Shown piece after piece: positions 1-64,000 of a stretch of 64,000 nt of DNA. A program made the position numbers and the translations under genes. The notes beneath the pieces are model-generated. The model saw nothing but the letters and a program-made list of their open reading frames with translations, did not search any database and was not told the DNA's origin. Every line of letters starts with the position of its first letter. Position 1 is the first letter of the stretch. The stretch spans positions 186,001 to 250,000 of the forward strand of contig QHBK01000019.1 of the NCBI GenBank assembly GCA_003244105.1, written 5' to 3'. The stretch is from Candidatus Eremiobacter antarcticus (GTDB lineage Bacteria > Vulcanimicrobiota > Vulcanimicrobiia > Eremiobacterales > Eremiobacteraceae).

Positions 1-1197
1 AAGCAAGACATCGCTCCACGCTACGATGCCGCCGCTGTGGCGCGAGAGCGCATGAGGGCCCAAGGAGGGTCCGTGCTGCTGGGCAGCGCTACGCCGAGCT
101 TAGAGACCTATCAGGAAGCGCTGCTCGGGAAGATCGCGCACGTGCGGCTGCAGAGCCGCGCCACCAACGCCCCGCTGCCGGCGGTCGAGATCGTCGATAT
201 GTCAGAACAGCGTGGGTTGCACGGCAGCAGGGCGCTGAGCCCGGCGCTGACCGCCGCCATTGAAGAATGCGTCAAGCGCGGCGACAAAGCGCTGCTCTTC
301 GTCAATCGCCGCGGGTATGCAGGGCTCTTGCTGTGCCGCGAGTGCGGTTTTGCGCCGCGCTGCAGGCGCTGCGCGGTCTCCCTCGTCGTTCATGCAGCTG
401 ATCGCTCCTTGCGCTGCCATATCTGCGGCGACGCTTTCCGCATTCCGCAGAAATGCGCCAAATGCGGTTCGCTCGACCTCAAGCCGTTCGGTTTAGGCAC
501 TCAGCGCCTCGAAGAAGAAGTGCGCAACCTCTTCCCGGCAGCACGCGCGGTGCGCATGGACTCGGACACGACGTCGGCGCAAGGAGCGCACGAGCGGCTG
601 CTGGATTCGTTCGCCGCGGAAGGCGATATCCTCATCGGCACGCAGATGATCGCAAAAGGGCTCGACTATCCGACGGTGACGCTGGTCGGCGTGGTGGCTG
701 CCGACTTGGATCTCAACCGGCCGGATTTCCGTGCTGCCGAACGGACCTTCGGTTTGCTCACGCAGGTCGCGGGCCGCGCCGGCCGCGTCGCACCCGGCAG
801 CCGCGTCCTGGTCCAGACCTATTCGCCTGAGCATTACGCGGTGGCCTTGGCCGCGCGCCACGACTACGAGACGTTCGCGCGCAAGGAGCTCGAGCTGCGG
901 CGGGAGTTGCTCTATCCTCCATTCGGACGCCTTGCCTACCTTTTGGTTTCGGGCGTCGCGCTGGCAGAGGTGGAAAGCCATGCAAAAACGCTGGCGCAGA
1001 CGTTGCGCGCACAGGCGCCAGCGGTCGAGGTGCTCGGCCCCGCGCCGGACATCTTGGCGAAGGCTCGCGGCGAGCATCGCATGCGCATCGCCTTGAAGTC
1101 ACCCGAGGAAGAGCCGTTGTTGGACGCAAGCGAGCTGGCCCGCGCGTTGCGCCGCTCCAAAGACCTGCGCCTCACCGTCATCGTCGATCCGCGCTAG
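1..1197 (+). CDS. priA: Primosomal protein N' (PriA helicase), C-terminal part, cut by window edge
   Basis: PriA is the DExH helicase that reloads the replisome at stalled forks. The frame is open from base 1, so the N-terminal DNA-binding domain and Walker A motif lie outside the window. Visible parts are the conserved KQD-PRY segment, GSATPSLETY (helicase motif III region), the zinc-binding insertion with eight cysteines (CRECGFAPRCRRC, then CHICG and CAKCG), a motif V-like IGTQMIAKGLDYP, and motif VI QVAGRAGR. The protein ends with the usual small C-terminal domain. The TAG stop is at 1195-1197, and the next gene converges on it from the other strand after seven bases. Confidence 0.95.
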   Translation, partial: KQDIAPRYDAAAVARERMRAQGGSVLLGSATPSLETYQEALLGKIAHVRLQSRATNAPLPAVEIVDMSEQRGLHGSRALSPALTAAIEECVKRGDKALLFVNRRGYAGLLLCRECGFAPRCRRCAVSLVVHAADRSLRCHICGDAFRIPQKCAKCGSLDLKPFGLGTQRLEEEVRNLFPAARAVRMDSDTTSAQGAHERLLDSFAAEGDILIGTQMIAKGLDYPTVTLVGVVAADLDLNRPDFRAAERTFGLLTQVAGRAGRVAPGSRVLVQTYSPEHYAVALAARHDYETFARKELELRRELLYPPFGRLAYLLVSGVALAEVESHAKTLAQTLRAQAPAVEVLGPAPDILAKARGEHRMRIALKSPEEEPLLDASELARALRRSKDLRLTVIVDPR

Positions 1198-1204
1198 CGG
1201 TTTC

Positions 1205-1918
1205 TCAGAACGCGGCGCCCACGCCGACGTTCACGCCCGAGATGGAGTTGGGAGAGAACGACGCACCGCCGCCCGACCTCGTGAACAATCCGGCGCGCAA
1301 GAAGAGCCCGCCGCGGCCTGACGGCACGAACACCACGCCGGCGTCTGCGGAAAACAGTGAGAAGCCGATGTCGCCAGTGCGCAGTCGCGGATAGATAAAC
1401 GCGGAGCCGTACAAGCCGGGACCAGGCTTGAAAGTGGGCAGATACTCGGCGCCCACCCCCACGCCATTCGCGTTGACGTTCGCGCTCGAGCGCTGTGCGG
1501 AGATGAAGCCCAATCCGAACGCGGCGTTGCCGCCGCGCGGGTCGTAAAGAACGAGTCCCTGCGCGAACGTCACGACGGGATTATCGGCGCCGTGCACGGA
1601 CAAGTCGTCGAATTTCAGGCCCGCCAAAAAGAGCGGCGACAAGCGGCCGAGCAGGTCGAGGTTGAATCCGCCGGCGTGCGCTGATCCAAAAGCCGCGGGC
1701 GCTCTCGTGCTTCCCGCGAGCGGCGCAATCGTTCCGCCGTCAGCACTGCCTCCCATGAAACCGAGGAAGCCAAAGCCGTTGCCGCCGTGGGAGCTTACCG
1801 GCGTCGGGCTGGGAAACGGGTTGGGCGGCTCCTCAGCGTCGCTTGGCGCGCTCGTCTGCAGCCAGAGCGCGAGCGCAGAGGCGAACAGCCAGAAGAGCAA
1901 CGCGCCGGAAGGGCGCAC
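1205..1918 (-). CDS. Exported glycine-rich protein, probably a small outer-membrane beta-barrel
   Basis: I do not recognise a named family. The 237-residue product begins with a signal-like hydrophobic segment (about residues 5-22). A proline-rich stretch (PPNPFPSPTP) and a Gly/Ala-rich region follow. From about residue 85 on it alternates polar and apolar residues as transmembrane beta-strands do. It ends in Phe, as many outer-membrane proteins do. The start is a GTG at 1918 inside the TAGTG junction with rpsT, so translation is probably coupled to the ribosomal protein. That pairing is odd for an envelope protein. Function unknown; an 8- to 10-stranded barrel is an inference from the strand pattern. 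Confidence 0.6.
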   Translation of the reverse strand: MRPSGALLFWLFASALALWLQTSAPSDAEEPPNPFPSPTPVSSHGGNGFGFLGFMGGSADGGTIAPLAGSTRAPAAFGSAHAGGFNLDLLGRLSPLFLAGLKFDDLSVHGADNPVVTFAQGLVLYDPRGGNAAFGLGFISAQRSSANVNANGVGVGAEYLPTFKPGPGLYGSAFIYPRLRTGDIGFSLFSADAGVVFVPSGRGGLFLRAGLFTRSGGGASFSPNSISGVNVGVGAAF

Positions 1919-2163
1919 TAAGCCTTTGCGGCTGTCCGCTTCGCCAGTCGCGACTTCTTGCGGCCGGCCTTGTTCTTATGGATGATGCCGCGCGCCGCGG
2001 CCTTGTCAAATGCGCTGGCCGCCGCAGCGACGGCCTCTGGCGCCGCGCCGGCAGCTGAAGCGCGCTTGTAGATCGTCTTGAGTCTCGTCTTCACGTCGAG
2101 GTTGCGTTTGCGGCGCTTCTCGGAAGCGCGCACCCACTTTTTCGCCGACTTGATGTTGGGCAA
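1918..2163 (-). CDS. rpsT: 30S ribosomal protein S20
   Basis: S20 binds 16S rRNA in the small subunit. The 81-residue basic protein starts MPNIKSAKKWVRASEKRR and has the expected helical hairpin composition and length (family 80-90 residues). Its stop TAG overlaps the GTG start of the downstream exported protein by one base. Upstream, 2164-2372 separates it from a divergently transcribed formiminotransferase-like gene, so both promoters should lie in that 209-base gap. Confidence 0.95.
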   Translation of the reverse strand: MPNIKSAKKWVRASEKRRKRNLDVKTRLKTIYKRASAAGAAPEAVAAAASAFDKAAARGIIHKNKAGRKKSRLAKRTAAKA

Positions 2164-2372
2164 TGCGCTCGATCTCCGTTTCAGAAAAGCGAAGGAAAGG
2201 GTAACAAAAAGAATCGCACGTTTGCTTCAGCCGGTACGCGCGCGACCCCTTCGCTTTCAGCGTCGGCGAGCGGGGGACTTCCCGGAGCGACGAGGAAAGG
2301 AGCGAGCGGGGCAGTCCGTCATTTTGGCCGCCCTTTTTGAAATGATTTTATGACTTTCAGAAGATCTTTGTC

Positions 2373-3206
2373 ATGACGTTGCTGCGCTGCATCGCAAGCC
2401 CACCGCTTCCGAGCACTGTCGTCGACGATATGTGCCGCCGCTTCAGCAGCGCGGGCAAACTGCTGGCCTGCACCAGCGATTGCGACGTCAACGCCACCTG
2501 CATATCGATCAACGTCGAGGACGGCGGCGAGCGCGCAGCACTGACGGCGCTGTCAAACAAATGGGGCGCTGCAGCCGCCGGGCGCGCCTTCCGAGTCGAT
2601 CTTCAACAGGAAGAGGCCGCGGGAACGTTCTCAGACGAGGCCGTGCGCGCTCTAGCCGTGGATCTTCACGGCGCTTTGCAATGCCCGGTTTACGTCGCGC
2701 GCAGAGCGGTGGCTGCCTCGGCTTGGAAATCCATCCGACCGATGGGCTGGGGACCCCAGGGCCTCGAGCTTGGCGATTGCGCTCCGACGCTGCCGTTCAG
2801 CGGCTCGCAGAGCGTCGGCGCCGCGATCGAGGTCGGCGCTTCCACGGTGATCATCAAAGCGATCGTCAAAGGCGTAGACGACGCTCAGTTGCGCCGCATC
2901 GCGGTAGCTGTCGGCGGCCCAGATAGCGGCTTTGCCGAGCTGGGCGCCTATCCGCTGGGCACGCGCGGCGGCGGCCAAGGGGTCATCGTCTTGGAGCTGG
3001 GCGACATCAAGCGCACGCCGCCTCACCGGGTGCTCACGGTGCTCGAGATCGAGGCGCGCCGCTTCGGTGGCTTCCTGGGCGCGGGAGCCTTGCTCTCCCA
3101 CATTCCGCTATCGGCGCTGTTGGATTCGCTCGCGTCCAACATCGGTTTGCACGCGCAACCGGCGCAAGTCATCGAGACGCACCTCGACGCGGCGCTGTCG
3201 CCGTGA
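2373..3206 (+). CDS. Formiminotransferase-like protein (FTCD N-terminal fold) without the catalytic motif
   Basis: The C-terminal half resembles glutamate formiminotransferase. It has a beta-strand VIVLELGD, then RTPPHRVLTVLEIEARRFG, then a PLSALLDSL segment, matching the family's VSMNLTDYR-TPLHRVFE and GLVPLAALLDA blocks. The N-terminal half keeps the spacing of the LLxxxSDxxxN block (LLACTSDCDVNATCISINV). However, the conserved H-PRIGATDVVPF loop that carries the catalytic histidine is absent; the aligned stretch reads DLQQEEAAGTFSDEAV. At 277 residues it is slightly shorter than the roughly 300-residue domain. It is therefore probably a fold relative with another or no enzymatic role. The stop overlaps the cdaA start (GTGA), suggesting co-translation with the c-di-AMP synthase. 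Confidence 0.6.
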   Translation: MTLLRCIASPPLPSTVVDDMCRRFSSAGKLLACTSDCDVNATCISINVEDGGERAALTALSNKWGAAAAGRAFRVDLQQEEAAGTFSDEAVRALAVDLHGALQCPVYVARRAVAASAWKSIRPMGWGPQGLELGDCAPTLPFSGSQSVGAAIEVGASTVIIKAIVKGVDDAQLRRIAVAVGGPDSGFAELGAYPLGTRGGGQGVIVLELGDIKRTPPHRVLTVLEIEARRFGGFLGAGALLSHIPLSALLDSLASNIGLHAQPAQVIETHLDAALSP

Positions 3207-4072
3207 ACATCCCGCATATAGCCCTCGCTTGGACGGATGCGCTGGACATCGTCCTCACCGCGTACTTCGTGTACGGCGTGCTGCTCATCATCCGCGGCAC
3301 GCGCGCGATGCAGATCCTACAGGGCATCGCGTTGCTCTTGGTGCTGCGCCTGGGCGCGCAGTATTTCCATCTGTGGACTGTGCTGTCGCTGCTCAACGCG
3401 CTCTTGATCGTGTCGGGAGTGGCGATACCCGTCGTCTTCCAGCCGGAGCTGCGCCGAGCGCTCGCACAGCTGGGTCGCGCGGGCTTTCACGAAGCCTCGT
3501 CGCTGCACGCCGACCGCGACTCCCTTGAGCGCATCTGCTCTGTCTTGGGCACGGCTGCAGCCGTGTTGTCGCGCAGCGCGATCGGGGCCATCGTCGTCCT
3601 CGAGCGCAACGCGGCGCTTGACGATTACATCGAAAGCGGCACCAAAGTGGATGCGCTGGTCACGCCCGAGATGCTGCTGTCGCTCTTCGCGCCGCGCTCG
3701 CCGCTGCACGACGGCGCGGTCGTGATCAAGCGCAATCGCATCGCAGCAGCGGGCTGCTTCTTGCCGCTCTCGGAAGCCGTTCTATTCGACCGCCGTTTGG
3801 GGACCAGGCATCGAGCGGCGCTGGGGATAACCGAGCAGACCGATGCGCTTGCGCTGATCGTCTCCGAAGAGACGGGCGACATCGCGATCGCTCGCGACGG
3901 ACGGCTGCAAGAGGTGGCAGGCAGTCCGCAGGCGGTGGCCTCGGCGCTCAAACTCGCGCTCACGACCGCTCGCAGGACGATGCCGCGCGCCACCAACATC
4001 ATCGACTATGCCCGGACGCTGATCAATCGTACCCATGTAGCAGCCGATGGATTGGATAAGACGAAACTTTAG
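3203..4072 (+). CDS. cdaA: Diadenylate cyclase CdaA
   Basis: Makes the second messenger c-di-AMP from two ATP at the membrane. Three hydrophobic segments occupy about residues 12-80. The DisA_N/DAC domain follows, with both signature motifs: DGA at residues 170-172 (in SPLHDGAVVI) and RHR at 202-204 (in GTRHRAALGI). The 289-residue length is typical for CdaA. The GTG start at 3203 overlaps the upstream stop as GTGA. The downstream cdaR start lies inside this gene (26-base overlap) and glmM follows, so this is the classical cdaA-cdaR-glmM operon. Two ydaO-type riboswitches in this window would sense its product. Confidence 0.96.
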   Translation: MNIPHIALAWTDALDIVLTAYFVYGVLLIIRGTRAMQILQGIALLLVLRLGAQYFHLWTVLSLLNALLIVSGVAIPVVFQPELRRALAQLGRAGFHEASSLHADRDSLERICSVLGTAAAVLSRSAIGAIVVLERNAALDDYIESGTKVDALVTPEMLLSLFAPRSPLHDGAVVIKRNRIAAAGCFLPLSEAVLFDRRLGTRHRAALGITEQTDALALIVSEETGDIAIARDGRLQEVAGSPQAVASALKLALTTARRTMPRATNIIDYARTLINRTHVAADGLDKTKL

Positions 4073-4688
4073 CCTGAAACTGACGGCCTTCATCACCGCC
4101 GTGGTTTTGTGGTTTACGTTCAATTACTTAAGCGCAGGTCCGGCGTACAACAAGACGCTCGACGTGCCGCTGTCGTTGCACAACGTGGGAGCCGGTCTCG
4201 TCGCAGGGAGCAACGTTCATAAGGTGACGATCGAAGTGACGGGTCCGCGCTCGCAGCTGGAGCGGTTGCCCCCCGAGGCCTTCAACGCCTACGTGGATTG
4301 CGCGGGCAAACCCGCAGGCACGGTCGCCCTCAACGTGGCAGTCGCCGGGCCGGAAGCGGGCAAGATCGGTGCCGTGACGCCGTCGACGGCAGTGGTCGTG
4401 CTCGACCGCTACGCCTACCGGCGCGTGCCCGTCATCGCCACTCCGCCGGATCCAACCTCGACAGCGACGGAAATCGATCCCAAGACCGTGATCGTCGCGG
4501 GCGGCCAGACGAGCCTCTCCAAGGTCGTCGGCGCTCGCGTCATCGTCGAGCAAGCCACCGGGGCCAAGCGCGTGGTGGTGACGTTGAAACCGGTGCCGGT
4601 TGACGCAAGCCGAACTCCGCTCGCCGGCTTGACGGTCGCTCCGGCGACGGTGCGCGTGGTGATCATCAACCGCAAAGCGCATTCCTGA
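4047..4688 (+). CDS. cdaR: CdaR-like YbbR-domain protein, CdaA regulator
   Basis: Membrane-anchored regulator that in Bacilli binds CdaA and tunes c-di-AMP synthesis. One N-terminal transmembrane helix (about residues 9-27, ending LWFTFNYLS) precedes extracytoplasmic YbbR repeats. The repeat signatures are VTIEVTGPRSQLERL followed by a conserved-length loop, and a second unit around PKTVIVAGGQTSLSKV. The 213 residues hold about two YbbR units, fewer than the four of Bacillus CdaR. The gene overlaps cdaA by 26 bases and its TGA overlaps the glmM ATG. The family assignment rests on both sequence and operon position. Confidence 0.88.
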   Translation: MDWIRRNFSLKLTAFITAVVLWFTFNYLSAGPAYNKTLDVPLSLHNVGAGLVAGSNVHKVTIEVTGPRSQLERLPPEAFNAYVDCAGKPAGTVALNVAVAGPEAGKIGAVTPSTAVVVLDRYAYRRVPVIATPPDPTSTATEIDPKTVIVAGGQTSLSKVVGARVIVEQATGAKRVVVTLKPVPVDASRTPLAGLTVAPATVRVVIINRKAHS

Positions 4689-6022
4689 TGAACAAACTGT
4701 TCGGCACCGACGGCGTGCGCGGTGTCGCCAACGAGTTTCTCACGCCGGAGCTGGCGTTCGCGTTGGGCAGGGCAGGCGGCTATGTGCTGGCGCAGCACGG
4801 CGCGCGCCGGCCCGTGATCGTGGGGCGAGACACGCGCCGCTCCGGCCCCATGCTCGAGCAAGCGCTCACCGCCGGCATCTGCTCGATCGGTTTGGACGTT
4901 TGGACGCTGGGCGTTGTGCCGACTCCGGGTGTCGCATATCTGACGCGCCATCTCAACGCCGCTGCCGGCGTGATGATCTCCGCATCGCACAACGCCATTG
5001 AAGACAACGGCATCAAGTTCTTCGCCTCGGACGGCTGCAAGCTTTCGGACGCGCTGGAAGACGAGATCGCGGCCAAAGTGGATGACGGATCGAAACTTCC
5101 GCGGCCCACCGGCATGCTGGTTGGAAATATCGTGGACCGCCGCCGCGTGGTCAACGCCTATCTCGAGCACTGCTGTTCGCTGGGCGTGCCGTTGGAAGGC
5201 AAAACCGTGGTGCTTGACGCGGCGCACGGAGCAGCCTACGACATCGCCCCCAAGGTGTTCGCCCGCCTCGGTGCTCGCGTCGTGCGCCTTCATTGCACGG
5301 CCAACAGCAAGAAGATCAACGTGCGTTGCGGCTCGACCGATTTAACCGCGATCCGCGCCACCGTAGCGCAGCATCCGGGCAGCATCGGGGTGGCCTTCGA
5401 CGGCGATGCCGACCGTGCGTTGTTCATCGACGAAGAAGGCCAAGAGCTCACGGGCGATCACGTGCTCGCCATGTGCGCCAAGAAGTTGTTGTCACAGGAC
5501 GCGCTGCCGCACAAGACGGTGGTGGCGACCGTGATGAGCAACATCGGATTGGAGCGCGCGCTGCACAAGATGGAGGCGGAGCTGCTGCGCACGCCCGTCG
5601 GGGATCGCTACGTTTTGGAGGCGATGCAGCGCGGCGGATTCAGATTGGGCGGTGAGCAGTCCGGCCACATCATTGACTTGCAAGCGAATACGACGGGCGA
5701 CGGCATTGCGACCGCCGTGATGATGAGCAGCCTCGCGGCCGGAGAACGACGTCTGGCGGATCTCGCTTCCATCATGCAGCAATATCCGCAGGTGCTCATC
5801 AACGTGTCCGTCCCCGACAAAGCGTCGTTTGACAGAGACACGCAACTGCTCAATCTTATTGATAAGACGCAGCAAGTACTAGGCGCAAACGGGCGCGTGC
5901 TTGTCCGTGCTTCGGGGACCGAGCCCCTGGTGCGTGTGATGATAGAAGGGCAAGAAGAAGCGCACATTCGGGAGCTGGCGGAACGCATTGCGGAACAGAT
6001 CGCGTCGGCACAGCACTATTAG
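4688..6022 (+). CDS. glmM: Phosphoglucosamine mutase GlmM
   Basis: Interconverts glucosamine-6-phosphate and glucosamine-1-phosphate for UDP-GlcNAc and peptidoglycan synthesis. The 444-residue length is normal. Visible landmarks are the N-terminal FGTDGVRG, the phosphoserine loop VMISASHN with catalytic Ser100, the metal-binding loop AFDGDADR, the sugar-binding GGEQSGH, and the phosphate-binding RASGTEPLVRV near the C-terminus. It is the last gene of the cdaA-cdaR-glmM operon. GlmM is reported to bind and inhibit CdaA in Bacilli (family knowledge). Its pathway partner glmS lies at 56.4-58.2 kb. No clear intrinsic terminator follows. Confidence 0.97.
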   Translation: MNKLFGTDGVRGVANEFLTPELAFALGRAGGYVLAQHGARRPVIVGRDTRRSGPMLEQALTAGICSIGLDVWTLGVVPTPGVAYLTRHLNAAAGVMISASHNAIEDNGIKFFASDGCKLSDALEDEIAAKVDDGSKLPRPTGMLVGNIVDRRRVVNAYLEHCCSLGVPLEGKTVVLDAAHGAAYDIAPKVFARLGARVVRLHCTANSKKINVRCGSTDLTAIRATVAQHPGSIGVAFDGDADRALFIDEEGQELTGDHVLAMCAKKLLSQDALPHKTVVATVMSNIGLERALHKMEAELLRTPVGDRYVLEAMQRGGFRLGGEQSGHIIDLQANTTGDGIATAVMMSSLAAGERRLADLASIMQQYPQVLINVSVPDKASFDRDTQLLNLIDKTQQVLGANGRVLVRASGTEPLVRVMIEGQEEAHIRELAERIAEQIASAQHY

Positions 6023-6130
6023 TCTCATCTCGCCGCATGCTCTTGATACTGAAAGGGTTTCGGCGGCCGATAGTGGGATAAGTCACCTTCAGACGTGACG
6101 GACGGCATGGAGCATGCCACTGCGCGTTTT

Positions 6131-6136
6131 TATAAT
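6131..6136 (+). promoter_or_regulatory. Probable -10 box (TATAAT) of the riboswitch transcript
   Basis: A perfect TATAAT lies about 80 bases upstream of the c-di-AMP aptamer, in a short AT-rich island of this GC-rich sequence. No good -35 hexamer stands 16-18 bases upstream. Transcription would start near 6143 and include the whole aptamer. Confidence 0.45.
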
Positions 6137-6209
6137 GAGATGGTGAATAGCCGGCGTAATCACCGGCAGATAATTCCTTAAGCGATCTCGGCCCATGCGG
6201 CCGGTTTCG

Positions 6210-6347
6210 CACAGCCAAGCCGAATCGACGGTTCTCAACAGCAGAACCGCGAGCGGGGGATACCACCGGGTCCCTGGGGTGAATCTGCGCACGGCGCAGA
6301 GGCGCTATCTTTCAGCGCTAACCCGTCAACTAACCCCGTAGGCATCG
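6210..6347 (+). promoter_or_regulatory. c-di-AMP riboswitch (ydaO-yuaA class), copy 1
   Basis: The conserved blocks of the ydaO aptamer occur in order. GCCGAATC is at 6219-6226. A GAACC-closed hairpin leads to GCGAGCGGGGGATACCA. GGGGTGAATC comes next, then a hairpin (CTGCGC/GCGCAG) and a GCGCTATCTTTCAGCGC hairpin. CCGTCAACTAACCCCGTAGGC ends the core near 6343 and pairs its GGC with the opening GCC. Riboswitches of this class bind c-di-AMP and usually turn off cell-wall hydrolases or potassium transporters. Here the aptamer directly precedes a LysM-NlpC/P60 hydrolase, the textbook target. No terminator separates aptamer and gene: the ribosome-binding site starts only a few bases after P1. Confidence 0.93.
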
Positions 6348-6356
6348 AGAGAGGAT

Positions 6357-7214
6357 ATGTTGCGAACGCTTACAGCGCTTTTGCCATGTTTGGCAGTTTC
6401 TATCGGTCTTAGTCTCCTCGCTTCGCCCACTCCGGTTTCAGCCGCATCCCTCACGTACACAGTCGTGCGCGGCGATTCACTGTATGCAGTGGCCCACAAA
6501 CAGCACATGTCGCTGGCCACGTTAGAGCGCATCAATCACCTCAACGACGCAAGCGTGCTCGCGCTTGGACAACAGCTGCGGCTTGCGGCGCCGACATCCA
6601 ACGCGCATACCAGCACGCGCACGAGGGTCGCGGAGCAGACGCGCAGCCTGAACAAGCGCATCTCCAGGATGGTGTCGGCGCAGCGGCCGAGCACCGTCGC
6701 CGCGATCAGAGCATGGTCGAACGTCGGGCATCGCGAGGCGGCCTCACGGATGGCCGAATCCCAAGCGGTGTGGGTGGCCACGCACACGAGCGGCACGTAC
6801 CGGGCGTTTTCCTGGGGTCCGGCGCTTGCGACCGCGCAGCGCACCATCGCCTTCGAAGTGAGCGTCACTAAGACCGCGCTGCGTTTCATCGGCGTGCCGT
6901 ATGCGTGGGGCGGGACCTCGTTCGCCGGCGTTGATTGTTCCGGATTCGTGCAGACCGTGTTCCACCGCAACGGCATCAACTTGCCGCGCACGGCGGACGC
7001 GCAGTACGCTTCCGGCCAGCGAGTGAGGGCGAGCGGAATGCAGCCTGGCGACCTTGTCTTTTTCCAAACCTATTCCGCAGGCGCCTCGCACGTCGGGATC
7101 TACTTGGGCGGCGGACGGTTCATCCATGCGTCGTCGTCGAACGGCGTTCGCGTGGATTCGATGTCAGAAAATTATTACGCGAGCCGCTTCATCGGAGCCC
7201 GCCGCACCATCTGA
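6357..7214 (+). CDS. Secreted LysM-NlpC/P60 peptidoglycan endopeptidase
   Basis: A cell-wall hydrolase that cuts peptide cross-links or stems. The signal peptide covers residues 1-30 (ending SAA). A LysM domain follows at about 33-78 (YTVVRGDSLYAVAHKQHMS...LALGQQL). A linker leads to the NlpC/P60 domain at about 172-285, with nucleophile Cys194 in VDCSGFVQ and His245 in ASHVGIYLG; His257 or a nearby polar residue may complete the triad. The ATG at 6357 has an upstream GAGAGGA, almost touching the 3' end of the c-di-AMP aptamer. Control by c-di-AMP, made by cdaA 2 kb upstream, is therefore very likely. A beta-lactamase-fold hydrolase follows 35 bases downstream. Confidence 0.93.
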   Translation: MLRTLTALLPCLAVSIGLSLLASPTPVSAASLTYTVVRGDSLYAVAHKQHMSLATLERINHLNDASVLALGQQLRLAAPTSNAHTSTRTRVAEQTRSLNKRISRMVSAQRPSTVAAIRAWSNVGHREAASRMAESQAVWVATHTSGTYRAFSWGPALATAQRTIAFEVSVTKTALRFIGVPYAWGGTSFAGVDCSGFVQTVFHRNGINLPRTADAQYASGQRVRASGMQPGDLVFFQTYSAGASHVGIYLGGGRFIHASSSNGVRVDSMSENYYASRFIGARRTI

Positions 7215-7249
7215 CAGGTTTCAGACCCGTTGCCCTTAAAGGGAATCGG

Positions 7250-8473
7250 ATGACTCAAATCCGGCTCCTAGTGGCGGTTGTGACCGCGGCAGTCGTCATC
7301 GCCTGGCCGTTGACGCTGTCCGGCGCAGCGGCGAGGCCCACGAGCGCTACACGCTTGTCGGCTGCCCAGACGGCGCGTGTTGATGCCGCGGTCGGCAAGA
7401 TCGTGTCGTCGTCGCTGGTCCCGGGTGCGCAGCTCGCTATCGAACGCCGCGGAGCGGTCGTGTACGAGCGCGCCTATGGCGTGGCTGATGCCGCGCGCAA
7501 GAAGGCGGTGAACCTGCGGACGCGATTTGAAATCGGCTCCATCACCAAACAAGTCACGGCCGCTGCAGTTTTGCAGCTCGTCGAAGCACATCGTCTGAAC
7601 CTCGACGATCCGCTTGAGAAGTATGTCCCTCAATACAAGCCTGGTGCTGCAGTGACGTTGCGACAGCTGATGTGGCAAACGACCGGTATTCCTGACTACA
7701 CTGCTTTGCCGCGGTTCATGCACTCGACCATCAATACGCCGGGCAGCTTCGAGCGCATCCTAGCGCTGATCGCGGACAAGCCGCTTGACTTTGCGCCAGG
7801 CACGCGCTGGGCATACAGCGACACGAACTACATCCTGCTCGGGCGAGTGATCGAAGCCGCGTCGAAGATGTCGTACAACGAGTATATACGGGAGCACATT
7901 TTCAGGGCCGCCGGCATGTCGCGCACGGGAACGATCGCCGATGAAGGGGCGATGCGCGACATGGCCACGGGCTACAGCAGCCGAAACGGGCGCCAGGGTC
8001 CGACTGCACGCTTTTCAGATCCATGGGCATGGTCAGCCGGCAACATCGTCTCGACAGCCGCAGACGTGCTCAAGTGGGATGATGCGCTGTTCCGCGGCAA
8101 GCTCTTAAGCTTGCAAAGCGTCGCTCTTATGACCACCCCCGGAACGCTGTCGGACGGAACGCCCACATCCTACGCGATGGGCTGGGTCGTGGACACGCAA
8201 GACGGCCACAAACGCATCTGGCACAACGGAGGTACCGTCGGTTTTGGATCGAGCAACATGCTCTATCCCGACGACGGGCTGCGGATCGTGGCGCTCATCA
8301 ACGACGCCAGCATCCCGCCGGAGACCCTCACCGCGCGCGTTTTCGAGGCGCTGAACCCGGGCCTAGCCGCGGCAACGGACCATGCTGTTGCTTATGAAGA
8401 TCCCGCTGTGACCCCGCGTGCGAAGGACATCATGCGTGGTCTTCGGCGGGTAATATACACCCGTCCGCTGTAG
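7250..8473 (+). CDS. Secreted serine hydrolase, beta-lactamase class C / PBP-like
   Basis: Member of the AmpC/penicillin-binding-protein/esterase superfamily. A hydrophobic signal segment (about residues 5-27) suggests export. The SxxK nucleophile motif is SITK at 97-100 in FEIGSITKQVTAAAVLQL. The second motif is the Tyr of WAYSDTNYILLG near residue 185, where the usual YxN is YSD. The third is the HNGG of IWHNGGTVGF near residue 325, in place of KTG. These variants fit esterases, peptidases or PBP-like enzymes better than a true beta-lactamase. I chose ATG 7250 because it gives a signal peptide and sits after AAAGGGA; the frame is open further upstream. It may be co-transcribed with the riboswitch-controlled hydrolase. 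Confidence 0.88.
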   Translation: MTQIRLLVAVVTAAVVIAWPLTLSGAAARPTSATRLSAAQTARVDAAVGKIVSSSLVPGAQLAIERRGAVVYERAYGVADAARKKAVNLRTRFEIGSITKQVTAAAVLQLVEAHRLNLDDPLEKYVPQYKPGAAVTLRQLMWQTTGIPDYTALPRFMHSTINTPGSFERILALIADKPLDFAPGTRWAYSDTNYILLGRVIEAASKMSYNEYIREHIFRAAGMSRTGTIADEGAMRDMATGYSSRNGRQGPTARFSDPWAWSAGNIVSTAADVLKWDDALFRGKLLSLQSVALMTTPGTLSDGTPTSYAMGWVVDTQDGHKRIWHNGGTVGFGSSNMLYPDDGLRIVALINDASIPPETLTARVFEALNPGLAAATDHAVAYEDPAVTPRAKDIMRGLRRVIYTRPL

Positions 8474-8478
8474 GCGGA

Positions 8479-8685
8479 TTACCGTGCGTCGGAATTTGTA
8501 TCCGGTTTCGGTTGGTCGAGGCGGTAGGGGCTTTTCGGGTTTCTCAAATCGATGCCCGCGATGAGCTCATTGTTGCGCCAGGAACGGCGGCAATTGAGAC
8601 ATCTGAAAATGGCAAGGCACAGAGACTCCACTTCCATCTCGTGCATGCAGCAGGGGCTTTTCAAGTGCACGATGGGTTTCTCCAA
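8479..8685 (-). CDS. Small putative zinc-ribbon protein (68 residues)
   Basis: No family recognised. The protein has cysteine pairs SPCC near the start and a RCLNCRRSW knuckle in the middle, which could hold one zinc ion, followed by a charged tail. The start would be TTG at 8685, with AGGA upstream on the minus strand. It converges on the serine hydrolase and ends six bases from it. Support is limited to protein-like composition and the ribosome-binding site, since an overlapping plus-strand frame is also open. Confidence 0.4.
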   Translation of the reverse strand: MEKPIVHLKSPCCMHEMEVESLCLAIFRCLNCRRSWRNNELIAGIDLRNPKSPYRLDQPKPDTNSDAR

Positions 8686-8876
8686 TATGTCCTGAAAACG
8701 CAGCGGTCTGCCAGGTTGTCTCTGCTAGGCCTATCGGCCACGCTCCCGGCCGATATACTCATTATCGTACATCCTAAGGCGGCGCGCAGTCCAGAACCCG
8801 CCTCGGTGGGTATAACCGGATTAGGCGCGATGCGAATCGCGTACTTATGCTATTCTGCATGCAGGGAACGCTTCAT

Positions 8877-9437
8877 ATGAAATCCGCTCACCGAGTAGAC
8901 CCCATCGCGCTGGCGGCTGTCGTAGCGGTGGGGGCGTTCTTCGGGCTGTCCGGATCCGCCCATGCCGCGCGTGCCACCAGATCGTTCGACGTTTCGGTGA
9001 ACGCTCACCCTGCGGCGGTCGTGACCTTGAGCGCCAGCAATTTCTATTGGGCAAATATCGCGTCGCAAGACCGCGTGCCGTCCGATAATGGTCCCGTGGC
9101 CGTCACCGGCACGATGCGCACGTCAGCAAATGGCGGAGGCGGCAGCATCGGCGTGATGTCGCCAAACAATTTGACCGGTACGCAGCAAGCAAACCACACG
9201 CTCAATATCAGCCAGTTCTCTTTGGGCTGCAGCGGGTCCGGCAACGTCGGCACGCAGCCGACGTATGCGCCGCTCTACACCGTGCTGGCAGCGCAATCGA
9301 CCGTGCCATGCGCGACATGGGGCCAGGGCGCCACGTCTCATCTCAATTTCTTGTTCAACCTCTTCCTCGACGGCCGCGGCTTGCCGAGCGACACGTACGC
9401 ATCCAACGGCTTCGCACTGATCGCAAGCTCCACGTAA
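8877..9437 (+). CDS. Secreted pilin-like protein (spore-coat-U/CsuA-B-like), copy 1
   Basis: The 186-residue product has a signal peptide (about residues 1-30, ending AHA) and a beta-rich mature part starting FDVSVNAHPAAVVTLS. It holds two Cys (in LGCSGSG and VPCATWG), which may form a disulfide. The C-terminal block FNLFLDGRGLPSDTYASNGF resembles the terminal strand of spore-coat-U/Csu pilins. Closely related ends occur in the next gene (LDLFLNEQTISADTY) and in the Ig-repeat protein at 11.3-14.5 kb (LNMFLDDRALPADNY). I chose ATG 8877 for its signal peptide and the upstream AGGGAA; an in-frame start exists at 8847. Its place before chaperone- and usher-like genes supports a structural-subunit role. 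Confidence 0.7.
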   Translation: MKSAHRVDPIALAAVVAVGAFFGLSGSAHAARATRSFDVSVNAHPAAVVTLSASNFYWANIASQDRVPSDNGPVAVTGTMRTSANGGGGSIGVMSPNNLTGTQQANHTLNISQFSLGCSGSGNVGTQPTYAPLYTVLAAQSTVPCATWGQGATSHLNFLFNLFLDGRGLPSDTYASNGFALIASST

Positions 9438-9638
9438 GAGACCTTCGTCCTCTCATATGAAGTCGTGCCGTTCGACTTTGAACTAAGTACAAACTAAGCA
9501 CTATCCAAAATACGGACTAAAGCCTTAGGTGATCTCGGTCACACCCGATTTATGTTGGGCATCTATTAGATGACCCGGCTTACTGTCGGGCCGGGAAATC
9601 GTTTCCGACCCCGGATCACCCGTTTGCAAGGAGCTCCC

Positions 9639-10193
9639 ATGTTAAAGAGAGTCATTCTCGCAGTTGCCGCAACAGCGATCGTCGCTGCCGCGATGCAGCC
9701 TGCGAACGCCGCAACGGCCACAGCGCCGTTCGACGTGAACGCCCAAGTCAACACCATCGCGACCCTCACCTTCGATACCCCGACCTACAACTGGAACTCG
9801 ACGACCAACACGAACGCCGCTCTTCCGTCATCGAACAACTCCGGCACGGGCGTGTACAGCCTGCGCGGCACCTACGGTGTTGCTCCCTCCATCATCTTCA
9901 GCGCGCCGGCAACGATCGGCGGCACGCACGCCAATAGCATCCCCGTCTCGACATTCTCGTATGCCTGCTCGCAAGGTGCTGCTCCAGTGAACGGCGCCGG
10001 CGGCGCAGTCGCCGCGACCTACTCCAACGGTGGCATGACCACGAGCAATGCTTGCGCAGCCTTCCCCAACGGCGCATCAGTGGCACCGGGTGCCTCATTC
10101 AAGCTCGACCTGTTCCTCAACGAGCAGACGATCTCGGCTGACACCTACTCGACGACCGGCGGCGCATTCGTCATCACATTGACCGCCAACTAA
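9639..10193 (+). CDS. Secreted pilin-like protein (spore-coat-U/CsuA-B-like), copy 2
   Basis: The 184-residue product starts MLKRVILAVAATAIVAA, with a signal peptide ending near residue 24 (ANA). A strand-rich mature part starts ATAPFDVNAQVNTIATLTF and parallels copy 1. Two Cys occur, in FSYACSQ and SNACAAF. The C-terminus is KLDLFLNEQTISADTY followed by GGAFVITLTAN, the shared terminal strand. ATG 9639 has a strong AAGGAG eight bases upstream. The gap 9438-9638 holds the promoter and an inverted repeat CCCGGC/GCCGGG at 9574-9595. It is probably the major fibre subunit, or one of two; this is inferred from size and neighbours. Confidence 0.7.
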   Translation: MLKRVILAVAATAIVAAAMQPANAATATAPFDVNAQVNTIATLTFDTPTYNWNSTTNTNAALPSSNNSGTGVYSLRGTYGVAPSIIFSAPATIGGTHANSIPVSTFSYACSQGAAPVNGAGGAVAATYSNGGMTTSNACAAFPNGASVAPGASFKLDLFLNEQTISADTYSTTGGAFVITLTAN

Positions 10194-10497
10194 CAAACGC
10201 GAGGATCTACACCACACGCCATTCGCTCGTCAGCTCGTACCGCGCGGTCAAACGCTCTGACCGTACGGAACGCGCAGACAAGCGGATGGCGTGTCACTTT
10301 GTCACCGTAAGGATTAGCATGCTTCACAGCAGTCGCAGCGTTGGATTCGGGGCCTCCAGTGCGGGATCGAAACCGCTCAGTTTAGGCCCTTTTCTTGCTG
10401 AACTGCGCGTTTCCGCCGATACAATAAGGTATGAGCGGCAGCGCTTTTCCTACCATGCTGGCCGCCAATTCTCGTTTGCATCGTTGCAGAGGTTAGC
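10194..10497. other. Intergenic region with possible promoter
   Basis: 304 bases without a convincing gene. A TACAAT hexamer at 10420-10425, with TTGCTG 19 bases upstream (10395-10400), could drive the chaperone gene. AGAGGTTAGC just before ATG 10498 includes its ribosome-binding site. I see no terminator with a T-run after the pilin-like gene. Confidence 0.4.
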
Positions 10498-11292
10498 ATG
10501 AAAATCACACGCGTCACCTTACTTGGTCCGCTGTTCGCGGCGCTGCTCGTCACCGCTTTGAGCATGCCTGCTGCGGCGAACCTCTCGATCACCGTTCAGC
10601 CCTTGGTCTCGGAGCTGAGCGTCGCGCCAGGGGGCTCGGGCCACGTGAAGGTGCTGATCAAAAACAGCGGCACGGCGGCCGAGCGCATCATCGCCCGGCC
10701 GGTGGATTGGCGCACGCTGAGCGACGGATCGACGACGCTCGAACGGCCCGGTGCAGAAGGGGACAGCTCGATCACGCGATTCCTGTCGCTGTCTGCATAC
10801 CAATTCGACTTGCAGCCGGAGGAGACGCGCGAGCTCGCTCTGACGCTCGAGATGCCTGGCACGTTTTCCACCAAGCCCGCATCGTACTGGGGCGGCTATC
10901 TCGTGAGCGCTGCACCGGTGGTCAACCCTTCGTCTGCGATCGGTGTTGCCGCGACCGTGTTTGTGTATCAAAACATCAACAAGCCGCGCAAGCACATGCA
11001 GATGAAGTCGATGCACGTGGCTTCCGCCGCCAACGGCACGGCCAAGCTAGTGGCGCATTTGCAGAACGACGGCCAAGGCTACTGCAGATCGCAGTCGCGA
11101 TTGCTCATCCAACAGTCCGGCCGCATCGTGCGCGAAGACAAGGTGACCTTTCCGGTGTTGTTCCCGGGCGCGAGCAGAACCCTCACGCAGAACATCGACA
11201 AACTCCCGCCGGGCGACTATCAGTTCGAGCTGACGTTTGACTACGGCGGATCTTCCATTCTCGACGGCGTGACGCGCGCCCAGATCAAGTAA
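10498..11292 (+). CDS. Periplasmic PapD-like chaperone, copy 1
   Basis: 264 residues with a signal peptide (about 1-25, ending AAA). It looks like a two-domain Ig-fold periplasmic chaperone. The N-terminal domain has LSITVQPLVSELSVAPGG, then VKVLIKNSGTAAERI, the usual strand-A/B pattern with a beta-strand N(S/T)G turn. The C-terminal domain ends PPGDYQFELTFDYGGSSILDG. It matches the paralogue at 14503-15291 along its whole length, including VDWRTL, KPASYWGG, the Q-SGRIVRE block and the DYGG-ILDGVT ending. Chaperones of this fold donate a strand to pilin subunits. The pilin-like genes upstream and the usher-like gene downstream fit that role. The exact family is not confirmed. Confidence 0.68.
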   Translation: MKITRVTLLGPLFAALLVTALSMPAAANLSITVQPLVSELSVAPGGSGHVKVLIKNSGTAAERIIARPVDWRTLSDGSTTLERPGAEGDSSITRFLSLSAYQFDLQPEETRELALTLEMPGTFSTKPASYWGGYLVSAAPVVNPSSAIGVAATVFVYQNINKPRKHMQMKSMHVASAANGTAKLVAHLQNDGQGYCRSQSRLLIQQSGRIVREDKVTFPVLFPGASRTLTQNIDKLPPGDYQFELTFDYGGSSILDGVTRAQIK

Positions 11293-11326
11293 CTGACAAG
11301 CACTCTTCAGACCGGAGACTCTCGAC

Positions 11327-14300
11327 GTGTTAAATCGAATCGCCCGAACGTTTTGCGCCAGCGCACTGGTTGTTGGCCTCGTGGCGAGTTCGGTTTCGTC
11401 GGCACTTGCAGCTGTAACTTTCTCCCCTGCGCCCCCCTCCACATTGAACATTGGACAGGTTTCGGGAAACATTGGCATCGTGGGATATAGTACTCCCTGT
11501 CACGCCACGGACTCCGCAGCTTTAACGCAAAGCGGAACCGGGAGCGTAGTTTTTACTCCCACCTCGACCACTATGGCTGGAACATTTACGATCACCGGTC
11601 AGACTGCCGGCAGCGTTACGATAACGGCTAACGACACCCAGCATGGAGGGTGTTCGGTCTCTGCAACTGTCACCGTCAACACCCCGGGTGCGCTGACCGT
11701 CAGCACGAGCACTCTTACGTTTAGCGGCACCACCACGCCGCAGACCTTCACATCTTCGGAAACGAACTATAACGGTGCCATCAATGCCGTGAGCGGGACT
11801 CCCAGCGTTGCGACCGTTAGCCCCGCTTCTGGGAACGGTCCCGGGCCAGTGACGTTTACCGTGACTCCGGTGAACGCGGGCACCAGCACCATAACCGTGA
11901 CGGATAGTCACGGGGGCAACAAAACCGTCACGGTTACCGTCACCGCAGGTGCATTGACGCTCAACAAGTCCACGCTAACGTTCAGCGGAACTTCGGCCCA
12001 GCAATCATTCACTGCGCAAGAAAATAACTTCACCGGGTCCATCAATGCCGCGAGCGGCACTTCCAGCGTCGCTACTGTAAGCCCATCGTCAGGCTCAGGG
12101 CCAGGACCGATCACATTCAACGTCACGCCTGTGAACGCGGGTTCCAGCACGATAACGGTCACGGACGGCCATGGCGGCAGCCAAACGGTGGTCGTCACCG
12201 TGACATCTGGGGCTCTGACCGTCAGTCCCTCGAGCTTGTCGTTTACGAGCACTGCCACTCAGACGTTCACCGGGTCCGAAGCGAATTACACGGGGCCGAT
12301 CAACGCCGCTAGCGGCAACACCGCCGTTGCGACAGTCAGCCCTGCATCGGGCAGCGGACCCGGGCCCGCGACTTTCACGGTTACTCCCGTCGGTGCCGGC
12401 TCGACAAACATCACCGTGTCGGACAATCATGGCGGCAGCCAAAACGTCGCGATTACCGCCAGCACCGGAACGCTCACCGTGAGCTCCAACACTTTGACGC
12501 TGAGCGCGAACGGTGCCAACGGATCGTTCACCGCGTCTGAAAGCCTTTACAGCGGTCCGATTAGCGTGTCGAGTGACGCGACCAGCGTTGCAACGGTAAG
12601 CCCCGCTTCCGGCAACGGACCAGGGCCCGTGACTTTCACAGTGACGCCGGGTACCAGCGGCACGGCTCACATCACCGTGACCGACAACCACGGCGGGAGC
12701 CAGACGGTGACCGTAACCGTCAACGCGGGCGCACTCACGGTCAGCGCAAACACGTTGGCGTTGACGGCGGGCGGATCCAATGGTACGTTCACCGGCGCTG
12801 AAAGCGGTTATATCGGTCCCATCAACGCGTCCAGCGACGCCACGGGCATAGCCACCGTCAGTCCTGTGTCCGGCACCGGTCCAGGACCTGTCACGTTTAC
12901 CGTGACCGCTGTTACCGGCGGCACAGCCCACATCACCGTCACGGACAATCACGGCGGAAGCAAGACGGTGACGGTCACTGTGAGCGCAGGTCCGCTCAGC
13001 GTTAGTACGAGCACTCTCACGCTGACGGCCGGCGGAGCAACTGGGACGTTCACCAGCTCTGAGACAGGCTACACGGGCCCGATCAATGCATCCAGCAATG
13101 CCACAGGTGTGGCGACGGTGAGTCCGGCAGCAGGTACGGGGCCTGGACCTGTCACGTTCACAGTCACGCCTCTGAGCACCGGAACGGCCACGATTACTGT
13201 CACTGATAATCACGGTGGCAGCACGACCGTGACGGTAACTGTTCAAGGATCGCTCAGCGTCAGCACAACGAGCCTCGCGCTATCCCAAGGCGACGGCAGC
13301 CGCACGTTCACCGCTTCCGAGCCAGGCTACGTTGGCACAATAAGCGCGAGTTCTTCCGCAACGAGCAAGGCGACCGTTTCGCCGGCGTCGGCCACAGGCC
13401 CAGGACCCGTCACGTTCACCGTCGCCCCAGTGGCTAACGGCACAGCGACGATCACGGTAACGGACGATCACGGCGGGAGCAAGACCGTCTCGATAACGGT
13501 GACCGGACCGCTTACGCTAAATCCGACGTCGCTCAACTTCAACGGAACGAGCGCAACCCAAAACTTCATCGCCAGCGATCCTAGCTACACCGGTAACATT
13601 ACGGCAACATCCGGTAATGCGGCGGTCGCGTTGGTGAGCTCCACTGGTGCAGCTGGAACCACGGCGACTGCGTTGGGTCCATCAGCGACGTTCACCATCA
13701 CACCGGTGGCGCAATCCAGCGCCTCAGGCAGTACCACTATCACGGTGACCGATGTCAACGGTGGCAGCACGACGGTTTCCGTAACCGTAACCGCAGGCGC
13801 TCTTACGCTCACCCCGACCAGCCTGACCTTGAGCGGCGTCGGCGCAACGGGAACATTCAACGCTTCGGAAGTGAATTACAGTGGGCCGATAACCGCCACA
13901 AGTGCGGCCAACGGCATCGCAAAGGTAAGCCCAGCCTCAGGTACGGGTCCCACTCCGGCACCCTTCACGGTCACGGGCAAGGGCTTCGGCCACACAACGA
14001 TCACGGTGGCAGACAACCACGGCGGCTCTCAAGGTCTTCCAGTGGTCGTGCCGGGCGCAACCATCAGCATCAACTCCAGCTCGATTGCATTCAACGTCAC
14101 GGATAACACGAATCAGCATTATCCCAACATCGCGCCACTGGTCGTGACGGGCGGATTGCAGACGACCGCCGTCGGGAGCGCCTCCATCGTGGTCATGTCG
14201 CCGGCCAGCATTCCCGCGCCGCTTCATCCCGCGAACTCGGTACCGATCTCCAGCCTTACGTTCAACTGCGTCGACAACGGATCGGGCAACAACCAGGGCG

Positions 14301-14497
14301 CTACGGGTTGGGCTGGCTCGTTCACTCCGCTTGTGGCAAGCCCGGGATCGTCGTCCTGCGTCAGCTTCCCCGGCAACGCAACGGTCACGCCGGTTCTGAA
14401 CTTCAACCTGAACATGTTCCTCGACGATCGCGCGCTGCCGGCCGACAATTACCAATCCAGCGGCGGTGGCTTCACGCTCCTCCTGTCGGCGACGTAA
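11327..14497 (+). CDS. Giant secreted Ig-repeat protein with C-terminal pilin-like domain (putative adhesin)
   Basis: 1056 residues: signal peptide to about residue 30 (SALAA), an N-terminal domain with paired Cys (TPCHAT, HGGCSV), then nine Ig-like repeats of about 87 residues (DNA 11693-14060). It closes with a pilin-like domain of about 145 residues holding TFNCVDN, SSCVSF and the terminal LNMFLDDRALPADNY-GGGFTLLLSAT. Each repeat carries SVATVSPASG-GPGPVTFTVTP and ITVTDNHGGSKTVTVTV. The last domain is the same type as the two small pilin-like proteins, so this looks like a tip or stalk adhesin loaded by the chaperones. The start is GTG 11327 with CCGGAG upstream. The next gene starts five bases after its stop. 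Confidence 0.78.
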   Translation: MLNRIARTFCASALVVGLVASSVSSALAAVTFSPAPPSTLNIGQVSGNIGIVGYSTPCHATDSAALTQSGTGSVVFTPTSTTMAGTFTITGQTAGSVTITANDTQHGGCSVSATVTVNTPGALTVSTSTLTFSGTTTPQTFTSSETNYNGAINAVSGTPSVATVSPASGNGPGPVTFTVTPVNAGTSTITVTDSHGGNKTVTVTVTAGALTLNKSTLTFSGTSAQQSFTAQENNFTGSINAASGTSSVATVSPSSGSGPGPITFNVTPVNAGSSTITVTDGHGGSQTVVVTVTSGALTVSPSSLSFTSTATQTFTGSEANYTGPINAASGNTAVATVSPASGSGPGPATFTVTPVGAGSTNITVSDNHGGSQNVAITASTGTLTVSSNTLTLSANGANGSFTASESLYSGPISVSSDATSVATVSPASGNGPGPVTFTVTPGTSGTAHITVTDNHGGSQTVTVTVNAGALTVSANTLALTAGGSNGTFTGAESGYIGPINASSDATGIATVSPVSGTGPGPVTFTVTAVTGGTAHITVTDNHGGSKTVTVTVSAGPLSVSTSTLTLTAGGATGTFTSSETGYTGPINASSNATGVATVSPAAGTGPGPVTFTVTPLSTGTATITVTDNHGGSTTVTVTVQGSLSVSTTSLALSQGDGSRTFTASEPGYVGTISASSSATSKATVSPASATGPGPVTFTVAPVANGTATITVTDDHGGSKTVSITVTGPLTLNPTSLNFNGTSATQNFIASDPSYTGNITATSGNAAVALVSSTGAAGTTATALGPSATFTITPVAQSSASGSTTITVTDVNGGSTTVSVTVTAGALTLTPTSLTLSGVGATGTFNASEVNYSGPITATSAANGIAKVSPASGTGPTPAPFTVTGKGFGHTTITVADNHGGSQGLPVVVPGATISINSSSIAFNVTDNTNQHYPNIAPLVVTGGLQTTAVGSASIVVMSPASIPAPLHPANSVPISSLTFNCVDNGSGNNQGATGWAGSFTPLVASPGSSSCVSFPGNATVTPVLNFNLNMFLDDRALPADNYQSSGGGFTLLLSAT
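11693..14060 (+). repeat. Nine tandem Ig-domain repeats, about 263 bp each
   Basis: In-frame tandem array inside the giant adhesin gene. Units begin with variants of L-T-V-S-x-S-T-L-T and end TVTVTVTAG. They are clearly diverged at DNA level, except the GGPCCnGTnAC and GACAAnCACGGCGG cores. The array is protein-coding, not CRISPR: there are no spacers and the unit length is a multiple of three. Confidence 0.9.
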
Positions 14498-14502
14498 CCC
14501 TG

Positions 14503-15291
14503 ATGCGCCGCATCATTCCCCGCCTGGCGGCACTTGCCGTCGTGCTTGCGCTGGGTGTCTCTGAGCGGGTGGTCGCGGCAGATCTGTCGTTGGGCGTCGA
14601 TCCGCTCGTCATCGAGTTCACGGCGAAGCCCGGAGCATCGGCGCGCGCCTCGATCGTCGTGTCGAACGCCGGCAACCAAGTAGAGCACGTCATAGCGGTG
14701 CCGATCGACTGGCGAACGCTGTTCGACGGCAATATCGCGGTTGAGCGTGCAGGCGCCGAGGGCGCTCGCTCGCTGACCTCAGGCCTCACCCTGTCCGACA
14801 CGGATTTCGTGCTGCAGCCGCGACAGGTTCGCACGCTGACGCTGACGCTTGAGGTTCCGACGTCGAAGCCCGCGACGCCCGCGTCCTACTGGGGCGGTTT
14901 TCTCATCGAAGCCAAGCCGCTCGGCGCTCCCGGCGACAGCCTGGGCACCGGTGCTACGGTGTTCGTCTACGACAACGTCGGTCAGCCTCGGCGGCATCTG
15001 GCGATGCGTTCGCTGCGCCTGACAGGATCGGGAGACCAGACTCGCGTTGAGGCGCGGTTGCGCAATGACGGAGATTCGTATTTGCGCATCGCTTCGCACC
15101 TGGCGATCCAGCAGGCGGGGCGCGTCGTGCGAGAATTCGATATCCCCATGAACTCGATGTTCCCACAAGCAGAACGGCTGTTGCGCCAGCCCTTGCGCGG
15201 GTTGGCCCCGGGCGATTATCGCGTAGAGCTCAGCTTCGATTACGGCGGCGAAACAATACTTGATGGCGTCACGCAAGTCCGGATTCGGTAG
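14503..15291 (+). CDS. Periplasmic PapD-like chaperone, copy 2
   Basis: 262 residues, signal peptide about 1-25 (ending VAA). It is a full-length paralogue of the chaperone at 10498-11292: LSLGVDPLVIEFTAKPGASARASIVVSNAG, then PIDWRTLFDG, PASYWGGFLIEAKP, ATVFVYDNVGQPRRH, AIQQAGRVVRE and PGDYRVELSFDYGGETILDGVT. Having two chaperones around one giant subunit suggests different clients. ATG 14503 lies five bases after the adhesin stop, and the usher-like gene begins within its 3' end (29-base overlap). Co-translation of adhesin, chaperone and usher-like protein is therefore likely. Confidence 0.68.
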   Translation: MRRIIPRLAALAVVLALGVSERVVAADLSLGVDPLVIEFTAKPGASARASIVVSNAGNQVEHVIAVPIDWRTLFDGNIAVERAGAEGARSLTSGLTLSDTDFVLQPRQVRTLTLTLEVPTSKPATPASYWGGFLIEAKPLGAPGDSLGTGATVFVYDNVGQPRRHLAMRSLRLTGSGDQTRVEARLRNDGDSYLRIASHLAIQQAGRVVREFDIPMNSMFPQAERLLRQPLRGLAPGDYRVELSFDYGGETILDGVTQVRIR

Positions 15292-17419
15292 AGCGTTTGG
15301 GGTTCTGCTGTGTGCCGCGCTTGCCGTGGGTGCAGTGGCTGCTCCTCAGACGCTTTCGCTGACCGTGAACGGCAAGACCGCGCAACGCGTACCCGTGCTG
15401 ATGAATGGCACGCGGGTGATGGTCGGCGTCGAAGGCGTGGCCGCCGGCTTCAGCCTGCCCGTGCACCGCACCACCAACACCGCTTCGCTTCAGGTCCAAG
15501 GCTCGCAGCTGACGCTAACCGACGGCGACGTCGTCGTGCGGCAGGGCACGGCCGCCATCATGCATCTTACCGCCTCGCCGGAAGTCCGCTCGGGCCAGTT
15601 CTTCGTGGATACAGCTGACCTGCCCGCGCTCTTCGACGTCGACGTCGACGTCCAGCCGGCCGGTCTGACGCTGACGTCAACGAGCCGCCCTGTGGATCCG
15701 AAAGACGGCAGTGGGGGTTTCCACACGAAGGACGTGCCTACACCGCGTCCGACAGTCAACCCGCATCCCAACAATCCGAACGAACCTGCGGCCGACGGGT
15801 CGGCCATACGCAGCATCGGGCACGCGACCGGCAGCCTCAATACGTCCGGCGGTTCACGGTCGTTCTCCATGGGCGTGCAGGCGGCGGGCGACAAAGCCAC
15901 GACGAACGTCTACGCCAACGGTTCCAACGGCCAAACGACCACCTTCGGCGGCACCATGCGTTTCGGCATGGGGCAAAAGCACGTCGCCTTCGGCAGCATC
16001 ACGGATCCCATGCAAGGCATCGCCTTCACAGGCGGCAACGACACGGGAATAGAGATCGGAAATGCCTCGGGCCTCATGCTGGCGTCAGCCCTACGCCAGG
16101 TCGATCTGCGCAACATCACTGCGCTGAGCCATCAAAGCAACAACCTGACCGAATCTTTAGCGGTCGAGGCCAAGCACGGCAAATTCGAGCAGGCCTTGCT
16201 CGGCCTGCGCAAGACAACGTCCTTTGGCAGCGGCAGCATCGGACGTGAATTATGGGTGGGGGATCACGGAATCGCAGGTGGCCTCTCCTTGCAGACATCA
16301 GGCCGCCTGTTCGCGGATTTCGCGGTGGGTTTTGCGGGCGCCGGGCTGCTCGTGAATCCGGGCGATGCGCCGCTGCGTTTGAACGCCGGATACAGACTCA
16401 GCCCGGCAGTCACGCTCATCGGCAATGTCAACTCCGGCATCGGGCGATTCGGCACTGCGTCCGGCGGCTTCCTTATCCAACGCCCTAATCTGCAATTCTC
16501 GCTCACGCGTTTTTCCACCGCCACGTCTGTGGACTTGGGTTTGAGCGGTCCAAATAAGAGCGCCGATTTCTTGGTGACGAGCGGCGTAGGTCAAGAGTCC
16601 ATGAACTCACGAGTCGTGCTGCCGCTCGGCCAAGGCGCGCTGAATATGCTGGCTTCATTCGCGACGGGCGGATCGCAGGACGATCTCTTGTCAATGCAGT
16701 TCAAGCGCGAGGGCACGAGCCCAATATTGGGAGTCGAGCATGTCAGGTCCGGCGATATCTCGCGCATCGGGCCGGTTGTGGGCCTTTCCTTTCCGCTTGG
16801 AAGCTTGCTGCGAATCAGCGCTGCTATCCACCCGCTGACCAACGGCAACGGCCTTCAGGTAAATCTGGATCAGACGCTGCAATACACGAGCAGGCCGCGC
16901 TTCAACGTGGAAAATCTCAGCCTCGCCGGCACGTCTGCGTCGCCGCTTTTCGTGTATCTCGACGGCATTCAGAACCAGCCGGTCAGCATCGGGGCGGCTA
17001 CGCTCAAGATCCCGCGCGGCAGCCATTACCTGTCGGTCCAGTCGGCGGACAAGCTGCTGGCGACGCAGGCCGTGCGGGTCACCGACGTCGGACCTAAATC
17101 CGTGGCGCTGCAGCTGTGGCCATTCCGCACGGTCAAGGGCGGAGTACAAGTGGAAGGAGCCACGGCCGTCAACGGCGCGCAGACGCCGCTGGGCGCGATC
17201 ACGGTGAGGTTACAGCCGGGCGACTACGTCGCTCAGACCGATGCCAACGGCAACTTCGAATTTCCGCCCACGCCGCTCGCTCCCAACACGACCATCAGCG
17301 TGGATTCAGACACCGTGTCCAGCGACTTGGCTGCAGGCGAAGCGCAGCCGCTGCCCGCCGATGGCCCGGTCATCGTTCTATTGCACCCGAGCAAGAAGCT
17401 TGAGAAAGTGACCTTCTGA
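15263..17419 (+). CDS. Usher-like outer-membrane protein with N-terminal stalk-type domain
   Basis: 718 residues with a signal peptide (about 1-26). The first part (about 28-140) resembles copper-amine-oxidase-N/stalk domains (SLTVNGKTAQRVPVLMNGTR, then a second unit with VRSGQFFVDTADLPALFDV). After a Pro-rich linker, about residues 180-550 show dense alternating strands such as FGGTMRFGMGQKHVAFGSI, consistent with a large barrel. The last part (about 560-718) has PEGA/carboxypeptidase-like elements: LFVYLDGIQNQPVSIG, then a DANGNFEFPPTPL block. Classical FimD ushers have similar organisation but different sequence, so this is usher-like by position and architecture only. TTG 15260 or ATG 15263 can start it; both overlap the chaperone gene. 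Confidence 0.6.
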   Translation: MASRKSGFGRAFGVLLCAALAVGAVAAPQTLSLTVNGKTAQRVPVLMNGTRVMVGVEGVAAGFSLPVHRTTNTASLQVQGSQLTLTDGDVVVRQGTAAIMHLTASPEVRSGQFFVDTADLPALFDVDVDVQPAGLTLTSTSRPVDPKDGSGGFHTKDVPTPRPTVNPHPNNPNEPAADGSAIRSIGHATGSLNTSGGSRSFSMGVQAAGDKATTNVYANGSNGQTTTFGGTMRFGMGQKHVAFGSITDPMQGIAFTGGNDTGIEIGNASGLMLASALRQVDLRNITALSHQSNNLTESLAVEAKHGKFEQALLGLRKTTSFGSGSIGRELWVGDHGIAGGLSLQTSGRLFADFAVGFAGAGLLVNPGDAPLRLNAGYRLSPAVTLIGNVNSGIGRFGTASGGFLIQRPNLQFSLTRFSTATSVDLGLSGPNKSADFLVTSGVGQESMNSRVVLPLGQGALNMLASFATGGSQDDLLSMQFKREGTSPILGVEHVRSGDISRIGPVVGLSFPLGSLLRISAAIHPLTNGNGLQVNLDQTLQYTSRPRFNVENLSLAGTSASPLFVYLDGIQNQPVSIGAATLKIPRGSHYLSVQSADKLLATQAVRVTDVGPKSVALQLWPFRTVKGGVQVEGATAVNGAQTPLGAITVRLQPGDYVAQTDANGNFEFPPTPLAPNTTISVDSDTVSSDLAAGEAQPLPADGPVIVLLHPSKKLEKVTF

Positions 17420-17561
17420 CGACATGCGCTCCATAGGCATCTCATATGCTATTGCGCCGGCGCGCATGGGACCGTCGACTGTCCGGACGCCGAAGGCTAG
17501 GGGTATTACCAATGTACGGCGCCAGGGGTTTGTGCCGTCTTTTGCTTTGTTCGGGAGCGGT

Positions 17562-20018
17562 ATGGTGTTGAGGCTCATTCGATGTTGGTTGGCGATGATT
17601 GTGGTTTTCGTCGCGCTCACGCCCGCTGCCATGGCGGCCCCCTTCGGCGTGAACGTCACCAAACAAGCCCAGCCGTTGACCGTATCGCCTACCACTTTGA
17701 CGCTTTTTTCCAATGGCGCTACCGGCAGCTTCACCGTCTCCGAAACCGCCTACAGCGGAAACTTCACGATCACGAATCCTAACACGAGCGTCGCCACGGC
17801 CGCGCCAATGACAAGTGCCGGCCCTGGACCGAACACGATCACCGTCACGCCGCATGCAGCCGGCACGGTCACCTTGACCGTCGCCGACGATCATGGCGGC
17901 AGCCAGACGGTGAAGATCACTGTCACCGGACCGCTCACCGTCAGTCCCTCGAGCTTGACGCTGAACGCGAACGGCAGCAACGGCACCTTCACGGCGTCGG
18001 AATCAAATTACACGGGTCTCATCAGCGCGTCGAGTTCCAACACGGCCGTCGCCACGGTGACGCCTGCATCAGGAAGCGGACCGGGTCCGCTGACCTTCAC
18101 CGTGACTCCGCACGCGGCCGGCAGCGCGACCATCACCGTGACCGACAATCATGGCGGCAGCACGACGGTTTCCATCACCGTGTCGGGCGCCAGCCTCGTG
18201 TTGAGCAAATCAACGCTAGCCCTCAAGGCGAACGGCAGCACCGGCGATTTCAACGCGACTGAGTCAGGCTACACTGGGCCGCTTAGCGCCGTCAGTTCAA
18301 ACACGAGCGTTGCCACTGTGACGCCGGCATCTGGATCGGGCCCGGGCCCAGTGGTCTTCACGGTGCAGCCGCACGCCGCGGGCAGCGCTACCATCACCGT
18401 CACCGACAATCACGGCGGGAGCAAGACCGTTGTCGTGACCGTGACTGGACCGCTTACGCTGAGCCCATCGAGCCTGACGCTCAGCGCCAACGGCAGCAGC
18501 GGCACGTTCACAGCATCGGAGGCCAACTACACGGGGCCGATCAACGCGCTGAGTTCCAACACGAGCGTCGCCACTGTGACGCCTGCATCAGGCACAGGGC
18601 CAGGTCCGGTCACATTCACCGTTGCACCACATGCAACGGGCACCGCGAACATCACCGTGACGGATAATCAAGGCGGAAGTCAGACCGTTGCGATCACCGT
18701 GACCGGCGTGTTGACGCTGAGCAAAACGGCCATCTCGCTGAAGGCGAACGGCAGCAACGGCAGCTTCACCGCAACCGAAACCAACTATACAAACCTGTTA
18801 AGCGCGGCCAGCTCGAACACGAGCGTGGCGACCGTGACCCCTGCTTCGGGCAATGGCCCTGGGCCGCTGACCTTCACCGTCCAGCCGCATGCCGCGGGTA
18901 ACGCGATGATTACCGTGACCGACAACCACGGCGGCAGCAAAACGGTCGCGATCACCGTAACCGGTCCGCTGACGCTAAGTCCCACCAGCCTGCCGCTGAC
19001 TGCAAACGGCAGCAATGGCACGTTCGCCGCCTCTGAAGCCAACTACACGGGGTCGATCAACGCGCTGAGTTCCAACACGAGCGTCGCAACGGTCACGCCT
19101 GCATCCGGCACCGGCCCTGGTCCCGTGACGTTCACCGTGCAGCCGCATGCCGCGGGGAACGCGACCATCACCGTCACCGACAATCAAGGCGGAAGCCAAA
19201 CAGTCGCGATCGCAGTGACAGCAGCGCTCACGCTCAGCAAGACAACGCTCGCGCTCAAGGCGAACGGCAGCAGCGGCACCTTCACCGCAACCGAAACCGG
19301 CTATGCCGGTCTGCTCGCCGCGACTAGCTCGAGCACGAGCGTCGCGACGGTAACGCCCGCTTCGGGATCCGGGCCAGGGCCAGTGACGTTCACCGTGCAG
19401 CCGCATGCCAGCGGCAATGCAACCATCACGGTGACCGACAATCACGGCGGCAGCAAGACGGTTGCCATCACCGTGACAGGGCCGCTCAGCGTCACCACAT
19501 CAGCCATGTCGCATGCGCCCAACGGCGCCAGCGGCAGCTTCAACGCATCCGAATCGAATTACACCGGTGTCATCAGTGCCGTGAGCTCAAAGACGAGCGT
19601 GGCGACGGTGACACCCGCTTCCGGCAACGGGCCCGGGCCCTTGACGTTCACCGTACAGCCGCACGCGGCTGGCACGGCAACCATCACCGTGACCGACAAC
19701 CAGGGCGGAACCCAGACGGTGACTATCACCGTGGCCGCCACGAGCGGACTTACGGTCAGCACGTCAGCCTTGAAGATCAAGGCTGACGAGGGCACTGGCA
19801 CCTTCACCGCTTCAGAAACAGGCTACACCGGCCCGATCAGCGTGTCGATCTCGGACACGAGCGTCGCGACCGTTACGCCCTCCTCCGGCAACGGGCCCGG
19901 TCCCGTAACATTCACCGTCAACGCGAAGAAGAAGGGCACGGCCACGATCACGGTGACCGACAATCACGGCGGCAGCAAGATCGTGACGGTCACGGTCAAG
20001 GACAAAGACGAAGACTAA
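17562..20018 (+). CDS. Giant secreted Ig-repeat protein without pilin domain
   Basis: 818 residues: signal peptide (about 1-27, ending AMA), then nine Ig-like repeats of about 86 residues reaching almost to the end, and a short charged tail KDKDED. The repeats share the SVATVTPASG-GPGP-TFTV core with the 11.3-kb adhesin but are far more alike among themselves. Units 3, 5 and 7 are one type (LSK, LKANG, NHGGSKT). Units 4 and 6 are another (LSPSSL/LSPTSL, NQGGSQT), with 2 and 8 partly matching. There is no pilin-like end, no LPXTG and no obvious membrane anchor, so attachment is unclear. I chose ATG 17562 for its signal peptide and GGGAGCGG; the frame is open back to 17424. Confidence 0.78.
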   Translation: MVLRLIRCWLAMIVVFVALTPAAMAAPFGVNVTKQAQPLTVSPTTLTLFSNGATGSFTVSETAYSGNFTITNPNTSVATAAPMTSAGPGPNTITVTPHAAGTVTLTVADDHGGSQTVKITVTGPLTVSPSSLTLNANGSNGTFTASESNYTGLISASSSNTAVATVTPASGSGPGPLTFTVTPHAAGSATITVTDNHGGSTTVSITVSGASLVLSKSTLALKANGSTGDFNATESGYTGPLSAVSSNTSVATVTPASGSGPGPVVFTVQPHAAGSATITVTDNHGGSKTVVVTVTGPLTLSPSSLTLSANGSSGTFTASEANYTGPINALSSNTSVATVTPASGTGPGPVTFTVAPHATGTANITVTDNQGGSQTVAITVTGVLTLSKTAISLKANGSNGSFTATETNYTNLLSAASSNTSVATVTPASGNGPGPLTFTVQPHAAGNAMITVTDNHGGSKTVAITVTGPLTLSPTSLPLTANGSNGTFAASEANYTGSINALSSNTSVATVTPASGTGPGPVTFTVQPHAAGNATITVTDNQGGSQTVAIAVTAALTLSKTTLALKANGSSGTFTATETGYAGLLAATSSSTSVATVTPASGSGPGPVTFTVQPHASGNATITVTDNHGGSKTVAITVTGPLSVTTSAMSHAPNGASGSFNASESNYTGVISAVSSKTSVATVTPASGNGPGPLTFTVQPHAAGTATITVTDNQGGTQTVTITVAATSGLTVSTSALKIKADEGTGTFTASETGYTGPISVSISDTSVATVTPSSGNGPGPVTFTVNAKKKGTATITVTDNHGGSKIVTVTVKDKDED
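17676..20000 (+). repeat. Nine tandem Ig-domain repeats with two-unit periodicity
   Basis: In-frame tandem array, about 258 bp per unit. Odd and even units alternate in sequence type over units 3-8, giving a higher-order period of about 516 bp. This points to duplication of a two-domain block. Confidence 0.88.
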
Positions 20019-20022
20019 CCAC

Positions 20023-20229
20023 ATGCGCAATTATGTCGGCGTGAGCATGGCTTTAGGGGCGGCGATTGGCGCCGCCTTCGGATCGGCCAGCCATCACATG
20101 GGTGTTGACCTCGCTCTCGGCGTTGCCATAGGCGTCGCGATAGGCGCGGGCCTCAACTCTTCCAGGCCACACTCACCGCTCACCCCGCGGTCCTCCAAGA
20201 TCGATCTCGTCTCGCCTGAACAAGAATAA
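20023..20229 (+). CDS. Small glycine-zipper membrane protein
   Basis: 68 residues: MRNYVGVSMALGAAIGAAFG, then a second Gly/Ala helix around LALGVAIGVAIGAGL, then a polar C-terminal tail. The GxxxG-type spacing is typical of small glycine-zipper proteins found in many bacteria with no known function. ATG 20023 follows the Ig-repeat gene stop by four bases. No strong ribosome-binding site is seen, so translation may depend on the upstream gene. Confidence 0.6.
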   Translation: MRNYVGVSMALGAAIGAAFGSASHHMGVDLALGVAIGVAIGAGLNSSRPHSPLTPRSSKIDLVSPEQE

Positions 20230-20385
20230 CTGCCAGAGCTTTAGGGTCAAGGGACCGGCGCAGGCCGCCAGAAACCCGCGCACTCCATCCCAGCTCGGGT
20301 TGAAGGAGTCTGTATGCGTCACTACGTGAGCCTCAACAGGTAATCTCCGGTCAGCATACTTTCCGCCCTTGGCCATGCGCTCATC

Positions 20386-21476
20386 ATGGCGGCGGGCATG
20401 TTCTGGCAAGTCGGCTGGAGCCTCGTGCTCGGCTTTGCGATCTCGGGATTCATTCAAGCATTCGTCTCTAAGGAGCGCATGCGCCGGCAACTGGGGGCGA
20501 GCGGACTGCGTGAGGTTGCCTTAGCCACCGCGTTGGGCGCCGCCAGCTCGAGCTGCTCGTATGCGGCGGCCGCCGTCAGCAAGAGCCTGTTCAAAAAAGG
20601 CGCCGGGCTGATCCCTTCGCTGGCCTTTCTGTTCGCATCCACCAACCTCGTGGTGGAGCTAGGCATCATCATCTACCTGCTCATGGGCTGGCAGTTCACG
20701 GTGGCAGAGTGGGTGGGCGGAATCGTGCTGATCGCCGTGATGTCGCTGTTGGTGAAGTTCACCTACCCTGCGCGTCTCGTCGAGGAGGCGCGGGGCGCAC
20801 GCCGAGACGGCCGAGGCTGGGCGCGAGCACGGCGATATGACGGTCGAAAGTGCGACCTTCGCAGAAAAGCTGCGCAACCCGCAAGCGCGCATCTTGGTGG
20901 CGGAAAACTTTGTGATGGATTTTCGATGCTGTGGAAGGACCTGCTGGCCGGATTCCTCATCGCAGGTGCGCTGGCGGTGCTCGTGCCTTACGGGGTTTGG
21001 CAAGCGTTGTTCCTGAACGGCGCGCCGGCATTTTTGCAAGTGCCGCTGAACGCGGTCGTGGTCCGCTCATCGCGATCGTGTCCTTCGTCTGTTCAATCGG
21101 GAACGTGCCGCTGGCGGCTGTGCTGTGGGCGTCGGGCATCAGCTTCGGAGGGGTGCTTGCGTTCCTATACGCAGACCTGATCGTGCTGCCGCTGCTCGAC
21201 ATCTACCGCCGGTACTACGGCTGGCGTATGGCGCTGTACATCGGCCTCATTTTCTTCGTCACGATGGTCTTGAGCGGCATACTTATGGACCTTGTTTTCA
21301 GCGCTTTGCATCTCGTGCCCGCAGCCAGCCCTCATCTAGCATCCGATGTCGACACGTTCAAGATAAACTACACCTTTTGGTTGAACGTGCTGCTCGGCGG
21401 CTTGGCCGCGTATTTGTTTTTGGTGAACGCGAAGCATCCGATGCACGAGAGCCACTGCGGTCATCACGCCGCGTAA
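20386..21476 (+). pseudogene. Permease of the ArsP/DUF318 type, frame broken at three homopolymers
   Basis: Predicted metal or metalloid efflux permease. Conserved pieces are MAAGMFWQVGW, the SSCSYAAAAVSKSLFKKGA motif, FVMD-FSMLWKDLLAGFLIAG, GPLIAIVSFVCSIGNVPLAA, and SFGGVLAFLYADLIVLPLL followed by YYGWRMALYI. They fall in different frames. GGGG at 20792-20795 looks one G too long, TTTT at 20920-20923 one T too short, and GG at 21060-21061 one G too short. Between the first two, the correct frame reads HAETAEAGREHGDMTVE and EKLRNPQARILVAENFVMD. An in-frame nine-codon ORF (20314-20343) with a good ribosome-binding site precedes the gene and may be its original start. Either a decayed gene or base-calling errors. 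Confidence 0.8.
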
Positions 21477-21560
21477 AGTAAATCATATTGGACCGTTGTG
21501 CGGACTATGTCTGTGTCGGCCGATACTATAATAAGACCCTTTCATCTGTAAGGAGAAAGC

Positions 21561-21716
21561 ATGCCAGCAAAAAGAAAACGCAAAGCAGGCCCCGTAAAGT
21601 CCGTCGGTCGTAAGGTCGCGAAAGCTGCCAAGAAGACCGGCGCGGCAATGAAAAGAGTCGTGACGCGCAAGGGGAAGCCCGGTCCCAAAAAAGGCAGCCG
21701 CCGCAAGAGCAAGTGA
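21561..21716 (+). CDS. Small lysine-rich histone-H1-like protein (51 residues)
   Basis: Starts MPAKRKRKAGPVKSVGRK, continues with KVAKAAKKTG, and ends KKGSRRKSK. About 41 percent is Lys or Arg, with Ala, Gly and Pro making up most of the rest, as in histone-H1-like C-terminal tails and small DNA-compacting proteins. ATG 21561 has a strong AAGGAG at 21550-21555, and a perfect TATAAT lies at 21527-21532, so the gene should be well expressed alone. DNA or RNA binding is inferred from composition only. A ribosome-associated role is the main alternative. Confidence 0.72.
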   Translation: MPAKRKRKAGPVKSVGRKVAKAAKKTGAAMKRVVTRKGKPGPKKGSRRKSK

Positions 21717-21850
21717 TCAAGCAAGCGTTAACTGGATAGGGAGTTTCCCAGCTTATCTTCAGGAACGGGTACTAGACTGACAGGGTGGCGGGAAGCAAAG
21801 CTGCCGCCACACCAACTCCTCCCAACCAACGCAAGCACATCGCCCTCAAA

Positions 21851-21880
21851 GAGCCCACTCCCGTGGGCTCTTGCATTTTT
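21851..21880. terminator. Intrinsic terminator hairpin
   Basis: GAGCCCAC-TCCC-GTGGGCTC (21851-21870), followed on the plus strand by TTGCATTTTT. It sits between convergent genes: the histone-like gene on the plus strand and the hypothetical on the minus strand. On the minus strand the tail is TTTGAGG, so it may serve both. Confidence 0.75.
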
Positions 21881-21881
21881 G

Positions 21882-22569
21882 TCAGTCCGCGTACTCGTCG
21901 GATCCCAGAACCCAGATGAAGGATTGGATGTCGATCAGATCCCCTTGGCTTCAGGTCGCGTACATCTCGGCGCACGACCGCGGCAAATTGCAGAAGACTC
22001 GCATACGTCTCCCACGATGGTCGCGAATGATACTCGAAGGGAAAACCGTACTCGCGGGCAGCGGTGCGCGTGGTGTTGGGCTTGAGGAAGATGTGCTTGT
22101 CAGGCTGAGCGATGAACCCGAAGACTGTGACGACGGGCCACGTGAGCACCCTGGTCTGTTTGCGCGGCAGCCTGCCGACGACGGCGCACCAGCGCTCGAA
22201 TCTTTGCTGGTCGTTGCCGGCGCCGTGTAAGAGATCGAATAGGCCCGCTGCAAAATCGCGTGCCCCTGCTTTGGACTTCACAGCATCGCGCAGCGCCATC
22301 TTCTCGAACGAGAAAAGCAAGTTCGTGCGCGATTCTATCCGGACGGCGGCAGCGGCGATCTCGGCAGCTTTGTCATTGCGGAACAGGGCAGCAAACTGCG
22401 CGCGGCCAAGCGCCTCGCGCCACGCCTGGTGAGCTTCCCACTTGTAACCTCGCTCCCAATCGAGATATGTCTCGTCGCGGAAACCCCTCGGAAAGAGGCG
22501 CAAGAATTTTCGGCGACATCGCCACGCGCCCGCCCTGTCGGCCGTCAAAGCGCGTACTGATCGCTCCAT
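21882..22569 (-). pseudogene. Conserved hypothetical protein (SRTNLLFSFEKMALRDAV family), one frameshift near the end
   Basis: Resembles a widespread uncharacterised family of about 225 residues; I know no function. Family-like segments are SRTNLLFSFEKMALRDAVK, RQTRVLTWPVVTVFGFIAQP, then HIFLKPNTTR and RPSWETYASLL. After LKPRG the open frame runs on into unrelated sequence to 21772. Skipping one base of the CCCC run at 21941-21944 restores the expected ending LIDIQSFIWVLGSDEYAD, with TGA at 21882-21884. A single extra G (coding strand) therefore explains the break. A terminator follows. Confidence 0.72.
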
Positions 22570-22687
22570 GGTCCTAAATTATTTTGACTATGCAGAACTG
22601 AACCATGTAACGGTAGGATTTCGCCGCTAAAGAAGCAAGCCAGGGCCATCGAGCGATTCGGCCTCTTTAGCCGACGTCGCGTCACCT

Positions 22688-22815
22688 ACGCCGAGTCGAC
22701 GGCTACGAGAAAGAGCCGCGAGCGGGGGATACCAGGGCAACTCCGGGGTGAATCTGCGAGCGTTCGCAGAGGCGCTATCTTTCGGCGCTAACCCGTCAAC
22801 TAACCCCGTAGGCAT
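22688..22815 (+). promoter_or_regulatory. c-di-AMP riboswitch (ydaO-yuaA class), copy 2
   Basis: Same block order as copy 1: GCCGAGTC at 22690-22697, GCGAGCGGGGGATACCA, GGGGTGAATC, a CTGCGA/TCGCAG hairpin, GCGCTATCTTTCGGCGC, and CCGTCAACTAACCCCGTAGGC ending near 22813. The two copies are nearly identical in the binding core and differ in the hairpins, mostly with pairing kept. A TTGACT (22584-22589) could be the -35 box. It precedes a phosphoesterase lipoprotein by about 17 bases, with no terminator between. That is not a commonly described c-di-AMP target. Confidence 0.93.
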
Positions 22816-22832
22816 TGAAGAAAGAGGAAATG

Positions 22833-24113
22833 ATGCAAACGCTTTCAGCGCGGTTTCCGCGCGCCCTGTTCCTATTCTTGGTGCTCCTCGGTTCTTTCGC
22901 CATATCGCTGACCGGCTGCGGCAGCAAAGGCGCCCTCACGCCGCCCGTACCTGAGGGGGGCCGGCCGAACGCAGGCGTCACGCGGGGCCGCCAGTGCGTC
23001 GGCAACTGCGGCACGTCTGCGCCATCGGCGCTAGCCTCTGGTGTTGTAACCGAAACAGGCACTGTCTTCGCCCTGAACATCTATGGCGCGGATACCCCAA
23101 TGTTCGTCGTGCATTCCGGTTCACCGTACGAGATCATCGGTGTCTATGGTTCCGCCACTGAGCCATTCCTTGCCGGCCAAGAAGTCGTGGTGACCGGTAC
23201 TTATCAGCGAAGCGTCACGGGCAATCAATGGATCGACGCGTCGACTGTTACACTCGCAAATGGTTCGCCCGTGCCATCGCCCGTACCGAGCGGCAATCCA
23301 ACGCCATTGCCGACGCCGACGGGCGCTCCCACTCCCACACCGATCCCCACGCCCACCGGCTTTTCTGCGATCGAGCACGTCGAGCTCGTCATGATGGAGA
23401 ACACCGGTTACGACAAGGTCGTGGGCAACAGCTCTTCCATGCCCTACATCAACAACGTCCTCATACCGCAAGGCAAGCTCTTCACCAACAGCTACGCGCT
23501 CGATCATCCGTCGCTGCCGAATTACCTCGCTCTCTATGCGGGCAGTGAGCTCGGCACGAGCGGCACTGACACCTGTCCGCTTTCACTGTCTGGAGCGACG
23601 CTGGGCAGTGAACTATCGGCCGCAGGTTTGACCTTCATCGGCTACGCGGAAGACATGCCCGGCGCAGGATCCACCGCGTGCACGGCAGCTGACGGCGCGT
23701 ACCAAGGACATCACTCGCCGTGGATCTACTTCCCCGGTCAAGCGGGCTTCGGGCAGCCGTACGACGGGTTCCCCGGCTCCATGCCCGACGTCGCCTTCAT
23801 CGTGCCCAACGATTGCCACAATATGCACGACTCATGCGGCGGCAATAACTGGCGCAACGGCGATACCTACTTGAGCCAACAGCTCCCGCCCATCATCGCC
23901 TGGAACGCGACTCACAACGGCCTGCTGATCGTCACATGGGATGAAAGCTCGTACTCGACGTTGCCACCGAACCACATAGCCACGATCATGGTCGGGCCGA
24001 TGGTCGCCAGGGGTTCATCGTCCCAGCAGATCAACCACTACGACATCCTGCGCACGATCACCGATGCCTTCGGCCTCACCCCCCTGAACGGCGCCAGCGG
24101 CATAACTCCCTAG
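22833..24113 (+). CDS. Lipoprotein with OB-like domain and PF04185-type phosphoesterase domain
   Basis: A lipoprotein signal ends in the lipobox LTGC (about residues 23-26). A small domain at about 65-145 (TETGTVFALNIYGADTP, then VVVTGTY) recurs in the lipoprotein at 28303-29661. A Pro/Thr linker (PTPTPIPTPTG) leads to a phosphoesterase (acid phosphatase/phospholipase C-like) domain from about 170. It shows VELVMMENTGYDKVVG, HPSLPNYLALYAG, FIVPNDCHNMHDSC and VTWDES, the metal/nucleophile landmarks of PF04185. The ATG is 22830 or 22833, after AAAGAGG directly behind the c-di-AMP aptamer, so expression is expected to follow c-di-AMP. The substrate is unknown. Confidence 0.87.
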   Translation: MQTLSARFPRALFLFLVLLGSFAISLTGCGSKGALTPPVPEGGRPNAGVTRGRQCVGNCGTSAPSALASGVVTETGTVFALNIYGADTPMFVVHSGSPYEIIGVYGSATEPFLAGQEVVVTGTYQRSVTGNQWIDASTVTLANGSPVPSPVPSGNPTPLPTPTGAPTPTPIPTPTGFSAIEHVELVMMENTGYDKVVGNSSSMPYINNVLIPQGKLFTNSYALDHPSLPNYLALYAGSELGTSGTDTCPLSLSGATLGSELSAAGLTFIGYAEDMPGAGSTACTAADGAYQGHHSPWIYFPGQAGFGQPYDGFPGSMPDVAFIVPNDCHNMHDSCGGNNWRNGDTYLSQQLPPIIAWNATHNGLLIVTWDESSYSTLPPNHIATIMVGPMVARGSSSQQINHYDILRTITDAFGLTPLNGASGITP

Positions 24114-24127
24114 ACCCCTGCACCGCC

Positions 24128-24153
24128 AGGCCTCCCCTCCCCCCGGGAGGCCT
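24128..24153 (+). terminator. Hairpin terminator after the phosphoesterase gene
   Basis: AGGCCTCCC and GGGAGGCCT form a nine-pair stem with a C-rich loop 14 bases after the stop. The tail CGTTCTG is T-poor, so termination efficiency is uncertain. Confidence 0.55.
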
Positions 24154-24293
24154 CGTTCTGCCTCAGATGTCGCAGCCCCAAAGACGGCCACGGCGGGGGC
24201 GGGTTTGGACTTTTCGGGCTAGGGAACGAACCTAGAAGTTATTCCGACTTCCTGACCGGCGACTGCGCCGCTTGATGATGGGGTTATTTCGAC

Positions 24294-25442
24294 GTGGCTT
24301 CCAGAGGTGCGGCTCTGCGGGATGTTCTCTGTTTTTCCCATCTGCGCTGGGATTTCGTCTACCAGCGGCCGCAACACTTGCTGACACGGTGCGCGCGCCA
24401 CTACCGCGTATTCTACATTGAAGAACCTTTTTTCGGCGACAATCTGTCAGTGCAGTTGCGGCTCGACCGCAAGAGCTCTTCGCTGGCGGTTGTCACCCCG
24501 CTCCTGCCGCGTGCGCTGGAAGGGGCGGATAACCAAAGTGTCCTGCGCGTGCTGCTCGGCGAGTGCACCGAACGCTTTGAGATAAGCAGCTACGCTCTGT
24601 GGTTTTACACGCCCATGGCATTGCCGATGAGCCGGCAGCTGACGCCGCAACTGTGCGTGTATGACTGCATGGACGAATTGTCGATGTTCAAGGGTGCTCC
24701 GACACAGCTCGATGCTCTCGAAGCAGAACTGTTCGAGCGAGCGGATCTGGTGTTCACGGGCGGTTCGAGCCTCTACGAACGCAAACGACGCCGCCATCCA
24801 CGTGTCCATTTGTTCCCAAGCGCCGTTGATGCCGCGCATTTTCAATACCGCGGCGACACGATGGCAGATCCAGCGGATCAACGTGCGCTGCCGCGGCCGC
24901 GTTTCGGATTCTATGGCGTGCTGGACGAGCGGCTCGACGTCGATTTGGTCCGCGCCGTCGCCAAGGCGAAGCCCGAGTGGCAATTCATTTTCCTTGGGCC
25001 GATTGTGAAGATCGATCCGGCCGCATTGCCGCACAGCGCCAATATTCATTACCTTGGACAGAAACCGTACGACGAGCTGCCTGACTATTTGGCCCATTGG
25101 GATGTCGCGATATTGCCGTTTGCGATGAACGACGCGACCCGTTTCATCAGCCCCACGAAGACGCTTGAATATCTTGCTGCCGGGAAGCCCGTGATCTCAA
25201 CACCTTTGTCCGACCTCGTCGAGCCTTTCGGTCGCCGAGGATGGGTGGAAATCGTCGCTGACGCGGGGAGCTTCATAGCCTCCGCTGAGCGCATGTTGCG
25301 CCGAGCGGGCGATCGCGCGCCGGCGGAGGACGTGCGGCGGTTCCTCGCGAGCATGAGCTGGGATCGCACCTGGCAGCGCATGCACGAACTGATGCAAGGC
25401 CACGGCGCGTGCAGGGTGGACGCTTTGGCGGCAGCGCGTTGA
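24294..25442 (+). CDS. GT-B fold glycosyltransferase
   Basis: 382 residues. N-terminal HLRWDFVYQRPQHLL is typical of the glycosyltransferases found beside UDP-galactopyranose mutase. The C-terminal donor-binding half has FGFYGVLDERLD, then IHYLGQKPYDELPDYLAHWDV, and KTLEYLAAGKPVISTPLSD, the E-x7-E-like nucleotide-sugar site of family GT4/GT1-like enzymes. No transmembrane segment is seen. The start is GTG 24294. The glf gene follows after two bases, pointing to galactofuranose-containing glycans; the transferred sugar itself is not determined. Confidence 0.85.
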   Translation: MASRGAALRDVLCFSHLRWDFVYQRPQHLLTRCARHYRVFYIEEPFFGDNLSVQLRLDRKSSSLAVVTPLLPRALEGADNQSVLRVLLGECTERFEISSYALWFYTPMALPMSRQLTPQLCVYDCMDELSMFKGAPTQLDALEAELFERADLVFTGGSSLYERKRRRHPRVHLFPSAVDAAHFQYRGDTMADPADQRALPRPRFGFYGVLDERLDVDLVRAVAKAKPEWQFIFLGPIVKIDPAALPHSANIHYLGQKPYDELPDYLAHWDVAILPFAMNDATRFISPTKTLEYLAAGKPVISTPLSDLVEPFGRRGWVEIVADAGSFIASAERMLRRAGDRAPAEDVRRFLASMSWDRTWQRMHELMQGHGACRVDALAAAR

Positions 25443-25444
25443 AA

Positions 25445-26569
25445 ATGCGGCCGGCATTTCACTACGATTACGTGATCGTTGGGGCGGGGTTCGCCGGCAG
25501 CGTGCTGGCCGAGCGGCTGGCGGTCGATGGCGGCCAGCGTGTGCTTCTCATCGATAGACGGTCGCACATCGGCGGCAACGCATACGACATGCACAACTCG
25601 GCTGGCGTCTTGGTCCACCGATATGGGCCGCACATCTTTCACACCAACTCAGACGAGGTCTTCGCCTACCTCTCGCGGTTCACGCGTTGGCGACCGTATG
25701 AGCACCGTGTCCTCACTCACGTCGACGGTAAGCTCTTGCCGATGCCGATCAACCTCGACACGATCAACCGCCTGTACGATCTTGACCTGACGAGCGCGCA
25801 GCTCGAGCGGTTCTTTGAGGCCCGCGCCGAGCCGGTTGCGGCGATCCGCACCTCCGAGGATGTTATCGTGTCACGCATCGGCCGAGAGCTGTATGAGAAA
25901 TTCTTCCGCAACTACACGCGCAAACAATGGGGACTGGATCCTCGCCGCCTGGACGCGTCCGTGACTTCGCGTTTGCCGATTCGAACCAACCGGGACGACC
26001 GCTATTTCACTGACGTGCATCAGGCCATGCCGTTGCTCGGCTACACCCGCATGTTCGAAAACATGTTGGACCATCCGGGCATCACCGTATCACTGCAGAC
26101 CGACTTCATAGACGTCAGCTCGGCCGTGCGTTATCAGAGCCTCATCTACACCGGGCCGATCGATGAGTACTTCGATCATCGCTACGGCAAGCTGCCGTAT
26201 CGATCGTTGCGCTTCGAACACGTCACGCTGGAGCAGCCGTGGTTCCAGGACGTCGCTGTGGTGAATTTCCCGAATGAGCATCGCTTCACGCGCATCACCG
26301 AGTACAAGCATTTGACGGGTCAGCAACATCGCAAGACGAGCATTTCCTACGAGTTCGCGCAATCCGAGGGTGACCCGTACTACCCGGTGCCGCAGCCGGA
26401 AAATGCAAGCTTGTACAAGCGATACAAGCTCCTGGCCGAAGGATATTCCAACGTCCATTTCGTCGGACGGCTTGGGACGTACAAGTATTACAACATGGAC
26501 CAGGTCGTCGGCCAAGCGCTCACGACCTACGCGAAGATCAACGGCGCACAGTCATGGATTCCCGCTTAG
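25445..26569 (+). CDS. glf: UDP-galactopyranose mutase
   Basis: Converts UDP-galactopyranose to UDP-galactofuranose using reduced FAD. 374 residues. The FAD-binding DYVIVGAGFAGSVLAERL starts at residue 7. Then come IGGNAYD, RYGPHIFHTNSDEV, the active-site block RNYTRKQWGLDP, TGPIDEYFD, and C-terminal FVGRLGTYKYYNMDQV, all expected for Glf. ATG 25445 lies two bases after the glycosyltransferase stop. The downstream GH1 gene starts inside its last 16 bases. It is the second gene of a three-gene sugar cluster. Confidence 0.96.
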   Translation: MRPAFHYDYVIVGAGFAGSVLAERLAVDGGQRVLLIDRRSHIGGNAYDMHNSAGVLVHRYGPHIFHTNSDEVFAYLSRFTRWRPYEHRVLTHVDGKLLPMPINLDTINRLYDLDLTSAQLERFFEARAEPVAAIRTSEDVIVSRIGRELYEKFFRNYTRKQWGLDPRRLDASVTSRLPIRTNRDDRYFTDVHQAMPLLGYTRMFENMLDHPGITVSLQTDFIDVSSAVRYQSLIYTGPIDEYFDHRYGKLPYRSLRFEHVTLEQPWFQDVAVVNFPNEHRFTRITEYKHLTGQQHRKTSISYEFAQSEGDPYYPVPQPENASLYKRYKLLAEGYSNVHFVGRLGTYKYYNMDQVVGQALTTYAKINGAQSWIPA

Positions 26570-28194
26570 AGATCTGGGGCGGCATCGAGTGCACCGTCAA
26601 TCGCGTCGGTGACACGTTCTATGATCAACTGGAGCGCAACGGTCACGCGCGCAGGCTTGGCGATCTGGATCTTATCGCACAGCTGGGCATCCGCACGCTG
26701 CGCTATCCCTTGTTGTGGGAGCGCATCGCTCCGAACGGCATTCGAAAAGCCGACTGGTCGTGGCCTGACGAGCGTCTGAACCGGCTGCGCGAGCTTGGCA
26801 TCGAGCCGATCGTGGGCCTCATGCACCATGGCAGCGGGCCCGCATACACGAGCCTGCTCGACGACCATTTGCCCCACAAGCTGGCCGAGTTCGCCGACGC
26901 TGTCGCTCGGCGCTATCCGTGGTTGCGGTTTTTCACGCCCGTGAACGAACCGCTCACGACGGCCCGCTTCAGCGCGCTGTACGGCCTGTGGTATCCTCAC
27001 GAGCGCAGCGACGAAGCCTTCTTGCGCGCGCTCCTCAATGAATGCGCGGCGGTGCGTTTGGCCATGGCTGCCATCCGCGAGTCGATACCTGAAGCGAAAC
27101 TCGTGCAGACGGAAGACGTCGGCAAGACACACAGCACGGACCGCATGCGGTACCAGGCAAATTTTGACAACGCACGCCGCTGGTTGACGTTCGATCTGCT
27201 GACGGGCCGCATCGGCGAAAACCCGTTGATGCTAAACTATTTGGGCGCACACGGGTTCACCGCTCAGCTGGACGATTTCTGTGCGGCGCCCTGTCCGCCG
27301 GATCTCATCGGCCTCAACTACTACGTGACGAGCGAGCGATTTCTCGACGAACGCATCGAGCGCCATCCCGAAGCGGCCCACGGCGGCAACGCCTTCGAGC
27401 GCTACGCCGATGTCGCGGCGGTCAGAGCCTGCGACGACGCGCCGCTCGGAGTGGCGCACTGCGCTGCCGAGGTGTGGCAGCGCTACCGCCTTCCGCTTGT
27501 GATCACCGAAGTGCACCTTGGCTGCACGCCCGAAGAGCAGCTGCGTTGGCTGAGCGACATCCACGAGGCAGCCCGACAAGTTAGGGGATCAGGCGCCGAC
27601 CTGCGCGCTATCACCGCGTGGTCCTTGTTCGGATCTTTCGACTGGAACAGCTTGCTGACCAGAGATCTCGGCATCTATGAAGCCGGCGCTTTCGACGTCC
27701 GCTGCGATCCGCCGCGACCGACGGCCCTTGCAAGCGCTATTAGGAGGCTCGCGACCAACCGAGGCTGCGATCATCCGGTGCTGGACTCGCCGGGCTGGTG
27801 GCGGCGCGTGCTGCGTTTCGAAGCGAATCCTCATATTCTGGGACTGCCGCGAGGCGCAAGCGTTGTTCGGAGGCGCAGGCCGCGCCCCGTCGCCATCCTC
27901 GGCTGCCCGCCGGCGTTGACGAGCCGCGTTCGAGCAATCTGCCACATACGGGGCATCACGTGCGTATTCGCGAGGGCCGCGATTTGGCGGAAGCTGGCTG
28001 CGAGAGTGCGGCCGTGGGCAGTGTTGGATTTCACGCGCCGCGGCGCGCGCGATGACGTACGAGCTGCATGTGTGAATGCCAGCACGCGTTACGCCTCGGT
28101 GGCGGATGACGCGGATGAAAAAATTCATGAGGTGATCAACGCCGCTTTGGACTGTCTGGTCCATGGGGAGCAACTTCAGCTGGCGTCTTCTTGA
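26554..28194 (+). CDS. GH1-family glycosidase-like protein with eroded RmlD-like C-terminus
   Basis: 546 residues. The first 420 form a GH1 (beta-glucosidase type) TIM barrel. It has the acid/base motif FTPVNEP with Glu132, the nucleophile motif LVITEVH with Glu319, and LNYYVTS between. Relatives are fused to an RmlD-like (dTDP-4-dehydrorhamnose reductase) NAD domain. Here the tail (about 445-546) starts RPVAILGCPPALTSRVRAICHIRGI, the position of the Rossmann glycine motif, but the GxxGxxG glycines are gone and the domain is cut to about 100 residues. Probable role: trimming or remodelling the glycan made with the two genes upstream. It overlaps glf by 16 bases. Confidence 0.8.
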   Translation: MDSRLEIWGGIECTVNRVGDTFYDQLERNGHARRLGDLDLIAQLGIRTLRYPLLWERIAPNGIRKADWSWPDERLNRLRELGIEPIVGLMHHGSGPAYTSLLDDHLPHKLAEFADAVARRYPWLRFFTPVNEPLTTARFSALYGLWYPHERSDEAFLRALLNECAAVRLAMAAIRESIPEAKLVQTEDVGKTHSTDRMRYQANFDNARRWLTFDLLTGRIGENPLMLNYLGAHGFTAQLDDFCAAPCPPDLIGLNYYVTSERFLDERIERHPEAAHGGNAFERYADVAAVRACDDAPLGVAHCAAEVWQRYRLPLVITEVHLGCTPEEQLRWLSDIHEAARQVRGSGADLRAITAWSLFGSFDWNSLLTRDLGIYEAGAFDVRCDPPRPTALASAIRRLATNRGCDHPVLDSPGWWRRVLRFEANPHILGLPRGASVVRRRRPRPVAILGCPPALTSRVRAICHIRGITCVFARAAIWRKLAARVRPWAVLDFTRRGARDDVRAACVNASTRYASVADDADEKIHEVINAALDCLVHGEQLQLASS

Positions 28195-28302
28195 GCGTCG
28201 CTAGGTTCATCAAATTCTCACTGTTATTTTCGAAAGCACTGCGTTAGGATACGAAACAATATCACGCGAGGCGTGTCCAACTGGTAGCAGTCGGGCGGGC
28301 AC

Positions 28303-29661
28303 ATGCGCAAGTTCGCTGTCGAAGATAAACGCGCAAGGCTAGCCGTTTGGAGCCTATTAGTAGGCTGCGTCGTGCTGGCTGCATGCAGCGGGCGCTCAAG
28401 TCTCACTCCGCCGGCAAGACCAAGTGCCGCCACCGCCGGCCACAAAACACGCCAGAACGCTACCGCTCCGCCTCTCTGGACGTGGCCGTTCGAGCCCGCA
28501 GAGGCGCCCGAGCCTGAACCGTCGGGCGTTCCCGGCGTCGCCTGCGATCCGCATTATCGTTGGGCGATCAAGACGCTGGCGGATGTTGCGGCCCCGCAAG
28601 TGAACCTGCAGCCGGTGACCACTACGATTGCCGCGCTGCGCGCGGTTCCACCGCCCACGCCGTTTCCGCTCCCCAGCGAGTACCCGACCCGCATCTCGCC
28701 GTTCGAGTTCACCACCTACCAACTCACGGGTGTGACCGTGGTGGAGATCTATCCGGCCGGCAGCGATCAGGACCACCATGTGATCTTGCAGGACGGAAGC
28801 GGCAACCAGTTCATCGCCGAAAGCGCGTTGACGGCCTGCGCAAGCGGCACCATCGTGAGCGCGCAGATGACGACGGTGCGCGACTTCATAGATTCCCAGT
28901 GGGATTTCAGCTCGGGTAACCCCGTCTTCCCGAATGTCATTGTCACGGTTACAGGCGTGGGATTCTTCGACCCTTATAACGGCGTTCCGCATCCGCAAAG
29001 CGGCGCGGAGCTGCATCCGCTGCTCTCGTTCATGTTGGGAACTCCCGGTCCATCGGTAAGCCCGTCGGCCTCCCCGTCGCCCTCTCCGAGCCCCAGCGCG
29101 TCTCCATCCAGCTCGCCAAGCCCGTCGCCCAGCCCGAGCAAGTCGCCTTTGCCCACTCCCTCGCCGACGTTCACGACGCTCACCGACACCGGGTCGGTGC
29201 ATGCCATCGACATCTACGGCACGGCGCCGCCCAACCTGATGGTTGTGATCTCGCCCGGCTCGCCGTGTCCGACCATCGATGCGTATGGGTCGCATGGGGG
29301 CATCAAACTGGGCGATGAAGTCGTAGCCACCGGGCCCGCCAGCGGCTGCAGCTATATCGAGCCAGCGGTCATCTCGTTGGCGACGCCCACCCCGACCCCC
29401 ACGCCGACGCCTACTGCCACGCCCTTAACCGAGGTCGGCACTGTGAAAGCCATCGACATCTACGGCACCTCGCCGCCCAACCGCATGGTCGTGATCTCGC
29501 CGGGCTCACCGTGTCCGACGATCGATGCGTACGGGAAGCATAAGAAGATACACGTCGGGGATACGGTCAGCGCGACCGGGCCGAACAACGGTTGCACTTA
29601 CATCGATCCTGCCGCCATCACGAAGATCCAAGCTTCGCCGAGCCCCACCCCGTCAGGCTAG
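28303..29661 (+). CDS. Secreted lipoprotein with two OB-like repeat domains
   Basis: 452 residues. Signal and lipobox VLAACSG (cleavage near residue 27). The N-terminal region (about 90-250) is uncharacterised. A Ser/Pro linker of about 45 residues leads to two copies of a domain of about 70 residues at about 285-355 and 375-445. They read TGSVHAIDIYGTAPPNLMVV and VGTVKAIDIYGTSPPNRMVV, each followed by SPGSPCPTIDAYG, separated by a PTPTPTPTP linker. The same domain opens the riboswitch-controlled phosphoesterase at 22833-24113. Function unknown; the small beta-barrel (OB-like) fold is a guess from strand pattern and length. Confidence 0.75.
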   Translation: MRKFAVEDKRARLAVWSLLVGCVVLAACSGRSSLTPPARPSAATAGHKTRQNATAPPLWTWPFEPAEAPEPEPSGVPGVACDPHYRWAIKTLADVAAPQVNLQPVTTTIAALRAVPPPTPFPLPSEYPTRISPFEFTTYQLTGVTVVEIYPAGSDQDHHVILQDGSGNQFIAESALTACASGTIVSAQMTTVRDFIDSQWDFSSGNPVFPNVIVTVTGVGFFDPYNGVPHPQSGAELHPLLSFMLGTPGPSVSPSASPSPSPSPSASPSSSPSPSPSPSKSPLPTPSPTFTTLTDTGSVHAIDIYGTAPPNLMVVISPGSPCPTIDAYGSHGGIKLGDEVVATGPASGCSYIEPAVISLATPTPTPTPTPTATPLTEVGTVKAIDIYGTSPPNRMVVISPGSPCPTIDAYGKHKKIHVGDTVSATGPNNGCTYIDPAAITKIQASPSPTPSG

Positions 29662-29830
29662 CCTCTTCGGTTTCCTTGCCGGCGCCTTATCACGCCACGT
29701 CCGACCTTGCAATGAGCGTACATAGGTTCTTTCTACGACGAGCGGACAACTGGTAATGCCGCGTCAGATGTCTCCTTGCTGGTAAGCTGGCCGCAGGGTC
29801 TGAGAGCGCTTTTCGCCTAAGCAGCCTGCA

Positions 29831-30825
29831 ATGCGGATGCTGCGGCTATTGTGTGTCACAAGCATGGTGCTGCTCTCTGCCGCCTGCGGCTCTTCTCAGC
29901 TGATGCCGTCGAACACCGGAAAAGGTGCTCAAGGTGTATCTTCTCAGCCGGCTGCCTCAACTGCTGTTCAATGGCACGTCTTCAGAATTTCCTCACCTCA
30001 CCCATATCCTATCGATATCACGGAAGGTCCTGACGGTGCCTTATGGTTCACGGAATACCCGAGCGGCATAGGACGCATAACGGTCAACGGTCACATCACT
30101 GAGTATAAAATTCCGACCACTTACAGCTTGCCATCGAAAATAATCCGGGGGCCGGATAACAACCTGTGGTTCAATGAGCAAGGGCGTCCAAAATCGGGCG
30201 AATCACGCCGCAGGGAGTTATCACAGAATTTTCGCTCCCGTCCGGAATTGTGGGCGGCATGACGGGCGGACCTCACCAAAGCATATGGTTCACGGAAGGC
30301 AACAAGATAATACGGCGTTCCGCGTCCGGCGAGATCACCGAAATCAGCACTCCGACGCCGTTAGCCGGCGCTGCGAACATCACCGAGGGAGCCGACGGCG
30401 CCCTTTGGTTCACCGAGACGATAGCGGCTAAGGTCGCCAGGATCACGGAAGCCGGTGCATTCACTGAATTTGACATGCCACCCGGGAGCCAACCCGACGT
30501 GATCGCAGCGGGTGGTGACGGAGCGGTGTGGTTCTCTGAAGATATCTACCCGGCCGTCTTGCGAATAACCACCTCAGGCTCTGTCAATAGCTTCCGAACC
30601 TCGGATCTCATCGGTGACATAGCACCAGGGCGAAACAATAGCATATGGTACACGCTGCCCAACCATGGCAAAATCGGACGGATCACAAACACCGTGACCG
30701 AGTTTGGCTTGCCGGCGAACTGCGGGTTGCCCGTTGCCCCCGAGGGCATTGTTGTGGACCACAATGGAAATGTCTGGTTCACGGATCTTCTGAACGGGCA
30801 GATCGTGGAAGCTGTAGGTTTGTGA
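29831..30825 (+). pseudogene. Streptogramin-lyase-like (Vgb) beta-propeller lipoprotein, one frameshift
   Basis: A lipoprotein signal ends LLSAACGSS. Blades of a Vgb/NHL-type propeller follow, each with a GxDGALWFTE-like motif (EGPDGALWFTEYPSGIGRIT, EGADGALWFTET, DHNGNVWFTD). The first frame ends with unrelated residues at 30262. Adding one G to GGG at 30182-30184 restores SKIGRITPQGVITEFSLPSG and joins it to the second frame (30250-30825). Without that indel the protein would be about 330 residues. Streptogramin-lyase activity should not be assumed: most such secreted propellers are binding proteins of unknown ligand. Confidence 0.75.
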
Positions 30826-31028
30826 GCATTCTGTTCCTGCCTGAAGCAATCACCCGAAACAACGGCCACATCTTCAAGACTGGAACATTCCAAACTCAGT
30901 CAATCGGATAGTACCGGACCGCCAGTGACTGGCGCCGCTCGAGAGCCTACGTTGCACGCTGTCATCTTCATACCAAGACACGGGCCGTCTGAAACAATCG
31001 TGTTCCCGCCTAGGTAGTCGGAGCCAAG

Positions 31029-31775
31029 ATGTCAGAACGCTCCGTTGAAACATCGCCCCAACTTTATGCACGGATCGGCGGGTGGCTATATCTGGTCACT
31101 ATAGTAGCCGGCGTCTTCGCCGAATTCTTCGTGCGTTCCAAACTGATCGTTTCAGGAGACGCGACGGCTACTGCGCACAACATCATGGCTTCCGAGCGAC
31201 TGTGGCGGTTCGGCTTCGCAGCCGATCTCGTCGGGGTCTTGTGCTACGTCGCGGTAACGTTGATTCTTTATGTATTGCTCAGGCCCGTGAACAGGGATAT
31301 TTCCCTGCTGGCAGCGTTTACGAGCTTGGTGGGCTGCATCATTTTAGGCTTCGACGGACTCGCTCACTTTGCACCCCTACTTCTTTTGGGGGGCGCCGAC
31401 TATTTGAAGGCCTTTGACCAGCATCAACTCCAGGCCTTAGCTTTGTTCTCTCTCAAGCTGCATGCATATGGCTACGACCTCAGCATAGTGTTCTTCAGCT
31501 TTTATGTTCTCTTGCTTGGATATTTGATCTTCAGATCGGGCTATTTGCCCAAATTTCTGGGCGTTCTGCTCGCGATCGAATTCGTATGCAGTCTCACCAA
31601 CAGCTTGGCGGGCTTCTTGGCTCCCGCATTCGCGGCGACGCTGCCCGCGGCGCTCTTAGCGCCTGGCGCCGTTGCGGAGTCAGCGCTTTGCTTGTGGCTG
31701 ATCGTCATGGGAGTCAATGTTGCGAAGTGGAAGGAGAAAGCAAACCTCCCAGCTGGGAAGCCGGCAGCTCTATGA
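31029..31775 (+). CDS. DUF4386 integral membrane protein
   Basis: 248 residues with six or seven hydrophobic helices. DUF4386 features are ARIGGWLYLVTIVAGVFAEFF at the start, HNIMASERLWRFGFAADLVG, YVLLRPVNRDISLLAAF, and LIFRSGYLPKFLGVLLAI. Function unknown. A second DUF4386 gene begins within its last codons (31772, ATGA overlap), so the two arose as a tandem pair. Confidence 0.85.
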   Translation: MSERSVETSPQLYARIGGWLYLVTIVAGVFAEFFVRSKLIVSGDATATAHNIMASERLWRFGFAADLVGVLCYVAVTLILYVLLRPVNRDISLLAAFTSLVGCIILGFDGLAHFAPLLLLGGADYLKAFDQHQLQALALFSLKLHAYGYDLSIVFFSFYVLLLGYLIFRSGYLPKFLGVLLAIEFVCSLTNSLAGFLAPAFAATLPAALLAPGAVAESALCLWLIVMGVNVAKWKEKANLPAGKPAAL

Positions 31776-32362
31776 TCGACCAGTCTCAGAGAACAGCTGC
31801 CAAAGTCGTCGGCATCGCTTACCTGGCGATGAATGCGACCGCAATCCTCGGTTTCTTTGTCGACAAGCTCGTCGTGCACGGCGATGCCGCGAGGACGGCC
31901 GCCAACATCATGGCATCGGAGCGGCTCTTTCGCGTCAGCATCGTCAGCGATCTTTTTGTCTGGATAGCCGATGCAGCGATGATCGTCGCTCTCTATGTGA
32001 TCCTCAGGCCGATAAATCGCAACGTCGCCTTGCTTGCGGCAGCCTGGAGGCTGGTAGAGACTTCAGTGCTGGCCGTTGCAACGCTCAACAGACTGAACGC
32101 TCTGCCGCTCTTGCTTGGTACTGACTACTTGCGGGCATTTGGAGCAGCTCGATTGCACGCGTTAGGGATGCTCTCGCTTGGTGCATATGCTGCGGACTAC
32201 AACGTCGGTTTGATATTTTTTGGTTTGGGATTCTCTATGCCGTCGGAGGCTTCGCGAACGGTTCGATTCTGGGAACCGTCGACGCTTACAATCCCACAAC
32301 GAATAGCTGGACACCCAAGGCGTCGATGCCGACCCCACGTCAAGATATGGGCGTCGGCGTGA
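31772..32362 (+). pseudogene. Second DUF4386 gene, 3' end replaced
   Basis: Begins MIDQSQRTAAKVVGIAYLAM and follows the upstream DUF4386 paralogue (NIMASERLFRVSIVSDLF, YVILRPINRNVALLAAAWR) up to NVGLIFFGL at 32227, just before the family's LLLGYLIFRSGYLP block. From there the frame reads unrelated sequence, while the same DNA in another frame encodes a Kelch repeat. The two C-terminal helices are lost, so the product is probably non-functional. Confidence 0.75.
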
Positions 32363-32589
32363 TCAACGGGGTTCTCTATGCTGTCGGAGGCGTTTCAACC
32401 CCGGGGGTCGACGAAGGCTCGAGCGCCGTGGAAGCTTATGATCCATCAACAAACAGCTGGACTTCTAAGATGAGCATGCCTACGGCGCGTTTCGGTCTGG
32501 CCGTGCCCGTTGTTGGTGCTAGCCTCTATGCCGTTGGCGGTTTCCACGAACCCACGGAACTGAACACGGTTGAAGAGTACCAGCCCTAG
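32230..32589 (+). pseudogene. 3' fragment of a Kelch-repeat protein
   Basis: In frame 1 from 32230 the DNA encodes ILYAVGGF, then VDAYNPTTNSWTPKASMPTP, then VLYAVGG, VEAYDPSTNSWTSKMSMPTA, and SLYAVGGFHEP. These are about two and a half Kelch propeller blades, ending at a normal stop (32587-32589). There is no start, signal peptide or upstream half. It abuts the truncated DUF4386 gene without a gap, so a deletion or recombination probably joined two genes here. Confidence 0.75.
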
Positions 32590-32627
32590 CGCGTTTGCGT
32601 GTAATCAGGCGAGATATAGGGTGCACT

Positions 32628-32750
32628 ATGAGTTGGAACGAAGAACTAACAACCAAGCTAGGGGTCGCTCAGGCTGCCGCTCCAGCCATTGGAAACCTTC
32701 AAGCGAATCAAAAATTAGGCGACGTTCGGAGCGGAACTGTGGTAGTATGA
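32628..32750 (+). CDS. Possible 40-residue ORF of unknown function
   Basis: Reads MSWNEELTTKLGVAQAAAPA and continues to a TGA at 32748-32750. No convincing ribosome-binding site, no family. It could be a remnant, like its Kelch and DUF4386 neighbours. The rest of 32590-32873 shows nothing else I can support. Confidence 0.2.
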   Translation: MSWNEELTTKLGVAQAAAPAIGNLQANQKLGDVRSGTVVV

Positions 32751-32886
32751 GCGTACAGCGACTCTAAGCATTGAACAAATCGTCGCCCTAAGATTAGCGC
32801 TCTGCGCGAATCTATCAAGCCGGGCGGTTCTTTTCCAACACTTACGCTTTCGACTGTGGACCAAGCCAACTCCAAGGAGTTGCCTA

Positions 32887-33207
32887 TTGCATGCTCGTTT
32901 TGTAACCCTCAACCTGAAGCCGGATCGGCTCGATGACCTCACCGAAGCAATGAACAATCAGTTGCTTCCTCTCCTCAAGAAACAGACCGGCTTCAAGGAT
33001 CTCATCACAGTCGCCGGTCCCAGCAGGACAAAAGCTGTTGCCATCAGCCTGTGGGACAAAAAAGAGAGCGCTGATTCCTACAATAGTACGACCTATCCTG
33101 AAGTGGTGAAGATGCTTTCGAATTTTCTCGAAGGGCCTCCCCAAATCGAAGTCTACGACGTGGTGGCATCCACGTTGCACAAGCTCCCGACTCTGTCGGC
33201 GGTCTAG
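32887..33207 (+). CDS. ABM-domain (antibiotic biosynthesis monooxygenase-like) protein
   Basis: 106 residues with a ferredoxin-like dimeric alpha/beta pattern: FVTLNLKPDRLDDLTEAMNN at the start, LLKKQTGFKDLITVAGPSRT, then SLWDKKESADSYN. That is the spacing of ABM/EthD-like small enzymes. The start is TTG 32887, supported by AAGGAG at 32874-32879. An ATG at 32891 is out of frame. A perfect intrinsic terminator follows, so it is a monocistronic gene. Its substrate cannot be told. Confidence 0.75.
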   Translation: MHARFVTLNLKPDRLDDLTEAMNNQLLPLLKKQTGFKDLITVAGPSRTKAVAISLWDKKESADSYNSTTYPEVVKMLSNFLEGPPQIEVYDVVASTLHKLPTLSAV

Positions 33208-33218
33208 AGTATCCCTGG

Positions 33219-33250
33219 GGGAACGGTCGACTGAGGCCGTTCCCTTTTTC
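33219..33250 (+). terminator. Intrinsic terminator
   Basis: GGGAACGG (33219-33226) pairs with CCGTTCCC (33237-33244), followed directly by TTTTTC, just after the ABM-protein gene. Confidence 0.9.
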
Positions 33251-33320
33251 AAATTTGATCCGGCTTGCCTCGGCTAGACCATGCTCCCCGCTGGATTCAG
33301 CCATTCAAAAGGATCTCTAA

Positions 33321-33596
33321 ATGTCACGTTTTTGGGCAGACGATCTCTTGCAGGTCATCAGGCGAGACTTCCAGGGCGAACATCAAGGTCGTAATCGGGT
33401 GATCATTGACGAGCGAACGTTCATCAGCATCAGGTTGAACGGCGACTTCGTCCAAGTGCAAGTAGGCGACCTGGATTCCTCGCCCGTCGATTTCCAAGCG
33501 TTCGAGTTCGATTCGGTTACGACATCGATCGATGACGCCGCTCGCAGCGTGCAACATTCCATCCGCTGCCTGCAGTCCAACAGCGAGGTTGCCTAG
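33321..33596 (+). CDS. Hypothetical 91-residue protein
   Basis: Not recognised. It begins MSRFWADDLLQVIRRDFQGE and has an acidic, strand-rich centre (RTFISIRLNGDFVQVQVGDL) and a helical end. No signal peptide or membrane segment. The next gene starts five bases after its stop, so the two probably form an operon. Confidence 0.5.
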   Translation: MSRFWADDLLQVIRRDFQGEHQGRNRVIIDERTFISIRLNGDFVQVQVGDLDSSPVDFQAFEFDSVTTSIDDAARSVQHSIRCLQSNSEVA

Positions 33597-33601
33597 CTGC
33601 A

Positions 33602-34051
33602 ATGACGCTGCCGCCGCTAACTTTCATGATAAACGCGCAAACCTTGGAGAACCTTTGCCGGAACTTGATCGCCCGCGCCTCCGATCACGAGGACGAAGCG
33701 CCAAGCGATTCCGGCGAAGCGGTCGAAGTTGCGATCGATGGGCCCGGGTACAACGCGGACAGTCTGTTCGACGGCCCGGTTGGTCACGGCTTCCGCGCCG
33801 GCCTGGACTTCGGGATCCATGTTGCCGCGGCGGTCGCCGGATATCCCTTTCGAGATCCTGCGGCGGACATCAGATCAGCGTTGGAACATGCAACGAGGCG
33901 GATGCGCGAGCTTCACACCGCGCAGACTGAAGAGACCGCGGGCGAGATGCGAACCCTTGATCAGCGTCGTGCTGAAATGCGAAGCCTGGCCAAAGATGAA
34001 CTGCGCCGCGGGCTCGAGCGAATCTCATTCCCTCCAGGCGACAAAAAATAG
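33602..34051 (+). CDS. Hypothetical 149-residue acidic protein
   Basis: Not recognised. An acidic N-terminal half (ASDHEDEAPSDSGEAVEV) leads to a Gly-rich stretch (GPGYNADSLFDGPVGHGF). A charged alpha-helical C-terminal half follows (about residues 85-140, RSALEHATRRMRELHTAQ onward) that may form a coiled coil. The spacing to the preceding hypothetical gene suggests co-expression. Confidence 0.5.
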   Translation: MTLPPLTFMINAQTLENLCRNLIARASDHEDEAPSDSGEAVEVAIDGPGYNADSLFDGPVGHGFRAGLDFGIHVAAAVAGYPFRDPAADIRSALEHATRRMRELHTAQTEETAGEMRTLDQRRAEMRSLAKDELRRGLERISFPPGDKK

Positions 34052-34103
34052 GGTCGCAGGCAATCCATGCACTCGCAAGCGGCAGATGCCGCAAACGGCG
34101 GTG

Positions 34104-34430
34104 TCATTGCTGAAGAGTGATGTCTATTTTCTGTCCGACGGCGCCCAACGGGGGCATGTCTAGCACGCCCGCAATTTTTCCGGCCCGCTCCTCGGCCGCC
34201 TCAGAGAACTCCCGACCCTCTCTCATCTCTACCGTAAGCCGCCACATCAGAACGCTGGCCGACGCTAGTTCAATGATGTGTCGAGTCCGAAGGCCATTAG
34301 GGTAAGGCTGTGCGCCGCCAGACCTGCTCCCACGGAGACAACGGCTTCAATCGTCATCCACGCCAGGGTGAACCATTCGAGCCGAAAATGCTGTGCCGAT
34401 CAGCTCCGCGCGGCTAGGAGAAGCGATCAT
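34104..34430 (-). pseudogene. Remnant of a cation-transporter (CDF-like) gene
   Basis: On the minus strand the pieces RLEWFTLAWMTIEAVVSVGAG, then AHSLTLMAFGLD, then IIELASASVLMWRLTVEMRE and AEERAGKIAGVL resemble the first helices of small CDF-like cation transporters. They occupy different frames. AAAA at 34385-34388 seems one base too long, and a second indel lies near 34268-34275. Homology stops after GVL, leaving about half a normal protein. Translation could begin at ATG 34430, 12 bases after the mntP-like stop, so it was probably the second gene of a metal-efflux pair. Confidence 0.6.
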
Positions 34431-34441
34431 GGTTGCACCCC

Positions 34442-35014
34442 CTAGAAGTTCCTTCCCAACTTCAAGGCAAGCAGCACACCTGCCATACCGATCAGCAGCA
34501 GCCCAGCCAGCGCCTCTGCTCTTTCCCGGGCCGCTTCGCCAAGGCGGTTTCCAAGTCGAACACCAAGCTGTGCAGCTACAAAAGCCTGAATGCCGATCCA
34601 GACGACCGTGATGAAAAGGGCGAGGCCAAGGAGACCTAGGCTTACGCCGATCGTCAACTCGTCGACGCTTATGCTTAATCCCAGATCAAAAATCGCAAGC
34701 CCTCGAACTTTAGACAACAGCTGTAGTCGCTTGGTTTCCTTGTCCTCATCCCGACTAGGTCGGAGCAATAAGACGCCCGCGACAAAAAGAAATGCGATTC
34801 CCGTGTAACCGGCGATACCGCCCAAGAATCGACCGAGCACGGCGCCCAGAAAAAATCCGACAATAGGCATGCCGGCCTCGAACGCTGAGAAAATGAGGCT
34901 TACGCGTAGGCGATCGCGAGAGCCCAGGCCCGCCACCCCAAGAGCTGCTGCCAAGGTGAAGGTGTCCACGGCTAGCGGCAAGAGCAATCCCGCGAGTAAG
35001 GCTAGATCTGTCAT
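34442..35014 (-). CDS. mntP: MntP-like manganese efflux pump
   Basis: 190 residues with six hydrophobic helices in two homologous halves. MntP features are PLAVDTFTLAAALGVAG in helix 1, AFEAGMPIVGFFLG in helix 2 and LGLSISVDELTIGVSLGLLG in helix 4, with membrane-embedded Asp and Glu expected to bind Mn2+. It is divergent from the arsR operon. The intergenic sequence was searched for a Mn2+ (yybP-ykoY) riboswitch and none was convincing. A broken cation transporter lies directly downstream. Confidence 0.85.
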   Translation of the reverse strand: MTDLALLAGLLLPLAVDTFTLAAALGVAGLGSRDRLRVSLIFSAFEAGMPIVGFFLGAVLGRFLGGIAGYTGIAFLFVAGVLLLRPSRDEDKETKRLQLLSKVRGLAIFDLGLSISVDELTIGVSLGLLGLALFITVVWIGIQAFVAAQLGVRLGNRLGEAARERAEALAGLLLIGMAGVLLALKLGRNF

Positions 35015-35152
35015 TGCGCCATCCCAGGCCGAAATTAGCTCAAAAAGCGGATACGTATGTTGAAAGTCCGTCCCTCTCGCGGGGGGATACAGCCGCTAAT
35101 CGGGGCTACGCAGAAGAGCTGGCTAACGTTCTTGCATTGAAGCAGTTATATA

Positions 35153-35181
35153 TTGACAAGCTTGAATGTAAGGTGTAATAT
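35153..35181 (+). promoter_or_regulatory. arsR promoter with internal palindromic operator
   Basis: TTGACA (35153-35158), 17-base spacer, TATAAT-like TAATAT (35176-35181): the best sigma-70-type promoter in the window. The palindrome CAAGCTTG (35157-35164) overlaps the -35 box, a suitable place for ArsR repression. Transcription should begin at or within a base or two of the ATG at 35188, giving a leaderless or nearly leaderless mRNA. Confidence 0.8.
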
Positions 35182-35187
35182 CGCTGC

Positions 35188-35517
35188 ATGCAAGGCAAAT
35201 GCTCGCCCAAGGTATACCGGCTGCAAAAAGAGCTGGCGGATGAGGCCGAGCTACTCAAAGCGGTTGCCGACATTCATCGGATGCGTATCCTCGCCACCCT
35301 AGCCCGCGCCGAGGGCGACGTCTGCGTCTGCGACCTGAACGCCAGCCTGCCGTTGCTGCAGCCCACGGTTTCTCACCATCTCAAGATCCTCAAAGATGCC
35401 GGCCTGGTCACTTCCGAGCGCCGAGGTACGTGGGTGTATCACCGTTTGAAAGCCGACGCCCGAAGTCGCTTGGAGAGCATACTCGACCTAATACTGCCGC
35501 AAAGGATAATGGCGTGA
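35188..35517 (+). CDS. arsR: ArsR/SmtB-family metalloid-responsive repressor
   Basis: 109-residue winged-helix repressor. The metal-site motif CVCDL (Cys46, Cys48) lies in the recognition-helix region and matches type-1 ArsR (ELCVCDL). An extra Cys5 near the N-terminus could be a third ligand. The helix-turn-helix reads LPLLQPTVSHHLKILKDAGL, and the wing RRGTWVYHRL. As(III) or Sb(III) is the expected inducer. The ATG at 35188 lies six bases after the -10 box, so no ribosome-binding site can exist. Its stop overlaps the GTG start of arsI (GTGA). Confidence 0.93.
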   Translation: MQGKCSPKVYRLQKELADEAELLKAVADIHRMRILATLARAEGDVCVCDLNASLPLLQPTVSHHLKILKDAGLVTSERRGTWVYHRLKADARSRLESILDLILPQRIMA

Positions 35518-35948
35518 AGACTCATCTAAACTTATCGACTGCGAACCTTCAGAAAAGCGTGGACTTTTATAGCGTGCTGTTAAACGCCCAACCCGTGAAA
35601 CATTACGACGATTATGCTTTGTTTGTTTCGGAGGACCCAGGCTTGGAGCTGGCTCTGGACCGCACTGCAGCCGTCCACGTTAGTGAGTCCGCCCATTACG
35701 GAGTCGCTGTCGAGAGTGCCAAGGACGTCGACGAGGCAGCGGCCAGGTTACAAATGGCCGACCTCACGACGGACGTGGAGTTGGACGACGTTTGCTGCTA
35801 TGCCAGGCAGAACAAGGTTTGGACGACTGACCCAGACGGCCGCCGCTGGGAGATCTACACGGTTTTGGAAGAGACGGAGATCCGCAATGATGCGACAATG
35901 AAATGCTGTGCAGACCCAGAGCAACCGAACGGATGTTGTGCCGCCTAG
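35514..35948 (+). CDS. arsI: ArsI/CadI-family VOC metalloenzyme (C-As lyase type)
   Basis: 144 residues, vicinal-oxygen-chelate fold. ArsI dioxygenases split the carbon-arsenic bond of methylarsenite. The As-binding pair Cys94-Cys95 is present in DDVCCYARQNKVWTTDPDG. Candidate Fe(II) ligands are His4 (KTHLNLST), His61 (SAHYGV) and Glu113 (RRWEIYTVLEE). The C-terminus adds another Cys set (MKCCADPEQPNGCCAA). CadI, a close cadmium-induced relative, cannot be excluded, but the ars context favours ArsI. GTG 35514 overlaps the arsR stop, so the two are translationally coupled. Confidence 0.85.
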   Translation: MKTHLNLSTANLQKSVDFYSVLLNAQPVKHYDDYALFVSEDPGLELALDRTAAVHVSESAHYGVAVESAKDVDEAAARLQMADLTTDVELDDVCCYARQNKVWTTDPDGRRWEIYTVLEETEIRNDATMKCCADPEQPNGCCAA

Positions 35949-35951
35949 GCT

Positions 35952-36663
35952 GTGCACAACCACAGTCTGAACCGCCGCTTGATCGCCGAGCTTCTGGGAA
36001 CGGCGTCCTGCTCGCCGCGATTGTCGGTTCTGGAATAATGGCTGAGTCGCTCGCTTCAGGTAACGCCGCTCTCGCATTACTGGCGAACACGATCGCGACG
36101 GGGGTTGCGCTGGTCGCCCTTATCCTGTGTTTTCGGCCCGATCTGCGGCGGCCATTTCAATTCCGCGGTGACTTTGTCCGATGCTTGGCAAGGCGGTATA
36201 CCCTGGCGCGAGGTCATGCCGTACGTCAGCGCCCAAGTTGTCGGCGCGATTTTCGGGGTCGCCATAGCGAACATGATGTTTCAGAAACCTACGTTGTTCT
36301 TGTCGCTGCATCAGCGCAGCGGCCCAAACCTGGTTTTCAGCGTTTGTCGCGACCTTCGGGCTGATGACGATTATTTGGGGCTGAAGCAGGCTGCGATCCG
36401 CGGCGACTCCGTTTGCTATAGGTGCCTACATCACGGCAGCTTACTGGTTCACCGCATCAACATCGTTTGCCAACCCGGCGGTCACGATCGCCCGGAGCTT
36501 GAGCGACACGTTTGCTGGGATACGGCCGATAGATGCGCCGCCTTTTATCGTGGCGCAGGTGGCCGGTGCCTTGGCAGCAACGGTCCTCTTCATCTGGCTG
36601 TCACCACGACTATCCCAAGACGCCGGCGCCGTTATCCTGCCGCATGATGGAGACACAGCATGA
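35952..36663 (+). pseudogene. AqpS-type aquaglyceroporin, broken by frameshifts and a stop
   Basis: The family order can be read across three frames: NRRLIAELLGTA, then VLLAAIVGSGIMAESLASGN, then FGPICGGHFNSAVTLSDAWQ (first NPA-type motif, here NSA), VGAIFGVAIANMMF, FSAFVATFGLMTIIWG, and AYITAAYWFTASTSFANPAV (second NPA). Breaks lie near 36001-36007, at TTTT 36130-36133, and near 36320-36330. In addition, a TGA follows IIWG in the third frame, which no indel removes. AqpS moves arsenite or methylarsenicals in ars operons. GTG 35952 follows arsI by three bases. Its last frame overlaps the arsC start. Confidence 0.82.
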
Positions 36664-36914
36664 CACGGCCAAGAGTGCTATTTATCTGCGTGCAGAACAG
36701 CGCGCGCAGCCAGATCGCCGAGGCATGGGCAAATAAGTTCTGCGCGGGCGCACTCGAAGCGCAAAGCGTGGGGAGTGGTGCGCTGACGTCTGCCCCGTCG
36801 CAGTTTAGCCGCCGTTCAGGCGTAGGTAACTCCGAACTTCGTTACCTTTCGGCGGCCTTCACCCGAAGGTGGCAGCTGTGCGCTAAGTCACGCGACGGCA
36901 ACAATTACGCTTGA
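36660..36914 (+). pseudogene. arsC: Truncated arsenate reductase ArsC (LMW phosphatase type)
   Basis: Begins MTRPRVLFICVQNSARSQIA, the P-loop CxNxxR(S) of thioredoxin-linked ArsC with nucleophile Cys11. It continues WANKFCAGALEAQSVGSG with family identity until about residue 39 (36775). The remaining 45 residues, encoded by sequence with several hairpins, have no ArsC match, and the later catalytic Cys residues are missing. So the gene was cut by a rearrangement. ATG 36660 overlaps the aquaporin stop (ATGA). The operon would need another reductase elsewhere to handle arsenate. Confidence 0.82.
36810..36869. repeat. Three successive hairpins at the arsC truncation point
   Basis: CGCC/GGCG at 36810-36822, AGGTAAC/GTTACCT at 36824-36847 (perfect seven-pair stem) and CCTTC/GAAGG at 36856-36869 follow each other closely right after the arsC homology ends. 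No T-run follows, so this is not a standard terminator. It may mark the end of a mobile or rearranged segment. Confidence 0.45.
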
Positions 36915-37048
36915 GCGCCTGACTGCTCTCGAACGGTGAATTGAGATGCTGGCTTGTGACAAATTGTCGGACAACGCGCTAAGGGGCACCGACGGTCGGC
37001 TGTCGAGGGAACGCAAGAACGCCTAGTTAATAGGCTTTTCGCATACGG

Positions 37049-37121
37049 TGGGGCGTCGCCAAGCTGGTAAGGCACCAGACTTTGGATCTGGCATTCGTAG
37101 GTTCGAATCCTACCGCCCCAG
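37049..37121 (+). tRNA. trnQ: tRNA-Gln, anticodon TTG
   Basis: Acceptor stem TGGGGCG (37049-37055) pairs with CGCCCCA (37114-37120), with discriminator G at 37121. The anticodon arm CCAGA-CTTTGGA-TCTGG gives anticodon TTG. The T-arm GTAGGTTCGAATCCTAC is canonical, and the D-arm is short. CCA is not encoded. It lies 134 bases after the truncated arsC and 74 bases before the ECF sigma gene. Confidence 0.95.
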
Positions 37122-37195
37122 CGTTCGCTCGCAACCATCCCCGTGCCATAATCCAAACGGCAGTTCGCAGCGTAGAAGCACATAAAGGGGCACGA

Positions 37196-37774
37196 ATGGC
37201 GCCAAGCGGACGACCTGATGAAGACCTCATCGCTGCGCTGGCGCAACGGGATCTCAACGCGCTCGAAGAGCTCTATGACCGCTACAATCAGATCGCCTAT
37301 TCGCTTGCATACCGGATCGTCGGAGACCGCGGCATAGCAGAAGACGTCACCCAAGAGGCCTTCCTGTCGGTCTGGCGACAAGCCGCAAGCTACCACCGGG
37401 AAAAGGCGAGCGCCCGCACGTGGCTGATGTCCATCGTGCACCACCGCTCCATCGACCGGATCAGGCATGCTGCCAGCACGGGCAACACGGTGCCTTACGA
37501 CGAGATCCCTGAAAGCCGCGCTGAGAGCGACAAGCCAAGCATCTGGCAGCAGGCATGGTCCAACGTTCGCGGCGACCTCGTGCGCGGAGCGTTGGAGCGG
37601 CTGCCGGTGGAGCAGAAGAAGAGCATTGAACTTGCCTATTTCTCCGGATACACGCAGACGGAGATCGCCGAGCTCATGGGCGTCCCGTTAGGCACGGTGA
37701 AGGGCCGGATGCGCATCGGCTTGCAGAAGCTGCGCGCCATGCTCAACGGAATGGAAATCGAGGCTCCAGGCTGA
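37196..37774 (+). CDS. ECF RNA polymerase sigma factor
   Basis: 192 residues. Region 2: LEELYDRYNQIAYSLAYRIV then EDVTQEAFLSVWRQA. Region 4: LERLPVEQKKSIELAYFSGY then TQTEIAELMGVPLGTVKGRM. It has the pattern of the SigK-type ECF group that pairs with RskA-like anti-sigma factors. I chose ATG 37196 because AAAGGGG precedes it and because earlier in-frame codons run through the tRNA. The stop shares one base with the anti-sigma ATG (TGATGA), so both are made together. Confidence 0.93.
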   Translation: MAPSGRPDEDLIAALAQRDLNALEELYDRYNQIAYSLAYRIVGDRGIAEDVTQEAFLSVWRQAASYHREKASARTWLMSIVHHRSIDRIRHAASTGNTVPYDEIPESRAESDKPSIWQQAWSNVRGDLVRGALERLPVEQKKSIELAYFSGYTQTEIAELMGVPLGTVKGRMRIGLQKLRAMLNGMEIEAPG

Positions 37775-38625
37775 TGAACGAACGGTCACACGTCGGCGAG
37801 GCAGCAGGCGCGTACGTGCTGGGAGCACTCAATGCGGAAGATGCTCAGCAGATCGAGGCGCACGCGCAGACCTGCACGCAGTGCCGTGAAGAGTTAAGCG
37901 AGCTCAAGCAGGTCGTGTCTGTTTTGCCTTTGGCGTGTTCCTCGGTGCAGCCGTCTCTCGAACTCAAAGCCAAGGTTATGGCAGCCGGCCGGCATGACGT
38001 CGAAGCTGCAGCCCTGTTGCGCGCCGCTGCCAAGCAGCCGGCCAGAGATCAGGGCAAGCCCGTTTTTTGGCGCCGCCCCGCCCCTTCATTGGCCGGAATC
38101 GCCGGCTGGATCGGCGTGGCTGCGGCTTGCGCGGTCGTAGGCGTCTTTATCGGCGTCTCGGACGAACATCAGCGCATGTTGGCGCAGCAATCGGCAGCGT
38201 CCAAACCCGCGGCGCAGACGCTCGGCAGAGTCACGGCCGCCAGAGCGCCAAGCGCTGATAGCGTCTATGAGATCAGCGCACCACAGATCAAAAGCGCGGT
38301 GGCGCTGGTGGGCCGCGCTCAAGTCTGGGATTTCAGCGTCAGCCGGACGGGCGAGCGCATCCCGTGCAAAGTCATCCAGATGCCGCACGACAACCACGCC
38401 ATGCTCGTATCCGATATGCCGCCGACAACCGATGGCCGGGTCTACCGCGTCTGGCTGATCAGAAAGGGCGAAATGCATCGCGGCGGCGTCGTGCCGCCCG
38501 GCAAGATGATGGAGACGACCATTCCCATGAGGGTGAAAAGCGGCGATGTGTTGGCGTTCAGCATGGAGATGCCTGGCGGCGGCGGTGGGTCAGCCGGTCA
38601 CTTCGTCATGCAGCAGACGCTCTAG
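37774..38625 (+). CDS. Zinc-finger anti-sigma factor, RskA-like
   Basis: 283 residues, partner of the sigma factor just upstream. The cytosolic N-terminus carries the ZAS motif with His30, Cys34 and Cys37 (HAQTCTQC). One transmembrane helix spans about 105-128 (AGIAGWIGVAAACAVVGVFI). The periplasmic RskA-type domain at about 165-283 includes VYRVWLIRKGEMHRGGVVPP. A membrane-spanning arrangement with release by regulated proteolysis is the usual mechanism (family knowledge). The sensed signal is unknown. Confidence 0.9.
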   Translation: MNERSHVGEAAGAYVLGALNAEDAQQIEAHAQTCTQCREELSELKQVVSVLPLACSSVQPSLELKAKVMAAGRHDVEAAALLRAAAKQPARDQGKPVFWRRPAPSLAGIAGWIGVAAACAVVGVFIGVSDEHQRMLAQQSAASKPAAQTLGRVTAARAPSADSVYEISAPQIKSAVALVGRAQVWDFSVSRTGERIPCKVIQMPHDNHAMLVSDMPPTTDGRVYRVWLIRKGEMHRGGVVPPGKMMETTIPMRVKSGDVLAFSMEMPGGGGGSAGHFVMQQTL

Positions 38626-38676
38626 GCGCCGCGCTTGCCGTTGCGCCTGACAGGCGCGAACCGCCCAGCGGCGAGA

Positions 38677-39843
38677 TTAGACGGGGACGTCAGCCTGACG
38701 TTGGCTGATCGGCACGTATTTGACGTCGCGGCCGCCGACGTAGTTCTCGCCCGGCCGGATCAATTTATTATTGGCGTATTGCTCCATCAAATGCGCGCAC
38801 CATCCGACCACGCGGCTCATCGCGAACACCGGCGTGAAATAGGTCGGCGGAATGCCGAGAGTGTAGTAGACGGACGCGCTGTAGAGATCCACGTTGGAGT
38901 ATAGTTGCCGTTGTTCCCAGACGGCTTTTTCCATGCGCTCGGTCATCTCGACCCACTTGGTCGTGCCGGCCCGCTCGCCCGATTCCTTGGCGATCGCCTT
39001 GAGATCGGTGACGCGCGGGTCGTTCGTCTTGTAGACCGCGTGTCCGAAGCCCATGATCTTCTCTTTGCGCGCTAGCTTGCCCGACACCCATGAGTCGACC
39101 TTATCGATGTCGCCGATCTCCATCAAGTTGGCGATGACGCCCTCGTTGGCGCCGCCGTGCAGCGGGCCTTTCAGCGTGGCGATCGCAGACACGACGGCCG
39201 CGTACATATCCGCTAGCGTCGCGGCGGTGACGATGGCTGAGAACGTCGAAGCGTTCATGCCGTGGTCGGCGTGCAAGACGAGCGCCACATCGAGGACGCG
39301 CGCAGCCTGCGGCTCCGGCTCCTTCCCGGTGAACATGTACAGGAAGTTGGCCGCAGCCTCAAGATCGACGCGCGGTTCGACGGGCTCCTTGTCCTGGCTC
39401 AGACGGTAGAAGGCCGCGAGGATGGTCGGGAAAACGGCCTTGAGACGCATCGCTTTTTCCAAGTTGGCTGCCGGCGTGATGTCTTTGACGGCAGGGTCGA
39501 ACAAGGCCAAGGCGGAGGCGGCCGTGCGCAAGACGTCCATCGGAGTCGAGTTTTTCGGCAGTTCGCGCAGCACGCGCAAGAGCGGCGCCGGCAAGGCTCG
39601 TCGTTGTGCCAGCTGCGTGCGGAACTCGTCGAGGTTCGCTTGCGATGGCAGCGCATGATGCCACAAGAGATAGGCCACTTCATCGAAGCTCGAGTTGCGA
39701 GCCAGCTCGTGGATGTCGATGCCGCAATAGATCAACTGTCCCTGCTGGCCGTCCACTTGAGAGACCCGCGTGTCTCCGACGACGACTCCTCTCAACCCGG
39801 CGGACGGCTGCGGCTGAGCTGGCGTGGTTGTCGCTGTCGTCAT
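38677..39843 (-). CDS. gltA: Citrate synthase (or 2-methylcitrate synthase)
   Basis: 388 residues. Catalytic landmarks are LVLHADHGMNASTF (first His), GPLHGGANEGV (second His) and GFGHAVYKTNDPR (third His and the CoA-binding arm), with RPGENYVG near the C-terminus. The short length matches the Gram-positive/archaeal type II form, for which citrate and methylcitrate synthases cannot be told apart by motif. An upstream GAGAGGACC serves ATG 39843. It is divergent from mdh across a 159-base gap, putting two TCA-cycle enzymes back to back. Confidence 0.93.
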   Translation of the reverse strand: MTTATTTPAQPQPSAGLRGVVVGDTRVSQVDGQQGQLIYCGIDIHELARNSSFDEVAYLLWHHALPSQANLDEFRTQLAQRRALPAPLLRVLRELPKNSTPMDVLRTAASALALFDPAVKDITPAANLEKAMRLKAVFPTILAAFYRLSQDKEPVEPRVDLEAAANFLYMFTGKEPEPQAARVLDVALVLHADHGMNASTFSAIVTAATLADMYAAVVSAIATLKGPLHGGANEGVIANLMEIGDIDKVDSWVSGKLARKEKIMGFGHAVYKTNDPRVTDLKAIAKESGERAGTTKWVEMTERMEKAVWEQRQLYSNVDLYSASVYYTLGIPPTYFTPVFAMSRVVGWCAHLMEQYANNKLIRPGENYVGGRDVKYVPISQRQADVPV

Positions 39844-40002
39844 GTGTGGGGGTCCTCTCTTGCCTTCTGCGGCTTATGATTATTCGCGCAACGAGCGAAG
39901 GTCCACTCTAGCGGGCTGCGAGAAAACCTGCGCGAAAAGTCATATATTCATTGATATCGTTTGCGGAGTGCCCGCGAGCACACCTCACGGAAGAGAGTTC
40001 AA

Positions 40003-40926
40003 ATGCGGAAGAAAGTTACCATTATCGGCGCGGGCAACGTCGGCGCCACTGCAGCGCACTGGCTTGCGGCAGAAGAGCTGGCGGACATCGTGCTCGTGGA
40101 CGTGGTGGAAGGCGTGCCTCAGGGCAAGGCGTTGGATCTGCTCGAGGCGATGCCCGTGGAACGCAACGACGTCAGCATCATCGGCGCGAACGACTACACT
40201 CAAACGGCGGATTCGGACATCGTCGTGATCACGGCCGGCTTCCCGCGCAAAGAAGGCATGAGCCGCGACGATCTGCTGAAGATGAACGCCGACATCGTCG
40301 GCAAAGCGACGGAGCAGGCCGTCAAAGCGTCGCCACGCGCCATCCTCATCATCGTCACCAACCCCCTGGATGCCATGTGCGAAGTTGCTCGCCGCAAGAG
40401 CGGATTTCCGCGCGAGCGCGTGTTGGGAATGGCCGGCGTCTTGGATTCCGCGCGTTTCTCCACGTTTATCGCCCAAGAGCTCAACGTCAGCGTCGAAAAC
40501 GTCCATTCGTTCGTGTTGGGCGGCCATGGCGATCAGATGGTGCCGTTGCCGCGCTTCTCGACGGTGGCCGGCGTCCCCATCACGGAATTGATGGACGGTG
40601 CAACCGTCGAGCGTCTCGTGAAGCGCACCGCCGGCGGCGGCGGTGAAATCGTGAAGCTGCTGAAAGCAGGCAGCGCCTATTATGCTCCGGCCCGGTCCAT
40701 CGCTGAGATGGTCGATGCCATCCTCAAGGACAAGCACAAGATCTTGCCGTGCGCGGCCTACCTGCAGGGAGAGTTCGACATTCGCGACCTGTTCGTGGGC
40801 GTGCCGTGCAAGCTCGGAGCAGCAGGCCTCGAGCAGATCTTCGAAGTGAAACTGAGCGCACAGGAGCAGCAGGCGCTCAAGCAAAGCGCCGAATCGGTGA
40901 GGGAACTGGTCGAAGCGCTGGCCTAG
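40003..40926 (+). CDS. mdh: Malate dehydrogenase (LDH-like type)
   Basis: Oxidises malate to oxaloacetate with NAD. 307 residues. The NAD-binding loop is [15 protein letters not shown]. The acidic Asp in [10 protein letters not shown] indicates NAD preference. Substrate loop [17 protein letters not shown] has the double Arg typical of MDH rather than the Gln of [11 protein letters not shown] and the catalytic His in [14 protein letters not shown] follow. ATG 40003 lies after AAGAGAG. A TATATT (39943-39948) may be its -10 box. The divergent neighbour gltA completes the oxaloacetate-citrate step. Confidence 0.95.
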
Positions 40927-41022
40927 ACCAAGCCCGCTAGCCAGGCTTCCTGCGGGGTCGCTTCGGGACATAGCCCGTTCTGCGCGCGTTCCCTGCCGAC
41001 AATATCTATATATGCCTGTCAC

Positions 41023-43158
41023 ATGGACCTTCTCTTGAAGCGTGCCGTCAAAGATGAGCGCGCGGAACGCCGCTATCAACGCCGGCGAATCAAGCTGCCT
41101 GTTTCGATACGAACTGACGACGGGAGCACCAGCAGCGGTCTAGCCTCGGACATGAGCGCGGGCGGCCTGCGCCTGACGACCGCCGCGGAATTCATCATCG
41201 GAACGCGCGGCGTCGCTCAAATCACGACTCCCAACGGCGAAAACGTGCGCACGCCCGTCGAAGTCGTGTGGCGCGAGGACGGGTCTCAAAAAGGGCACGT
41301 CTACGGCCTTCACTTCCAAAATCTGGGCTCGAGCGAACGCTTCGCGCTCTTCGAAGCCATCTATTCCGCGCCCAACGGCGAGCCGCAGATCTTCGAGGAG
41401 TCTGCGGATGACGAAGTCGAAATCGCAAGCGCGGCGCCGCTGACCGCTGCTTATCACGCGTATTACATGCGCATCGTGCGGCGCATCGAACAGGCCCATA
41501 AACTCTCGCCGCTCGACACCGATCGCTTGCTGTACGCCCGCTTGCACCGCGGGCGGCCGCTGCGCGAGGCTATCGTCGAGCTCGGGCTGTGCACGGAAGA
41601 AGCGCTGGACGCGTTCATGACGGCGGTCTTCAACGTGCCGTACATAGACCTGTCGATCAACCGGCCCGACACGAACACAACGGACAACATTCCGCTGGGC
41701 ATCGCCACCACCGGCTACATCGTGCCCGTCAAGTTCGTCGACGACAAGCTGATCGTCGCCATGGCCGATCCGTTGGATCTGCCGACGCTGGACCTCATCT
41801 TGCTGCGCTCCAAGCACAAGGTCGAGATCCGGTTCGCGCTCATCGAAGAAGTCGAGAAAGCGATCGACGAGGTCTATCACGGGACCACCCTGCACTCGGT
41901 CGACAGGCTCTTGCAAGGTATGCCGGGCGCGGCGCCCGATTCGATCGGCGAAGAGGGCGGCGAGGTCGAAGACCTCGAGACGCTGCGCAAGCTCTCAGAC
42001 GCAACGCCCATCGTGCAGCTCGTGGAAACAATGCTGCGAACGGCGGTCGAATATCGCGCGAGCGACATCCACTTGGAGCCGTACTACGACAGCGTTCGCG
42101 TGCGCTTCCGCTTGGACGGCGTGCTGCAGGAGATTCGCCGGCTGCCCCGGCCCATCTATCCGGCCGTCATCTCACGCATCAAGATCATGGCACGAATGGA
42201 CATCACCATCCGCCACATCCCGCAGGATGGCCGCGCCACCATGCGGTTCATGAAACGCGAAACCGACTTGCGCATCGCGTCGCTGCCCACCGTCAACGGC
42301 GAGAAAATCGTCATCCGGCTCTTGGAGAAGAATCCGTCCTTCGGCACGCTCAAGAACGTCGGCTTCAGCGAGCGCAATTACGAGATCTTTGCGCCCCTCA
42401 TCAAGCGTCCGTATGGCATGATTCTGTGCTGCGGCCCGACGGGAAGCGGCAAGTCTACGACGCTGTTCGCCTGCCTTCAAGAGATCAACGACGGCCTCAC
42501 CAACATCACGACCATCGAGGACCCGGTGGAGTATCGCGTCGCCGGTGTCAACCAGGTCGAAATCAGCGTCAAGCGCGGCCTGACCTTCCCATCGGTGCTG
42601 CGCGCGCTGCTGCGCCAGGACCCCGACGTCATCTACGTCGGCGAGATCCGCGACCGTGAGACCGCCGACTTGGGCGTGCGCGCCGCGCTCACAGGCCATT
42701 TGCTGCTCTCGACGCTGCATACGAACAGCGCCGTCCAGGCCATCACGCGTCTGGTCGATATCGGCGTGGATCCCGCCTTGATCGGTTCGTCGCTCATCGG
42801 TGTGGTCGGCCAGCGGCTCATGCGCCGCATTTGCGCGCGCTGCGCGGTCGAGTATGAAGTGGTAGAGGATGAAGCCGTGCTGCTGCAAGAGCTTCTGCCG
42901 CTGGTCGCGCCCAATACCCTGTGGCGCGGCAAGGGTTGCCGCCACTGCCACAACACCGGCTACCTGGGCCGCATCGGCGTGCACGAAGTCATCGCGGTCG
43001 ACGATGGCCTGCGCCGGTTGATCGCCCGGGGCGCAGATTCCAACCAGCTGCTGGACTATGTCACGGCCAAAGGCTTCAACGACCTGCGGGATGAAGCGCT
43101 GCGCCGCCTGACTCTGAATGAGACCACGCTCAAGGAAGTCATTCGCATCACCATCTAA
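41023..43158 (+). CDS. PilZ-domain fused GspE/PilB-type secretion or pilus ATPase
   Basis: 711 residues. N-terminal PilZ domain (about 12-125) with the c-di-GMP-binding pair ERRYQRRRIKLPV (RxxxR) and DMSAGG (D/NxSxxG). A T2SSE_N/MshEN-like domain covers about 145-290. The hexameric ATPase covers about 330-711: Walker A GPTGSGKST near residue 471, Asp box TTIEDPVEY, Walker B-like DPDVIYVGEIRD, and His box HTNSAVQAITRL. A zinc site sits at CARC (about 607) and CRHC (about 645). It lacks local pilus or T2SS partners, so whether it drives pili or secretion is unclear. The fused PilZ suggests direct c-di-GMP control. A TATATA at 41007-41012 implies a very short leader. Confidence 0.92.
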   Translation: MDLLLKRAVKDERAERRYQRRRIKLPVSIRTDDGSTSSGLASDMSAGGLRLTTAAEFIIGTRGVAQITTPNGENVRTPVEVVWREDGSQKGHVYGLHFQNLGSSERFALFEAIYSAPNGEPQIFEESADDEVEIASAAPLTAAYHAYYMRIVRRIEQAHKLSPLDTDRLLYARLHRGRPLREAIVELGLCTEEALDAFMTAVFNVPYIDLSINRPDTNTTDNIPLGIATTGYIVPVKFVDDKLIVAMADPLDLPTLDLILLRSKHKVEIRFALIEEVEKAIDEVYHGTTLHSVDRLLQGMPGAAPDSIGEEGGEVEDLETLRKLSDATPIVQLVETMLRTAVEYRASDIHLEPYYDSVRVRFRLDGVLQEIRRLPRPIYPAVISRIKIMARMDITIRHIPQDGRATMRFMKRETDLRIASLPTVNGEKIVIRLLEKNPSFGTLKNVGFSERNYEIFAPLIKRPYGMILCCGPTGSGKSTTLFACLQEINDGLTNITTIEDPVEYRVAGVNQVEISVKRGLTFPSVLRALLRQDPDVIYVGEIRDRETADLGVRAALTGHLLLSTLHTNSAVQAITRLVDIGVDPALIGSSLIGVVGQRLMRRICARCAVEYEVVEDEAVLLQELLPLVAPNTLWRGKGCRHCHNTGYLGRIGVHEVIAVDDGLRRLIARGADSNQLLDYVTAKGFNDLRDEALRRLTLNETTLKEVIRITI

Positions 43159-43203
43159 GTCTCCGGTTCAGCCGTTCGGCAGCAGCGCCGGGGAGTTTCG
43201 TTT

Positions 43204-44547
43204 TTGAGCACTGACCGCCAGTTCGGCTTCCGCACCCGCGCGTTGCACGCAGGCTCGCCGCCCGATCCGTCCACCGGCTCACGCGCGCTGCCCATCCATC
43301 TGACGACGAGCTTCGTCTTCGACTCCGTCGCGCACGCGACGGAGCTCTTCTCGCTGCGCAGCTACGGCAACATCTACAGCCGCATCTCAAATCCGACGGT
43401 CTCCGCGTTTGAGGAGAAGATGGCCAGCTTGGAAGGCGGCTTGGGCGCGATTGCAACGGCGTCGGGCCAAGCCGCGCAGATCATCGCCATCCTGTCGCTG
43501 GCGCAGGCGGGCGATCATTTGGTCTCTTCGGCCAACATCTACGGCGGCACCATCACGCAGTTCTCGGTGACGCTGCGGCGCCTCGGCATTGAGACGACGT
43601 TGGTTGCAGATCCGGACCAAAAGGCGCTGGCCGCCGCCATCCGGCCCAACACGCGGGCGCTGTTCGCCGAAACGATCGGCAATCCGGGCGGCGTAGTGGC
43701 GGACATCCAAACGCTGGCCGATGTCGCGCACGAAGCCGGCGTGCCGCTCATCATCGACAACACCTTCGCATCCCCGTATCTCTGCCGTCCGATCGAGCAC
43801 GGCGCCGACATCGTCGTGCACTCGGCCACCAAGTACATCGGCGGCCACGGCACGACCATCGCCGGGGTGCTGGTGGAGTCGGGGAGGGTTCCTTGGGGCG
43901 CTGGCCGCCATCCGCTGCTGGACGAGCCGAGCCCCGGCTATCACGGCGTGCGCTTCACCGAGACGTTCGGCGAATACGCTTTTCTGACGCGCGCTCGCGC
44001 GGAAGTCATGCGCGATGTGGGCGCCTGCCTGTCGCCTATGAACGCGTGGCTCTTGATACAAGGCCTGGAGACGCTTGCCGTTCGAATGCAAGCCCACGTG
44101 GAGAACGCCGAACGCATCGCGCTATTTTTGGAGGGTCACGAAGCGGTCACGTGGGTGAAATATCCGGGCCTAGAGTCGAGTCCTTACCACGCGCTTGCGA
44201 AGCGCTATATGCCAGTGGGCGCGGGCGCCATCTTCACGTTCGGCGTGCGCGGCGGGCGAGCTGCAGGGGAGCGCTTCATCGAGGCGTTGGAGCTATGGAG
44301 CCACTTGGCAAACGTGGGCGACGCCAAAAGTTTGGTGATCCATCCAGCTTCGACGACCCACTCCCAGCTCGACGACGCAGGGCTTTCAGCGGCCGGCATT
44401 ACTCCGGATATGGTACGCTTGTCGGTCGGCTTGGAAGACCCAGACGACTTGATCTGGGATTTAGAACAGGGCCTCGCCGCCGCCCGTAAGGCTGCAGAAG
44501 ACGATTCGCCAGCCGACCGCGCAGCCGAGCCCCGGGTGGCGCGATGA
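43204..44547 (+). CDS. metY: O-acetylhomoserine sulfhydrylase (PLP enzyme)
   Basis: 447 residues, Cys/Met-metabolism PLP family. It makes homocysteine from O-acetyl-L-homoserine and sulfide. Visible are TRALHAGSPPDPSTGSRALP, IYSRISNPT, ASGQAAQIIAI, IIDNTFASPYLCRPIEHGAD, and the PLP-lysine block SATKYIGGHGT (Lys near residue 211). IHPASTTHSQ near the end matches MetY rather than MetB. The start is TTG 43204, eight bases after GGGGAG. Its stop overlaps the next gene (ATGA). Confidence 0.93.
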   Translation: MSTDRQFGFRTRALHAGSPPDPSTGSRALPIHLTTSFVFDSVAHATELFSLRSYGNIYSRISNPTVSAFEEKMASLEGGLGAIATASGQAAQIIAILSLAQAGDHLVSSANIYGGTITQFSVTLRRLGIETTLVADPDQKALAAAIRPNTRALFAETIGNPGGVVADIQTLADVAHEAGVPLIIDNTFASPYLCRPIEHGADIVVHSATKYIGGHGTTIAGVLVESGRVPWGAGRHPLLDEPSPGYHGVRFTETFGEYAFLTRARAEVMRDVGACLSPMNAWLLIQGLETLAVRMQAHVENAERIALFLEGHEAVTWVKYPGLESSPYHALAKRYMPVGAGAIFTFGVRGGRAAGERFIEALELWSHLANVGDAKSLVIHPASTTHSQLDDAGLSAAGITPDMVRLSVGLEDPDDLIWDLEQGLAAARKAAEDDSPADRAAEPRVAR

Positions 44548-45029
44548 TTTTAGACACGCCGGGCAAGCGGCGCAGGCTCTTGGATTCTGCCAAGACAGTT
44601 GCCATCATCGGCGCGAGCACCAACCCACTGCGTCCGAGCTACTTCATCTTTCGCTATCTGCGCACGCACGGGTTTGAAGTGTGGCCGGTCAACCCCAACC
44701 ACCAAAAGATCGATGACGTCGAGTGCTATCCCTCACTGCTCGAACTCGCGAGGCGCAAGGGCATGCCCGACATCATCGACGTCTTCCGCCGTTCCGACGC
44801 CGTCTTGCCCGTGGTGGAAGAAGCCATAGCGCTTGGCGCGCCGGCCATCTGGTTCCAGTACGGCGTGCTGAACGCCAAGGCCATCGCCCGCGCCGACAAC
44901 GCCGGACTCAACGTCGTCGTCGACCGTTGCATCAAAGTCGAGCATGCACGGTTCGCCGGCGGCCTCGGCATGATGGGCATGAACTCGGGCGTGCTGAGCT
45001 CGCGCCGGCGGGTCCGAAAAGAGTCCTAG
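44544..45029 (+). CDS. CoA-binding domain protein (YccU-like)
   Basis: 161 residues with a Rossmann CoA-binding fold: AKTVAIIGASTNPLRPSYFI, FEVWPVNPNHQKI, IIDVFRRSDAVLPVVEEAI, IWFQYGVLN, and NVVVDRCIKVEHARF. This matches the stand-alone CoA_binding_2 family, whose biological role is unsettled. It is often linked to methionine genes, as here, where it overlaps metY by four bases. It converges on the FMN-protein gene with a four-base overlap. Confidence 0.88.
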   Translation: MILDTPGKRRRLLDSAKTVAIIGASTNPLRPSYFIFRYLRTHGFEVWPVNPNHQKIDDVECYPSLLELARRKGMPDIIDVFRRSDAVLPVVEEAIALGAPAIWFQYGVLNAKAIARADNAGLNVVVDRCIKVEHARFAGGLGMMGMNSGVLSSRRRVRKES

Positions 45030-45517
45030 CGCTCGGCGCCCGGCTGGATTTCCCGCAGCTCTTCGAAGATGGAACGCTCGACCTCGGCGCGATGGTCCTT
45101 GCCGTCGGGAAAAACATAGTGCGGTGCCGAGAAATGGACGCCGCGCACGCCGTGGTCGCGCACGTCGATGACGGCGGCCTCGACAAGCGCGCAGGGAAAG
45201 GGGACGCTGCGCAGCTGCGTCTTGATGATCGACGCGCGAGCACGCACCGATAGGATCAAATTGTCTGCCAGCACTTCGATGGCCACCAGCCGGTTCTCGG
45301 ACGCGATGTTGCGATAGGCCGTTCCGCGCGAATCGAGGGCGAGCGCGATGGTCTGCGGGCCCGTTGAGATGACCCACGTGCAAAAGGCGGTAGAAGGGGT
45401 GCCGTCTGCGGACACCGTGGCGAGCACCACGCTCGTACCGCGCTGCAGGGCTGTATCCAGCGATTTCTGTAGCCTCTCGGACGGCCGTTGTTGCATCAAC
45501 GCGTTGTTTCGGCGCAT
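45026..45517 (-). CDS. Pyridoxamine-5'-phosphate-oxidase-like FMN-binding split-barrel protein
   Basis: 163 residues, or about 156 if ATG 45496 is used. The split-barrel strand order is SVVLATVSADGTPSTAFCTW, then TIALALDSRGTAYRNIASEN, then VAIEVLADNLILSVRARAS. PdxH-specific C-terminal residues are not seen, so it is a general PPOX-type protein binding FMN, F420 or heme. Function unassigned. It is convergent with the CoA-binding gene. Confidence 0.75.
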   Translation of the reverse strand: MRRNNALMQQRPSERLQKSLDTALQRGTSVVLATVSADGTPSTAFCTWVISTGPQTIALALDSRGTAYRNIASENRLVAIEVLADNLILSVRARASIIKTQLRSVPFPCALVEAAVIDVRDHGVRGVHFSAPHYVFPDGKDHRAEVERSIFEELREIQPGAER

Positions 45518-45547
45518 GCACGCGCCATGCCGCCGCCGCGCGCCACG

Positions 45548-46483
45548 TCAGCGGTCCTTGCGGCGGTCACGAGGGTGACCTTTGCGGTAGCTTGCCTGGA
45601 TGTGATCCAATGAGACGTGCGTGTAGATCTGGGTGGTGGCGAGATAACGATGACCGAGCAGCTCTTTGATCGCCATGATGTCCGCGCCATTCTCGAGCAG
45701 ATGGGTCGCGAACGAATGCCTGAGCCGATGTGGGCTCGCATACACGCGGCTGACGGCTGAAAACGCCTTGAACATCACACCAACTTGGGCTCGGCTGATG
45801 CGGCGCCTTTGCTTTGATAAGAAGAGCGCTGGATCGGCGCTGCGAGGGCGCACCGCAAGGTAGTCGTGGAGCGCGGCTTCTGTCGTCTCGTTGAAGAAGA
45901 CGATACGCTCTTTGTTGCCCTTGCCGATTACGCGCAGCCGCCGCTTCTGGAAGTCGACCGACGCCACGTCGAGACTGATGAGCTCCGCCCGCCGGATGCC
46001 GCTCGCGTACAGCAACTCGAAGATCGCCTTGTTGCGCCGGCGCACAAACTCGCTGCCGCCGCTGATCTCGGTCCGCAAGAACTTCGCGACGTCGTCCTCG
46101 GACAGCACCTTGGGAAGCCGCTCGGGAGCCTTGGGTTGGGGAACGTCCGCTGCGGGGTTGTCCTCGCGCACGCCTTCGCGCTTCAAGTGGCCAAAATAGG
46201 CACGCAGAGCCGCCAGCTTTCTGCGCACCGCCACCGCCGAATAGCTCCGGCTGCCCATCAGATGCATGACAAAGCGGCGTACGTCATTGATACTGGCGTT
46301 GGGCAGGCGCTTGAACGGTCCGCGAAACGATGGCTTGGCGTCTTTGCGGCCGTCGATGAACGCGCCGAACAACTCGACGTCGCGCGCGTATTCGTCGGCA
46401 GTACGCGGGCCGCGGCCTCGTTCCAACGTGAGGTAGGACACCAGTCCGGCGATGCTGGAATCGCGGTCGGGCAGCGCTTTCAT
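45548..46483 (-). CDS. Tyrosine recombinase XerC/XerD
   Basis: 311 residues. Chromosome-dimer resolution type with an N-terminal SAM-like core-binding domain (about 10-105) and a catalytic domain with all six residues: Arg164 (SGIRRAEL), Lys188 (IGKGNKE), His252 and Arg255 (PHRLRHSFATHLLENGAD), His278 (LLGHRYLATTQIY) and Tyr287. Length and motif order match housekeeping XerC/D rather than phage integrases. It is not next to any recognisable attachment site. XerC versus XerD cannot be decided here. Confidence 0.93.
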   Translation of the reverse strand: MKALPDRDSSIAGLVSYLTLERGRGPRTADEYARDVELFGAFIDGRKDAKPSFRGPFKRLPNASINDVRRFVMHLMGSRSYSAVAVRRKLAALRAYFGHLKREGVREDNPAADVPQPKAPERLPKVLSEDDVAKFLRTEISGGSEFVRRRNKAIFELLYASGIRRAELISLDVASVDFQKRRLRVIGKGNKERIVFFNETTEAALHDYLAVRPRSADPALFLSKQRRRISRAQVGVMFKAFSAVSRVYASPHRLRHSFATHLLENGADIMAIKELLGHRYLATTQIYTHVSLDHIQASYRKGHPRDRRKDR

Positions 46484-46575
46484 CCTCGCGTCCCTTCGGC
46501 GCCCTTCCGCCGGGTACCTAGCCCAAATAACTGTTTGGGCTAATTGGAAACGGTTTTACCGACTTCCGGAGGCTT

Positions 46576-48375
46576 CTACAGTAGCGAGCCGTCATCTCGG
46601 GATCCCAAGAGCAGCTTGCGCAACAGCGCTATCGGCGGATCGCCATGTGCAAGGACTGCGTCGTGAAACCGGGCGAGGGTGAAGCGCGGGCCCAGCGCCT
46701 TGCGATAATCAGCCCGCAGCTTGAGGAGCATGAGTTTCCCCCACGTGTAGTGGCCGTACAGCGCGTCGGTGATTCCCCGGACGGTCTCCGCGTACGCGGT
46801 GCCCCTGGTTTGAAAGCAGCGGTCCATGAAGATCTTCGTACCTTGGTCGACGGTCATGTTTTGCGTGTGCTCTTTGATGCCGACGATGAGCCGGCAGTCG
46901 CGCAGAAGCGCTTCGGACGACTGCGCGAGACGGTAGCGCGGGTTGCCCTTGCCGAGCCCTTCTTCCACCATCATCTGCTCGCTGTAATGGGCCCAGCCCT
47001 CGCTGAACGCCCCGTTCCATTCAAGCCTGCGGATGAGACTGAGCTTGCTCTGCTGGTTGAACAGATAGTTGGTGTAGTGCCCGGGATATATCTCGTGCAC
47101 GGAGACGATGGTCAGCTCCGGCCGGTTGTAGGAGGTTAAGAACTCCTCGGCTTGCTGTCGAGTGGCATCATGCGGCACCGGCGTCACGTAGTAATACGTT
47201 TGCCGGACGTTGTGTTCGAGCGGACCGGGAGCATCGAAGGCTGCGAAGGTCGTGCTTGCCTCGAACGGCGGCGTTGCCACGACTCTTGCAACGGGCGCAT
47301 CGGGCAGATCGAGGATTCGGCGATCGCGGATGAACTTCGCCAGCCCCTCCAACTGCTGCTGCGCTTCAGGGAGCAACCTGCTTGCAGTGGGATGATCTTT
47401 GCCCAACGCGGCGTACACCTGACTCGGGGAACGGTGGGGGTCGATGTTGCGAGCGGCCGCCACGAAGGCGGCACGATCACGTGCCAAGGCTGCCTCCCCG
47501 ACTGACAACAGCCGCGAAACCGGCACGTGGGCCGCGGTCTCCAAATCAACCAGATAGGCGAAGCGCTGTGCTCCGAGCGCATACCTGCCGCCTGCTTTAG
47601 GGATGACTGAGCGCCGCAGAAAGTCGTTGTAACCACGCAACGCCTGCACCACGCGTGCGTTCGCAGCCCGGAACTGCGACTGCAGACGAGCGTCTTTGAC
47701 GGCGGCAAACGCAAGCGGTACGTCGTGGCTGAAGAAGGCGATGGCGCCATCGACGTCCTTGGCTGCGAACGTGGCGACGATCCGCGCGACGTTGGGCACA
47801 TCCAGATTGCGCCGGCCTTGCGCCAACAGGCCGGGAATCTTCTGCTCGCGCGCGATCACGTCGCTCAGGCGGTGCTGCAGCGGCGCGAAGTTCCAGGCCA
47901 TCAAAGAATAGACGGCGCCTGCGGCGGTGCTGCTGTAGTAGCCGGGATCCCTGCGCCAACTGGGAACGTCTCTCAGGTAGAACAAGCGCTCGCGGACGCT
48001 GTTCTCGAGGATCATTCTATCGATGCGGCTATCTCGGGAGAGCGTATCTTCATCCAGGTTGGCGAGAGACTCCAGAATGGAGCGCAGGCGGTCACCTTCC
48101 CGTTGAAAATCCCTCGGCGTGTACGACCCGAGCTCCATGTCGTGTGTGTGGACGCCGATGGACGTCGCCTCGTCCGGAGCAAACCGCCAGGTCTCCTGAT
48201 AGTAACGCAACGTGATGTCGTTCAGCGCTGTCTGACCGCTTTCGTCGGCTGAGCTGACGACCGGCCGCGCTGACGCGACCAGCAGGCACGCGCACACGCC
48301 TGCGATCACGCACGACGCGAGGGTCGCCGCAAACCCCCTCTTGTGAGGGCTGGAGCTACGAGTAACAGGCTTCAT
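46576..48375 (-). CDS. DUF885 family secreted protein (putative metallopeptidase-like)
   Basis: 599 residues from ATG 48375, with a signal-type hydrophobic stretch at about 14-40. DUF885 landmarks are RRDPGYYSSTAAGAVYSLM, VHEIYPGHYTNYLF near residue 425 (HExxx plus H, a zincin-like site), EWNGAFSEGWAHYSEQMMVE, and RVRGITDALYGHYTWGKLML-like helices near the end. Members are predicted zinc peptidases with little biochemistry. The frame continues to 48546, but I use 48375 because the metallothionein-like gene occupies that DNA in another frame and overlaps by 20 bases. Confidence 0.85.
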   Translation of the reverse strand: MKPVTRSSSPHKRGFAATLASCVIAGVCACLLVASARPVVSSADESGQTALNDITLRYYQETWRFAPDEATSIGVHTHDMELGSYTPRDFQREGDRLRSILESLANLDEDTLSRDSRIDRMILENSVRERLFYLRDVPSWRRDPGYYSSTAAGAVYSLMAWNFAPLQHRLSDVIAREQKIPGLLAQGRRNLDVPNVARIVATFAAKDVDGAIAFFSHDVPLAFAAVKDARLQSQFRAANARVVQALRGYNDFLRRSVIPKAGGRYALGAQRFAYLVDLETAAHVPVSRLLSVGEAALARDRAAFVAAARNIDPHRSPSQVYAALGKDHPTASRLLPEAQQQLEGLAKFIRDRRILDLPDAPVARVVATPPFEASTTFAAFDAPGPLEHNVRQTYYYVTPVPHDATRQQAEEFLTSYNRPELTIVSVHEIYPGHYTNYLFNQQSKLSLIRRLEWNGAFSEGWAHYSEQMMVEEGLGKGNPRYRLAQSSEALLRDCRLIVGIKEHTQNMTVDQGTKIFMDRCFQTRGTAYAETVRGITDALYGHYTWGKLMLLKLRADYRKALGPRFTLARFHDAVLAHGDPPIALLRKLLLGSRDDGSLL

Positions 48376-48568
48376 GCCCGCAGTGGCAGGGGCTGGCGGC
48401 GCGACCCACTCCCCGGACGGAGCAATACTGACTACAGAACTCCGACGTTTCCAAAAGCCGGCACTTGCAAGGCGGGTGCTGGCATTTGTGCTCGACGCCA
48501 GCGGGCGCCTCTGCGACGAGGGGGATCGACGTTTGGGCCTCTTCATTGTTCAGAGAAACACCTTTCAT
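48356..48568 (-). CDS. Metallothionein-like small Cys-rich protein
   Basis: 70 residues. The second half carries nine Cys and three His in metallothionein spacing: EHKCQHPPCKCRL, EFCSQYCSV, then SPCHCGHEAC. This is the C-H-C-C, FCSxxC, CxCGHxxC pattern of bacterial SmtA/BmtA proteins that hold a Zn4 cluster, plus a polar N-terminal extension of about 27 residues. It overlaps the start of the DUF885 gene in a different frame, so both are probably on one mRNA. Binding of Zn, Cd or Cu is inferred. Confidence 0.8.
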   Translation of the reverse strand: MKGVSLNNEEAQTSIPLVAEAPAGVEHKCQHPPCKCRLLETSEFCSQYCSVRGVGRAASPCHCGHEACYS

Positions 48569-48727
48569 GCGGCGGACGGCTGCAAAACGCGCCTTCTTCT
48601 TCTTGTTCTTCTGCCGCCGCTGTACGCATAATCCACGACTGCAGGCGGCAGGATTTCAAGCCGCGGTCGGTCCTCTCTACTACTGTCTCAAAACTGTGAC
48701 CTGTGACCGGCACGGGAGAACTGAACG

Positions 48728-49252
48728 ATGAAGGGCAGGCCACCTCGGATCGGCGTCGTCGGGGGACGCGACGCAGAAGCTTCCTTATTGGCGGCTGCAG
48801 AGGACATAGGCCGCGAGCTCGCAGAGCGCGGCGCCATTGTCGTGTGCGGCGGCATGGGCGGCATCATGGAAGCAGCGGCGCGCGGCTGCGTTCGCGCCGG
48901 CGGCATCGTCGTGGGCATTCTCCCCACGGAAAGCGCCGCCGATGCGAACGCTCACGTGACGATACCCGTTGTGACCGGCATGAACGAAGGCCGCAATATC
49001 ATCGTCGTCCGTACGTCTGAGGCCCTCATCGCGATCGGCGGTTCGTACGGCACCTTGTCTGAGATCGCGCTTGCCCTGCGCTTGAACGTGCCGGTGTTTG
49101 GGCTGAACACGTGGGGGTTGCGGCAACCCGGCTCGGCAGCCGCAGAGCCGGCGCTGACGTGCGTCGAGAGCGCGCAAGAGGCGGTCGAGCGAGCCTGGCA
49201 AGTCGTGCAAGCGAATCGCCTCCCAGAACGGCGTGCGAAGCGGCAACAATAA
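48728..49252 (+). CDS. LOG-related TIGR00725-type nucleotide-binding protein
   Basis: 174 residues, SLOG/Rossmann-like. Landmarks are RIGVVGGRDA, LAERGAIVVCGGMGGIMEAA, VGILPTESAADANAHVTIPV, NEGRNIIVVRTSEALIAIGG and SYGTLSEIALALRLNVPV. The GGxGT phosphoribohydrolase motif PGGxGTxxE is here IGGSYGTLSE, as in the uncharacterised TIGR00725 subgroup rather than cytokinin-type LOG. The ribosome-binding region is weak. A bidirectional-looking hairpin follows its stop. Confidence 0.85.
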   Translation: MKGRPPRIGVVGGRDAEASLLAAAEDIGRELAERGAIVVCGGMGGIMEAAARGCVRAGGIVVGILPTESAADANAHVTIPVVTGMNEGRNIIVVRTSEALIAIGGSYGTLSEIALALRLNVPVFGLNTWGLRQPGSAAAEPALTCVESAQEAVERAWQVVQANRLPERRAKRQQ

Positions 49253-49278
49253 AAGGGGCCGGTCTTTCAACCGGCCCC
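49250..49278 (-). terminator. Intrinsic terminator for the stalk-domain gene
   Basis: GGGGCCGG/CCGGCCCC (49255-49278) forms an eight-pair stem. Read on the minus strand it is followed by TTTTATTG, so it ends transcription of the gene at 49294-50349. On the plus strand it may also slow readthrough from the LOG-like gene. Confidence 0.85.
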
Positions 49279-49293
49279 TGATGCGGATTTGCG

Positions 49294-50349
49294 TCAGCTC
49301 TTCAAGTTTAGATCGATAGTCTTGCTTTCTCGCGTGTTGGGCGCGACTGACGTGATGCGCACCGTTACGCTTCCGCCGGACAACGCTTGCACGCTGACCC
49401 CTTGCGAAAAGCGGCCGTTCGCGTCCGCGGTCACGTCGGCTGTGTAGGTGCCGGACGACACTCGGAAGATGCCGCCCAAGAGCGAGGTCGGCACCACGAC
49501 GATGTGAACGACGGAATTCGGCAGCGTCCTGCCGCTGACGGTAAAGTTGCCGCCGACCGTACTGCCGTCCACGGGCCGCAGGTTATTGATAAAGTTGCCC
49601 GTACTGGCGGCCCCTCCGGACGTAAACGACCAGCTCTGGTCAAACGCGGCACCGTTTTCGTCCTTGCCGGTCACCCGCACGGTATGACTCGCGGCGGTGA
49701 GGTTGTACGTCGGAGTGAACAAGAAGTCGCGGCTGGAGATGTCAGTCGTGCTCGACACGTCTCTGCCGTCCAGCGTGATGTGCACGGAATTAGGATCCAC
49801 CGGCGAGCTGAAGGAAGCTGACACGGCTGGGCTCCGGGCCGAAGTAACCGAGTCGGGCTCCGGGCGCTGGTTGTTCAGCGTGACGCGAGCGGTGGGAGCT
49901 TGCGTGTTCCCTCCTCCCCCGCCCATGGAGATCCTTACCGTCGACGAGCTGTTGTCGTAGTCCACAGTTGCGCCCAGCGCCTGGGATACGAAACGCAAGG
50001 GCACCATCGTGCGCGGGCCCACCAGAAACGGAGCGACGTCCAGCTGCTGCGACGCGCCGTTCACGAGCGCATCGCGAGACCCGATGTGCAGCTGCACGGT
50101 GCGGCCATTGCCGGTGGCGTTGATGACGCCGTTGGAATAGACGACGCTTGCGCCCAAGCGCTCGAAGACGCCGCGCAGCGGCACGAAGACGCGGCCCGCC
50201 TGCTCGATCGGCGGCTGGTCGAACTGCACTTGCTGCCCGTTGACGACGATTGTGACGTTGGCAGCGTTGACCATATGAGAAGTCGCCATGACCAGCGCAA
50301 CGGTCGCAACGACGCCAGCGAGGTCGCGCAGCGTCAGATGGAGCTTCAT
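49294..50349 (-). CDS. Secreted stalk-domain (copper amine oxidase N-like) protein with Ig-like region
   Basis: 351 residues with a signal peptide (about 1-30, ending VNA). Two stalk/Cu-amine-oxidase-N units cover about 31-145: VNGQQVQFDQPPIEQAGRVF, VPLRGVFERLGASVVYSNG, then PRTMVPLRFVSQALGATV. A Gly-run linker leads to an Ig/Big-like domain with VTLNNQRPEPDSVTSARSPAVS and SHTVRVTGKDENG. A last beta-domain (about 245-351) begins NFINNLRPVDGSTVGGNFTVSG. Stalk domains are common in wall-associated proteins of Firmicutes-like lineages. Role unknown. A strong terminator follows. Confidence 0.8.
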   Translation of the reverse strand: MKLHLTLRDLAGVVATVALVMATSHMVNAANVTIVVNGQQVQFDQPPIEQAGRVFVPLRGVFERLGASVVYSNGVINATGNGRTVQLHIGSRDALVNGASQQLDVAPFLVGPRTMVPLRFVSQALGATVDYDNSSSTVRISMGGGGGNTQAPTARVTLNNQRPEPDSVTSARSPAVSASFSSPVDPNSVHITLDGRDVSSTTDISSRDFLFTPTYNLTAASHTVRVTGKDENGAAFDQSWSFTSGGAASTGNFINNLRPVDGSTVGGNFTVSGRTLPNSVVHIVVVPTSLLGGIFRVSSGTYTADVTADANGRFSQGVSVQALSGGSVTVRITSVAPNTRESKTIDLNLKS

Positions 50350-50408
50350 AATAATGCCTCCTCGAGTAAAGAGAGTTTCGCACTTACTTGCTTCTTGCTA
50401 ACAACCAT

Positions 50409-50882
50409 ATGGTAATCCTTGCCGTTCGGCGGCTGTCCGAAACCTTCAACGCGGCGCGCGAGCGGTTCAATGCGCTGCATCACGGCAATAAGATAGCGCG
50501 ACCTGTCGATGAGGCGAGGACCGTGATCGAAGTGACGGACAACGGGTCCTACACGCTGGTGGGGATCAGCGGGGGGTTCGACATGACGTCTGAACCTCAA
50601 TTCGCTGCGTCCACCAACGCCCTGCTGCGCAAAGGCCACCGCGATTATATCGTGGATCTTGAAGGCGTGACGTATTTGGACGGCCGTGCGCTGGGCTCGC
50701 TTATGACCTTCTTCAAAGCCGTCAACGGCCAAGGCGGCACCATCCGCATCGTCACGTCCAATGCGTTTTACCGCCGGCTCTTCTCTATTACGGGCATCGA
50801 CCGCGTCATCACGCTGTACGCGTCGCGCGCGCAAGCGGAGACGGCGCTGCGGCATCACCAACGCACAACGGCCAAAGAGTAA
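50409..50882 (+). CDS. STAS-domain protein (anti-sigma-antagonist-like) lacking the phospho-serine
   Basis: 157 residues. A short N-terminal helix precedes a STAS fold: YTLVGISGGFDMTSEPQFAA, HRDYIVDLEGVTYLDGRALG, GGTIRIVTSN, then FYRRLFSITGIDRVITLYAS. In SpoIIAA-type proteins the second block reads D-S-S/T-G; here it is DGRALG, so the phosphorylated Ser is absent. It would bind a partner constitutively or work in another STAS setting. ATG 50409 is chosen; the frame extends to TTG 50388 without a good ribosome-binding site. No kinase or phosphatase lies nearby. Confidence 0.8.
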   Translation: MVILAVRRLSETFNAARERFNALHHGNKIARPVDEARTVIEVTDNGSYTLVGISGGFDMTSEPQFAASTNALLRKGHRDYIVDLEGVTYLDGRALGSLMTFFKAVNGQGGTIRIVTSNAFYRRLFSITGIDRVITLYASRAQAETALRHHQRTTAKE

Positions 50883-50914
50883 AGCTCTCAGGCCTTGGGC
50901 GCTAGCCGGAAAGA

Positions 50915-50935
50915 GCGCGCCTCAAAGCGGCGCGC
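50915..50935 (+). terminator. Hairpin terminator after the STAS gene
   Basis: GCGCGCC (50915-50921) pairs with GGCGCGC (50929-50935), followed by CCCCTGCTTTTCG. It separates the STAS gene from the convergent Thr-rich protein gene. Confidence 0.55.
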
Positions 50936-50950
50936 CCCCTGCTTTTCGTC

Positions 50951-51211
50951 CTAGCGGACGACCGTCGTGGAGCTGCCGGAACCGCGATTCGCCAAGCCCA
51001 CGAGCAACGCGATGACGACGACCGCGATGATCCCGATGATCACCCATGTGGATGTGCTCATCGACGTCGATGTGGTCGTGGTGGTGCTGCCCGTGCTGGT
51101 CGACGCGCCGTTCGTGCCGGCGTTGTTCGTGCCGGCGTTGCCGCCTTGCGTTGTCGTCGTGGTCGAGTCCGTGTTTGTGGTGTTGGCTGCGAAAACAGCT
51201 GCTAATTGCAT
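50951..51211 (-). CDS. Small Thr/Asn-rich single-pass membrane protein
   Basis: 86 residues: a short hydrophobic start, a low-complexity Thr/Ser/Asn/Gly region (about 10-52) and one strong transmembrane helix (about 55-77, WVIIGIIAVVVIALLVGL), then a basic end. ATG 51211 is supported by GAGGTGG upstream on the minus strand. The extracytoplasmic part looks like an unstructured, possibly glycosylated stalk. Function unknown. It precedes no operon partner; rhomboid lies 68 bases upstream on the same strand. Confidence 0.65.
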   Translation of the reverse strand: MQLAAVFAANTTNTDSTTTTTQGGNAGTNNAGTNGASTSTGSTTTTTSTSMSTSTWVIIGIIAVVVIALLVGLANRGSGSSTTVVR

Positions 51212-51278
51212 GTATCCACCTCAATGACGCCAGGAAGTAGCCTGCTTGCTTATTCCCCTTTCGCTCGCCCGTAAACTG

Positions 51279-51971
51279 CTAGGACCACGCCCGCGGCGCA
51301 TCGCGGACGCGCAACGCGAAGATCAAAAGCATGCCCGTCACGAAGCCGGCGACGTGCTCAAGGTAGCCCACCCCGCCTGTCTCGCCGGTCTGGCTATGCG
51401 TCATATAGACTTGCAGGACAATCCAAAAACCGATGACCACAAGCGCCGGCAGGCGCAAGAACAGCGGAAAGCACCCGATGGGGGTGACCGTGTCGATCGT
51501 GTTCCCCCCGAAGAACAGGATGAACGCCCCTAGGACGCCTGCGATCGCCCCTGAGGCTCCCAGGGCTACGAGCGTCGAGTCGGGATGAACGATGACTTCG
51601 GCCACGCCGGCGCTCGCGCCGCACAACAGGTAGAACAAGAGAAAGCGAAAGGGGCCCGTTAGGTATTCTATGTCCGGTCCGAAGATGAACAGGTAGAGCA
51701 TGTTGCCTGCGATGTGCAAAACGCCCGCATGCAAGAACATCGCCGTCAGCAGCGTCAGAATCTCGGGATGCGGCGCGGGCGCCGGCGGCTGTATGTGATG
51801 GGAGATCCGGTAGGGGATGACCCCGAGCGCATGGATGAAGATGTCCAGCTGGCGCGAGCCGCGCGCCGATGCGCTGATCTCTTGCACGAAGACCAGCACG
51901 TTGACGATGATGAGCGAATACGTCATCGCCGGAAAACCCCGCACCCGGCTTTCGTCGCGGTACGGTATCAA
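51279..51971 (-). CDS. Rhomboid-family intramembrane serine protease
   Basis: 230 residues, six or seven helices. Catalytic dyad: Ser140 in ALGASGAIAGVLGAF and His206 in YLEHVAGFVTG. HAGVLHIAGNMLYLFIFG is the helix-2 HN block, and the N-terminal MIPYRDESRVRGFP is typical of the YdcA-like/bacterial group. It cleaves transmembrane segments of other proteins. The single-pass protein just downstream and the lipid-transport genes upstream are possible but unproven links. It starts 11 bases after the MCE gene stop. Confidence 0.92.
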   Translation of the reverse strand: MIPYRDESRVRGFPAMTYSLIIVNVLVFVQEISASARGSRQLDIFIHALGVIPYRISHHIQPPAPAPHPEILTLLTAMFLHAGVLHIAGNMLYLFIFGPDIEYLTGPFRFLLFYLLCGASAGVAEVIVHPDSTLVALGASGAIAGVLGAFILFFGGNTIDTVTPIGCFPLFLRLPALVVIGFWIVLQVYMTHSQTGETGGVGYLEHVAGFVTGMLLIFALRVRDAPRAWS

Positions 51972-51982
51972 GGTACGGTCTC

Positions 51983-53584
51983 CTAATAGTCCAGCTGAAA
52001 ACCGAACGCCGGCATCTTGGTGGGTGGCCCGATCAGCGACCGCTCCCCGTAGAAAAGCTCCAGCCGTTGCGTCAAACGATAGTCGCCGTAGAGATCAAGC
52101 GTTGGGTGCTTGGGGTCGTACAAGCGGGCGTCCAACGCGAGCGGTCCATTGAACTTATAGAACGTCTTAGCGCCGACGTTTGAGTACAAGATGCCGACGC
52201 CGTATTGCAGGCGCGGAGACGCGGTGGTCTCCAGCAGCGCGTTGTAGGTGGTCTTGTAGCCCAAATCGTTCGCGCCTACGCTGACGTGCGTGCCCAGACG
52301 GGGCAGGATCACAAGATTGAGATCGCTTGCGGGTCCGCCCCCGCCGCGCGTGTTCCAGGTCTCGCGCAGTTGCGCTTGCGCCAGAGCTGAGCCCCGTCCC
52401 GCGCCATGCCCGAAAAGACTTTGCAACGCGCTGTTGAGCCGGCGATCAGGCTTCGGCGAACCGGTGGGACCGCTTGATGGCTGGCCGGGCTGCTGGGGTT
52501 CGGGACCGGCGGAGCCCTCGGGGGCCGGACTTGCCGAGCCCGGTGAGCCGGGCCGCTGGGGCTTGGGAGTGACGCCCTGTGTCGGGCCGTGTGCCTGCGC
52601 GCCGGAGAATGTACCCAACAGATCGTCGGCCTTTGCGATCACGGAGCTCAAGTCTTGGACGGCGCCTCTCAGCTGGCTCTGCACCTGCGGATCGCCCGTG
52701 AGGCTGTGGATGTCGTTGGCGATCTCTTTAAGTTTTTCGCTCGAGTCCTTGATGTTGGTCGTCGTCTGCACGAGGTTGGTGCGCACGGTCGGATCACCTG
52801 CGAGCGATGAGACGCTGGCCATCGTCTTGTTCAAGCTGTCAGCGGTCGAAGCGAGGTTTTCGATCAGCCGCGAGATGCGCTCCTGATTGTTGACCACGAG
52901 ACCCCGCATGCTGCCGGTCAACTGGTTCACGTTGCGCCCGCTTTCGGTCAGCACGCCTTGGGTGGACGCGAGCAGCCCGTTGACCTGTCCGACGGTCGCG
53001 CTCAGCTGACCCTGCACGAGCGCCAGGCTGGCATCGGCATGCAGCACGAGGTCGTCCGTGTGGGTCACCACGCCGTTGAATCTGCGGGCGATCATGGGCA
53101 ATTCTTGGTTCACGACGACGAGGGTCTTGTCCAGCTCCTGCAGACGCTTCTGACCCTCGGTCGCGAGGTCCGTGATGCTCGGCGGCAGGGTTCCAACGGG
53201 CTGCTGATCCTCGGGCAACACCTCGTGCGGCAGGGGAGTCGCGGTCGCGATGTTGCGTGGCGGCGTAATGGCCAAGGTGGATTGGCCGGTGAGCGTCGTC
53301 GTCACCGTGAAGGCCGACTCCCGATAGACGGTGTGATTGCCGTTGATGGTCGCGACGACGTCGACGCTCTGGTCGGGAAGCAATTTGATGTCTTGAACGA
53401 TGCCGATGTCAACACCGGAGAGCTGCACCGAACTGCCGACCTGCAAGCCGGCGACATTACGGAAGTGAACGCCGATCACATATGCGTGGCGGCGCAGCGC
53501 ATAGTTGCTCAGCACGTACCAAACGACGAAAATCGCGAAGACCGTGAACACCGCGAAAACGCCGACTCTTAATTGGCTCGACAT
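51983..53584 (-). CDS. MCE (MlaD-like) lipid-transport protein with C-terminal beta-strand domain
   Basis: 533 residues. One N-terminal transmembrane helix (about 6-27). An MCE/MlaD domain (about 36-115) has GLQVGSSVQLSGVDIGIVQD and LTGQSTLAITPP. A long alpha-helical region (about 125-330) probably forms the needle or tunnel. A Pro/Gly/Ser linker covers about 332-375. About 150 C-terminal residues alternate like beta-strands (LNLVILPRLGTHVSVGAND, LDLYGDYRLTQRLELFYGE) and end in Tyr, as outer-membrane barrel proteins do. Such a protein could reach from inner to outer membrane by itself. It is encoded with MlaF- and MlaE-like genes (53.6-55.2 kb). Confidence 0.85.
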   Translation of the reverse strand: MSSQLRVGVFAVFTVFAIFVVWYVLSNYALRRHAYVIGVHFRNVAGLQVGSSVQLSGVDIGIVQDIKLLPDQSVDVVATINGNHTVYRESAFTVTTTLTGQSTLAITPPRNIATATPLPHEVLPEDQQPVGTLPPSITDLATEGQKRLQELDKTLVVVNQELPMIARRFNGVVTHTDDLVLHADASLALVQGQLSATVGQVNGLLASTQGVLTESGRNVNQLTGSMRGLVVNNQERISRLIENLASTADSLNKTMASVSSLAGDPTVRTNLVQTTTNIKDSSEKLKEIANDIHSLTGDPQVQSQLRGAVQDLSSVIAKADDLLGTFSGAQAHGPTQGVTPKPQRPGSPGSASPAPEGSAGPEPQQPGQPSSGPTGSPKPDRRLNSALQSLFGHGAGRGSALAQAQLRETWNTRGGGGPASDLNLVILPRLGTHVSVGANDLGYKTTYNALLETTASPRLQYGVGILYSNVGAKTFYKFNGPLALDARLYDPKHPTLDLYGDYRLTQRLELFYGERSLIGPPTKMPAFGFQLDY

Positions 53585-53636
53585 ATACTCAAGTGTTCGG
53601 TCATTTCAGCGACGCGCCCTACAATTCAGCCGCTGA

Positions 53637-54479
53637 TCACAGCGGAATCGGACCGACCTCGCTGCCCTGCAGGAATTGCTGGATGATCGGATTTTGCGAG
53701 CGGCGGAAATCCTTCGCGGGGCCGCTCGCGATGATCGTGCCCTCGAAAAGCATGGCGATGTTGTCGGCGATGGCATAGACAGACGGCATGTCGTGCATCA
53801 CCACGACGCTGGTCGCGTGGAGCTTCGACTGTATGGTACGGATCGTGTCCGTGATGACGTTGGTCATGATCGGGTCGAGACCGGTGGTCGGCTCGTCGAA
53901 CAGGATGATCTCGGGCTCGTTGACGATGGCGCGCGCGAACCCGACTCTCTTCTGCATGCCACCGGAAAGCTCCGCGGGCAGCCGGTCAGCCACGTCACTC
54001 AGTCCCAACGACTCGAGCGTATCGTCAACGCGTTTTTCGATCTCGTCCGGAGACAGCTTGGTGTGCTCGTACAGCGGGTAACTGACGTTCTCCGTCACCG
54101 TGAGCGAGTCGAACAGCGCGGCGCCCTGAAACGCGAAGCCCATCTTCTTGCGCACCTCGATGAGGTCGCGCTCGGGCAACCCGACGATGTCTGAGCCGTT
54201 CACGTAGATGTGTCCCCCCTGCGGGCGGCGCAAGCCGTTGATCAGCCGGAGAATGGTCGACTTGCCCGCGCCGGACAGCCCGATGACGCAGGTGACCTCG
54301 CCGCGCTTGCAATCCAAGGAGCAGTCTGACAGCACGGTTTTCTTGCCATACAAAAGGTACGCGTGCTGCATGCTCATGGCGACGTCCTCGGGCGGTGGTA
54401 TGCCCGGAGCTGCGGCGGTCTCGCGGTCAGCGCTGCTGACCATGACGCTCGTGTCGACGTCATCGGAGCGCAGAACCAT
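53637..54479 (-). CDS. mlaF: MlaF-type ABC transporter ATPase
   Basis: 280 residues, including an N-terminal extension of about 35 compared with usual MlaF. Walker A GLSGAGKST near residue 70, Q-loop FAFQGAALFDSLTV, signature AELSGGMQKRV, Walker B IILFDEPTTGLDP, and His switch VVVMHDM. FQxxALFDSLTVxENV is characteristic of MlaF/Ttg2A-type importers that move phospholipids with an MCE protein. The 3' neighbour is the MCE protein. The ATG 54479 overlaps the stop of the permease gene by one base. Confidence 0.94.
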   Translation of the reverse strand: MVLRSDDVDTSVMVSSADRETAAAPGIPPPEDVAMSMQHAYLLYGKKTVLSDCSLDCKRGEVTCVIGLSGAGKSTILRLINGLRRPQGGHIYVNGSDIVGLPERDLIEVRKKMGFAFQGAALFDSLTVTENVSYPLYEHTKLSPDEIEKRVDDTLESLGLSDVADRLPAELSGGMQKRVGFARAIVNEPEIILFDEPTTGLDPIMTNVITDTIRTIQSKLHATSVVVMHDMPSVYAIADNIAMLFEGTIIASGPAKDFRRSQNPIIQQFLQGSEVGPIPL

Positions 54480-55246
54480 CAGCGGAACAGCACGAACGAG
54501 AGGGCGAAGTTGAACGCGAAGATCAAGATGATGGACGTGACCACCGCCTGCGTCGTCACCCGGCCCACGCCCTCGGCGCCGCCCTGCGTGCGAAAGCCTT
54601 CATAGCAGGCGACGAGCGCGACGATCAATCCGAACACGGCGGCCTTGAACAGCCCCTTGGCGAAATCGTCGAAGCCGATGAAATTCTGCACCGAGTTCCA
54701 GTACGCATGCGACGACAGGTGCACTTGCAGCCACGCCATATAGTAGCCGCCGTACACCGCGATGATGTCCGCGAAGATGGTGAGCATGGGCAGGCCGATC
54801 ACGCAGGCGAGCAGGCGCGGCACCACGAGCACTTTGGTCGGGCTGGATCCCATCGACTGATACGCCTCGATCTGCTCGGTCACGACCATCGAGCCGAGCT
54901 GTGCCGTGATAGCAGCTCCGGCCCTGCCGGCGAAGACGATTGCGGTCAGCATTGGTCCCAGCTCACGCACTGTCCCGTACGCGACGCTGCCACCGATCAG
55001 ATTTGAGAAGCCGTAGGCGACTGCCTGAGCGACGGTTTCCAATGAGATAACGAGGCCCGTGAAACCCGACGTCAGGACGATGATCGGCAGTGACTGCACG
55101 ATGAGGAAGTACGCTTGGCTGAGGACTTGACTCGGCCGAAAGCGCAGCGTCAGGATATAACGCAGCGAATCCTCGAGCAGCTCCACCAGGCCGCCGGCAT
55201 ACTCGAAAAAACGGAGCGGGAACGGCCGGCCGCGGGCGGCGATCAC
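54479..55246 (-). CDS. mlaE: MlaE-type ABC transporter permease
   Basis: 255 residues with five or six helices. MlaE blocks are FTGLVISLETVAQA, ELGPMLTAIVFAGRAGAAI, AQLGSMVVTEQIEAYQSMGS, and VVPRLLACVIGLPMLTIFAD. Works with MlaF and the MCE protein in inner- to outer-membrane lipid transport, so the organism very probably has an outer membrane. The start overlaps the upstream coiled protein gene (55243) and its stop overlaps mlaF, so all are co-translated. No mlaB or mlaC homologue is seen here. Confidence 0.95.
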   Translation of the reverse strand: MIAARGRPFPLRFFEYAGGLVELLEDSLRYILTLRFRPSQVLSQAYFLIVQSLPIIVLTSGFTGLVISLETVAQAVAYGFSNLIGGSVAYGTVRELGPMLTAIVFAGRAGAAITAQLGSMVVTEQIEAYQSMGSSPTKVLVVPRLLACVIGLPMLTIFADIIAVYGGYYMAWLQVHLSSHAYWNSVQNFIGFDDFAKGLFKAAVFGLIVALVACYEGFRTQGGAEGVGRVTTQAVVTSIILIFAFNFALSFVLFR

Positions 55247-55563
55247 GGCGATGGCGCCGCTGTATCGCCGGCGCTCAAAGCAGCGACAACCTCGCGCGCG
55301 TTGTCGCGACGGCGCTGAGCAACCGCCCGTTCCGCCTGCAGATTGTACTGGCGCTGGTAGATGTCGTCCAAGCGCCGGTCGACGGTGCGGATGTGATCGT
55401 CGGCCTCACGCTCCAGACTGCGGAAGTAGCGCAACGCCTGGCGGCAGAACTCCTGAGCGGCGTTCTGCGATGCGCTTCCTTGCAGTGCCTTGCGAGCGCG
55501 CAACAGCCGTCTATCGGTGATGTGAAAACCGTCGACGAGTTTCACCACGTCCTGCAGATTCAT
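55243..55563 (-). CDS. Hypothetical 106-residue helical protein
   Basis: Not recognised. Almost entirely alpha-helical and charged: MNLQDVVKLVDGFHITDRRL, then RYFRSLEREADDHIRTVDRR and RLDDIYQRQYNLQAERAVAQ, a likely coiled coil, with an Ala/Pro tail. No membrane segment. It ends four bases inside mlaE and starts directly after rph, so it belongs to this operon and may connect RNA or envelope functions. There is no evidence beyond position. Confidence 0.6.
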   Translation of the reverse strand: MNLQDVVKLVDGFHITDRRLLRARKALQGSASQNAAQEFCRQALRYFRSLEREADDHIRTVDRRLDDIYQRQYNLQAERAVAQRRRDNAREVVAALSAGDTAAPSP

Positions 55564-56358
55564 TTAGCGGCCGGCGTCAGCCTTTGTCGGCAGCGCCTTT
55601 TTGCCGAAGGGCGGCAACTCGAAGCCCGCGAGCGCGGCGTGCTGGCGGTCGTTGATCTGCTCGATGCCCGCTTTGGCAAGCGCGAGCAGCCGGTCGAGAT
55701 CAGGCTTGGCGAACGGCTTCTGTTCGGCGGTGCCCTGCACTTCAACGAACCGGCCGTCACCCGTCATCACGACGTTCATGTCGACGTCGGCTTTGGAATC
55801 TTCTTCATAGCACAAGTCTAACATCGGGCGGCCCTCGACGACGCCGACCGAGGTCGCGGCAAGCCAATCCAGCAGCGGCCAGCCGCGCAGCTTGCCCGCG
55901 GTGCGCATATGCGCGAGCGCGAGGCAGACCGCCACGAATGCGCCGTTGATGGCGGTCGTGCGCGTGCCGCCGTCGGCTTGAATGACGTCGCAATCGACCC
56001 AGATCGTGCGCTCACCCAACGCGCGCATGTCGACCACGCACCGTAAGCTGCGACCGATGATGCGCTGGATCTCGTGCGTGCGGCCGCCCACCCTGCCCTG
56101 AGCCGCCTCGCGCGGCGTGCGCTCGGAAGTGGAGCGTGGCAGAAGCGAGTACTCCGCCGTTACCCAGCCGGTGCCGCGGCCTTTGAGGAAGGCTGGAACC
56201 TTGTCCTCGACGGTGGCGGCGCAGATGACTTTGGTGTGACCGGCTTCGACGAGCACGGAGCCTTCCGCGAAGCGCAGGTACTGGGTGCGGAGTTCGAGCG
56301 GACGAAGCTCGTCATCACGGCGTCCGTCGGAACGCGCGGCGCTTGAGCCTGCGGTCAC
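55564..56358 (-). CDS. rph: Ribonuclease PH
   Basis: Phosphorolytic 3'-5' exoribonuclease trimming tRNA 3' ends. 264 residues with [20 protein letters not shown], the RNA-binding [40 protein letters not shown], the active-site region [21 protein letters not shown], and [20 protein letters not shown] near the end. ATG 56358 overlaps the glmS stop by four bases. The gene order glmS-rph-hypothetical-mla is unusual; no functional link is known to me. Confidence 0.96.
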
Positions 56359-58184
56359 TCTACGGTGACGGTTTTGGCAAGGTTGCGCGGCTGGTCGACG
56401 TCGCAGCCCTTGTGGTCGGCGATGTGATAGGCGAGCAGGTACAGCGGCACCACGTTGATGATCGGCTGGATGAGATGGTGAGTCTCGGGTACGGCGAAGA
56501 CCACATCAGCGTTTTCGATGGCCGCGTCGTTGTGGAGGTTGGCTACGGCGATGATGCGGCTGTCGCGCGCTTTCGCCTCGGACATGTTGGACAGGATCTT
56601 CTCCTGCACCGGGCCGCGCGTGGCCAACACGACGACGGGCACGTTTTCGTCCAGCAGCGCGATGGGACCGTGTTTCATTTCGCCTGCGGCATAGCCCTCA
56701 GCATGGATGTAGGAGATCTCCTTGAGCTTCAGCGCGCCCTCCATGGCGATCGGGTAATCGACATGCCGTCCGAGGAACAGCATGGTGGTGGCCTTCGAGA
56801 TGCGCCGGGCGACCGGAGCCACTTCGTCGTCGACGTTGAGCGCCTGATCCACAAGCGACGGGAGCTCGCGTAACGCGTCGCCCAACTTCTGCAGCGTTTC
56901 CGGATCAGCGGTGCCGCGCACTGCGCCGAGATGCATCGCGAGCAGGGCCATGTCGACGCACTGCGCCGTGAAGGTCTTGGTCGCGGCCACGCCGATTTCG
57001 GGGCCCGCTTGCATGAACAGCGTGGCGTCGGCCGCGCGCGCGAGTGCCGAGCCGACGACGTTGCAGATCGCCAACAGCGTAGCGCCGCCTGTTTTGGCGA
57101 TGCGCACGGCCTCGAGCGTGTCGGCGGTCTCGCCGCTTTGCGACACCGCGATGGCCAACGTATGCTCGTCCAACACCGGGTCTGAATACCGGAACTCTGA
57201 CGCAAGCTCGAGCTCGACCGGCAGCTTGGCGAGCTGGCGGATCAGATACATCCCGTAAGCGGCGGCGTAGTAGGCCGAGCCGCACGCGAACATGGTGACT
57301 TTACGGATGCCCCGCAGCCGTTCGTCGCTCAGGCCCAGCTCGCGCAGGTTGATCGAGTTGTCGTCGCGCAGCCGGCCCAGCAGCGTGTCCTTGACGACTT
57401 TGGGTTGCTCGTAGATCTCCTTGAGCATGAAATGTTTGAAGCCGCTCTTCTCAGCGGACCCGATATCCCAGTTGATGTTTGTGACCTCGCGGTCGACCGT
57501 CTGCCCGTTGAATGTGGAGATCAGCGCGCCTTCGCGTGTGACCTCGACGACTTCACCTTCTTGGACGATCAGCTCGCGCCGCGTGTAATTCAGAATGGCC
57601 GGAATATCAGAGGCGACGAAGGTTTCGCCCTCGCCCAAGCCGATGATGAGCGGTGACGCGCCGTTGCGGGCGAAGACCAGCCGGTCGGGTGAATCGGCAG
57701 AGAGCACCCCCAATGCATAGGCCCCGGTCACCACTTTGAGGGTCCGGCGGACGGCACCCACGAGATCGCCGTCGAAGAACTCCTCCAGCAGGTGCGCGAC
57801 GACTTCGGTGTCGGTGTCGCTTTGGAAGGTGTGCCCGCGTCGCAGCAAGTCATCCCGCAGGCTCGCGTAGTTCTCGATGATGCCGTTGTGGATGACGGCG
57901 ATGCGGCCTTTGCAATCCAGATGCGGATGGGCGTTGGAATCAGACGGCCGGCCGTGGGTGGCCCAGCGCGTGTGCCCAATGCCGGCGGAACCGTGAATGG
58001 GGGTGTGGCGCAACACCTCTGCGAGGTTGCCCAGCTTGCCCACGCGCTTGGAACCTATGACGCTGCCGCCGTTGACCACCGCCACGCCGGCGGAATCATA
58101 ACCGCGGTATTCCAGACGCCGCAGGCCGTCCATGAGCACGCCGACCACGTCGCGCGGCCCGACATAACCGACTATTCCGCACAT
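56355..58184 (-). CDS. glmS: Glutamine-fructose-6-phosphate aminotransferase GlmS
   Basis: Makes glucosamine-6-phosphate, the committed step towards UDP-GlcNAc. 609 residues. The N-terminal amidotransferase begins [14 protein letters not shown] with nucleophile Cys2; [20 protein letters not shown] binds glutamine. Two SIS domains occupy about 285-420 and 455-600 ([39 protein letters not shown]), ending NLAKTVTVE as in the family. No glmS ribozyme is visible in the short 58185-58236 gap. GlmM, the next enzyme, lies in the cdaA operon at 4.7 kb. Confidence 0.97.
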
Positions 58185-58236
58185 TTTTCACACCCATTTC
58201 CGGACCGGTCGCCGCTTGCCAACAGCAAATGCGGCC

Positions 58237-58869
58237 CTATTGTTGAACGCGCGCCGCAGCGCCGGCGTCGCGCGCGGCAGGCAAGCGGCTGACCCTCAGC
58301 CGTTCGGCGGCGAGAATGGCCCGCAAATCCTGTAGGGCCGCTGGCAGCGCATCATTGACGATGCGATAATCGAATTGCGACAGCGCTTCTTCTTCTTCTC
58401 GCGCAATGCTCAGGCGCCGATCGATGTCGCCTGGAGTATCTGCGTGCCGCTCTTCCAACCTGCGCAAGAGCTCCCGGCTGGAGGGAGCCATCAAGAACAC
58501 CAGCACTGCCTCCGAATACAACGACTTGATAGCTCGCGCGCCGTTCACTTCCGGCTTGAGGATGAGATCGCGGCCCTGCGCGAGCGCTTCGTCGACGAGG
58601 CGGCGGGGCGTGCCGTAGAAATTGCCGGCGTACTCGCGCGTCTCGACGAATTCTCCGCCCGTTGCCATAAGCTGAAATGCGTCCCGCGTTGTGAACCTGT
58701 AGTGCACGCCGTCGACTTCGTAGTCCCGGCGAGTTCTGGTCGTAACTGAGACGCCGTAGGCCATGTCCGGCTCGAGCTCGCGCAGCTTTTCTATCAATGT
58801 GTCCTTGCCTGCTCCAGAGGGCCCTGAGACGATCAAAAGCACGCTCTTGCGCGGCGCACGGGATGTCAG
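58237..58869 (-). CDS. gmk: Guanylate kinase, probable CTG start
   Basis: Phosphorylates GMP to GDP. P-loop LIVSGPSGAGKDTL (usual GKST or GKGT, here GKDT), then SVTTRTRR, DGVHYRFTTRDAFQ, FVETREYAGNFYGTPR, and DLILKPEVNGARAIKS (usually LDIDWQGA; Ile/Asp changed to LKPEVNGA). The only start with a strong ribosome-binding site is CTG 58869, preceded by TAGGAGGAG on the minus strand, which gives 210 residues, the normal size. GTG a few codons inside lacks such a site. The longer upstream frame codes unlikely Arg/Ser-rich sequence. Confidence 0.88.
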   Translation of the reverse strand: MTSRAPRKSVLLIVSGPSGAGKDTLIEKLRELEPDMAYGVSVTTRTRRDYEVDGVHYRFTTRDAFQLMATGGEFVETREYAGNFYGTPRRLVDEALAQGRDLILKPEVNGARAIKSLYSEAVLVFLMAPSSRELLRRLEERHADTPGDIDRRLSIAREEEEALSQFDYRIVNDALPAALQDLRAILAAERLRVSRLPAARDAGAAARVQQ

Positions 58870-58928
58870 TCCTTTGCTCCTCCTAGGCAGTCGCCTGGTC
58901 AACACGCAGCCGCACGCCGTTCTTAGGC

Positions 58929-60776
58929 ATGTCGGGGGGCGTCGGCGAAAGCAGCCGTATGACGCTCGACAACTGGTTGATCTCGCGCTTGGCGGCCGAG
59001 ATGAACGCGCTGTTGAACCGCAGCCGCATCCAATCCATCCTGACGTCCAACAGCGGCATGATTCTCTCTTGTTATCGGCGTGGTCACACGCTCGCCCTGC
59101 ACGCGGTGCTCGATTCGAATGCCCCGTTGGCCGCTGTGCTCGAGCACACGCTTCGGCAAAAAGAAACCAGCGCCGGAGGCTGGGCTGATTCGGTCGCCGC
59201 GCTGCTGCGAGGCTGTACCATCGATGCCATCCACGCCGTGCCAAACGACCGGGTGATCTTTATCGACGCGAGTTCTCGCTCGTCGTTTGGCGTGCCTTCC
59301 CGTACTCGCATCGCCCTGGAGCTGCAGCCGCGCAAAGCGAATGCGCTCGTGCTGCGGCGCGCGCACGATGACGCGTGGGTCATCGTCGCGGCAGCCAAAC
59401 AATTCCAAGCGCCGCCGACGCAGTCGCTTGCGCTCGGCAGTGAACCTGCGCTTGCACAAGCGCGCAGCGTGCGCGTTGGATCGCCTTACGCACTGCCGCC
59501 TGCGCGCATTTCACGCATGGACCGAACGCAGTTCTTGGCAGCCACAAGAGACATCGAGCCGGGCGATCGCGCAAGCCTGAGCCACCTGCTGCGGGAGTCA
59601 GACCCGACGTGCTCGCCAGTGCTGGCGCGCGAAGCTGTGTTTCGCGCGGAGGCGGGCGCGGACGCCGGCGTTGACGCCGGCTCGTTGGGAGCCCGCCTGC
59701 TGCACGCGTGGGGCGCGGTGCGAGACGATCTGACCGAAGCGCAGACGCATGTGCAGCCGCTGTACGTCTACCGCCAGTCGCAAGGCCACGAGGAAGTGGT
59801 GACCTGCCATCTCATACCGCTGAAGTCGCTGGAGCTTCCCGAAGCGCGCGGCGCCAGCCTCAACGCACTTTGTCTGAGCGAGCTCGCTCGCGGCGCAACG
59901 CCGCTGAACGCCGCGCTGCGTCCGCTGCAAAAGCGCCTGACCACGATGCTCGCGCGATCGCGCGCCGAGGTGAAGGCGCTTGAAGAGGCGCGCAGTCGAG
60001 CCGCAGACGCCGGCGGCTTGCGCCTCGCGGGGGAGGCGATCTACGGGAACCTTGCGGGCATCGAAACAGGCGCGGCGCAGTTCGTGACGCCGGAGGGAAC
60101 GAGCATCCCCCTCGACCCAACCGTGAGCGCAAAAGCGAATGCTGCCGCCTACTTCAAACGCTACAAAAAGGCCAGCAGCGGCTTGCCGCGGATCGAGGCG
60201 CGATTGCGGGTGTTGCGAGCCAATCAAGCGCACTGGGAGCAGCTTGAATGGGAGCTCGAGCGGGCTGCGGCGCTACCGGCCGCCGACGCTGCGCCGCTCA
60301 TCTTGGAGATCGCGACGTCGCTGCAGAGGACAGGCGTGGGTTCCCCTGACCAGCGCGACGCCGCGCGGAGGCGCAAGAGATCAGCGCCCGGCGAATCCGC
60401 CCGTCAAGGGCAAGAGCGCGACCGGAAGATCACGCTCAGCGACGATGCGATCGCATACGTGGGCCGATCTCCCCGAGACAACGAGCGCCTGACCTTCAGC
60501 GTCGCAGGCCCCAACGATTACTGGTTCCACACGCGGGGCGTGCCGGGCGCTCACGTCATCGTCAAGACCAACGGGCGGCCGATCAGCGAACGGCAAGTGG
60601 AGGAGGCGGCCGCGCTAGCCGCCGGGCAGAGCCGCGCAGCGGCGTCTGCCAAAGCAGAAGTCGACTACACGCAGCGCAAGAACGTGCGCCGTCATTCCGC
60701 CGGCAGGCCTGGGCTCGTATGGTATGACAACTTCCAGACCGTGCTCGTCGCGCCCAAGTCTGTGACGGAAAAGTGA
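58929..60776 (+). CDS. rqcH: NFACT-family ribosome quality control protein (RqcH/Rqc2/FbpA)
   Basis: 615 residues. The NFACT-N domain begins MTLDNWLISRLAAEMNALL. A helix-hairpin and coiled-coil middle region (about 345-460) has ALEEARSRAADAGG, then KASSGLPRIEARLRVLRANQ. The C-terminal NFACT-R domain reads DYWFHTRGVPGAHVIVKTNG. RqcH recognises stalled 50S-peptidyl-tRNA and directs alanine tailing. The usual DxxW/FHT motif is DYWFHT here. ATG 58929 or 58959 can begin it, the latter closer to the family's start. It is divergent from gmk over 59 bases. Confidence 0.88.
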   Translation: MSGGVGESSRMTLDNWLISRLAAEMNALLNRSRIQSILTSNSGMILSCYRRGHTLALHAVLDSNAPLAAVLEHTLRQKETSAGGWADSVAALLRGCTIDAIHAVPNDRVIFIDASSRSSFGVPSRTRIALELQPRKANALVLRRAHDDAWVIVAAAKQFQAPPTQSLALGSEPALAQARSVRVGSPYALPPARISRMDRTQFLAATRDIEPGDRASLSHLLRESDPTCSPVLAREAVFRAEAGADAGVDAGSLGARLLHAWGAVRDDLTEAQTHVQPLYVYRQSQGHEEVVTCHLIPLKSLELPEARGASLNALCLSELARGATPLNAALRPLQKRLTTMLARSRAEVKALEEARSRAADAGGLRLAGEAIYGNLAGIETGAAQFVTPEGTSIPLDPTVSAKANAAAYFKRYKKASSGLPRIEARLRVLRANQAHWEQLEWELERAAALPAADAAPLILEIATSLQRTGVGSPDQRDAARRRKRSAPGESARQGQERDRKITLSDDAIAYVGRSPRDNERLTFSVAGPNDYWFHTRGVPGAHVIVKTNGRPISERQVEEAAALAAGQSRAAASAKAEVDYTQRKNVRRHSAGRPGLVWYDNFQTVLVAPKSVTEK

Positions 60777-60854
60777 TCGGCGCTGCGCTGTGCGAAGCAC
60801 GCCCGATCATGTATGCGTTGCGTCGCGCCGCATTCGAATCGTCCTGCGTCCGTC

Positions 60855-61541
60855 ATGGCCGATAGCTTCGTCCCCACGGCGCGCACGCGCATCACCCGGG
60901 AGCCGCACCGAGCCGTCTACGATCGAGCTGCCGCCTACGCTATCCTCGATGACGGGTTCGTCTGCCACCTAGGCTTTGCGATCGACGGTCAGCCGTTCGT
61001 GATCCCGACCTCCTACGGACGTCGCGGCGATGACCTGTACGTGCATGGATCGTCCGCAAGCCGAATGCTCAGAGGCTTGCAGGCCGGTTTGCCCGCATGC
61101 GTCACGGTCACCCTGGTCGACGGGCTCGTGCTGGCACGCTCCATCTTTAATCAATCCATGAACTACCGCTCCGTCGTCGTTCTCGGTACAGCGCACGCTC
61201 TTGAAGACCGAGCGCAGAAGCTCGCCGCACTGGAGATCGTCTCCGAACACATACTGCCTGGACGATGGGCGGATGTGCGCCGGCCCAGCGACATCGAGCT
61301 CAAGGCGACGACGGTGATGCGGCTGCCGATAGAAGAGTTCTCGGCCAAGGTGCGCAGCGGACCGCCGGTCGACAAAGAGGAAGACTTGGGTCTCGACATG
61401 TGGGCGGGAGTCGTTCCGCTGGAGATGGTGGCCTCGGCTCCGCTGCCGGACGAACGCACGAGCCGCGACACGCCCGCTCCAACTTATGTCCGTCCGTATA
61501 TCCGTTCCGGTTGGCGCCGCGACGGCGCAGGGAGCGACTAA
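60855..61541 (+). CDS. Pyridoxamine-phosphate-oxidase-like / NimA-type flavoprotein
   Basis: 228 residues with an FMN split barrel: FVCHLGFAIDGQPFVIPTSY, GDDLYVHGSSASRMLRGLQAG, and VTVTLVDGLVLARSIFNQSM. The Ser-Ala run after the HG motif resembles Nim/PPOX proteins that bind FMN or heme. The C-terminal part (EEDLGLDMWAGVVPL) matches the long PPOX family near transcription-factor-like neighbours. Substrate unknown. ATG 60855 is preferred. A VOC-domain gene begins three bases after its stop. Confidence 0.82.
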   Translation: MADSFVPTARTRITREPHRAVYDRAAAYAILDDGFVCHLGFAIDGQPFVIPTSYGRRGDDLYVHGSSASRMLRGLQAGLPACVTVTLVDGLVLARSIFNQSMNYRSVVVLGTAHALEDRAQKLAALEIVSEHILPGRWADVRRPSDIELKATTVMRLPIEEFSAKVRSGPPVDKEEDLGLDMWAGVVPLEMVASAPLPDERTSRDTPAPTYVRPYIRSGWRRDGAGSD

Positions 61542-61544
61542 CAC

Positions 61545-61967
61545 ATGCAAACCAAGCCGGCTGCCTCGGTCTTGCTCTCGCACGTCGACGTCCGCGTCCG
61601 CGATCGCACGGCTGCTCGGCTCTTCTATGATGGATTGCTGGCGCCGCTGGGAGCTACGCGCCACGACGGCCACGAGTTCACAACCTATCAGATAGTGCCC
61701 GATGACATGAAGTCCGACGAAAACTATGAATCCGATGATTGGTTCGGTCTGACGCAGGACGCAAACATGCGTCCGAACACGAATCGCATCGCATTCGCGG
61801 CCTCATCGCGGGCCATCGTCGACCGCGTCGCCGAGATTCTACCCGCGATCGGCGCGCGTGAGATCGAGGGCCCGGATGATGCATACGGTCCGGACTATTA
61901 CGCGGTCTTTTTCGCAGATCCGGACGGCAACCCGCTCGAGGTATGCTACATCGGAGACGCGCGCTGA
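61545..61967 (+). CDS. VOC (glyoxalase/bleomycin-resistance fold) protein
   Basis: 140 residues with two beta-alpha-beta-beta units. HVDVRVRDRTAARLFYDGLL begins the first; AFAASSRAIVDRVAEILPAI and FFADPDGNPLEVCYIG (ligand Glu) complete the second. His of the opening strand and the terminal Glu are probable metal ligands. Reaction unassigned. It probably forms an operon with the preceding flavoprotein. The end overlaps the MFS gene by 22 bases, convergently. Confidence 0.85.
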   Translation: MQTKPAASVLLSHVDVRVRDRTAARLFYDGLLAPLGATRHDGHEFTTYQIVPDDMKSDENYESDDWFGLTQDANMRPNTNRIAFAASSRAIVDRVAEILPAIGAREIEGPDDAYGPDYYAVFFADPDGNPLEVCYIGDAR

Positions 61968-63229
61968 GCGCCTAGAACGCCTGCGGCCTGCGCCCTGAAA
62001 TCAACGTCGCGTGCCTCTTTCCCCAGCGCTGTCAAAGTGACCACTGCCGCGAAGACGATCAGCGCGATGATGGACAACGCTAGACCGTAGTCGACGCCGC
62101 CCCCAACGGTCGGAAACTTTTTGGCGAACGACGCCTCCAGTTGGGCAGCGCCTGCCGATAGCAGGTTGCCCATCTGATAGGTGAAACCGGGAAACGTTCC
62201 CCGCACAAGCGCAGGAGACAGCTCGTTGAGGTGCGCCGGAATGATTCCCCACGCTCCTTGCACCATGAACTGCATGGCAAAGGCGCCGGCCCCGAGCAGA
62301 ACGATGGAAGGGGCCCAGATCCACAATGGGATCGCCAGGATGCCGAAGATGCCGGCAGTGATGATGCAGCGCCGCCGGCCGAGCGTCTGCGAGAGATGGC
62401 CGAAGAAGACGCCGCCGAAGATGGCGCCCACGTTCATGACGATCGTCAGCGTCGAGACAACCGCTGTTCCCAAACCGCGCTGCTTTTGCAAGAACGTCGG
62501 GAAGAGATCTTGGGTGCCGTGCGACATGAAGTTGAACGCGGTCATGAGCGCGATCGCGTAGACGAACAGCCCCGCATTGCTCGCAAACGCTTGACGCAGA
62601 TCCGAAACCGCCGAAAAGCTGCGTTTCGCGGCGCTGCGCCACACGGCGGATTCGGGCACGGCGCTGCGGATGAAGAAAACCAGCAACGCCGGCGCTGCGC
62701 CGATGACGAACATGCCGCGCCAGCCGTAGTGCGGGAAGACGAGACCATACACGGCAGCCGCCAAAAGATAGCCAGCCGCGTAGCCTTCCTGGAGTATACC
62801 CGAGAACAGTCCGCGCGAGGCCGGCGGCAACGATTCCATCACGAGCGCGGAGCCGACGCCCCACTCACCGCCCATGCCGATGCCGTAGAGCGCCCGTAAG
62901 ATGAGGAAGACGCCGAAACTCGGCGCGAACGCCGAAGCCAGCTCCACTGCCGAGTAAAACGCGATATCGATCATCAGCGGCACCCGCCGGCCATACCGGT
63001 CGGCCAGCAGGCCGAAGATCAATGCGCCCAGCGGTCGCATCATGAGCGTGAGCGTGATTGCCGACGCCATGCGCGGAACCGAGGTCTGAAAGTCGCTCGC
63101 CAGGCGTGAGAGGACCAGCACCACCAAGAAAAAGTCGAACGCGTCGAGCATCCAGCCGAGAAAGCTCGCGATAAACGTATTGCGCTGATCGCGCGTCAGG
63201 GACCGGATCAGCGTGCCAAACGTCAGCAT
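61946..63229 (-). CDS. MFS transporter of the metabolite:H+ symporter (MHS/sialate-shikimate-like) group
   Basis: 427 residues, 12 helices. The loop motif LADRYGRRVPLMIDIAFYSA between helices 2 and 3 and GWMLDAFDFFLVVLVL in helix 1 are typical. RALYGIGMGGEWGVGSALV in helix 4 and ESLPPASRGLFSGILQEGY match the sialic-acid, shikimate and proline/betaine symporter group. Substrate cannot be predicted from the sequence. The C-terminal coding region overlaps the end of the VOC gene on the other strand. Confidence 0.88.
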   Translation of the reverse strand: MLTFGTLIRSLTRDQRNTFIASFLGWMLDAFDFFLVVLVLSRLASDFQTSVPRMASAITLTLMMRPLGALIFGLLADRYGRRVPLMIDIAFYSAVELASAFAPSFGVFLILRALYGIGMGGEWGVGSALVMESLPPASRGLFSGILQEGYAAGYLLAAAVYGLVFPHYGWRGMFVIGAAPALLVFFIRSAVPESAVWRSAAKRSFSAVSDLRQAFASNAGLFVYAIALMTAFNFMSHGTQDLFPTFLQKQRGLGTAVVSTLTIVMNVGAIFGGVFFGHLSQTLGRRRCIITAGIFGILAIPLWIWAPSIVLLGAGAFAMQFMVQGAWGIIPAHLNELSPALVRGTFPGFTYQMGNLLSAGAAQLEASFAKKFPTVGGGVDYGLALSIIALIVFAAVVTLTALGKEARDVDFRAQAAGVLGAQRASPM

Positions 63230-63311
63230 CGGGCGGGTAGGTTTGCCATCGCTCGCCGGACTACTTGCGAACCGGCCGCGGTGCGGCCGCTAAACGGTTT
63301 GGCTGCCTGAA

Positions 63312-64000
63312 CTACCGCGCCCGCTCGAGATACATGGCATCGCCGAAAGAGTAAAATCGGTAGCGCAGCCTGGCCGCTTCGGCATAGGCGTCGAGAACGC
63401 GCTGCGTGCCGGCGAGGGCGCAGACCAGCATCAACAGCGTCGAGCGCGGCAGATGGAAATTCGTGATGAGCGCATCGACGGTGCGAAAGACGTAACCTGG
63501 ATACACGAAGAGCGACGTCCAGCCGGAAGCCGCGCTCACGACGCCCTCCTGCCCATGCGCCGCCGCATCCTCGAGAGCGCGAAGCGACGTTGTGCCGACC
63601 GCGACGATGCGGCGGCCTTCCTTCTTGGCGCGCGAGATCGCTGCGGCTGCTCCTTGCGAGATGTCATAGTATTCCTCGTGCATCACATGCCGGCGCACGT
63701 CCGCCGTCTTCACCGGGCGGAAGGTTCCCGCTCCGACGTGCAGCGTCAGCGCGACCCACTCGATTCCTGCGTTTGTGAGCTGCGCCAGCAGGGCTTCACT
63801 GAAGTGCAGTCCGGCGGTGGGCGCAGCGACCGATCCGTCGGACGCAGCGTAGACCGTCTGATAGCGATCGTCAGCATCGCGCGGCGGCGTGCGGATGTAC
63901 GGCGGCAAAGGCGCGACGCCGTAGCGGCGCATCGCCTCTGAAGCATCGATGCCATAGAATTTGACGAGCCGGTTGCCGCCGGGCGCGCGGTCGACGATTT
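63312..64000 (-). CDS. queA: S-adenosylmethionine:tRNA ribosyltransferase-isomerase QueA, start cut off
   Basis: Adds the cyclopentene epoxide precursor to preQ1 at tRNA position 34 in queuosine synthesis. The frame is open to the window edge, so the N-terminus is missing. QueA blocks: GVAPLPPYIRTPPRDADDRY, QTVYAASDGSVAAPTAGLHF, VALTLHVGAGTFRPVKT, HVMHEEYYDI, VGTTSLRALEDAA, and ITNFHLPRSTLLMLVCAL. It ends normally, about 80 bases upstream of the MFS gene start. Confidence 0.96.
   Translation of the reverse strand, partial: IVDRAPGGNRLVKFYGIDASEAMRRYGVAPLPPYIRTPPRDADDRYQTVYAASDGSVAAPTAGLHFSEALLAQLTNAGIEWVALTLHVGAGTFRPVKTADVRRHVMHEEYYDISQGAAAAISRAKKEGRRIVAVGTTSLRALEDAAAHGQEGVVSAASGWTSLFVYPGYVFRTVDALITNFHLPRSTLLMLVCALAGTQRVLDAYAEAARLRYRFYSFGDAMYLERAR

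Follow-up and report, generated by a model that had tools for sequence, protein, structure and literature searches.

A seven-gene cluster of Candidatus Eremiobacter antarcticus that probably encodes a far-diverged chaperone-usher-type pathway

Introduction

Two bacterial surface systems stand closest to the cluster described here. The WxL clusters of Firmicutes encode WxLIP together with a small protein and a large multi-domain one, the latter two having a C-terminal domain in common; WxLIP is predicted to supply a strand that completes the WxL sandwich (PMC10599100). The second system comprises the archaic and alternative chaperone-usher (CU) pili, such as Csu, CFA/I and ECP.

The cluster lies within a 64,000-nucleotide stretch of contig QHBK01000019.1 (hereafter the window) from Candidatus Eremiobacter antarcticus, whose little-known phylum, Eremiobacterota, has a diderm envelope that includes an outer membrane (PMC9758169). 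It resembles the archaic and alternative CU pili in the predicted two-Ig-domain fold of its chaperones, tentatively in a barrel of about 24 strands (from a low-confidence model), in subunits with a C-terminal strand and an N-terminal extension, in a putative tip protein that is enlarged at its N-terminus, and in the operon order subunit-chaperone-(subunit)-usher. At family level its chaperones are also profile-homologous to PF00345. By contrast, its parts fall outside the PF00345, PF00577 and PF05229 families, the barrel protein P0006 has no plug in its low-confidence model and carries a Cu_amine_oxidN1-like N-terminal domain, and the candidate tip protein bears an array of nine Ig repeats. 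With the WxL/WxLIP (DUF916-DUF3324) system it has in common that its chaperones have WxLIP as their closest solved relative, and that small and large proteins carry one common C-terminal domain. However, the host here is diderm and the operon includes a barrel, whilst there is no membrane helix, no WxL domain and no DUF3324 match.

Results and Discussion

Organisation and conservation of the locus

A first-pass annotation had described seven genes in one direction, and all seven ORFs were indeed found on the + strand between 8877 and 20018. The features are as follows.

8877..9437, + strand: P0001, pilin-like small subunit with a donor-like N-terminal extension (24 aligned subunits, 9 genomes)
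9639..10193, + strand: P0002, another small subunit, of the P0001 kind (same alignment as for P0001)
10498..11292, + strand: P0003, putative periplasmic two-Ig-domain chaperone-like protein, WxLIP/DUF916-related (AF2, Foldseek, PF06030 family matches)
11327..14497, + strand: P0004, giant with nine Ig repeats, then a subunit domain without an N-terminal extension of its own; candidate tip adhesin
11687..14050, + strand: nine Ig-like (Big_2) repeats of P0004 (repeat profile, residues 121-908; Big_2 E 4e-13)
14060..14494, + strand: subunit domain at the C-terminus of P0004, about residues 912-1056 (alignment; profile search of the host genome, E 9e-45)
14503..15291, + strand: P0005, second chaperone-like protein, a P0003 paralogue (48% identity)
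15263..17419, + strand: P0006, predicted outer-membrane barrel at the usher position (AF2, Foldseek)
15347..15679, + strand: N-terminal Cu_amine_oxidN1-like ("stalk") domain of P0006 (PF07833 in 2 of 7 homologues, best E 0.0032)
15809..16885, + strand: predicted beta barrel of P0006, with no plug-sized insertion (AF2 strands)
16910..17416, + strand: carboxypeptidase-regulatory-like domains at the C-terminus of P0006 (matched to the sister barrel family by profile-profile comparison, Prob 97.5)
17562..20018, + strand: P0007, nine Ig repeats and no subunit domain (repeat profile)

The intergenic gaps from gene 1 to gene 7 are 201, 304, 34, 5, -29 and 142 bases. The short gaps of 34 and 5 bases and the overlap of the P0005 and P0006 ORFs indicate that genes 3 to 6 are tightly coupled. 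Scans for consensus promoters and terminators gave matches that were not above chance.

Gene order in related genomes had been proposed as a check, and it recurs in eight other genomes of the same phylum, giving nine genomes of the window's type (type A). The cluster is thus far from a chance arrangement. The type-A order, (subunit)n-chaperone-terminal subunit-(chaperone 2)-barrel, holds in eight of the nine; in the ninth, G113, one element is shifted, the extension-less subunit lying directly upstream of the chaperone.

Two kinds of subunit and an Ig-repeat giant

Both predicted small pilin-like proteins are present, and their domain recurs at the C-terminus of P0004 (blastp E 3e-10 and 8e-9 to P0001 and P0002, respectively). 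A whole-genome profile search found exactly three copies of this domain in the genome, those of P0001, P0002 and P0004. P0001 has two conserved cysteines and a C-terminal beta strand that reaches the stop codon, and a beta-strand-like stretch at the stop codon is found in all subunits and giants. No Pfam match was obtained for P0001, nor for any of 13 subunit domains searched, where a WxL domain was likewise missing, and the subunit alignment matched no solved structure, pilins included. A comparison of type-A subunits with the sister-type and spore-coat-U subunits of the phylum was set aside, as the likeness was weak and came partly from the signal peptide.

Across the 24 subunits of nine genomes, two kinds can be told apart. 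Those whose genes precede the chaperone gene have an N-terminal extension resembling a donor strand, with at least 25-28 residues from the mature N-terminus to the first landmark aromatic, including an alternating hydrophobic stretch. Those encoded between chaperone and barrel lack it; in the six single-domain subunits at this position the distance is only 16-18 residues. CU systems show the same division, polymerising subunits having the extension and the terminal subunit lacking it. In the window and in genome G085, Ig repeats take the place of the missing extension in the second kind. The repeats of P0004, each of about 86-87 residues, have a mean between-repeat identity of 57%. Judged from its sequence, P0004 is a subunit of the second kind in which nine Ig repeats stand in for the extension, the layout of a tip adhesin.

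The chaperone-like proteins are nearest to WxLIP

The AF2 model of P0003 (pLDDT 78.8) has the predicted two-Ig fold of strand-donating chaperones. In Foldseek its best match was WxLIP (9i25_C, E 3e-12), followed by CfaA (2e-9), CsuC (3e-8), FimC and Caf1M, and the solved CU chaperones were matched across both domains. A sequence-profile search, too, placed WxLIP nearest to the chaperone family among solved proteins (E 0.004). PF06030 (WxLIP_PGBD) was matched at E 0.1 or better by 31 of the 37 family members, the best at 2e-7. A few passed its curated cut-off, with the P0003 of the window below it (13.1 bits vs 27.3).

By contrast, none of the 37 members matched PF00345 (PapD_N) at E 0.1. The host genome has no PF00345 match at all, and true PF00345 proteins occur in 23 of 148 genomes of the phylum. 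Profile-profile comparison nevertheless aligned the chaperone family with the PF00345 chaperones of the phylum over 194 columns (Prob 97.3; reversed and shuffled controls below 1). In tblastn, a sister-type chaperone matched the chaperone of an Acinetobacter spore-coat-U/usher operon (E 2e-3, coverage 95%). A DYGG-like motif near the C-terminus is common to FimC and 35 of the 37 family members. FimC and FimD gave no match as single-sequence queries, and an alignment of 11 chaperone sequences showed too much diversity for a pattern scan.

Type-A chaperones have no counterpart of the classical basic residues that hold the subunit C-terminus, whereas nearly all type-B chaperones have a basic residue at both classical-like positions. 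The F1-strand arginine carried by archaic chaperones (PMC4654587) is absent by our alignment, where type-A chaperones have Gly at the position and type-B chaperones Ile or a similar residue. A strand (residues 254-263) forms the end of the P0003 model, and neither P0003 nor P0005 has a C-terminal membrane helix. P0005 occurs only in the two type-A genomes with Ig repeats on the terminal subunit. The proposal of two PapD-like chaperones thus holds for the predicted fold but not for the family: by sequence and model, P0003 and P0005 are a sister branch nearest to WxLIP/DUF916 and outside the PapD family.

A predicted barrel at the usher position

The AF2 model of P0006 contains 25 strands over residues 183-541, suggesting a barrel of roughly 24 strands, though the model is weak (mean pLDDT 53.8, pTM 0.38, four sequences). 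Its top four Foldseek matches were PapC ushers, with TM-scores to ushers of at most 0.40 for this low-confidence model. The largest break between strands in the same model is about 17 residues, leaving no plug. These predictions agree with an outer-membrane protein at the usher position and argue against a soluble or unrelated one.

Sequence comparison was less direct. PF00577 (usher) matched neither P0006 nor any other protein of the genome; in the full set of proposed searches (PF00577, PF00345 and PF05229), no cluster protein gave a match. Direct profile comparison of P0006 with ushers was not significant (Prob 9; reversed control 6), its alignment gave only chance matches to solved structures, and a scan of 84,980 genomes with P0006 as a single protein found nothing. 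The sister barrel family matched the ushers of the phylum at Prob 95, mostly in common C-terminal sandwich domains, the barrel itself giving 6.4. The P0006 family is present in 9 of 149 genomes of the phylum, whilst its N-terminal profile matches many other proteins there. This N-terminal domain is the "stalk" noted earlier, here copper-amine-oxidase-N1-like; the C-terminal domains, taken at first for PEGA-like, are carboxypeptidase-regulatory-like instead.

Relatives outside the window's type

The system extends beyond the window. A longer sister architecture was found in about 30 more genomes of the phylum, and on Deinococcus plasmids there is a version with four genes, whose annotation is hypothetical or names only a domain. 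In one example (U2P90_RS19260 to RS19245) a subunit-like gene, a chaperone, a second small gene and a barrel-sized protein follow in the same order. The Deinococcus chaperone matched at profile Prob 99.9, and the barrel-sized protein (1013-1090 aa) matched the sister barrel family at Prob 99.0. Unlike the gene order, the small Deinococcus proteins are not recognisably related by sequence, and there is no Ig giant. A third architecture suggested by C-terminal-domain matches was dropped, as most cases had no adjoining chaperone.

Proposed assembly pathway and alternatives

Taken together, gene order, subunit-domain homology, the division of subunits by extension, the predicted two-Ig chaperone fold and the predicted barrel make it likely that the cluster is a far-diverged CU-type pathway building an adhesive surface fibre, a new branch of donor-strand fibre assembly. 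The original description of an undescribed, CU-like system is supported to this extent by sequence and models, and neither of the two outcomes named with it as refuting arose, as far as the predicted two-Ig fold and the barrel model can show. Signal peptides would take the subunits into the periplasm, where P0003 and P0005 would bind the C-terminal strand of a subunit and complete its open Ig fold with an edge strand of their own. The complex would dock at P0006 in the outer membrane; there the N-terminal extension of the next subunit would displace the chaperone strand and the chain would be passed outward. We infer strand complementation and exchange, translocation via P0006, secretion, fibre formation and adhesion alike. 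The shaft would consist of P0001 and P0002. As P0004 has Ig repeats in place of the extension, it could only cap the chain and would thus sit at the tip as a long-armed adhesin.

The kinship of P0003 with WxLIP, in profile, fold and PF06030 matches, could also point to a WxL-like surface complex in a diderm, with P0003 and P0005 staying bound to the subunit domains and P0006 a mere anchor of a non-fibrous Ig adhesin complex. The pairing of small and large proteins with a common C-terminal domain beside a WxLIP, as in WxL clusters (PMC10599100), fits as well. We consider this unlikely: the chaperone-like proteins lack the C-terminal membrane helix and the P0003 model ends in a strand, the subunits match no WxL domain, WxL systems have no barrel partner, and a division into subunits with and without an extension is what a chain, but not a fixed complex, would lead one to expect. 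Still less probable is a loose set of Ig proteins, secreted and encoded next to an ordinary barrel (a porin or other transporter), the chaperone-like proteins having an unrelated extracytoplasmic role; the non-significant direct comparison of barrel and ushers and the commonness of Ig and carboxypeptidase-regulatory domains among surface proteins would suit it, but gene order conserved in nine genomes, the P0005/P0006 overlap, the joint presence of the parts in a second architecture as well as in Deinococcus, and PapC as top structural match of P0006 speak against it.

The CU-type reading may link two bacterial surface systems until now treated as unrelated. If true, it adds a CU branch missed by every current family model and present in at least two phyla outside Proteobacteria, one of them including the easily grown and modified Deinococcus. 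A connection would also arise between the WxL surface proteins of Gram-positive gut bacteria, which are poorly understood, and the best-studied of the pilus pathways, and WxLIP function would gain a testable explanation. It is conceivable, although we lean against it, that WxLIP-type proteins and CU chaperones both branch from a single strand-donating chaperone family. Eremiobacterota and Deinococcota would then keep an intermediate, a WxLIP-type chaperone with an outer-membrane usher, and the WxL complexes of Firmicutes would be a remnant after loss of outer membrane and usher.

P0007 is the second of the two nine-repeat Ig proteins first described, and nine good repeats were found in each. 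Those of P0007, again of about 86-87 residues, span residues 37-813 with a mean between-repeat identity of 70%. The claim that a giant ends in the small-subunit domain stands for P0004 but not for P0007, which has no subunit or incorporation domain. As a guess, P0007 may be a separately secreted partner. An earlier start of its ORF is possible at 17424.

Organisation of the cluster

All seven open reading frames of the candidate chaperone-usher (CU)-like cluster were found where the first-pass annotation had placed them, in a 2.64 Mb genome with Candidatus Eremiobacterota MAGs as its named relatives. The envelope of the single described cultured relative is typically Gram-negative and includes an outer membrane (PMC9758169).

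8877..9437, +, small subunit (P0001)
9639..10193, +, small subunit (P0002)
10498..11292, +, chaperone-like protein (P0003)
11327..14497, +, Ig-repeat giant (P0004)
14503..15291, +, chaperone-like protein (P0005)
15263..17419, +, predicted barrel at the usher position (P0006)
17562..20018, +, second Ig-repeat protein (P0007)

Genes 3-6 (10498-17419) are spaced by 34, 5 and -29 bases, and genes 1, 2 and 7 are set apart by 142-304 bases. As originally proposed, both Ig proteins contain nine clear repeats and the giant at 11.3 kb (P0004) terminates in the subunit domain. Of the two Ig proteins, only P0004 has this domain; the repeats of P0007 resemble those of P0004. A permease-like coding region (20386-21481, +) is apparently split over two overlapping frames, reflecting either an assembly frameshift or a broken gene.

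20386-21180, +, permease-like ORF
20931-21476, +, permease-like ORF, overlapping frame

Relation to known CU systems

Pfam and NCBIfam models returned Big_2 for the Ig repeats, a weak CarboxypepD_reg in P0006 and little else. The CU chaperone (PF00345) and usher (PF00577), which the first-pass annotation had suggested looking for, gave no match in a search across the window's own genome. Each family occurs in 23 of 148 Eremiobacterota genomes, mostly the same genomes and at adjoining coordinates, and the associated small subunits have a spore-coat-U style C-terminal end (YTDTVTVTLNF). With both families in about 23/148 genomes, a lack of true CU systems in the phylum is ruled out as the reason for the missing matches. 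Loci L079-L094 hold true archaic-type CU systems, distinct from the cluster studied here. Judged by sequence, the window's system is separate from these true CU systems.

Two architectures and a Deinococcus counterpart

Of 120 genomes in the class, 44 carry homologues of P0003. Gene order is conserved, the window's layout (type A) recurring to give nine genomes in all (G000, G037, G085, G100, G105, G108, G110, G113, G116): at least one small subunit, a chaperone and another small subunit, followed in some cases by a second chaperone, and finally a barrel of ~700-780 aa. G113 is an exception, with this other subunit upstream of the chaperone. Only the window's genome and G085, in which the terminal subunit is fused to Ig repeats, have the second chaperone, and the two features may represent one event. 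Because the window's genome is the sole carrier among 14 sampled from its family and the remaining type-A genomes all belong to another, transfer or repeated loss is likely.

The longer type B, in about 30 Eremiobacterota genomes, runs from a ~1040-aa barrel protein with three carboxypeptidase-regulatory-like domains through a subunit, a chaperone and usually two more subunits to a giant of ~1370 aa with the same C-terminal strand. In nearly all type-B chaperones a basic residue is retained at each of the two sites that in classical chaperones grip the subunit carboxylate. Type-B chaperones also match Deinococcus plasmids (E 4e-14), which carry a four-gene set in the same order (subunit-like protein, chaperone, small protein, barrel-sized protein of 1013-1090 aa), all annotated as hypothetical or by domain name only. 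Deinococcus and Eremiobacterota families matched at Prob 99.9 (chaperone) and 99.0 (barrel). Each group was cohesive in the chaperone tree: type A (100/99), type B (88/87), Deinococcus (98/93) and PF00345 (100/100). Deinococcus psychrotolerans also has the chaperone (NZ_CP034185.1).

L042-L074, type-B loci, e.g. L043:4713-14947 and L053:4147-14453
L136:7869-13554, Deinococcus plasmid cluster
L137:7941-13514, Deinococcus plasmid cluster
L139:7945-13547, Deinococcus plasmid cluster

The chaperone-like family

P0003 was modelled by AF2 (pLDDT 78.8) as two beta sandwiches without a C-terminal helix. Its top matches among solved structures were to the Gram-positive WxL-interacting protein (WxLIP; DUF916, PF06030) of Enterococcus faecium (3e-12 to 4e-11), followed by CfaA (2e-9), CsuC (3e-8), FimC and Caf1M, with some eukaryotic Ig-like proteins interspersed. 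TM-scores of ~0.4-0.6 and rmsd of 6-9 A are as expected if the inter-domain angle differs. WxLIP was also closest by sequence profile (E 0.004). The family profile matched the phylum's own PF00345 chaperones (Prob 97.3, 194 columns across both domains; reversed and shuffled templates <1), and FimC as a lone single sequence gave no match to the family. By plain tblastn, a type-B chaperone matched that of an Acinetobacter operon ordered spore-coat-U, chaperone, usher, spore-coat-U (E 2e-3, 95% coverage). The family is therefore kin to WxLIP as well as to CU chaperones, and lies outside both groups as currently defined. The PapD-like assignment holds for kinship in profile and fold but not for membership, as PF00345 matches 0/37 family members, PF06030 matches 31/37 (at E 0.1 or better) and WxLIP is nearest. 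Since an edge strand of WxLIP is likewise predicted to fill in the WxL sandwich (PMC10599100), we infer strand donation to be common to all three. Our literature search found no publication linking DUF916 with ushers. Among control genomes, PF06030 (WxLIP_PGBD) also occurs in Thermotoga maritima, another outer-envelope bacterium.

Subunits and putative tip

An alignment of 24 subunits from nine genomes revealed two kinds. Chain-type subunits have at least 25-28 residues ahead of a landmark aromatic (by our count from the signal-peptide site), part of which form an alternating stretch, for example TFTVAATVNTIATV, whereas the subunit between chaperone and barrel lacks this stretch and has 16-18 residues in its six single-domain cases. 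In the window and G085 an Ig-repeat protein with a C-terminal subunit domain holds the terminal-subunit position. A strand-like stretch lies at the stop codon of all subunits and type-B giants. In CU pili, chain subunits such as FimA and FimG carry a donor strand and the terminal adhesin FimH has a binding part in its place. The cluster shares this layout, with a donor-strand-like extension on chain subunits and, on the putative terminal adhesin, Ig repeats as a candidate binding part instead.

The predicted barrel and the proposed assembly

Built on only four sequences, the model of P0006 is of low overall quality (pLDDT 53.8, pTM 0.38). Residues 183-541 reach roughly 70-85 pLDDT over much of their length, with 25 strands joined by short turns, and no plug-sized insertion appeared in the barrel of this low-confidence model. 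PapC supplied the top four structural matches (4e-6 to 6e-6) and FimD translocation domains were also listed, but as other large barrels rank close behind and TM-scores are <=0.45, this ranking is support for a predicted usher-like barrel rather than proof. In profile-profile comparisons the C-terminal domains of P0006 matched their counterparts in the type-B barrel (Prob 97.5), and these in turn matched usher C-terminal domains (Prob 95.0); the barrel regions themselves gave no significant match. These sequence matches are moderate evidence, since sandwich domains of that sort are common.

From this anatomy, the cluster probably represents a new and strongly diverged branch of donor-strand fibre assembly, whose candidate tip adhesin is a giant Ig protein. 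The main alternative, in which a barrel anchors a fixed surface complex of WxL-like type, appears rather unlikely.

The N-terminal domain of P0006 is Cu_amine_oxidN1-like and recurs in many Eremiobacterota proteins, one of them encoded in the window:

50050-50328, -, protein with a Cu_amine_oxidN1-like N-terminal domain

The C-terminal domain common to the barrel families is also found in the middle gene of a conserved set at L125, L128 and L129, where no chaperone is present in neighbouring genes. This set comprises proteins of 700-850 aa bearing N(T/V)ASATY-type repeats, one of 1100 aa with an FGWGK/R end and more secreted proteins.
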